This document shows positions 1 through 26,516 of a stretch of DNA of 26,516 bases, in pieces. The DNA comes from a virus. The stretch covers positions 1 to 26,516 of the IMG/VR virus record IMGVR_UViG_3300032084_001174, one strand, 5' to 3'. The notes below the pieces were generated by a model. The model saw only the letters and a program-made list of their open reading frames with translations, made no database searches and was not told the origin of the DNA. The translations under genes and the position numbers were made by a program. Each line of letters opens with the position of its first letter. Positions within the stretch are counted from its first letter, which is position 1.

Positions 1-42
1 CATCTCAAGTGCGATAGACATACGAGATGGAGATGATTTGTA

Positions 43-231
43 ATGACACAAGAAGAATTAGAATACAATATAACCGATTTGTTTGCTAACTTGGAGGCTG
101 CTTGTAATGCAGCACACGCTCTAATGCAATTAGGATTTATGAGCATGCCTACTTATGAGCACATATTCAACAGACCGATAGCACACATTGAAAGTCAACT
201 GAGAGAAATCGCAGGAGAGGAATGGCAATGA
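43..231 (+). CDS. Small hypothetical protein (62 aa)
   Basis: Function not recognised. The ATG at 43 follows a GGAGATGAT ribosome-binding stretch. The product is acidic and probably helical, with an alanine- and methionine-rich middle (around residues 18-35) and a C-terminus ending GEEWQ. No cysteine pairs, signal peptide or membrane segment are visible. It is the first complete gene of the plus-strand early-type operon and overlaps the next start by 4 nt (ATGA), so it is probably co-translated with it. Reality of the gene is inferred from the SD and the tight coupling. Confidence 0.6.
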   Translation: MTQEELEYNITDLFANLEAACNAAHALMQLGFMSMPTYEHIFNRPIAHIESQLREIAGEEWQ

Positions 232-422
232 CACACATATACACAGAAAGACTTGGATACGATACAGACTTAGAATTGCTACTGAGATACATGGACATCA
301 GATATCTCATGAGCCTAATCATAGACAACTGCCCTTGTGCTAACGAAGTAATCACAGAGTTGCTCGTAGACGAGGTGCAAGATGACAAGAACGTAGACCC
401 CGAAGTGAAGGTGATTGAATGA
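228..422 (+). CDS. Small hypothetical protein (64 aa)
   Basis: Function not recognised. Two in-frame ATGs exist, at 222 and 228. The SD (GGAGAGG, 214-220) sits 7 nt before 228 but only 1 nt before 222, and 228 forms the usual ATGA overlap with the upstream stop, so 228 is chosen. The product has an aromatic and leucine-rich N-terminal half (LELLLRYMDIRYLMSLI) that looks like an amphipathic helix rather than a membrane span, and an acidic tail. It overlaps the next start (419) by 4 nt. Confidence 0.55.
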   Translation: MTHIYTERLGYDTDLELLLRYMDIRYLMSLIIDNCPCANEVITELLVDEVQDDKNVDPEVKVIE

Positions 423-655
423 AAGGAAGACTAACTGTAGGACAAAACATGCACTTTGATATCGAATACATAGACGGAGTATGGGCACAAGTCATCTCCG
501 TTCACAGAACACCGGGAGTCAAGGTAGGTGACTTGATACTCAAGGATATCAGACGAGGATGGATGGTATACGACTCTATAGAAAGCAAGACTCCGAAGAC
601 AGTCTTCCCAAATAGAGTATCACACACCACTGTAATTAATGACGAGGAGGAATGA
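419..655 (+). CDS. Small hypothetical protein (78 aa)
   Basis: Function not recognised. The composition (alternating hydrophobic residues, VGQNMHFDIEYIDGVWAQVI, then KVGDLILKDIRRGWMVYD) suggests a small beta-rich fold, possibly a beta-barrel. This is inference only. The start overlaps the preceding stop (ATGA), with GAAGGTGAT as SD. The C-terminus NDEEE is encoded by the SD of the next gene (GACGAGGAGGAA), an example of the junction cassette described in the findings. Confidence 0.55.
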   Translation: MKGRLTVGQNMHFDIEYIDGVWAQVISVHRTPGVKVGDLILKDIRRGWMVYDSIESKTPKTVFPNRVSHTTVINDEEE

Positions 656-657
656 AT

Positions 658-984
658 ATGGAAAAAGAATGCGACCACGATTGGGATTTCAAAGTACCGT
701 ATGCTCCGTCTAGTGACGGGAACTACGTACACGTTGAAGTCGAAGCCTATTGCACAAACTGCGAAAAGCAATTGATTAGCGATTACTCATGGGATGTGAC
801 TGAACACAATACTGTCATAGAAGAAGGAAACAAAACCTACGAATGTGACCAGTGTGGTACAGAAATGATTGACGAAGGTGACTTCAGACAAGAAATAGCA
901 GATTCCGGCTACGACCCTGAAGACACACATATTTGCTCAGAAGAATGCTACAAGGTATTCTTTGATATTGACGAGGAGGAATAA
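658..984 (+). CDS. Small zinc-ribbon protein (108 aa), unknown role
   Basis: Three cysteine pairs are visible: CTNC (about residue 32), CDQC (about 63) and CSEEC (near the C-terminus), plus an N-terminal ECDHDW segment. Together they suggest one or two zinc-binding modules. The start at 658 is chosen over the in-frame ATG at 652 because the SD GAGGAGG (644-650) lies 7 nt upstream of 658 and only 1 nt from 652. The protein ends DIDEEE, encoded over the next gene's SD. The N-terminal half resembles the 4460-4627 product (ECDxHxW, then a CxxC followed by K), so the two may be paralogues. Role unknown; zinc ribbons of this kind may bind nucleic acid or protein. Confidence 0.6.
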   Translation: MEKECDHDWDFKVPYAPSSDGNYVHVEVEAYCTNCEKQLISDYSWDVTEHNTVIEEGNKTYECDQCGTEMIDEGDFRQEIADSGYDPEDTHICSEECYKVFFDIDEEE

Positions 985-986
985 AT

Positions 987-1115
987 ATGGACATAGATAG
1001 ATTAACACATGCAAGTATATGCCTAGACGCAGCACTAGAACAAGCGATGAATGGTAAGCCGGAAGACGCAAGAGAATTCATTCGTAAGTGCATAGAAAGT
1101 TTGGAGATGGTATGA
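987..1115 (+). CDS. Tiny hypothetical protein (42 aa)
   Basis: Function not recognised. The ATG at 987 has a perfect GAGGAGG SD 7 nt upstream, with the preceding gene's stop between SD and start. The predicted product is a pair of helices (LTHASICLDAALEQAMNG, then PEDAREFIRKCIESLEMV). The second half resembles the end of the 53-aa protein at 3481-3642 (NG, DAREx, SLE), hinting at a shared small helical hairpin. The stop overlaps the next start (ATGATG). Confidence 0.5.
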   Translation: MDIDRLTHASICLDAALEQAMNGKPEDAREFIRKCIESLEMV

Positions 1116-1288
1116 TGCCAGTACTACGTCCAATGACACTTACATGCGTTACACCTGAATGCAGAGTGACCGAGTTTTACATCGGTGACTGGAAAGGTTG
1201 GGAACACGAGGACTGTACGGCATGGTCGGCACTAAAGCCCAACTGCTGTCCGAGTTGCAGTGAAGAAGGTGAATACAATGGGAAATGA
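1112..1288 (+). CDS. Small cysteine-rich zinc-binding protein (58 aa)
   Basis: The product contains CVTPEC near the N-terminus, a middle cysteine (EDCTAW) and a C-terminal CCPSC, consistent with a small zinc ribbon. The frame is open upstream to an ATG at 1088, but the SD GGAGATGG (1103-1110) and the ATGA overlap with the previous stop favour 1112 (or the adjacent ATG at 1115). Function unknown. It is one of about a dozen small cysteine-pair proteins in this virus. Confidence 0.5.
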   Translation: MMPVLRPMTLTCVTPECRVTEFYIGDWKGWEHEDCTAWSALKPNCCPSCSEEGEYNGK

Positions 1289-1346
1289 ACCTAAGATAAT
1301 AATCGAAACAGACGAGTGGATTTACTGGGAATACGAGGAGGCTTGA
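1278..1346 (+). CDS. Possible 22-aa peptide upstream of the helicase
   Basis: A minimal frame: ATG at 1278 preceded by GAAGGTGA, encoding a 22-residue acidic, tryptophan-containing peptide that ends in EYEEA. It overlaps the previous gene by 11 nt, and its stop lies between the helicase SD (GAGGAGG) and the helicase ATG at 1349, exactly as at real junctions in this virus. It may be a coupling or leader peptide rather than a functional protein. Low confidence. Confidence 0.3.
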   Translation: MGNEPKIIIETDEWIYWEYEEA

Positions 1347-1348
1347 TT

Positions 1349-3484
1349 ATGGAAACCATATCAGTTCAAATCTATAGAGACGCATACGGCGAGCGTATTG
1401 GTTTGAAATACAAGTACAACCCTGAGACTAATCAGACTCTCAAAGACAACTTGAACTTCCCTAAGTTCATGTGGGACAAAGAGCAAAGGTTGTGGAGTAT
1501 CCAAGCCAACAAGAGTGTAGTCAAAGAAGCATGTGACTTACTTGACAACATCAAGAACGAGAAAGCACCTAGCGGTTATGACACTAACATTGTCAGAACA
1601 TACGCTGACGCTTTCTCTGAGACTCAGATGCACAAGTCAGAATGTTGGACTAAGGTCAAGCGAACTCGTATCTATCTTCACTGGCCCTACATCAATGACA
1701 ACGGACTCAGAGATTCTGTACGAATGGCCGTGAGAAGTATCAGTGGTCGCAAGTTCCACTCAGAGGAAAAGTGTTGGTCGATACCAGTGGCACAGGCTCG
1801 TACACTCTACGGTCTGTTGTCCGACTTGTACCCGCCACTGGCAGAAGCCATCATCGAGAACGAGGATGTCAACGAAGAAGTAGAGAAGAGCATCGAACGC
1901 ATCAAGATAAGTGGTGCGAGTGAACTCAATGAAGAGTTATTGACAGAAGTCAACAACGAACTGGCCGGTAAATTCCCCGAAGGACTTGACCTCTATCCGT
2001 TCCAAAAGGTAGCGGTAGCATTTGCCAAGATGAGCAACGGACGCTGCCTCATCGGTGACGAGATGGGTATTGGTAAGACTATCAGCGCCATCGGTTACGC
2101 CGCCATCAATCCAAAGGACAGACCTTGTTTGGTAGTCTGTCCATCCAACGTCAAATTCAATTGGAAGAAGGAAGTAAGTAAGTGGTTACCTAACGAAACT
2201 GTTGAAGTTTTGTCGGGCGCTGCTCAGATGAAGGCTGGCGAAGTGAAGGACTTGGCTGCTTCGATGGGGGCACCTCCGCATTTGATTGGTAACAGGAGAG
2301 ACGCAGAGGAATACCTGAAAGACTTGAATGTCGATTTATCCAATTACATCCCTCCGGCTGATTTCGTCATCGTTAACTACGACATGATGAAGAAGTACGA
2401 AGCGGCCTTACTTTCTATGGCCCCACGTCTTGTCATACTAGACGAGAGCCACTACATTAAGAACTCAGGTAGTAAGAACAAACCTGTCCAAAGGACACAG
2501 GCTACGTTGAATGTAGCCAATATATCTTCAAAGGTAATCGCACTGTCAGGTACAGCAATATCTAGCAGACCAAAGGAGTTCTTCAACACCTTGAATCTCA
2601 TGCGACCTGACCAGTTCCCATCCTTTTGGGACTTTGCTCAGCGATACTGTGACCCATGGCACGACGGCTTTGGATGGAACTTCGATGGAGCATCACACAC
2701 TAAAGAGTTGAACGAAAGGACTCGTGACTTGTGTATCCGTAGGCTGAAGAGTGAAGTGTTACCTGAGTTACCACCAAAGACACGTACATTCTTACCTGTC
2801 CATTTGGAAAACAAAGACCGCAGTCCTTACGATTATGCACAAGAAGAGTGGGACCAACGCATTGACTCTTACTATCTGAATGGTCAACCTTTACCACAAG
2901 GTATCATGTTGCAGATGATAAGTGACCTGCGACATATCTGTGGTCAAATCAAAGTGAACCATGCGGCTGAATGGATAAAACAATACACTCAGCAAACTGG
3001 TAAACCGATTGTAGTATTCACACACCACCGAGATGTTCTCAAGCGACTGTCTGAGAAACTCAAGCGAGTCGGTAACGTACAGACCATCAGCGGTGACACC
3101 AGTTCAAAGAAGAGACAAGAACTAGTCGACGACTTCCAAGCAGGTCACATCAGTGTACTCATCTGTAACACTGTGGCTGCGAAAGAAGGTATCACACTCA
3201 CAAGAGCAGACACTGTACTGTTCATCGAAAGAGAATGGACACCCACTGACGAAGAGCAGGCTGAAGATAGAATATACAGGATAGGTCAGAAGAGTCAGAA
3301 CGTACACGCTGTCTATTTGTCATGTGCTGGTACAATCGACGAGCACTTCGACCGTGTGGTTGAGGAGAAAAGAGCAGTTGTCAAAGCGGTACTTGACGGA
3401 GGAAACGTAGAGCAACGCAAAGGCTTAGTCAGCGAATTAGTCAAGCGAATGAAAGAAGAAAGAGGCTGGAGGATAAAAGAATGA
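1349..3484 (+). CDS. SNF2-family (SMARCAL1/HARP-like) DNA-dependent ATPase
   Basis: A superfamily 2 ATPase of 711 aa. Motifs in order: an N-terminal region of about 200 residues with HARP-like character; Walker A GDEMGIGKT (about 237-245); DESH box in VILDESHYIKN (about 365); motif III LSGTAISSRP; motif IV PIVVFTHHRD; motif V AKEGITLTRAD; motif VI QAEDRIYRIGQ (about 636-646). The RIGQ signature is typical of SNF2 proteins, and SMARCAL1/ZRANB3 relatives remodel and reverse stalled forks and anneal RPA-coated strands. All catalytic motifs look intact. The frame extends upstream to 1316, but GAGGAGG at 1335-1341 positions the start at 1349. By inference it serves viral fork remodelling or recombination rather than chromatin. 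It overlaps the next gene by 4 nt. Confidence 0.9.
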   Translation: METISVQIYRDAYGERIGLKYKYNPETNQTLKDNLNFPKFMWDKEQRLWSIQANKSVVKEACDLLDNIKNEKAPSGYDTNIVRTYADAFSETQMHKSECWTKVKRTRIYLHWPYINDNGLRDSVRMAVRSISGRKFHSEEKCWSIPVAQARTLYGLLSDLYPPLAEAIIENEDVNEEVEKSIERIKISGASELNEELLTEVNNELAGKFPEGLDLYPFQKVAVAFAKMSNGRCLIGDEMGIGKTISAIGYAAINPKDRPCLVVCPSNVKFNWKKEVSKWLPNETVEVLSGAAQMKAGEVKDLAASMGAPPHLIGNRRDAEEYLKDLNVDLSNYIPPADFVIVNYDMMKKYEAALLSMAPRLVILDESHYIKNSGSKNKPVQRTQATLNVANISSKVIALSGTAISSRPKEFFNTLNLMRPDQFPSFWDFAQRYCDPWHDGFGWNFDGASHTKELNERTRDLCIRRLKSEVLPELPPKTRTFLPVHLENKDRSPYDYAQEEWDQRIDSYYLNGQPLPQGIMLQMISDLRHICGQIKVNHAAEWIKQYTQQTGKPIVVFTHHRDVLKRLSEKLKRVGNVQTISGDTSSKKRQELVDDFQAGHISVLICNTVAAKEGITLTRADTVLFIEREWTPTDEEQAEDRIYRIGQKSQNVHAVYLSCAGTIDEHFDRVVEEKRAVVKAVLDGGNVEQRKGLVSELVKRMKEERGWRIKE

Positions 3485-3642
3485 ACACTGATGATATTAT
3501 GAGTTGGAAACAGATACAAGAGCGAGCCATTATTGGACTAGTGAGCGTAGCAATAGCACACATAGACAATGGTGACATAGACGATGCAAGAGAGACAATG
3601 ATGGGCATCATCATATCCTTAGAAGGTCAGGTGAAAAGATGA
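3481..3642 (+). CDS. Small hypothetical protein (53 aa)
   Basis: Function not recognised. The start ATGA overlaps the helicase stop, and the stop overlaps the next start (3639) in the same way, so it sits as a coupled gene between two well-supported ones. It is predicted helical (WKQIQERAIIGLVSVAIAHI, then DDARETMMGIIISLEGQ). It shares the loose pattern NGxxxDARE and SLE with the 42-aa product at 987-1115. No membrane segment or cysteine motif is convincing. Confidence 0.5.
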   Translation: MNTDDIMSWKQIQERAIIGLVSVAIAHIDNGDIDDARETMMGIIISLEGQVKR

Positions 3643-4154
3643 ACATCTTTGTCCTACATAAGAACCCAATAACAGCAGCAAGAATGCACTGTGACAAGCA
3701 CATCCCCAAGATGTGTGTTGAAGCAGCACAGATGATGGCATCAGCCCTGCGCCGACATGGTGCTACTGATGAGCAAATGCCACTAACTAAGAGTGGCACA
3801 CCCTACAAGGGTGGCTACAAACATCATCCTTGTACAGTATGGGTTGGTGAAACTCGTGCTAACTTCAGTTGGCTTTCCCTCCATGCCATACAGTTGTGTT
3901 ACGAATACAAAAAACGCTTTGGTAAAACTCATGCTTGTAAGCAACCTATTCGTTCAATGGCTAATATGATTCACATGATACCGAAATTAAGTAGAATTAT
4001 CCATACACCATTTGCACAGGCTATGCCTGACGAGTATCGTGATAATGATGCGGTTAAAGCATACCGAGCATACTACCATTCCAAGCAGTTCGCCAAGTGG
4101 GAGAAGGGTACACCTGCCCCTAGTTGGTGGCGAGGCGTGGAGGTGACGGCATGA
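3639..4154 (+). CDS. Phage-type conserved protein of unknown function (171 aa)
   Basis: The N-terminus (MNIFVLHKNPITAARMHCDK, then HIPKMCVEAAQM), the mid-region NFSWLSLHAIQLCYEYKKRFG and the C-terminal AYRAYYHSKQFAKW match my memory of a family common in marine phages (MNIF-L-DxDP, then CDKHxxKMxxE). Members are usually left as hypothetical, though some carry a pyrimidine-dimer glycosylase-like label that I cannot verify. Conserved His, Lys, Glu and several Trp suggest an enzymatic or nucleic-acid role. Start at 3639 by the ATGA overlap. It ends GVEVTA, encoded over the first copy of the GTGGAGGTGACGGCATGA junction. Probably a gene shared between bacterial and archaeal viruses. Confidence 0.6.
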   Translation: MNIFVLHKNPITAARMHCDKHIPKMCVEAAQMMASALRRHGATDEQMPLTKSGTPYKGGYKHHPCTVWVGETRANFSWLSLHAIQLCYEYKKRFGKTHACKQPIRSMANMIHMIPKLSRIIHTPFAQAMPDEYRDNDAVKAYRAYYHSKQFAKWEKGTPAPSWWRGVEVTA

Positions 4155-4276
4155 AGCGAGGAGAGCGTAAAGACGGAAGCGTGGTCGAGCACTGCGGTAT
4201 TCGTATAGCAGCCAAGTGGAAGTACTGCCCCATGTGTGGCAAGAAGAAAGAAACGAAGGTGGTTGCGTGGAGGTGA
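4151..4276 (+). CDS. Tiny basic zinc-knuckle protein (41 aa)
   Basis: The product is strongly basic and has a CPMCGKKK knuckle plus an upstream HCG, consistent with a mini zinc ribbon. The ATG at 4151 overlaps the previous stop and follows GGAGGTGA. It ends just before the second copy of the GGTGACGGCATGA junction. Function unknown; basic charge with zinc-binding cysteines suggests nucleic-acid binding (inference). Confidence 0.5.
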   Translation: MKRGERKDGSVVEHCGIRIAAKWKYCPMCGKKKETKVVAWR

Positions 4277-4280
4277 CGGC

Positions 4281-4463
4281 ATGAGTGATACGAAAGAGAA
4301 AGTAATGAATTGGATTAAACATGAGTGTTTGAATCACTACGGATGGCGTGAAGATTATGCGCTTGAGGTATTAGTTGGAATTATTGCAGGTGCAATTGAT
4401 GGTAATGATGAGCCATACGGCTATGCTTCGTGGGATGAGATTGTGGTGGAGGTGACGGCATGA
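4281..4463 (+). CDS. Small hypothetical protein (60 aa)
   Basis: Function not recognised. A mixed helix/loop protein with CLNHYGWREDY and a hydrophobic helix (ALEVLVGIIAGAID), ending VVEVTA over the third copy of the junction cassette. The frame opens upstream at 4236 inside the previous gene, but GGAGGTGA at 4269-4276 points to the ATG at 4281. The codon use (GAT, GAA, ATT) is somewhat more AT-rich than its neighbours, which may indicate separate acquisition (inference). Confidence 0.5.
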   Translation: MSDTKEKVMNWIKHECLNHYGWREDYALEVLVGIIAGAIDGNDEPYGYASWDEIVVEVTA

Positions 4464-4627
4464 GTGAAGAATGTGATATGCACGAATGGTTTGTTTGGGG
4501 AGGGGTTGATGTTCATTCAATATCTAACTACGAGAATGAGTTTGAAGCATTAGTGAATGTGACAATAAAATGTCAGCATTGTGGAAAAATACATGAATTG
4601 TGTATGTCAGCAACAGATGAGGTTTGA
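4460..4627 (+). CDS. Small zinc-binding protein (55 aa), likely paralogue of the 658-984 product
   Basis: It begins MSEECDMHEW and carries CQHCGK plus a later cysteine (ELCMS). The layout ECDxHxW, a hydrophobic beta stretch (ALVNVTIK), then CxxC-K parallels the N-terminal half of the 108-aa protein at 658-984. The start is fixed by the ATGA overlap and the third GTGGAGGTGACGGCATGA cassette. Function unknown. Confidence 0.5.
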   Translation: MSEECDMHEWFVWGGVDVHSISNYENEFEALVNVTIKCQHCGKIHELCMSATDEV

Positions 4628-4686
4628 TAGCATGAGTGAAGTCAGAGAAATGCCATACTACGGTGAGTTCATCGGAGAGTGATACA

Positions 4687-4911
4687 ATGAAGATAACTTT
4701 TGAACACGGTTGGGTAGAAGCAGAAGAGCGTGAGGATGAGCGTTACAAGTTACATCTTCACTCTGATTCAAAGCACACTATCAATCACTTGTGGGATGAA
4801 GTAAGAGACTGGCTAAATGCACAGGGAGCGATTCACACTATACTTATTGGTAAGTATAATAGAAAAAAGGGGGCAACACCTTACTGTCTGTCTTGGAAAA
4901 AGGGTAACTGA
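4687..4911 (+). CDS. Small hypothetical protein (74 aa)
   Basis: Function not recognised. The ATG at 4687 follows GGAGAGTGATACA. The frame extends to 4636, but no SD supports that. The sequence is charged at the N-terminus (EEREDERYKLHLHSDSKH), then has a helical WDEVRDWLNAQG segment and a short basic tail. It is the last gene before a non-coding gap of about 100 nt that holds a probable promoter, so it may end the first transcription unit. Confidence 0.5.
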   Translation: MKITFEHGWVEAEEREDERYKLHLHSDSKHTINHLWDEVRDWLNAQGAIHTILIGKYNRKKGATPYCLSWKKGN

Positions 4912-5015
4912 AAGGCTGTCCTAATAAACAGACAATAAAGGAAACCGGCTGGCTTTCGGAAAATGAGCCAAACAAATGAGAATGTTGATAAGAGAGCATA
5001 ATGGAGGAAATAAAT
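4912..5015 (+). promoter_or_regulatory. Leader region with putative promoter and 21-nt repeat copy 1
   Basis: This 104-nt gap contains an exact 21-nt copy (4924-4944, beginning ATAAACAGAC and ending AAAGGAAA) of a sequence also found at 10351-10371. AATAAA resembles an archaeal TATA element. Downstream, TGGCT (4950-4954) and AGCCA (4966-4970) can pair as a short hairpin around TTTCGGAAA. A 12-codon frame (4963-5001) ends on the next gene's upstream ATG and could be a leader peptide. The promoter role is inferred from repetition in front of two major genes. Confidence 0.45.
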
Positions 5016-6530
5016 ATGGAAGAAGTAGTATTGATTGGAAAAGTAACTGGTAGCACTACCAACTTGATTGAGTTGGAATACCCATCAACAGTGGGTATCA
5101 ACTATGTCAGGTTGCCTAGGACTATGGTTGCTAGATTTGAGAAACTAGGGAACGACAGAGTAGCAGTATTGGTGCGACCTGATGATAGTGACCGAGGCAA
5201 TACGTTGTGGAAGAATCTGACTGTTGAACATGCACCTTTGCATGTGACTTCAGAACACATCGAGATTGTCTCAGCGTTTGAAAATGGTGAACCTTTACCA
5301 TCCGACCTCGTGGTCGATGTATCTGACGAAGTGCCTATGTGGTCTACGACGCAGACTGCACCTACAGTTACAGTATCTGACGATTCAGGTCAAGTGGTAG
5401 TAATGCCCGAAGGCCCGTTCGATAACATGCTGTTCAGCGGTGGTCGTGTAAAGAAAGAGAGTATGAATTGGGACTTTGAACCAGTACGCAAACCGGCGTT
5501 TGTATTACACGGTGATGAGAACAATGATAGCATGGGAGCAACCATTGCTCGTGTCAATAACGAGCAAGGTGAACCTGAGGCTTATCACATATTCAACCCA
5601 CTGTATGCCAGTGAGAAGCGACCAGCAGGGGCTTATCTCGGTACATTTAGTGCGTCATACTATCCTATGGCTTACCGCAAGGGATTCGGACCTGTACTAG
5701 AAATGTGTGCTGAGAAAGGATGGCCTGCACAAGTCATTGCTTGGAATGAAGGCAAGGCTGCTGCTATGTTTGTAGATGCTACAAAGAGTATAGACTGGGG
5801 CAAGGCAAGTGCTTCGCTAGGAGAGAACTGGCAGAGGAAGGGATTCAACAATGTGGGAGACTACAGAGTTGGATTCGTAATTTACAACAGTCTTGATGGC
5901 TCTTCAGCGTACAAGGTACAAGCAGTCTGTGAGAGACTAGCATGTTCAAATGGACAAGTTATCGGTCAAAGGGCTAACGTCATTCGTATGAAGCACACTG
6001 TCAACCAACTGGGTCAGTATGACTTTGAAGAACTAGCAGATAGCATAGGTGATGTACTTGATGAAGCAGCGAGAGAACTCATCATCACTGAAAACATGAA
6101 AGACATCACAGTGAACCGTGATATGTTTGAGAAACTCATGACAATTTGTGAGCGTAAGAAACTAATCGCTAAGCCAACTATCAAGCGTGACGATGATGGT
6201 AATGTTACTAGTATCACTCGTGGTCACATGTGGAGAGTCATGGGACAAGGCTGGACTCACTCTAAAGAGAATTGGGTCAACGTCGAGAATGAAGACAGGC
6301 ACTCACTGTACCACGTTTACAACATCCTTACCGGTGCACTGACACACAAGCCAGTATGGACCAATGGTAAGGATACGCTTGAAGGTTCCAAGTTGAACTT
6401 CAAGACTCTGACAGACAGACTACAAACTGTCCACGCCGTACTAGGTGACATCACTACTAAGGCCGTCGCAGGTAAGTCTCTTGAAGAGCAACTTAGCAAG
6501 GTACCAATGTTCAGCGAAATCCTATACTGA
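5016..6530 (+). CDS. DUF932-like phage/plasmid protein (504 aa)
   Basis: A large soluble protein. The segment around SSAYKVQAVCERLACSNGQV and IGQRANVIRMKHT resembles the DUF932 signature (a conserved C-N-G/N patch followed by a histidine) found in many phages and plasmids, whose function is not established. Residues before it (YRVGFVIYNSLDGSSAYK) fit the same domain, and the C-terminal 150 residues appear helical. The N-terminal ~110 residues are beta-rich and separate, linked by a low-complexity acidic/threonine stretch. Start at 5016: GGAGG at 5003-5007 lies 8 nt upstream, whereas the in-frame ATG at 5001 lacks an SD. It is led by its own putative promoter. The family call is moderate. Confidence 0.55.
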   Translation: MEEVVLIGKVTGSTTNLIELEYPSTVGINYVRLPRTMVARFEKLGNDRVAVLVRPDDSDRGNTLWKNLTVEHAPLHVTSEHIEIVSAFENGEPLPSDLVVDVSDEVPMWSTTQTAPTVTVSDDSGQVVVMPEGPFDNMLFSGGRVKKESMNWDFEPVRKPAFVLHGDENNDSMGATIARVNNEQGEPEAYHIFNPLYASEKRPAGAYLGTFSASYYPMAYRKGFGPVLEMCAEKGWPAQVIAWNEGKAAAMFVDATKSIDWGKASASLGENWQRKGFNNVGDYRVGFVIYNSLDGSSAYKVQAVCERLACSNGQVIGQRANVIRMKHTVNQLGQYDFEELADSIGDVLDEAARELIITENMKDITVNRDMFEKLMTICERKKLIAKPTIKRDDDGNVTSITRGHMWRVMGQGWTHSKENWVNVENEDRHSLYHVYNILTGALTHKPVWTNGKDTLEGSKLNFKTLTDRLQTVHAVLGDITTKAVAGKSLEEQLSKVPMFSEILY

Positions 6531-6539
6531 GGTGACTAT

Positions 6540-6899
6540 ATGCGAAAAAGAACAGACCACGAAATACTGAGGCTAGCGCTTCAGTATGAAGTGGAAAGAA
6601 TAGAACAAACAGAAGGTGAAGGCACTAGGTCTTTATTTGATGTTGTAGTCGAGACTGGCCTTGTGGGTGACGAACAGCCTGAGCATGTGTTAAAGTATGG
6701 AAGTCTTTGGGTTTGGGACTTTAAGGATGCAAGCATCACCGAAGAAGAGTTTTGCGAAGAACTGCTAGAACCCGTAGAGGCCTTAGTCCGCAAAAGAAAT
6801 GCGAATCGAAGTGAAAGACTTTTCAGAATAACCGACCAATTGTGGGAAAAGCAAAAGAAGGAGAGAAATGAACATGAGCGAAGAACAATTAGCACCTGA
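6540..6899 (+). CDS. Hypothetical charged helical protein (119 aa)
   Basis: Function not recognised. The ATG at 6540 follows GAGGTGACTAT, just after the DUF932-like gene's stop. The protein is highly charged, with a basic and acidic C-terminal helix (ALVRKRNANRSERLFRITDQ onward to KKERNEHERR) that may form a coiled coil. It overlaps the next gene by 26 nt in another frame, longer than the usual 4-nt overlap here. Confidence 0.55.
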   Translation: MRKRTDHEILRLALQYEVERIEQTEGEGTRSLFDVVVETGLVGDEQPEHVLKYGSLWVWDFKDASITEEEFCEELLEPVEALVRKRNANRSERLFRITDQLWEKQKKERNEHERRTIST

Positions 6900-7581
6900 A
6901 CAAGCAGCACTGAATATACTTGAGAGACTAAGAGACGGGGGCGTATGGCAACCGGCTGGACTAGGACTGACCTATGTCCGTGACGGTGAGAAGTCAATTA
7001 CTTTAGTCGAGCAAGAGAACAACCCTACTAGTGCTCAAGCAAGAATCCGCATGAGAATACTGGTCGAAGGATTGGGTTGGACAGTAGACGAGAGCGGTAC
7101 TGCGCTTACTGATGTAGAACATCTGAGTCCTCAAGAAAGACACATGCAAGAAATGATGATGCGTCAAGAAATGGCTCAGAACTGGAAGTGCGAGTGCGGT
7201 ACACCTTTGTCAGCATTCGACCTTGAATTCTGTAACTGGGTAACTGAAGGGCAGCGAGAAATGATACTACCTGACGGCTCTACAGAAATGGTAGAGGACT
7301 GGCACGTAATGATTGAGTGCCCTGTCTGTAGCAAAGATACAGCGATGGAGCCTTATGACTATGCTCTATTGGCTGGTGATGATGCTATGCTAATTTACGA
7401 CACAGGACATGTCAAGTACAGGGCTTTGAGTAGACCTGAGATTATCGAGAAGATGGATGTTAAGAACGGAGCACCTGATGTACTGATACTAGGTACGTTT
7501 TGTCCATTCAAAGGTAACTTACTACCCCCTCATGTCAGAGGGGCAGTTGTTACTTGGGAAGCAGTACAAGAGGAGGAATGA
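6874..7581 (+). CDS. Hypothetical zinc-ribbon protein (235 aa)
   Basis: Central cysteines CECG (about residue 107) and CPVC (about 149) form a split zinc ribbon. Before them is a helical, methionine-rich stretch (ERHMQEMMMRQEMAQNW) and an N-terminal domain of about 80 residues (RIRMRILVEGLGWTV). The C-terminal part is mixed and ends VQEEE over the next SD. Two ATGs, at 6868 and 6874, are possible; the second has better spacing from AAGGAGAG. Role unknown. The size and a separate N-terminal domain suggest a regulatory or adaptor protein. Confidence 0.5.
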   Translation: MSEEQLAPEQAALNILERLRDGGVWQPAGLGLTYVRDGEKSITLVEQENNPTSAQARIRMRILVEGLGWTVDESGTALTDVEHLSPQERHMQEMMMRQEMAQNWKCECGTPLSAFDLEFCNWVTEGQREMILPDGSTEMVEDWHVMIECPVCSKDTAMEPYDYALLAGDDAMLIYDTGHVKYRALSRPEIIEKMDVKNGAPDVLILGTFCPFKGNLLPPHVRGAVVTWEAVQEEE

Positions 7582-7583
7582 AT

Positions 7584-7700
7584 ATGTTCGATGACAAAGA
7601 GATAGTGAGAATGACAATCGTGTACAAAGACGGTGCCATGACAATTCTGACAAAGAATGACGATGGCACTCTGAAAGTTGACAGGAGGGAAATGAATTGA
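7584..7700 (+). CDS. Tiny hypothetical protein (38 aa)
   Basis: The ATG at 7584 is preceded by a perfect GAGGAGGAATGAAT cassette, in which the previous stop lies between SD and start. The product is a short beta-like peptide (VRMTIVYKDGAMTILTKNDD). Its own end encodes the SD (AGGAGGG) of the following gene, and its stop overlaps that gene's TTG start. Function unknown. Confidence 0.45.
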   Translation: MFDDKEIVRMTIVYKDGAMTILTKNDDGTLKVDRREMN

Positions 7701-7951
7701 AAATCAAGATGGTCCCAATCAACGGGGTACCTACTAGGGTACTCGCTGTAGAGAAAGACGACCCTACATTTCCATGCGAGAATTGTGGCAAACCCGCTTA
7801 CAACCATCCACTCTTGGCAAAGGAAGACAAAGACTGGTGTCTGAACTGTAATGACGATGAATACAGAAGTGGTTGGTCAATACAGCAGACTAACCAGTGG
7901 GTGTTCAAACAACTAGCAGCAGGTAAAGCAGTAATCGTGGTGAAAGAATGA
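7697..7951 (+). CDS. Zinc-ribbon protein with TTG start (84 aa)
   Basis: Two cysteine pairs, CENCGK and CLNCND, with intervening histidine and aspartates, form a classical zinc ribbon. The TTG at 7697 overlaps the previous stop (TTGA) and lies 7 nt after AGGAGGG. The next in-frame ATG (7709) has no comparable SD. Function not recognised. It is followed immediately by another zinc-ribbon gene (4-nt overlap). Confidence 0.55.
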   Translation: MKIKMVPINGVPTRVLAVEKDDPTFPCENCGKPAYNHPLLAKEDKDWCLNCNDDEYRSGWSIQQTNQWVFKQLAAGKAVIVVKE

Positions 7952-8073
7952 AGTGCCCAAGATGCCAAAACGGACAACTAGTTTTACAGACTTTCAGAAA
8001 ACAGAAAGTCGGTCATGACAAAGGTGTATTGATTTGTGACAATTGCGGACACAGAGAAAAGTTCGGTGCTTGA
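7948..8073 (+). CDS. Minimal zinc-ribbon protein (41 aa)
   Basis: It consists almost entirely of a zinc ribbon: CPRC at residues 3-6 and CDNCG at 30-34, separated by about 24 residues with basic strands (LQTFRKQKVG). This resembles the ribbons of transcription factors such as TFIIB, TFS or Rpb9 without any other domain, so a transcription-modulating role is possible (inference). Start at 7948 by ATGA overlap. Confidence 0.5.
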   Translation: MKCPRCQNGQLVLQTFRKQKVGHDKGVLICDNCGHREKFGA

Positions 8074-8074
8074 T

Positions 8075-8350
8075 ATGGTAAGAGGTTTTGAGGAGGAGAT
8101 ACGTTGGCGAGTACCTGCGTCCGCTGCTAAGTGGAGAGGTAAGGCCGAGGTAGTAATGACTCTGAACACTCCTTATGGGGGAGCCGAGCCTAAGATAGAC
8201 ATTCGCACTAGAAAAACTCATGAGCATCCAAAAGGAGAAGGCTACACGAAAGAGGGCGTGAGACTTACTCTTGAAGAGGCGCATACTTTGGCAAAGGCAA
8301 TACAGCATACCCTCGCAGAACTGAGGGAAACGAATGGCAACGATAGATGA
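8075..8350 (+). CDS. Possible PC4-like ssDNA-binding protein (91 aa)
   Basis: The C-terminal half (KIDIRTRKTHEH, then GVRLTLEEAHTLAKAIQHTL) resembles the PC4/transcription-coactivator fold, in which a strand reading V/I-D-I-R is followed by a KxGxxLTxEExxxL motif and a helix. The N-terminal ~35 residues are a short helix and strand. The start is taken at the first ATG (8075) after the previous stop; a GTG start at 8036 would overlap the zinc-ribbon gene. The SD is weak. PC4-like proteins bind single-stranded DNA and occur in some phages. The match is by motif memory only. It overlaps the next gene by 17 nt. Confidence 0.4.
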   Translation: MVRGFEEEIRWRVPASAAKWRGKAEVVMTLNTPYGGAEPKIDIRTRKTHEHPKGEGYTKEGVRLTLEEAHTLAKAIQHTLAELRETNGNDR

Positions 8351-8897
8351 AATAATTGACGAGATGCAGACTCTGAGAAAAAAGGCTAAGGATTACGATA
8401 AACTGGCGGCTGAGGTAAAACTACTGAGGAGTAAGGCTTCAAGTTACGATAATTTGATTCTCGACTTGATAACTATACTAGACGAGTGTCATTACAATGT
8501 TGACAAGAACAGGCTTCTTTCGCAGATTGATGTTGAGCATGTAACTCGGTCCAGTGAACTGCCTCAAATGAAAAAAGAAACCGTCGCTAAAAGATTGGAT
8601 GAAGTTCGTAATCCGTCTAAGAAAAACTATGCCCTTTGGAAATGTAAAGAATGTCACATTTTCAATGTCAGAGCATCTAAGCGAATTAAAGTGTCTTCTA
8701 ATGGAAAGTTTACATTCACAGATGACGTTCAGAGTCCTTGTCCTTGTTGTGGATACAGACAAAGACTGAGCCCTAAGAACACTAGGTTGTACACAAACAA
8801 AAACGAGGCGCAAACGCATAGGATAACTTTGCAAAAACTTGGAGCCATAGACTGGCTTGACTTTGACTTTTTGAGGGAAACGAATGCTACTGGCTGA
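8334..8897 (+). CDS. Coiled-coil protein with C-terminal zinc ribbon (187 aa)
   Basis: Residues about 5-45 form a heptad-like coiled coil (EIIDEMQTLRKKAKDYDKLA onward). The second half has CKEC (about 102) and CPCCGYRQ (about 139), typical of a nucleic-acid-binding zinc ribbon, followed by a short helical tail. The start ATG at 8334 follows CTGAGGGAAACGA. The same 15-nt string recurs at this gene's own end (8872-8886), giving matching tails LRETN in this and the preceding protein. Function unknown; a dimeric adaptor or regulator is plausible. Confidence 0.55.
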   Translation: MATIDEIIDEMQTLRKKAKDYDKLAAEVKLLRSKASSYDNLILDLITILDECHYNVDKNRLLSQIDVEHVTRSSELPQMKKETVAKRLDEVRNPSKKNYALWKCKECHIFNVRASKRIKVSSNGKFTFTDDVQSPCPCCGYRQRLSPKNTRLYTNKNEAQTHRITLQKLGAIDWLDFDFLRETNATG

Positions 8898-10338
8898 AGC
8901 AGCGCATATCTCAGAGAGGCTACGACATCTCTACCGTAACTACATGACCGATGCAGAGAATCGGTCTAATCATTTCAGAAACTCTGTCGACATAGTTAGA
9001 CAAGCGGTCAGAAATGCAGAAGAAGATTTGAACCAACTGGTTGAGATATTCTATCCTGAGTATTCTCGATACCCAAGACAGTTCATATCGTTCAGAGAAC
9101 TAAGGGATGATGTTTGCAAGAAGTTATCTATTTCTCCTTTAGTATGGGATGAATCACTTGCAGGTAAACCGTTAGTGCCACTGCTTGCATTGGAGTCACC
9201 TGAGTACGGCGGTCAGGGTTTGACAATCAAACAAGCGATGAACCTCATGGCTAGAGTAAAGGACGAAGGCTTTCTTCAGATTGCTGGCAAACTGAATGAG
9301 AAAGAAGCACTATTGTTTTGGTCGAGGGCTACTGGTGAAAGACCACCCATGCCCATGAACCGATTCATACAACTAGTTTCCTACATCAAGGAAGGTTACG
9401 CTCAGAGTTTGAAGTCTGTCAACATCATGTTACAAACGATGACTCCCTCTGAAATCATACAGAGGATAATGGCTACTGAGAAAGACTTGGAAGTAAGAAC
9501 CATGCAGCCGGGTCAGCCTTTCATTGGACCAGTGTACAAGTCTTGGGATAAACTGACTACGCCCACTGACGTATATGCTGAAGTGGTGACCTACCCAAGA
9601 CAGTACTTACACATTACTGAGTTTCCTAAAGGTAAATTCAAAGGAGTGCTTTACAACCGTCACAAGCAAGTGATGGGTAAGCCGATACAACTACCTTACA
9701 GTAAAACAGAGGGAGTGTTTGAGGTAGAGGTAGATGGACCTATTGTCAAGTCAGTCACTGACGTATTGGCGATAGACGAAGACTGGTCTATTTACAAGTT
9801 AGATTACAAAGACAGAATAGACTACCTCAATAGATTACAATTCACCGTGCCGTTGAAGAGTGGTAAGTTCATACCTGCTTCAACAGACTTCAATCATTAC
9901 ATTGAGAGCCTTGAACAAGGTCAGAGATTGAGACTAACCAGTGCCGGACCAATTGAGTTGGGAGGCACAGGTGGCTGGGTCATACTCAAAGATGCTTTCC
10001 ACTTACACTTACTCGTTACAGCAATCAAGCGAGACGAAGAATACCTAACCCAAGTGAGAGTATCAGCAATGGATGGATACGAAACTTACGAAGTTGGACA
10101 GTTAACATTAAGTCAGACTGTCGCTCAGCATGGTCGTCAACGACTAGCACAACAAGGCGTACTGGTAGGTCAGGACTGGATTCCTGTCGATGAGTACGCA
10201 CTAGTACTCGTAGTGGAGATGAAACATTTCTCCCTCGATAGTTTGTCATTGACCGAAGGCGAAGTAAAGTATCTTGATGATACACTGGGCTACGGTGATG
10301 TATCTCAGTTGACTGATTTGATAGAAATAAGTGACTGA
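8884..10338 (+). CDS. ATP-dependent DNA ligase-like protein, probably lacking the catalytic lysine (484 aa)
   Basis: Overall order resembles archaeal/eukaryotic DNA ligases. It has a helical N-terminal ~200 residues, then a nucleotidyltransferase-like region (DVYAEVVTYPRQYLHITEF from about residue 229; VEVDGPIVKSVTDVLAIDED with KLDYKDRIDYLNRL near 290-315, like ligase motif IIIa; GGWVILKDA near 363-371, like motif IV). A C-terminal OB-like segment follows, with VGQLTLSQ and DEYALVLVVEM. No KxDG (motif I) is present anywhere; the equivalent position reads EVVTYP. If the homology is right, the protein cannot form the ligase-AMP intermediate and may be a structural or DNA-binding relic. The family assignment is tentative. 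It lies directly upstream of the clamp loader, and its start follows GAGGGAAACGA. Confidence 0.4.
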   Translation: MLLAEAAHISERLRHLYRNYMTDAENRSNHFRNSVDIVRQAVRNAEEDLNQLVEIFYPEYSRYPRQFISFRELRDDVCKKLSISPLVWDESLAGKPLVPLLALESPEYGGQGLTIKQAMNLMARVKDEGFLQIAGKLNEKEALLFWSRATGERPPMPMNRFIQLVSYIKEGYAQSLKSVNIMLQTMTPSEIIQRIMATEKDLEVRTMQPGQPFIGPVYKSWDKLTTPTDVYAEVVTYPRQYLHITEFPKGKFKGVLYNRHKQVMGKPIQLPYSKTEGVFEVEVDGPIVKSVTDVLAIDEDWSIYKLDYKDRIDYLNRLQFTVPLKSGKFIPASTDFNHYIESLEQGQRLRLTSAGPIELGGTGGWVILKDAFHLHLLVTAIKRDEEYLTQVRVSAMDGYETYEVGQLTLSQTVAQHGRQRLAQQGVLVGQDWIPVDEYALVLVVEMKHFSLDSLSLTEGEVKYLDDTLGYGDVSQLTDLIEISD

Positions 10339-10384
10339 GGACCTCCCCTTATAAACAGACAATAAAGGAAATGGAGCGATTGAA
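10339..10384 (+). promoter_or_regulatory. Putative promoter with 21-nt repeat copy 2
   Basis: This 46-nt gap before the clamp-loader gene carries the second exact copy of the 21-nt repeat (10351-10371). Here it is directly preceded by CCCCTT, giving CTTATAAA, a good archaeal TATA-like box about 35 nt before the ATG. TGGAGCGATTGAA supplies the SD. The predicted transcription start would be close to the ATG. Promoter activity is inferred from position and repetition. Confidence 0.5.
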
Positions 10385-11311
10385 ATGAATCTGAGAGAGA
10401 AGTACCGACCTACCACTGTTAGTGAGTTAGTAGGACATGGTGATTTTGTCAAGGCAGCAGTGTCTTGGGATATCGATACCTGTCCTGCTAACATCCTGCT
10501 GGTTGGTCCACCGGGTGTAGGTAAGACAAGCGCAGCCTACGCTTTGGCAAAGGACCTACAGGGTGAATACTTCGACCCTAGTAACTTTACCATTACCAAC
10601 GCCTCTGATGACAGAGGTATTGATTACATCCGTGAACTCAAATCAATCAGCAAACAAAAGGGATTAGGAGTCAGTCGCAGAGTAATATGCTTGGACGAAG
10701 CAGATAGTTTTACCACACCCGCTCAGAAAGCATTGAGGCAAGTGATGGAAGAGAGTCACAAGAGCACTATATTCATACTAACCGCTAATGACATTGGTCC
10801 TATTCACAATGCTATACGAGACAGATGCTTGACATTCCATTTCAAACCAATTGATGAAAACAACACAAACAGACTTACCGACATAGTTGACAAAGAAGGC
10901 ATGCCGAGTCAATGGTGTGACCACTTACCCAACTTACTCAAATACACTAGTGGTAGTTACAGGCAAGCGATTGATATCCTTGAAGGACTACCTAAACAAG
11001 AAGATGCTCTCAAGGAGCATCTGAGAAGAGACACCGCTTATCTTAACAAGGCGGCTCTCAATCTCATGGGAAGCGATTTCCCAATGCTTACGGCTTTCTT
11101 GACCCAAGCCTTAGAATCGGGTCAAAGTAGATTCGGAGTGCTTAAAGGACTCCGCTACCGTGCCAAACCGTTAATGGAAAGCGAAAGCGATTGGCACAAT
11201 TTCATGCTCACTTATGGCGAATTCGTCTTACTGGCTACTACGTGGCCTGATGACGATGTGTCATTTGTGGAATACTTTGTAGCAAAACTGAAGAAAAATA
11301 TGGAGGAATGA
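10385..11311 (+). CDS. rfcS: Replication factor C small subunit (clamp loader ATPase)
   Basis: An AAA+ ATPase that would load the PCNA-like clamp onto primer ends. Visible motifs: RFC box I-like MNLREKYRPTTVSELVG; Walker A GPPGVGKTS (41-49); Walker B CLDEAD (about 102-107); the arginine-finger region with IRDRC, where the family has SRC; and sensor 2 GSYRQAID. Length 308 aa is slightly shorter than typical archaeal RfcS (about 320). The C-terminal collar is helical and less conserved. No large-subunit gene is visible, so the virus either forms a homo-oligomer or pairs with host RfcL. It overlaps the next gene's junction (GGAGGAATGAATATG). Confidence 0.93.
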   Translation: MNLREKYRPTTVSELVGHGDFVKAAVSWDIDTCPANILLVGPPGVGKTSAAYALAKDLQGEYFDPSNFTITNASDDRGIDYIRELKSISKQKGLGVSRRVICLDEADSFTTPAQKALRQVMEESHKSTIFILTANDIGPIHNAIRDRCLTFHFKPIDENNTNRLTDIVDKEGMPSQWCDHLPNLLKYTSGSYRQAIDILEGLPKQEDALKEHLRRDTAYLNKAALNLMGSDFPMLTAFLTQALESGQSRFGVLKGLRYRAKPLMESESDWHNFMLTYGEFVLLATTWPDDDVSFVEYFVAKLKKNMEE

Positions 11312-11313
11312 AT

Positions 11314-12555
11314 ATGACAGAAGGAAAGTGGCCGGAAGATGTACTAGAGCGACTGCAAGGATACGCAGAGCGAATGGACATCAAGATTGGAGAAGCAGCA
11401 AACAAGTTTACAGCGTGGTTGAACGAAGAGTTCAGCGTAGACAACCCGCTTGAAGAAGACCCGTTCTACCTAACACAATGGAGCGAGCAATTCGTAATCG
11501 AAAGCAGGAACGCTGGAACTAGTAGACTCAGAGATACTGCTAGTTACGTCGGTATGTTTGTGGGTATCGAAGATACAGAGAGGGACAACCGAAAGGGTAT
11601 GTTCGACCGAGCGGTTAACATGTTTAACAGTAACCGTGACAGAGCAATTGACGAAGGTCACATTGGTATACTAACTGCGAAAGAAGGCGTATGGCACATC
11701 AACGGTAAGGCGACCACTGAACGTGTAGACGGTAGCAACCTACCTTGGTATGGGTTTGAACATGGCGACATGATTCTGTGCCTACTCAACTCAAGGAACG
11801 GCGAGCGTAAACCAGTCGCACCAAAGAGTGTCAGTCGCACTGCTTACTTCATGGGCTCACCTGAGTCCGGTGGAGACATTCAAATGTGGCGCATCAACTT
11901 ACAAGGTAAGTCCATGAATGCCGGATACGAGAAGTGGGAGGCTTGTAAGATACAAGTCATAGAGCCAAGTAACAAAGACTCTGATACTCTGTACACTAAC
12001 AACAACTTCCACGAGACAGTGAAGTACACTGACGAATGGTTACCTGAGCACTTGAGAACTGCATTGTCGCCTGACAGATTGCTCATCAATCCAAAGATGC
12101 ACAGCGAATTCGTAGACTTAGCAGACCTAGTTGATGCTCACGAAGAGAGGAAGATTACCACTAACAATGGCATGACACTCAATCCTATTGTTATCACAAA
12201 GGGCTATGTTACTTATCTGAACAAGGAACCTATGGACAGCGAGTACGACCCAACAGGTCGCTCCTACAGACTCAGTATCTATGGTCCTAGTACAGACCCT
12301 GTCACCGTATGGGTTTCGGGTAGAATGCACGACGAAGACCGTGTGTTTGAGTACAAGGATGTCAAGGGTAACTGGAGAGGTTACAATGAGAAGACTCAGG
12401 TAATCGTAGTAGGTAGACTGCGCCTCAGACCTTACAACAACGAGATGCAAGCGAGTTTGAGCGCTCTCGGTATTTACATTCCACCACGAACTGCCCGCCC
12501 TGCGGGTGGTAGTGGGGACACATCACTAGGACAATTTGGAGGGAACAAAGAATGA
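11314..12555 (+). CDS. Probable RPA-like single-stranded DNA-binding protein (413 aa)
   Basis: The protein has at least two OB-fold-like stretches. The first spans about residues 70-160 (YVGMFVGIEDTERDNRKG to GFEHGDMILCLLN). The second spans about 285-390 (VITKGYVTYLNKEPMD to KTQVIVVGRLRLRP), ending near LSALGIYIPP. The C-terminus is a short glycine-rich tail. Position between RFC and a RecA-like ATPase supports an ssDNA-binding role. No zinc finger is visible. Start at 11314, 7 nt after GGAGG; the in-frame 11308 ATG is too close. The call relies on fold pattern and context; the first ~60 residues are helical and unexplained. Confidence 0.5.
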   Translation: MTEGKWPEDVLERLQGYAERMDIKIGEAANKFTAWLNEEFSVDNPLEEDPFYLTQWSEQFVIESRNAGTSRLRDTASYVGMFVGIEDTERDNRKGMFDRAVNMFNSNRDRAIDEGHIGILTAKEGVWHINGKATTERVDGSNLPWYGFEHGDMILCLLNSRNGERKPVAPKSVSRTAYFMGSPESGGDIQMWRINLQGKSMNAGYEKWEACKIQVIEPSNKDSDTLYTNNNFHETVKYTDEWLPEHLRTALSPDRLLINPKMHSEFVDLADLVDAHEERKITTNNGMTLNPIVITKGYVTYLNKEPMDSEYDPTGRSYRLSIYGPSTDPVTVWVSGRMHDEDRVFEYKDVKGNWRGYNEKTQVIVVGRLRLRPYNNEMQASLSALGIYIPPRTARPAGGSGDTSLGQFGGNKE

Positions 12556-13607
12556 GCGGTTGGGAAGCATTAGCAGAAGCAGAAGAAGTGGCAATTGCAA
12601 ACAAGGCAGTAGGTGAAGAGAAGGCGCTAGTCGTCGAGCCTTCCCCTGCACCAGTTGTAAAACAAGAACCTACTCCTGAACCAGTGGTAGAAAAGGCAGA
12701 GGCTATATCTTCCACTGACTTCTTGAGCAGGTTCCCTGAGATACAGGCTGAGTTGGAGTTGCAAACAGAGACACCTTTGATTGAACCCAGCAGCACTATG
12801 CTAGCGTTCGTAGGTCACGAAGGTAGTGGCAAGACCGGTCTTGCTATGGATGCTCACAAACACAAGCATCCTGAAGGATTAGCATTCATCATCGACCATG
12901 ACAACGGCGGTCTATCTTGTAAGCAGGCTCACTACAACAATGACCCTTCTTTCCGCATCTTCTCACCTTGGGTAATGCAGCAAGAAGATAGGACTGCTTA
13001 CAATTACTTACTGTCCTACAACCGTGTGATGGACTTGTGCAAGTTCGCTGTAGAATATGCAGAGAACCAGTACAAGCCCGGCTTTGAAGGACCTATGCTC
13101 AAGTCGTTCATCGTGACAGGCGTAGACCAGTTCGATGAAATGTGTATCACTTGTATGAAGATTTACGACTTGGATATGAAAGCAACCAATGCTGTAGAAG
13201 CGGCTCAGTCTAAACTCAATGCAGAGATTGGTTGGAACTGGAATATCCGTGCTACTCGATTCAAGCAGTTGACAGCGCAGTGTCAGAAGTTGAACAGACT
13301 AGGTGTCGATGTCTATTGGGAAACTCATCTCAAAGAAGACAAAGATGGCAAGGTAGGATTCGACGGCTGGAAGTTCGCATGGCACTCTAGTGCTAACAAA
13401 GACCTATTCCAAATCGTTTGGTGTAAGGACAAGCACATGAGAAACAGCGATGGCTCGTTGACTGGTGAAGTCAAATACAGTGCTGAGTTCTTCAAGTCTA
13501 AGACAAATCCAAATCTATTGAATCAGGAGAGGCTTTACTTCGTCACTAAGAAGGGCGAAGATGCCCAATGGTATGGCTTACCTGAATTGAGAGACGGGGT
13601 TATTTGA
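12552..13607 (+). CDS. RecA/RadA-like (Sak4-type) P-loop ATPase
   Basis: Walker A GHEGSGKTG lies at about 88-96 and is followed by a Walker B-like strand SFIVTGVDQFDEMC. A compact RecA core without the N-terminal HhH domain of RadA is typical of phage Sak4-like annealing/recombination ATPases. The first ~80 residues are unusual: an acidic and proline-rich linker (EPSPAPVVKQEPTPEPVVEK) that is probably disordered and could bind partners. It lies between the RPA-like protein and the clamp, fitting a recombination-mediator role. Start at 12552 by the ATGA overlap and SD GGAGGGAAC. Alternatives are a RadA paralogue or a generic AAA ATPase; the P-loop itself is certain. Confidence 0.7.
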   Translation: MSGWEALAEAEEVAIANKAVGEEKALVVEPSPAPVVKQEPTPEPVVEKAEAISSTDFLSRFPEIQAELELQTETPLIEPSSTMLAFVGHEGSGKTGLAMDAHKHKHPEGLAFIIDHDNGGLSCKQAHYNNDPSFRIFSPWVMQQEDRTAYNYLLSYNRVMDLCKFAVEYAENQYKPGFEGPMLKSFIVTGVDQFDEMCITCMKIYDLDMKATNAVEAAQSKLNAEIGWNWNIRATRFKQLTAQCQKLNRLGVDVYWETHLKEDKDGKVGFDGWKFAWHSSANKDLFQIVWCKDKHMRNSDGSLTGEVKYSAEFFKSKTNPNLLNQERLYFVTKKGEDAQWYGLPELRDGVI

Positions 13608-13726
13608 TAACCCATGTTGGGGGGAACTGAGGTTTATCCAGTAATAAGGGTGAAAGTTTCATCAACGGAGATAGTAGTCGGTATATTCTATGAAACCCTT
13701 TCCTCTGTATCCCACGAGGTGATAAT
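13608..13726 (+). promoter_or_regulatory. Intergenic region with hairpin and putative clamp promoter
   Basis: This 119-nt gap is the longest in the replication block. GTTTCAT (13656-13662) can pair with ATGAAAC (13690-13696), extended by AAGGG (13646-13650) with CCCTT (13696-13700) across a bulge, with a 27-nt loop. A TATATTC-like element (about 13682-13688) lies some 40 nt before the ATG, and CCACGAGGTGATAAT gives the SD. GTTTATCCAGTAATAAGGG (13632-13650) weakly resembles the 21-nt promoter repeat. It probably separates an upstream terminator or processing signal from a promoter for the clamp gene. Confidence 0.35.
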
Positions 13727-14488
13727 ATGACAGAATTCACAATAAGTAAAGATAACTTTGTCAACTTCTTATCGAGTTTCGGTAAGGACTTAGGTGACAT
13801 AGTAATTGATGTACGCTCAGGTAGTATATCAGCAGCGGTTGCAAAGACCACTCATTACATCTATAGAAAGATGGATTGCGGTGCAGAAAGCAACGGCAAG
13901 ATATACGTCACTGACATTCCAAAGATGAAGTCTTTCTTGTCAACAGTCAAGACTCCCGATTTGAAAATTAGTCAACAGGGTAAGACAGGTACGCTACACA
14001 TCAGGGCTGGTAATTCTAGCCTACAGTTGCCTACTTCGTCTTATGTTGAATCACAGAAAAGACTAGGTATTTTAGACAAGGCAATAACTGAATCTAGGGC
14101 AAGTATGTGGACCAAGTGGTTCGCTACTCCTCTTACTCACCACGCTAAAGTATCAGCCGAAGCACTCAAACCTGCTACCGGATTCAAGAAGGTTCTAGGT
14201 GACAAGTATTCTTGTAAGACAGAATTCGATGCCGATGGTGAAGAATTCATCATCAGAGGTGGCAAGAGTGAAACTGGCAAGATGTTCGTTAGGGCCGCTC
14301 TATCTCAGATAGACGCACCCGTTACTCCTTCACGTTCAGCGTTTGACAAGTGGCTACCTGAATTACTCAACAACTTACCTACAGGTGAATTGGAATTACA
14401 CACAGGTGATGAAACCGTGTTGGTGATAGAGCAACCGGGTACGAACTTCTTGATGATAGTGATTGACCAAGAGTATGAGGAGGATTGA
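13727..14488 (+). CDS. PCNA-like sliding clamp (divergent)
   Basis: At 253 aa it has the size of archaeal PCNA (about 245-250) and lies between the recombinase and the DNA polymerase. The pattern of alternating strands fits: FVNFLSSFGKDLGDIVIDVR, then YIYRKMDC; a middle linker region; SAFDKWLPELLNNLPTGELE; and the terminal TNFLMIVIDQ. The C-terminal strand arrangement, with an interdomain loop of basic residues, suggests a trimeric clamp, but primary-sequence identity is low and classic motifs are weak. It would tether PolB to DNA after loading by RFC. It ends EYEED, encoded over the next SD (GAGGAGGATTGAATATG). Alternative: another replication accessory factor. Confidence 0.55.
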   Translation: MTEFTISKDNFVNFLSSFGKDLGDIVIDVRSGSISAAVAKTTHYIYRKMDCGAESNGKIYVTDIPKMKSFLSTVKTPDLKISQQGKTGTLHIRAGNSSLQLPTSSYVESQKRLGILDKAITESRASMWTKWFATPLTHHAKVSAEALKPATGFKKVLGDKYSCKTEFDADGEEFIIRGGKSETGKMFVRAALSQIDAPVTPSRSAFDKWLPELLNNLPTGELELHTGDETVLVIEQPGTNFLMIVIDQEYEED

Positions 14489-14490
14489 AT

Positions 14491-14649
14491 ATGGGTAGAG
14501 ATGTATGTTGGCTCTGCGGAGGCAAGTTGATATGGGGAAATGATTTTGATGCAGAGGACTTAGGTTATGACCGGCCCGGTATAGTTGCACAATTACAATG
14601 TTCAAATTGCAACGCATTTGTAGAGTACGTATCATTGGAAGAGGAATAG
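14491..14649 (+). CDS. Small zinc-ribbon protein (52 aa)
   Basis: CWLCGGK near the N-terminus and CSNCNAF near the C-terminus form a complete small zinc ribbon. The ATG at 14491 lies 7 nt after GAGGAGG, with the clamp gene's stop in between. The protein ends SLEEE, the acid tail typical of this virus's junctions. It sits between clamp and polymerase genes, so a link to the replisome or to transcription is possible but unproven. Confidence 0.5.
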   Translation: MGRDVCWLCGGKLIWGNDFDAEDLGYDRPGIVAQLQCSNCNAFVEYVSLEEE

Positions 14650-14651
14650 AC

Positions 14652-17000
14652 ATGATAATCGACACCTTCCGACCTGACCCTGAAGGGCCCGACCATATCT
14701 ACAAGAGATGGCGTGATACGGAAGGTAACTTGATTGAAGAAACTGTATCGGACTTCAGACCTTACTTTTGGATTTCAGCAGATACTTCCCCTAGATACGC
14801 TGAGCGTATACTAGACCAGTTCCCCGGCTCAGAAATCGACTGGAATGATACAGCAGAAGGACTGAGAGATAACGAGAAACTAGCCAAGGTGTATACGTTC
14901 AGGCAGTCCGATATCAGAGAGATGGCTAGGCGATTCAAGAAAACATGGGAGGCTGACCTAAGTCTCTCAGATAGGTATCTCATCGATTGCGTAGAAGAGA
15001 TGCCTAAGTGGAAACCTCGTGTATGGCACTTTGATTTAGAGTGGGACCCGAAGACAAAGGAGACTACCGTCATGGCTGTAATTGACAGTTACAACAATCG
15101 TTACGTTTCCTTCTGCTGGAAACATGACAACCCAACAAATCTGTATGACATGGACCATCACATAGAAAACAGAGAAGTAGATTACGAAGTAAACGGTACA
15201 TCTGTTACATTCACTTACGAGAGGCATCTGTATGGTTCAGAAGAAGACATGCACGAGGCTTTCTTACATTACTTGGATGAATGCAATCCTGACGTATTCA
15301 TTGCTCACGCAATCATGTGGGCGGACTTACCTCACTTGGTAAACAGGCTCAAACAGTTCCGTAGGCTCAGCCCTCTAGGTAGAGTGCTAAGACCAAGGAA
15401 CGATTCTTACGACTACGTAGACCAACCAATACTAGGTAGGTTGTGTTTCGATACAGCCGCACCAGTTAGAAGCGGTAGTGGCTTTGAACGTGTATGGAAG
15501 GACAGTGGTAAACCTCAACTGAAGAATCTAAAATTAGACACTATCGCTGAAGCATGTAAGTTAGGCGGTAAGTTTGACATGGACGTGTTTACTGGTTGGA
15601 AAGAAAGATTCGATGCATATGTGGATTACTGTATGCAGGATACCCTGTTACTCAAGAAGATAGATGAAGAGAACCACGTATTCAACTTCTTCCTATCCCT
15701 ACAACAGTTATGCGGTGTATCATTCCGCTCCTGTCACAATGTCACTAGGTTTGCTAGAGGCCTCATACAGAGAAGGACTCACTGGAAAGCACCTAGTAAA
15801 TCTACTCAAGAAAAGCAAGAGTACGAGGGTGCTTTCATCCCGCCACCTAAACCGGGCAGGTATGAAGGGGTCGCTTGTGTCGATTACAAAGGACTGTACC
15901 CTTCTATCATCCTATCACACAATCTCAGTTGGGAAACTCAAGTGCCTAAGCACATGGCGGGTGAAGAAGGTATTAGACAACTACCTGATGGCACTTGTTG
16001 GAGACAAGGCGTAGACGCACTACTACCCACCATAGTAACTGAGATGTTTGAGTTACGTGATGAATACAAGAAGAGAATGCGTGAAGCCCTTTCCGAAAAT
16101 GAGAGAAACGGATGGAACACATTACAACTAGCGGTCAAGCGTGTCATGGCTTCCTTCTACGGCATGACTGCTAGTGCATACTGGGGCTGGTCAGACTTTG
16201 ACATAGCCTCCGCTATCACTGCCTGTGGAAGACGGGCTATCAGATTCCTAATGGAAGAATCAGATAATCAGGGCTACAACGCTCTGTATGGGCACACTGA
16301 TTCGGCATTCGTACAAGTGCCCTTTGATGAGGCAACTGCTCTTGCGAAGCATTTGACTGAAACTGTTCAGCGTGAACATGAGTCAAGTCATCTGATTGTA
16401 GAATTTGAAGCCTACATGCCTTACTGGATTGTAGGTGGTAAGAACCTGTACTACGGTATCTGTTCCTACCCACCTGAAGATGATGGTAAAGTCAAGAGCG
16501 CTCGATGGGGTAAAATCAGCACTCTCGCTCCTATCTCAAAGAGCCTTGAGAACGATGTACTGACAGCCATCTGTACAGGTGCCGACGAGGATGAGGTCAT
16601 CTCTATGGTTCGTCCACTGTCAAAGAAAATACAGCGTGGTGACGTTGCTTACAAAGACATAGCAACCACCACTAGATTACAGAAACCAATACGTGATTAC
16701 TCTACATCGACCGGAGGCGCTGTCAAAGCGGCTAGGTACTACAATGAGCACCTATCCAGTGGTTCTTTGCTAGGCGAAGGGGATAGTGTGAACTGGGTGT
16801 ATGTAAGCAAAGCACCTGCTCACTTACCACCGGTCGATGTAGTTGCATTTGAAGAGGAAAGTGACCTGAATGATTTCGTTTTGGATTACGGTAAAATGGT
16901 TGACAAACTCGTTAAGGCGAAGATAAAGCCTATCTTCAATGCCCTAAATTGGGACTTGGAGATGGCAAGCGGGGCAGCAATGCCTAAGAGGTACTGGTGA
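14652..17000 (+). CDS. polB: Family B DNA polymerase with 3'-5' proofreading
   Basis: A replicative polymerase of 782 aa. Exo I FDLEW gives D128 and E130. Exo II is DVFIAHAIMWADLPHL (the D is kept, but N-x-x-x-F-D is altered). Exo III is YCMQD (about 342). Motif A DYKGLYPSII begins at D411. Motif B is KRVMASFYG at K496 (the family usually has NSxYG). Motif C is YGHTDS at 546-551, where the family has YGDTDS; the first aspartate is replaced by histidine (H548). No uracil pocket or large N-terminal extension was evident. The frame opens at 14598, but GAGGAATAGAC positions the ATG at 14652. Despite the motif C change the rest looks functional. It is preceded by clamp and zinc-ribbon genes, consistent with co-expression. 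Confidence 0.95.
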   Translation: MIIDTFRPDPEGPDHIYKRWRDTEGNLIEETVSDFRPYFWISADTSPRYAERILDQFPGSEIDWNDTAEGLRDNEKLAKVYTFRQSDIREMARRFKKTWEADLSLSDRYLIDCVEEMPKWKPRVWHFDLEWDPKTKETTVMAVIDSYNNRYVSFCWKHDNPTNLYDMDHHIENREVDYEVNGTSVTFTYERHLYGSEEDMHEAFLHYLDECNPDVFIAHAIMWADLPHLVNRLKQFRRLSPLGRVLRPRNDSYDYVDQPILGRLCFDTAAPVRSGSGFERVWKDSGKPQLKNLKLDTIAEACKLGGKFDMDVFTGWKERFDAYVDYCMQDTLLLKKIDEENHVFNFFLSLQQLCGVSFRSCHNVTRFARGLIQRRTHWKAPSKSTQEKQEYEGAFIPPPKPGRYEGVACVDYKGLYPSIILSHNLSWETQVPKHMAGEEGIRQLPDGTCWRQGVDALLPTIVTEMFELRDEYKKRMREALSENERNGWNTLQLAVKRVMASFYGMTASAYWGWSDFDIASAITACGRRAIRFLMEESDNQGYNALYGHTDSAFVQVPFDEATALAKHLTETVQREHESSHLIVEFEAYMPYWIVGGKNLYYGICSYPPEDDGKVKSARWGKISTLAPISKSLENDVLTAICTGADEDEVISMVRPLSKKIQRGDVAYKDIATTTRLQKPIRDYSTSTGGAVKAARYYNEHLSSGSLLGEGDSVNWVYVSKAPAHLPPVDVVAFEEESDLNDFVLDYGKMVDKLVKAKIKPIFNALNWDLEMASGAAMPKRYW

Positions 17001-17004
17001 TATA

Positions 17005-17193
17005 ATGAGCAGCATAGAAGATACAGTTTGTGAGAAGATACAGCAAAGGGCAGAACTTGGTAAGAATAAATATGGAGTCACGATGGAAAGAAACGACCTC
17101 AAGTTTCTTGACTGGTTGGTTCATTTGCAAGAAGAACTGATGGATGCAACTGTGTATCTACAACGTGTTATCGAAGAGGAGGGAGGCGAATGA
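17005..17193 (+). CDS. MazG-like small protein (62 aa)
   Basis: KIQQRAELGKNKYGVTMERN with a following helix LQEELMDATVYLQRVIEEE resembles the short MazG-like phage proteins (RxxxGxxKYG, then EExxDaxxYL), which hydrolyse nucleoside triphosphates or act as nucleotide-pool modulators. The catalytic EExxD layout appears as EELMD. It begins right after the PolB stop and overlaps the next gene by 4 nt. The assignment is motif-based and the protein is smaller than typical MazG, so it may be a minimal relative. Confidence 0.5.
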   Translation: MSSIEDTVCEKIQQRAELGKNKYGVTMERNDLKFLDWLVHLQEELMDATVYLQRVIEEEGGE

Positions 17194-18191
17194 GTGACAG
17201 AAATTGGGAAGCATATGGTAAATCTACCTACCAGTGGAAACCGGGACATGCAAAGCATCTGAGAGTGACTAAGACAAGTCTAACATCAGACTTCGACTTC
17301 TGTCCAAAACAGTACGAATACAAGAGAATCCACCGACTACCTGAGCCATCAACAGATGCCATGGTAAAGGGTACAAACGTACACGATGCTATTGAGCAGT
17401 ACTACGATAATGTGATACCTGTACTAGATGACCTTTACACTCTAGTGCAAAGAGACAAGATGCAAGAAGCAATTGAACTTGCACTTAGCGTCATACCTGA
17501 AAAAGAGTACGAGTTCGGTGAGGAGACATCGATAGAGCGTCGAATCATGTGGGACCTTGAGAGACTGCGCTCAGTTGGTAAAGATGACTATCTACCAATT
17601 ATCAATGAGTCAGAGATTCACGCATTCGTAGAAGAAGAGTTTGAATTTAATGGAGAAGTCCACACCATCCCTATTCATTTCGCTGGAAGCATTGACAGAG
17701 GATACAGTACCGAAGAAGGTACAGTTGCTCTGATGGAATTGAAAACCGGCAAGTGGGTGCAGACCAAGAACCGTGACGGTGAGTGGCAAGACTCCAAGTT
17801 CAAGTTGAAATCGATGAGAACAGAGATGGCATTTTACAAGAAACTCTTGAAATTGGCAAATCATGAGCACCAAGATGTAACTCACTGGGGTTGGGTCTAT
17901 CCTTCGGGTGGTGAAGCACAGTTAGATTCGCTCAACAAATATGGCTATGAACAGAGGGGTGTAAACAAGATATTCTACGAATCATGTACAGGTCGTAATG
18001 GCAGTACTTACGAAAAGAAAGTGGACAAACTCAAGACGGCTTTGTTGACTGCTTATTTGGCAGAAGAGTTCCCACCAAGCCCAAGTGCCGGTAAGTGCGC
18101 TTGGTGCAATTTCAAATCCATATGTCCTTCTTGGGATGGTAGTGATAACCCCCAAGAGTACATAGATAATTATCAGGAGGAAGAAGTATGA
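17190..18191 (+). CDS. Cas4/RecB-like PD-(D/E)XK nuclease with Fe-S cysteines
   Basis: A 333-aa exonuclease of the PDDEXK_1 type. Key residues: C38 in FDFCPKQYEYK; the conserved H65 in VHDAIEQYY; D169 in AGSIDRGY; the E183-x-K185 pair in MELKTGKW; a downstream QMAFYKK-like helix (TEMAFYKKLL); and C303, C306 and C312 in CAWCNFKSIC. Together C38 and the C-terminal three match the 4Fe-4S cluster of Cas4/AddB-like nucleases. Cas4-like enzymes resect DNA ends in recombination. No cas genes are nearby, so a recombination or end-processing role fits better. Start at 17190 by the ATGA overlap and SD GGAGGCGA. Confidence 0.85.
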   Translation: MSDRNWEAYGKSTYQWKPGHAKHLRVTKTSLTSDFDFCPKQYEYKRIHRLPEPSTDAMVKGTNVHDAIEQYYDNVIPVLDDLYTLVQRDKMQEAIELALSVIPEKEYEFGEETSIERRIMWDLERLRSVGKDDYLPIINESEIHAFVEEEFEFNGEVHTIPIHFAGSIDRGYSTEEGTVALMELKTGKWVQTKNRDGEWQDSKFKLKSMRTEMAFYKKLLKLANHEHQDVTHWGWVYPSGGEAQLDSLNKYGYEQRGVNKIFYESCTGRNGSTYEKKVDKLKTALLTAYLAEEFPPSPSAGKCAWCNFKSICPSWDGSDNPQEYIDNYQEEEV

Positions 18192-18451
18192 TAGAAAAAG
18201 GAATGCTAGGCAGAGTAATAGAATCACTATTGTCTGATATCGTCGGTAGGAATGTAGAGGTTTCGTTCTCTCATCTAGGCGGCGGTAAAGACTACGTTGT
18301 GTCTATTCAAACAACCTTGTATGAGTTTGATGATGGGGTAGACGGACCACTAGGTCCAATGTACGTTACCTTCAACAATTCTCTACTACAAGGTACTAGT
18401 CAGATACTAACTGCATTAAATGAAATCGTAGCAAATCACAAGGTGGATTGA
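18188..18451 (+). CDS. Hypothetical protein (87 aa)
   Basis: Function not recognised. It has an N-terminal helix (LGRVIESLLSDIVG), a beta-rich middle (VEVSFSHLGGGKDYVVSIQT) and a C-terminal helix (SQILTALNEIVAN). Start at 18188 overlaps the nuclease stop, with an AGGAGGAAGA SD. It sits directly upstream of the primase and is likely co-translated with it; a replication accessory role is possible. Confidence 0.5.
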   Translation: MIEKGMLGRVIESLLSDIVGRNVEVSFSHLGGGKDYVVSIQTTLYEFDDGVDGPLGPMYVTFNNSLLQGTSQILTALNEIVANHKVD

Positions 18452-19576
18452 ATGAAGTTAGTTTTTGATTTTCCAAGAGAGGTAATGGAACTCGGCACTG
18501 AAAAGGGCAGAGGGTTTCGTAAACTCGTAAGGGATAATCAAGAACTAGAGAAATACTGGGCTGGTAAGAACGGTGTATCAAACGCCTACATGACAGTGTA
18601 CGGATACCGTGCAACCAAGCAACCATACAACAAGCGAGTAGATTTGCTCACTCCGATAGTGCGTCATTTCGTCATGGACTTCGACCCAAAGAACTTCAGG
18701 CAAAAGGACAGACCTGATGTAGACCCTGAAGTAGCGTTAGAGCAAACTAAGAAATTGCATCATCATCTACTGGCAGAAAACATCAATCACGGTGTTTGGT
18801 ACAGCGGTGGCGGATTCCACGTTTGGGTGGCACTTGACAAGCCATACATGCCTAGCGACGGCAATCACTTGTCCGCTATCAAAGATGCTGGTATGCAACT
18901 AGTAAACGACTGGGTAAAGGACTTCAATCTGTACTGCTCAGACCCTGCTGTACCTTTCGATACAAGTGGTATGATTCGTATACCTAACTCGTACAATTCA
19001 AAGCGTGGCTTGTGGTCCATTCCGCTGAGCACCACTGATATGGAGCGAGGCTTAGACCATATCATGGAGAAGGCACTTGACCCTCGCTCAGGTATGATTC
19101 CATATGGTGAAAAGGGACTAGCGTTGGATGTCAAGAAAGCGACCGATAACACTAGAGTGTTCAATCCTAGAGCAGAACCTATCGATTTACCAACTGTTTC
19201 AATGGATGGTGTAATCATACTACCATGTCTAAACTCAGCAGCCTGTAGAGTAGGAAGCAACCCTAGTCACGACGCTAGGGTTCAACTTGTCAAGTATCTG
19301 TCTAAGCGGTTGAGAAATTTCATGCCGGTTGAAAGAATAAACCGTAATGATTTGGATGAGCATACCGAAACGATTGTAAATTACATTCGCTCCCTTCAGT
19401 GGGCGGACTTTAACGAGAATACCACTCGCTATCAAGTCAGTACAATCATAGGCACTGAGTATCCTCAGACATGCTCTATGTTGTACAAGAAAGGTATGTG
19501 TTTAGGCAAATGTCGTTATTGGGACAAAACAGGTGCTATTACAGAGAGTGAGACAAATGAACAGGAGGCTAGTTAA
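18452..19576 (+). CDS. Archaeal-type primase: PriS catalytic core fused to PriL-like Fe-S domain
   Basis: The catalytic part shows MDFDP (D76, D78), SGGGFH (118-123) and SGMIRIPNSYNSKRGLWSIP (172-191), the archaeo-eukaryotic primase triad of metal-binding and nucleotide-binding motifs. After residue ~255 the protein continues with cysteines C259 (ILPCL), C341, C350 and C354 (CxxxxKKGMCLGKC). The layout matches the four-cysteine Fe-S domain of PriL, so the virus carries both functions in one chain. The start follows AAGGTGGATTGA. It would make primers for PolB and might also polymerise (PrimPol-like). The SGGGFH segment preserves the essential histidine. Confidence 0.88.
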   Translation: MKLVFDFPREVMELGTEKGRGFRKLVRDNQELEKYWAGKNGVSNAYMTVYGYRATKQPYNKRVDLLTPIVRHFVMDFDPKNFRQKDRPDVDPEVALEQTKKLHHHLLAENINHGVWYSGGGFHVWVALDKPYMPSDGNHLSAIKDAGMQLVNDWVKDFNLYCSDPAVPFDTSGMIRIPNSYNSKRGLWSIPLSTTDMERGLDHIMEKALDPRSGMIPYGEKGLALDVKKATDNTRVFNPRAEPIDLPTVSMDGVIILPCLNSAACRVGSNPSHDARVQLVKYLSKRLRNFMPVERINRNDLDEHTETIVNYIRSLQWADFNENTTRYQVSTIIGTEYPQTCSMLYKKGMCLGKCRYWDKTGAITESETNEQEAS

Positions 19577-19682
19577 ATGGGTAGACCTCGCTGTAGCGAT
19601 GGTATGTATAGTAATCATACCTCCCTTACTCGTACTGGTTCTCCCATTGCACTTTCTGTTGAAACTAATATCAGGTGAATAA
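19557..19682 (+). CDS. Possible 41-aa single-pass membrane peptide, overlapping the primase end
   Basis: The ATG at 19557 lies inside the primase tail in another frame. After a basic start (MNRRLVKW) comes a long hydrophobic run (VDLAVAMVCIVIIPPLLVLV) and then LPLHFLLK, like a small transmembrane protein or holin-like peptide. GAGAGTGAGAC precedes it, a modest SD. A second frame at 19577 has a better SD (AGGAGG). The hydrophobic composition argues for the membrane frame; the SD argues for the other. Only one, or both, may be used. Confidence 0.4.
   Translation: MNRRLVKWVDLAVAMVCIVIIPPLLVLVLPLHFLLKLISGE
19577..19678 (+). CDS. Alternative 33-aa frame overlapping the membrane peptide
   Basis: The ATG at 19577 lies 9 nt after AGGAGG, with the primase stop (19574-19576) between SD and start, exactly like well-supported junctions in this virus. 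The peptide is polar, serine- and threonine-rich and has no recognisable motif. It shares DNA with the membrane frame at 19557-19682. Confidence is low because no protein-level signal supports it. Confidence 0.25.
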   Translation: MGRPRCSDGMYSNHTSLTRTGSPIALSVETNIR

Positions 19683-19683
19683 T

Positions 19684-19947
19684 ATGCCGAGAGTCAAATG
19701 TCATTTCTGCGATACTAGGGTCATAGCCAATCCTGCTAATCTGAAAAGAGAAGGCTATTATCCTAAGTGCGTCAATTGTAAGGAAACTACACCTGAAGGC
19801 GTATGGCGCTGTACAGGTACTATCAAGTCAAACACCATCAAAAGAAACGGTGAATCTCTTAATAGGAAAGGTAACCGATGTAGAAACTGGGTAAAGGGTA
19901 TTGGTGAAAGTTACTGTCCAATACATGGTAAGGAGTTGGAACAATGA
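19684..19947 (+). CDS. Two-module zinc-binding protein (87 aa)
   Basis: Cysteines: CHFC (6-9) and CVNC (about 30-33) form one ribbon; the C-terminal half carries RCTG, RCRNW and CPIHGK, which can form a second zinc site with histidine. It is basic overall (KRNGESLNRKGNRCRNW), consistent with nucleic-acid binding. The start at 19684 is chosen because AGGTGA lies 6 nt upstream; GTG at 19675 is possible. It overlaps the ERCC4 nuclease by 4 nt. Confidence 0.55.
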   Translation: MPRVKCHFCDTRVIANPANLKREGYYPKCVNCKETTPEGVWRCTGTIKSNTIKRNGESLNRKGNRCRNWVKGIGESYCPIHGKELEQ

Positions 19948-20681
19948 AGCCTGCTTTGATAATCGATAGCAACGAAAGAGGCTCTCTGAAAGACGCTGTT
20001 GTTAGGGCGGCTGAAAGAGAAGGTTTCCCTGTCAAAGTAGAGCACTTACAGGGTATGGGTGACTACAAGGCTAACAACGCCAACATAGAATGCAAGAGCC
20101 TGTCTGACCTGTTTCAATCCAGTCACAGTGGTCACCTTATGAGACAAATGGAAAACTTAGATGCTAATTGTGAAAGGGTGTTTCTAGTAGTACACGGTGA
20201 CATTGCTAAGTATGTAGCCCTAAGTAAGAGGCAGGGGCGAAACGTATCGTTCTCAAAAGTCATGAATGAGTTACTCGGCACGTTTGCTAGAATTACAGCA
20301 GATTTCGATTGTCATATTTACAGGGCCAAAGACCACAATGAGGCTGCAATGTTTATCGCTAAACTACACAGTAAGATGAACAAGCCTGCTTCACGGCATG
20401 GTGCAAGGGCTGTCACAAGAACTAGTACTAACGATGTAAGAGCCGATATGTTGATAGCGGTGCCGGGATTCGGACCTGAGTTAGTCAACAAGTTACTTGA
20501 GAGATGCGGCTCAATAGAGGAGATGTTGTTTCCTGAGTCGCTGAAACAAGTAAGGGGCCTCGGTGCCACTTTGCGAAAGCGTTTACTTGATGTACTGACA
20601 TCAGAGGAGCCAATTAGGATTCAAAAAACATACAATAAGAGAGGGATAGACAATGATGGAACACAAGGCCAGCGATTATGA
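19944..20681 (+). CDS. ERCC4 (XPF/Mus81-type) structure-specific nuclease
   Basis: The N-terminal ERCC4 nuclease fold shows IDSNERG (D8), GDY (39-41) and IECKSLSD (48-55), corresponding to the family's GDxnERKxxxD. The usual R of the ERK motif is C49-C50 territory (IECK), the E and K being kept. A C-terminal helix-hairpin-helix (VPGFGPELVNKLLERCGSIE, then VRGLGATLRKRLL) matches XPF/Mus81 DNA-binding. The enzyme would cut branched DNA, such as flaps or forks, during replication or recombination. No helicase domain is fused, unlike archaeal Hef. Start by ATGA overlap. Confidence 0.85.
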   Translation: MKPALIIDSNERGSLKDAVVRAAEREGFPVKVEHLQGMGDYKANNANIECKSLSDLFQSSHSGHLMRQMENLDANCERVFLVVHGDIAKYVALSKRQGRNVSFSKVMNELLGTFARITADFDCHIYRAKDHNEAAMFIAKLHSKMNKPASRHGARAVTRTSTNDVRADMLIAVPGFGPELVNKLLERCGSIEEMLFPESLKQVRGLGATLRKRLLDVLTSEEPIRIQKTYNKRGIDNDGTQGQRL

Positions 20682-22080
20682 ATGCGTGAAAAAATACCCT
20701 ATTCTAAGGGGTTACTTAGAACACTTCAAACAGGTGAGTATCAATAACGAAATACCCGGTTTGATTTCTTTCTTCTTCATACTTGGTCAGATAGCAGTAC
20801 CTTTCGTTAGGATACCAATCAAAGGTAGTAACCTCGACCCAAGAGTCAATATGTTTTGGATTCAAGATACTAGAACCGGTAAATCAGCGGCCTATCAGAT
20901 AATTGAGAAGATATTGAAAGAGGCTGGCCTTAACTCTCAAGACTACAACTCAGGTAACGATGCGGCACTAGTGGGTACACTGGTTCCCGACCCTGATTCT
21001 GAGGACCCACGTAACCCTACCATGATTGTAAGAGAAGGAATACTGGCTGGTCGAAAGGGACTGAACTTCGACGAGGGTAGTGTCATTCTGAAGAGTGGGC
21101 AGCACAATGAGAATACTACTCTATTCTTACAGTCTGCCCTAAACTCGGCAGGTACAGGTAGGAACTATCTTACTAAGCACATGGCTAGAGACAGTTTCAG
21201 AGTCAAATCAGAAGTGTCTCTTTGGATTACTACTTACCCTCCAAAGGGTATCAAAGAGCACGTACTTGACAAAGGTATCTTCCAGCGTGTACTGACTTAT
21301 TGGAGACAATGGACACTTGACATGAAGAAAGCGGTCAATCACGAACTTGCCGAAGGTGTATATTCACAGGACGAAATGGAAGTCTCATTCGCTGATGTTG
21401 TGGACTTCTTCAAAGAAGCCAAAAGAGAACTAAAGCGAAGGGTTCTGAACTTAACAGACATACCTCCACTAGAATGGAACGAAATGACAGAGGATGAAAG
21501 AGAAGAGGTAGTGATGGGCCTAATGCGAGTGATGTTCAAACCTGATGAAGCATATGTTCCTGCTTTGATTTCAGCGATAGACGAGTATTACAGTGTAGTA
21601 GAAAAAATGAGTCCTGACAAGCAAGGTATCTGTGCTTCTTTCATCATGGGTTTACAGAACTACACTAACATATTGGCTCATCACATGGCTATGATTGAAG
21701 GTACTTGGGTAGTGAGAGGCGACCACGTAGATATGGCTAAGGAAATACTGTTCGACCTATATCAAAACCTAATCCAATGGCTTGAGTCTGAAGTCAACAT
21801 CGGTGCGGGTGCAAGTGAGAAAAACAAGATGCAAGGTCTTTGGAAGAAGGCTTTCGCTAAGAGTGAATTGTTCGACTTTGATGACCATAGAGGCACTGGT
21901 TGGGCGAAGAAGAAAGAGGTCATGGATGTCTTCGGTAAGTTGGCTAACTTCAATAGTCACGCTTCTATCAATTCCAAATTCAACATGTATGGTACTGAAA
22001 TGTTCAAAGACACTAGAGAAGGCGTAAGGGTCTACATCAAACTTCGTAAGGAGTTTATGTCGAAGGGGGCTCAAGAATGA
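20653..22080 (+). CDS. P-loop ATPase (DUF3987/primase-helicase-like), candidate replicative helicase
   Basis: A 475-aa protein with a P-loop in IQDTRTGKSAAY (about residue 75), a Walker B-like NFDEGSVIL, and a sensor-like strand SLWITTYPPKG. The domain order resembles DUF3987/phage primase-helicase ATPases. With primase just upstream and no MCM visible, it is the best candidate for the fork helicase, though this is inference. The C-terminal 150 residues are helical, with WKKAFAKSELFDF and a winged-helix-like RVYIKLRKEFMSK end. The start at 20653 follows GAGGGATAGACA and overlaps the nuclease by 29 nt. Confidence 0.6.
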   Translation: MMEHKASDYECVKKYPILRGYLEHFKQVSINNEIPGLISFFFILGQIAVPFVRIPIKGSNLDPRVNMFWIQDTRTGKSAAYQIIEKILKEAGLNSQDYNSGNDAALVGTLVPDPDSEDPRNPTMIVREGILAGRKGLNFDEGSVILKSGQHNENTTLFLQSALNSAGTGRNYLTKHMARDSFRVKSEVSLWITTYPPKGIKEHVLDKGIFQRVLTYWRQWTLDMKKAVNHELAEGVYSQDEMEVSFADVVDFFKEAKRELKRRVLNLTDIPPLEWNEMTEDEREEVVMGLMRVMFKPDEAYVPALISAIDEYYSVVEKMSPDKQGICASFIMGLQNYTNILAHHMAMIEGTWVVRGDHVDMAKEILFDLYQNLIQWLESEVNIGAGASEKNKMQGLWKKAFAKSELFDFDDHRGTGWAKKKEVMDVFGKLANFNSHASINSKFNMYGTEMFKDTREGVRVYIKLRKEFMSKGAQE

Positions 22081-22220
22081 GCGCCGAATGTGTAATATGT
22101 GACACCAAAATAGGAGATAACATAGGGGGGCATTTTGTGGGCATGCATCATAGAAACCCTGTTATAATCTGCGACTGGTGCAAAATGTGTATGGAGGAAC
22201 TATCTTGCCCGACATGTTAG
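22077..22220 (+). CDS. Tiny zinc-binding protein (47 aa)
   Basis: It contains CVIC near the N-terminus, then CDWCKMC and CPTC near the C-terminus: seven cysteines with two histidines, enough for two zinc sites. ATGA overlap with the previous stop. It overlaps the exonuclease start by 16 nt. Function unknown. Confidence 0.5.
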   Translation: MSAECVICDTKIGDNIGGHFVGMHHRNPVIICDWCKMCMEELSCPTC

Positions 22221-22813
22221 CACTAGATATCGAAACTGCCAACTTCTCTCATGAGATAGGAGGATGGGGAAAGAGCCACCTGTTTGAACCTACTGTGGTG
22301 GCTACATGGGATGGTAATCAGGGCACTGTGTACGCTAACGAATCAGTATCGAAGTACTTACCTGAAGATACAGTTGTCAAGAAACTACATCCTAAGATTC
22401 TAGGAGATGACTTAGCCGACCACGTTGCAAAAGGTGGTATGGTACTAGGTCACAATCTGAAGAACTTCGACTTACCTATTATCCGTGATGCACTAGATTG
22501 CTGGACTGCGGGTGATATCATGGCTAAGTCAGAAGAACAGGTATTTGATACGTCGGCCCTGCTCAAAAGTATAGTAGGACACGCCGTACCTTTGTCAGAT
22601 GCTTGTTATCACACCTTGTCAAAAGGCAAGTTAATGAACAGTCATGATGCGCCTATCGAATGGCGTAAGGGTAACTATAGCAAAGTCGCTGAGTACTGTC
22701 TCAAAGATGCTGAACTGGTCTACGATTTATGGCAACATGGCGTAAACGAAGGCTTTGTCAAAGCACGGTGCAGACACACTGGAAACGTGAAAGAGTACGA
22801 GGTAGACTGGTAA
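22205..22813 (+). CDS. DnaQ-like DEDDy 3'-5' exonuclease (202 aa, TTG start)
   Basis: Exo I LALDIET (D8, E10), Exo II GHNLKNFDLP (D about 89) and Exo III YCLKDAELVYDLW (about 163-175) form a complete DEDDy set, with the tyrosine of the Y-x3-D kept. Catalysis: 3'-5' hydrolysis of single strands, used for proofreading or repair. A TTG at 22205 lies 7 nt after GGAGG and is chosen; the next ATG (22214) leaves a tighter N-terminus, and the longer GTG start at 22178 lacks an SD. It complements the polymerase's own exonuclease domain. Confidence 0.82.
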   Translation: MPDMLALDIETANFSHEIGGWGKSHLFEPTVVATWDGNQGTVYANESVSKYLPEDTVVKKLHPKILGDDLADHVAKGGMVLGHNLKNFDLPIIRDALDCWTAGDIMAKSEEQVFDTSALLKSIVGHAVPLSDACYHTLSKGKLMNSHDAPIEWRKGNYSKVAEYCLKDAELVYDLWQHGVNEGFVKARCRHTGNVKEYEVDW

Positions 22814-22841
22814 TACATTCCAACAATGGAGAGGGAAAAAT

Positions 22842-24338
22842 ATGAATGAAAATGAGAGCAACACAAGTGCAGTAGTGCACAACATTAGAGCAGCAAAGAG
22901 AGCCGTTTCTACGGTAAAGACAACCCTTGGTCCTATGGGTATGGACAAGATGATGGTTGATGCAGGTGGTAATGTCATCGTGACTAACGACGGCGCTACC
23001 ATTCTACAAGAACTAGACATTAGTCATCCAGCAGCCAAGATGGTAGTAGAAGCAGCAAACACGCAAGAGAGCATGTGCTATGACGGTACGACTAGTACTG
23101 TTGTACTAGCAGGTGAACTACTTGGTAACAGTGAGTTACTATTCAACAAAGGTCTTCATGCAAACATCATCTGTCGTGGTTACCGTAAGGCTTCTCGATG
23201 GGCAACAGAGCATATTGAAACATTGGGAATCGATTCTTCAGACCGACTAGAAGATGTTGCTAAGACATCTATCACAGGCAAAGCGCTGGAATCTAGCATA
23301 GAACATGTCAGTGGACTTTGTGTAGAGGCAGTAAAGAAAGCCGGTGGAGACTTTGATAGAATACACGTACTGTGTCAACCGGGCGGCAGTTTGGAAGATT
23401 CTTCCTGCTTCTCAGGCGTAGTACTACACAAGGAATTCATGCTACCTGCTATGCCACTTGTTCCTAACGGCAAGGCTATCTTGCTAAACACCGGGCTAAA
23501 TGATACTAAGAATGATGACAACGTACAATTATCACTATCATCAGCCAAAGAATTCCAACAATACAAGAAACAGGCTGGACGTGAGCAGTGGGTAGACAGA
23601 GCGCAACTGATTATCAATCTATTACCCGAAGGTGGTGTTGTATTTGTCAGAGATTCAGTCAATGAAGTAGTTGCAGCAACACTTGCTCGTAATAACATAT
23701 CACTGGTACATCGCATACCTGAGAGTGACATGACAGCGCTATCTAAGTTATTGAATGCACCAATCTGTCATTCTACTGATGATTTGCATGAGGTAGCCGA
23801 ATGTGATGTCGAGTGTAAGACAATTGGTGATATGAAGTATGTAGTGGTCAAAGGCTCAGGAGAGGTTACTACTCTTATTCTTAGAGGTGCTACAAAGCAA
23901 ACGCTTGATGAAACTGAGCGTGGCTTTGAAGATGCCCTCGGCGTAGTCTGCTTAGCATACAACAGTGGTCAGATAGTCTCAGGCGGAGGCTCGTCTTATC
24001 TCAATGCAGCACTATATCTACGCTCTCGTGCAGCAGAAGCAGGTGGTCGTGAGCAAATGGCTATCGATGCCTTCGCTGACGCACTAGAGTCTATACCTGC
24101 TACTATTGCAGAGAATGCTGGTCATGACCCACTAGATACTATTCTGACCCTGAGAAACGAACACAAGTCAGGCGACCCTCACGTTGGTCCTGATATCGAA
24201 CACGGTGGAGGTTGCTCAATGATAGACGCTAACGTGTACGAACCTCTCGGTTTGGTCAAACAGGCAATCAACTCTGCAAGTGAAGTCACTATTAGCATAC
24301 TACGCATCGATGACATCATCGGTAAGCGTGGTGACTAA
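22842..24338 (+). CDS. Group II chaperonin (thermosome) subunit
   Basis: An archaeal-type chaperonin of 498 aa, shorter than typical thermosomes (about 540). Signatures: TLGPMGMDKM; VTNDGATIL (about 47-55); YDGTTSTVVLAGELL where the family has GDGTT (the catalytic D is kept, the first G is Y); SGGGSSYLNAAL; and a final DDIIGKRGD. The apical region carries VFVRDSVNEV and the NNISLVHRIPESDM strand typical of the family, and there is no glycine-rich tail. Chaperonins of this type are a hallmark of magroviruses and probably fold virion or replication proteins. The gene follows GGAGAGGGAAAAAT. It is the last plus-strand gene before the convergent structural module. Confidence 0.95.
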   Translation: MNENESNTSAVVHNIRAAKRAVSTVKTTLGPMGMDKMMVDAGGNVIVTNDGATILQELDISHPAAKMVVEAANTQESMCYDGTTSTVVLAGELLGNSELLFNKGLHANIICRGYRKASRWATEHIETLGIDSSDRLEDVAKTSITGKALESSIEHVSGLCVEAVKKAGGDFDRIHVLCQPGGSLEDSSCFSGVVLHKEFMLPAMPLVPNGKAILLNTGLNDTKNDDNVQLSLSSAKEFQQYKKQAGREQWVDRAQLIINLLPEGGVVFVRDSVNEVVAATLARNNISLVHRIPESDMTALSKLLNAPICHSTDDLHEVAECDVECKTIGDMKYVVVKGSGEVTTLILRGATKQTLDETERGFEDALGVVCLAYNSGQIVSGGGSSYLNAALYLRSRAAEAGGREQMAIDAFADALESIPATIAENAGHDPLDTILTLRNEHKSGDPHVGPDIEHGGGCSMIDANVYEPLGLVKQAINSASEVTISILRIDDIIGKRGD

Positions 24339-24586
24339 TACTTTTCAGCCCGCTTTCTGAGATAGCGAGAGAATCTGCCACCAGCCTTTTTTGAGATGGG
24401 CTCGGCTTTGCGCTTTCGCTTACCTTTGAAACCTAGTTGACCATGGAATCTGATGTAACCGCAGAAGGAGCACTCGTGTAACACTGCTGTCTCACCACTG
24501 ATGTACTTGCCTGAGATAGAGCGAGGTAATGCTATACGACTACAATTCTCGCATTTCTGCTTGAGCATGTCAATTAGTCTACCCAT
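24335..24586 (-). CDS. Basic zinc-ribbon protein (83 aa), structural-module end
   Basis: CENC and CSFCG (about 12-15 and 39-42) form a zinc ribbon; the remaining C-terminal half is strongly basic (KGKRKRKAEPISKKAGGRFS, RYLRKRAEK). The coding strand has GGTGA before ATG at 24586, directly adjacent to the upstream gene's stop (TGATG). The end overlaps the thermosome's stop in the opposite direction. Charge and zinc suggest DNA or RNA binding, perhaps in packaging or late regulation; unproven. Confidence 0.6.
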   Translation of the reverse strand: MGRLIDMLKQKCENCSRIALPRSISGKYISGETAVLHECSFCGYIRFHGQLGFKGKRKRKAEPISKKAGGRFSRYLRKRAEKY

Positions 24587-25776
24587 CAACTCACCGTGTG
24601 TAGGTCGAGTTTATGCCAGTTACTACCATCATAGATGAACTTGGCATATTCGTTTATACCCACATCTACGTTGATAGGAGTAGAACCGTGACCGCCTGAA
24701 GTAGGGTCGAAGTGTAATGTATGGCTACCTGCTTTGTGGTATATTTCTACAGTGTGACCTACTGGGAAAGTACCACTTGCATTGATAGTACGAGCAGCAT
24801 CTGTAGTAATTATCCAAACATTAGCATCATGGAATTTGAAGGTCAAGTTACTACTTGTAGTAATTACCGCTAATCTGTCAGGGCCTAGTACGTGAGTATT
24901 GGTAACCGGAGTAGAGTGTAAGTCTCTAGGTATAGCAGCCATGATTACACCGTGCTTATTGCCACTTTGGTCTAGTGCGTGGGTCTGCCATATTGCTCCG
25001 AAGGTACTGCCGCTGAAATCTCCATCTTCAGGAGATACAAAGAAACCGTCAGGGTCAGTTACTATGTTGCCCGAATCTACGTTACCTATTGCACCCTTAG
25101 TCATAGGAGTCAGGTATACAGGAGAAGAACGGATGAATGTCCTTCTGTCGTGTATGGTAGGGTTAGTACTGAGAGAAGAGGTAACACTACCTGCTCCACC
25201 CGTCATTTGAAATCTCAGAGTGGCAATGACAGTAGTTTGATGATTGCTGTCAGTGTTACCAGTTATACTAGGGTTAACCAAGAACCTGTTCGGTATCAGA
25301 GGAGTACCGCTACTTGGTGCAGCAGGTGTACCCATCTCGTACATCAGATGAGCCTCAGGTGTGTTTCTACCTACTAGATAGACTACCACGAACACGTCAC
25401 TGTTAGCAGCAGGTACGCTAGGTAAGTCTCCACCATGGTTAGCACCTGCACCGGTTGTACCTATGATGAATGTTTCATGACTACCGGGACCGTTTGCGAA
25501 CTGATACATTACCCCGTCTAACACGCAGTATCCGCCGTAAACCTTGACTTCACCTTGAGTAGCAGTCATTTCTATGAAACCCGGAGTATTGGCTACGATG
25601 CTGTTTCTAAGAGAATCTCCCTTAGCCCCGTCACCTAGTCGCATGATACCATTACCATGCAGTCCTTCGTACAAGTTAGTTAAACTAGGACTGGTCAATC
25701 CATCTCCATCTCTCAAACCTTGAGAGTCTGTCGACATTCCGGCTGCGCTTGTATGACCTGCTTTTGGATTCGTCAT
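24586..25776 (-). CDS. Virion structural protein, tail fibre/baseplate-like (396 aa)
   Basis: The long, glycine-, serine- and threonine-rich, beta-strand-dominated sequence with few lysines, an N-terminal head (DGDGLTSPSLTNLYEGLHGN), a middle domain (VYGGYCVLDGVMYQFANG) and a C-terminal region (TINASGTFPVGHTVEIYHKA then INEYAKFIYDGSNWHKLDLH) is typical of phage tail fibres or baseplate tips. The C-terminal pattern resembles a receptor-binding domain. The start overlaps the previous gene (ATGA) with GAGGTGACAGC. Exact role unknown; no chaperone or enzyme domain was seen. Confidence 0.55.
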   Translation of the reverse strand: MTNPKAGHTSAAGMSTDSQGLRDGDGLTSPSLTNLYEGLHGNGIMRLGDGAKGDSLRNSIVANTPGFIEMTATQGEVKVYGGYCVLDGVMYQFANGPGSHETFIIGTTGAGANHGGDLPSVPAANSDVFVVVYLVGRNTPEAHLMYEMGTPAAPSSGTPLIPNRFLVNPSITGNTDSNHQTTVIATLRFQMTGGAGSVTSSLSTNPTIHDRRTFIRSSPVYLTPMTKGAIGNVDSGNIVTDPDGFFVSPEDGDFSGSTFGAIWQTHALDQSGNKHGVIMAAIPRDLHSTPVTNTHVLGPDRLAVITTSSNLTFKFHDANVWIITTDAARTINASGTFPVGHTVEIYHKAGSHTLHFDPTSGGHGSTPINVDVGINEYAKFIYDGSNWHKLDLHTVS

Positions 25777-26129
25777 GCTGTCACCTCTATTATTGCAGAG
25801 AATTGTATTTCGTTATTGTTAGTCTTTTCAATAGCGTTGTAAGTGTATCGCATAAAGTCAGTCGTATCTGTAGAATCGGCTGGGTTTTTGTAGCGAACAA
25901 CCACTTCCTTCAGTGGCCGGGTAAACGAAGTGTCTAATGCTAATTTCGCTTCTACCACTAGAGTATTGTCGTCTATCACCCTAACAGTAGGCGTTACTAC
26001 TGTAGCAGGGTTACCTATACCACCGTCTTGCTGAGTTGCTATAGTGCCATCGAATCCAAACACTACTTCGTTTATTCTGTCTTTCAAGGTATCAATCATG
26101 AACCTAGTTCCTTCGTCTAATAATGGCAT
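25773..26129 (-). CDS. Small structural protein, likely tail/baseplate (118 aa)
   Basis: Acidic, beta-rich protein with a helical start (LLDEGTRFMIDTLKDRINEV) and strands (RVIDDNTLVVEAKLALDTSF). It ends AIIEVTA, the same C-terminal residues as the VEVTA enders at 4154 and 4463, because the same junction cassette is used (GAGGTGACAGCATGA). Start ATG at 26129 with GGAGAGGTTGAT. Family not recognised; the position in a late structural cluster suggests a baseplate or tail-completion role. Confidence 0.5.
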   Translation of the reverse strand: MPLLDEGTRFMIDTLKDRINEVVFGFDGTIATQQDGGIGNPATVVTPTVRVIDDNTLVVEAKLALDTSFTRPLKEVVVRYKNPADSTDTTDFMRYTYNAIEKTNNNEIQFSAIIEVTA

Positions 26130-26130
26130 A

Positions 26131-26516
26131 TCAACCTCTCCTCGTCTTTAGATAATTACTCTGATTTACACCAATCTTTAGGTGATTGTTATTACTCTCA
26201 GGGAAATTCTGAGATGATAATACGAATAGTTCTTCATCGTCAGCAACAGCGTGTACGCTTGCAGACTTTATAACAACTGTAGTAGCACCTACAGAAGCAG
26301 AAGTGATATGGCCCAACTTGTTACCGTTAGCGGTGTATACCGCTTGGTTATCAGTGGTAAACACAGTGGTTGCGTCCACGCCATCTACCGTAAAGGATGT
26401 GGTGCCGATAGCATGACCTCCTGAATTGTTGATGAGTACGCCTGTACTTTCTAGCAGAAGACGACCGTGTATACTGTTACGCCTTACCATTCCTATGTTA
26501 AATCCAACTCCACGGT
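26131..26516 (-). CDS. Structural protein, partial at window edge
   Basis: The frame is open to the right edge: codons upstream of the ATG at 26490 read RGVGFNIG without a stop, and no SD precedes that ATG. The true N-terminus may therefore lie outside the window, and 26490 should not be trusted as the start. Visible sequence is threonine-, serine- and valine-rich with repeated strands (GTTSFTVDGVDATTVFTTDN and ASVGATTVVIKSASVHAV), like a virion decoration or baseplate protein. It ends just before the 118-aa gene. Function not recognised. Confidence 0.5.
   Translation of the reverse strand, partial: RGVGFNIGMVRRNSIHGRLLLESTGVLINNSGGHAIGTTSFTVDGVDATTVFTTDNQAVYTANGNKLGHITSASVGATTVVIKSASVHAVADDEELFVLSSQNFPESNNNHLKIGVNQSNYLKTRRG

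What the first reader, a model, noticed from the sequence alone, without database searches (positions are those of the whole stretch)
8884..10338. Possible inactive DNA ligase scaffold next to the clamp loader
The 484-aa protein shows ligase-like order (motif IIIa-like VTDVLAIDED with KDRIDYLNRL, motif IV-like GGWVILK, and OB-like VGQLTLSQ) but no KxDG motif at all. Loss of the catalytic lysine would abolish adenylation. Such a protein might bind nicks, position the replisome or act as a dominant decoy. The virus would then have to borrow host ligase.
Basis: inference. Interest (0 to 1): 0.6.

Follow-up and report, generated by a model that had tools for sequence, protein, structure and literature searches.

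The report
Dead DNA ligase in marine archaeal viruses
A replication gene found in every examined virus of this marine archaeal group is built like a complete DNA ligase but has lost the lysine that makes ligases work, so it probably serves as a structural or DNA-binding part of the viral copying machine rather than as a DNA-sealing enzyme.

Summary
The 484-aa ORF (8884-10338) is an intact gene under strong purifying selection (dN/dS about 0.06 or less). It sits next to the RFC-type clamp loader in a magrovirus-like (Poseidoniales virus) replication module. Relatives occur in 37 of 37 loci with enough flanking sequence. Single-sequence family searches found nothing. An AlphaFold2 model from 36 viral relatives (pLDDT 84) matches three-domain archaeal/eukaryal ATP-dependent DNA ligases end to end (Foldseek E 2.7e-15; all best hits are ligases). 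Motifs III and IIIa are recognisable. Motif I is gone in all 43 aligned members: the lysine column is V/I/L/M, and K-x-D-G is absent.

One surprise lies outside the window: a ~1,800-2,000-aa protein beside the portal gene carries a second ligase-like domain, also without the lysine. Twelve long relatives (80-109 kb; genomes are 90-110 kb) contain no detectable canonical ATP- or NAD-dependent ligase. Published profiles nonetheless credit these viruses with an ATP-dependent ligase. The closest working precedent is the inactive ligase domain of the poxvirus processivity factor A20. Scaffold function, nick binding and use of host ligase remain inference.

The parts
8884..10338 (+). Ligase-fold protein without motif I (484 aa); family conserved across magroviruses
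   Evidence: ORF; family alignments A2 and A7; AlphaFold2 model pLDDT 83.8; Foldseek and VIA-align hits all to DNA ligases
8884..9483 (+). Residues 1-200: helical region corresponding to the ligase DNA-binding domain
   Evidence: All-helical in the model; VIA-align full-length match 1..484 to 3gde and 2cfm; hhalign collinear with the Pfu ligase N-terminal region
9499..9999 (+). Residues 206-372: nucleotidyltransferase-like domain, shortened
   Evidence: VIA-align to human LIG3 domain 10ye_L: Z 16.0, rmsd 2.6 A over 160 residues, model range 206..372
9586..9603 (+). Residues 235-240 (V-T-Y-P-R-Q): site of lost motif I (KxDGxR in ligases)
   Evidence: hhalign of residues 222-268 against the ligase motif I region and strand-loop-strand pattern in the model; column counts
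9721..9729 (+). Residues 280-282 (E-V-E): motif III position, both glutamates kept, glycine lost
   Evidence: E280 and E282 invariant in 36/36; assignment by order and strand pattern (inference)
9751..9834 (+). Residues 290-317: motif IIIa and following helix (SVTDVLAIDEDWSIYKLDYKDRIDYLNR)
   Evidence: Ligase HMM aligns here: relative L207 E 3.3e-5; hhalign; D293 invariant
9922..9936 (+). Residues 347-351 (Q-R-L-R-L; E-R-L-R-L in most relatives): motif IV position, glycine replaced by arginine
   Evidence: hhalign; column counts
9976..9990 (+). Residues 365-369 (W-V-I-L-K): motif V position; lysine kept in 24/43
   Evidence: hhalign; column counts
10000..10335 (+). Residues 373-484: OB-like domain without a motif VI RxDK/RFPR signature
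   Evidence: beta-rich in the model, pLDDT mostly 80-90; VIA-align range extends to residue 484
10385..11311 (+). RFC-like clamp-loader ATPase, next gene downstream
   Evidence: Pfam AAA 3.4e-16, DNA_pol3_delta2 1.3e-12

Best explanation
The gene encodes a complete three-domain ATP-dependent DNA ligase fold (DNA-binding, nucleotidyltransferase and OB domains) that has lost nucleotidyl-transfer chemistry and has been kept as a non-catalytic part of the viral replisome. Steps shown here: the predicted fold, the family-wide loss of motif I, strong purifying selection, and constant position near the clamp loader in the PolB/PCNA/primase cluster. Steps inferred: it cannot adenylate itself; it binds nicked or primer-template DNA and/or replisome partners (PCNA, RFC, PolB) as a bridge, in the way the inactive ligase domain of poxvirus A20 sits in the polymerase holoenzyme; and Okazaki-fragment sealing is done by the host ligase. 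Sub-confidences: ligase fold 0.95; no ligase activity in the window protein 0.92; replisome scaffold or DNA-binding role 0.5.
For: AlphaFold2 on 36 viral relatives, with no ligase in the alignment, gives pLDDT 83.8. Foldseek: the first 31 PDB hits are all archaeal/eukaryal ATP-dependent ligases, best E 2.7e-15. VIA-align: Z 18.5 over 441 residues of the A. fulgidus ligase and Z 16.0, rmsd 2.6 A, for the nucleotidyltransferase domain alone. hhalign of the family against 80 cellular ligases: 361 collinear columns, score 31.8, P 0.0048; of 600 column shuffles 2 reach the score and none exceeds 217 columns. Ligase HMM hits relative L207 at motif IIIa, E 3.3e-5. Lysine position V/I/L/M in 43/43. 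No canonical ligase in 12 records of 80-109 kb. dN/dS about 0.01-0.06. 37/37 presence. Poxvirus A20 precedent: PMC11142717.
Against: pTM is only 0.42, so domain arrangement is not reliable. The sequence-only link to ligases is weak for the window protein itself (no Pfam, NCBIfam or PDB sequence hit). Eleven relatives have a lysine one position after the expected site (KGSRR, KAQRR), so residual activity in those clades cannot be strictly excluded. The motif I mapping rests on profile alignment and strand pattern, not on a superposed model I could inspect. No partner or DNA-binding data exist; the helical domain has net charge 0 (the Pfu domain also has 0). The PIP site of the Pfu ligase (QKSFF) is not evident.
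Confidence: 0.6

Rival explanations
1. Decoy or inhibitor: the dead ligase binds nicks or the clamp and blocks host ligase, keeping nicks open or steering host replication factors to viral DNA.
For: A ligase fold that cannot turn over could occupy nicks (inference). It is conserved under strong purifying selection, and the virus seems to lack its own active ligase.
Against: A virus with its own polymerase, clamp, clamp loader and primase but no ligase would be harmed by blocking the only ligase in the cell. The constant place inside the replication cluster near RFC fits a replisome part better.
Confidence: 0.15
2. An active nucleotidyltransferase with an unusual or displaced nucleophile: the protein still ligates or transfers a nucleotide.
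For: Motif III glutamates and the motif IIIa aspartate are invariant. Column 236 is K in 11/43 and R in 8/43. K266 is nearly invariant. The literature calls the magrovirus gene an ATP-dependent DNA ligase.
Against: No lysine is invariant anywhere in the family. D and G of motif I are gone, motif IV glycine is lost, motif V lysine is kept in only 24/43, and no motif VI is seen. The window protein has V-T-Y-P at the site.
Confidence: 0.08
3. Not a ligase homologue: an unrelated replication accessory protein whose model merely resembles one.
For: Single-sequence searches found nothing. A first model from 16 close relatives was poor, pLDDT 49.
Against: The deeper, ligase-free alignment gave a confident model whose best hits are all ligases over the full length, in domain order, with independent sequence support from hhalign shuffles and the L207 motif IIIa hit.
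Confidence: 0.03

Closest known systems
Archaeal/eukaryal replicative ATP-dependent DNA ligases (2cfm P. furiosus, 3gde A. fulgidus, human LIG1)
   Same: Same three domains in the same order, matched end to end by predicted structure; motif IIIa recognisable.
   Different: No motif I lysine, KxDG gone; glycines of motifs III and IV lost; no motif VI; nucleotidyltransferase domain shortened to about 170 residues; 12-16% identity.
Poxvirus processivity factor A20, middle domain (inactive DNA ligase, PMC11142717)
   Same: A virus-encoded, catalytically dead ligase fold (catalytic plus OB domain) kept inside a DNA replication machine.
   Different: A20 has extra N- and C-terminal domains that bind D4 and E9, and poxvirus processivity does not use a PCNA-type clamp (PMC10253040 abstract); here the protein is a stand-alone three-domain ligase fold and the virus encodes clamp and clamp loader. 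No sequence relationship was tested.
Second ligase-like domain in the ~1,800-2,000-aa protein of the magrovirus morphogenesis module (e.g. L025:2128-8157)
   Same: Ligase nucleotidyltransferase homologue (hhalign P 1.4e-5; PF01068 E about 1e-6), also without the lysine (K to M/L/Y/F); aligns with the window protein over 99 columns (P 0.005).
   Different: Keeps G and R of motif I (M-P-E-G-E-R); embedded near the C terminus of a giant protein between portal-like and prohead-protease-like genes; no ligase DNA-binding domain was recognised before it.
Halogranum tailed virus 1 DNA ligase (YP_008059398.1)
   Same: Ligase of a tailed archaeal virus; second-best BFVD match (E 4.9e-14).
   Different: Has an intact KVDG motif I.

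Membership tests
ATP-dependent DNA ligase (enzyme) | Motif I KxDG with nucleotide-accepting lysine | tested here: not met
   Absent in the window protein and in all 43 aligned members; column 235 V/I/M/L, column 236 variable
ATP-dependent DNA ligase (enzyme) | Motifs III (D/E-G-E), IV (E-G), V (K-x-K), VI (RxDK) intact | tested here: not met
   E-V-E at III, [E/Q]-R at IV, motif V lysine in 24/43, no motif VI seen
ATP-dependent DNA ligase (fold superfamily) | DNA-binding, nucleotidyltransferase and OB domains in that order | tested here: met
   AlphaFold2 model, Foldseek E 2.7e-15, VIA-align Z 18.5 over 441 residues
ATP-dependent DNA ligase (fold superfamily) | Recognisable sequence match to PF04675/PF01068/PF04679 | tested here: inconclusive
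   No match for the window protein; among 36 members only one PF01068 match, E 0.11; no PF04675 or PF04679 in 12 long records. Profile-profile comparison gives P 0.0048
Poxvirus A20-like processivity factor | Physical link between viral polymerase and a partner protein | not testable with these tools
   No interaction data; analogy only (PMC11142717)
Magrovirus (order Magrovirales) replication module | PolB, PCNA, RFC-S, primase and chaperonin genes, opposite to the morphogenesis genes | tested here: inconclusive
   PolB and RFC matched by Pfam; related contigs of 80-109 kb share the gene order; reference records ON649702 and OR863078 are not held

The most novel reading that the evidence does not exclude
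An order of archaeal viruses has turned DNA-ligase genes into two ligase-fold pseudoenzymes, one a replisome subunit and one a domain of a giant virion-module protein, and carries no active ligase of its own; the annotated 'ATP-dependent DNA ligase' of these viruses is not an enzyme.
Probability: 0.6. Interest if true: 0.7.

Novelty: new variant of a known kind. Interest (0 to 1): 0.56.

Why it matters
Published profiles state that these abundant ocean viruses encode an ATP-dependent DNA ligase and need little or nothing from the host for replication (PMC10768690, PMC12999244). If the only ligase-like genes are dead, that is wrong at the sealing step and host dependence becomes testable. It would also add another case, after poxvirus A20, of a dead ligase fold built into a viral replication machine, alongside other inactivated enzymes in replisomes, such as the C-terminal module of Pol epsilon (PMC7544198).

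Tried and rejected
(1) Single-sequence searches in Pfam, PHROGs, NCBIfam and PDB, and PDB profile searches with shallow and deep alignments: nothing. (2) AlphaFold2 with 16 close relatives: pLDDT 49, unusable; cured by collecting divergent relatives through a PolB scan. (3) hhalign with the shallow family alignment against 4 ligases: no signal. (4) An early mapping of motif I onto F-P-x-G (residues 247-250) was dropped: the hhalign of residues 222-268 and the strand pattern put that turn in the hairpin after motif I, and motif I at 235-240. (5) KFKG (251-254) as a KxxG motif: rejected, K251 is T or Q in relatives. (6) A2 against genome contigs: no relatives in cellular genomes. (7) tblastn of the protein in the phage collection: no real match. 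(8) Looked for a hidden canonical ligase with PF01068, PF01653, PF09414, PF04675, PF04679 and a ligase alignment in long relatives: only the lysine-less giant-protein domain. (9) A survey of Thermoplasmatota genomes failed on handle syntax and was not repeated; three Thermoplasmata MAGs all have strong PF01068 hits, E about 1e-57, which served as a positive control. Poseidoniales hosts themselves were not tested.

Full report
What is there. The window is a 26.5-kb viral record. Its + strand carries a replication block: a helicase, a glycosylase-like gene, the 484-aa protein in question, an RFC-like clamp loader (Pfam AAA 3.4e-16), a PCNA-like protein, a family B DNA polymerase (PF00136 9.3e-33), a primase-like protein, nucleases and a chaperonin (apart from RFC and PolB these names come from reading the sequences). 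This is the gene set described for magroviruses, viruses of Poseidoniales (Marine Group II archaea) (PMC10768690 and PMC12999244).

A real, constrained gene. Two scans with the protein gave 18 relatives at 60-88% identity. A PolB-anchored scan gave 80 loci with PolB identity down to 47%. All 37 loci with at least 7.5 kb upstream of PolB encode the family, 43-61 nt before RFC in the nearest clade and about 0.4-1.5 kb before it in others. The most divergent member, L207, is 26% identical. dN/dS between pairs is about 0.01-0.06, so this is not a decaying pseudogene.

What it is. Sequence libraries miss it. A profile of 43 members aligned to 80 cellular ligases collinearly over 361 columns (P 0.0048). 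In 600 column shuffles the score was reached twice and the aligned length never exceeded 217. The ligase HMM hit L207 at motif IIIa with E 3.3e-5. AlphaFold2 on 36 viral sequences, none of them ligases, gave pLDDT 83.8, pTM 0.42. Foldseek's first 31 PDB matches are all archaeal or eukaryal ATP-dependent DNA ligases, best 2cfm at 2.7e-15, followed by capping enzymes and LigD of the same superfamily. VIA-align gives Z 18.5 over 441 residues for 3gde. The high rmsd (12 A) reflects uncertain domain placement, since the nucleotidyltransferase domain alone matches LIG3 at Z 16.0, rmsd 2.6 A over 160 residues. Viral matches are also ligases, led by an unnamed protein and by the HGTV-1 ligase. The fold claim is therefore well supported.

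Is it dead? Local profile alignment and the strand-loop-strand pattern place motif I at residues 235-240. The ligase K-x-D-G-x-R becomes [V/I/M/L]-x-x-x-R-[R/Q]. Column 235 is V, I, M or L in 43/43. Column 236 is S, K, R, T, E, G or A; lysine in 11/43, but without D or G following. The family has no invariant lysine. The motif III position reads E-V-E (both glutamates invariant), the motif IIIa aspartate D293 is invariant, the motif IV position reads [E/Q]-R-L-R-L, the motif V lysine is kept in 24/43, and no motif VI is visible. The most conserved stretch of the whole protein is residues 241-260, just after the lost motif I, which suggests that this surface now does something else (inference).

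A second dead ligase. PF01068 searches of long relatives found a hit, not in this protein but in a 1,800-2,000-aa frame between portal-like and prohead-protease-like genes. Its domain is a ligase homologue (hhalign P 1.4e-5) whose motif I reads M/L/Y/F-P-[E/D/K]-G-E-R: the lysine is gone but G and R remain. It aligns with the window protein over 99 columns from motif IIIa to V (P 0.005); common descent of the two is plausible but not shown.

No canonical ligase found. Twelve records of 80-109 kb (genomes are 90-110 kb, PMC12999244) have no NAD ligase, RNA ligase, ligase N- or C-domain match, and PF01068 finds only the giant frame (ligase alignment). The same searches ring in cellular controls, and HGTV-1, another archaeal tailed virus, has an ordinary KVDG ligase. 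A very divergent ligase could still be missed, as this protein itself shows, and the records are not proven complete.

How it most likely works. The best-supported reading is a non-catalytic replisome part that kept the DNA-embracing ligase architecture. The clearest precedent is poxvirus A20, whose middle domain is described as an inactive DNA ligase (catalytic subdomain plus OB fold) within the polymerase holoenzyme (PMC11142717). Catalytically inactive Lig4 also has a structural role in end joining (PMC11754673), and an inactivated polymerase module is essential in yeast Pol epsilon (PMC7544198). DNA binding, partners and host-ligase use are inferences. A decoy role is possible but would harm a virus that needs the host ligase.

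Status against the literature. Magrovirus descriptions list an ATP-dependent DNA ligase. I found no held paper that notes the missing lysine; subscription papers, including the original magrovirus descriptions, were not readable here, so priority is not certain.

Noticed in passing
L025:2128-8157, L026:2205-7658 and relatives (outside the window): A giant protein (about 1,800-2,000 aa) between portal-like and prohead-protease-like genes carries a ligase-like nucleotidyltransferase domain near its C terminus whose motif I lysine is M, L, Y or F; the rest of the protein is unexplained.
   Followed up: partly
L015:16495-18851, L017:16447-18803, L014:13686-16121: PolB appears split or frame-broken in some relatives (two pieces in different frames near residue 450 in L015/L017; three in-frame stops in L014), recalling the PolB-NTD/CTD split named for Aobingvirus.
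   Followed up: no
L171, L173, L195, L208 and others, between the ligase-like gene and RFC: In the more distant clades 0.4-1.5 kb separates the ligase-like gene from RFC, enough for one extra gene that the window clade lacks.
   Followed up: no
window 3639-4154 (+): 171-aa protein that, by eye, looks like the small pyrimidine-dimer glycosylase-like proteins of phages; of interest because the poxvirus dead-ligase subunit A20 partners with a DNA glycosylase.
   Followed up: no
window 9604-9663 (residues 241-260, YLHITEFPKGKFKGVLYNRH): Most conserved stretch of the family (mean 0.84), directly after the lost motif I; function of this surface unknown.
   Followed up: partly
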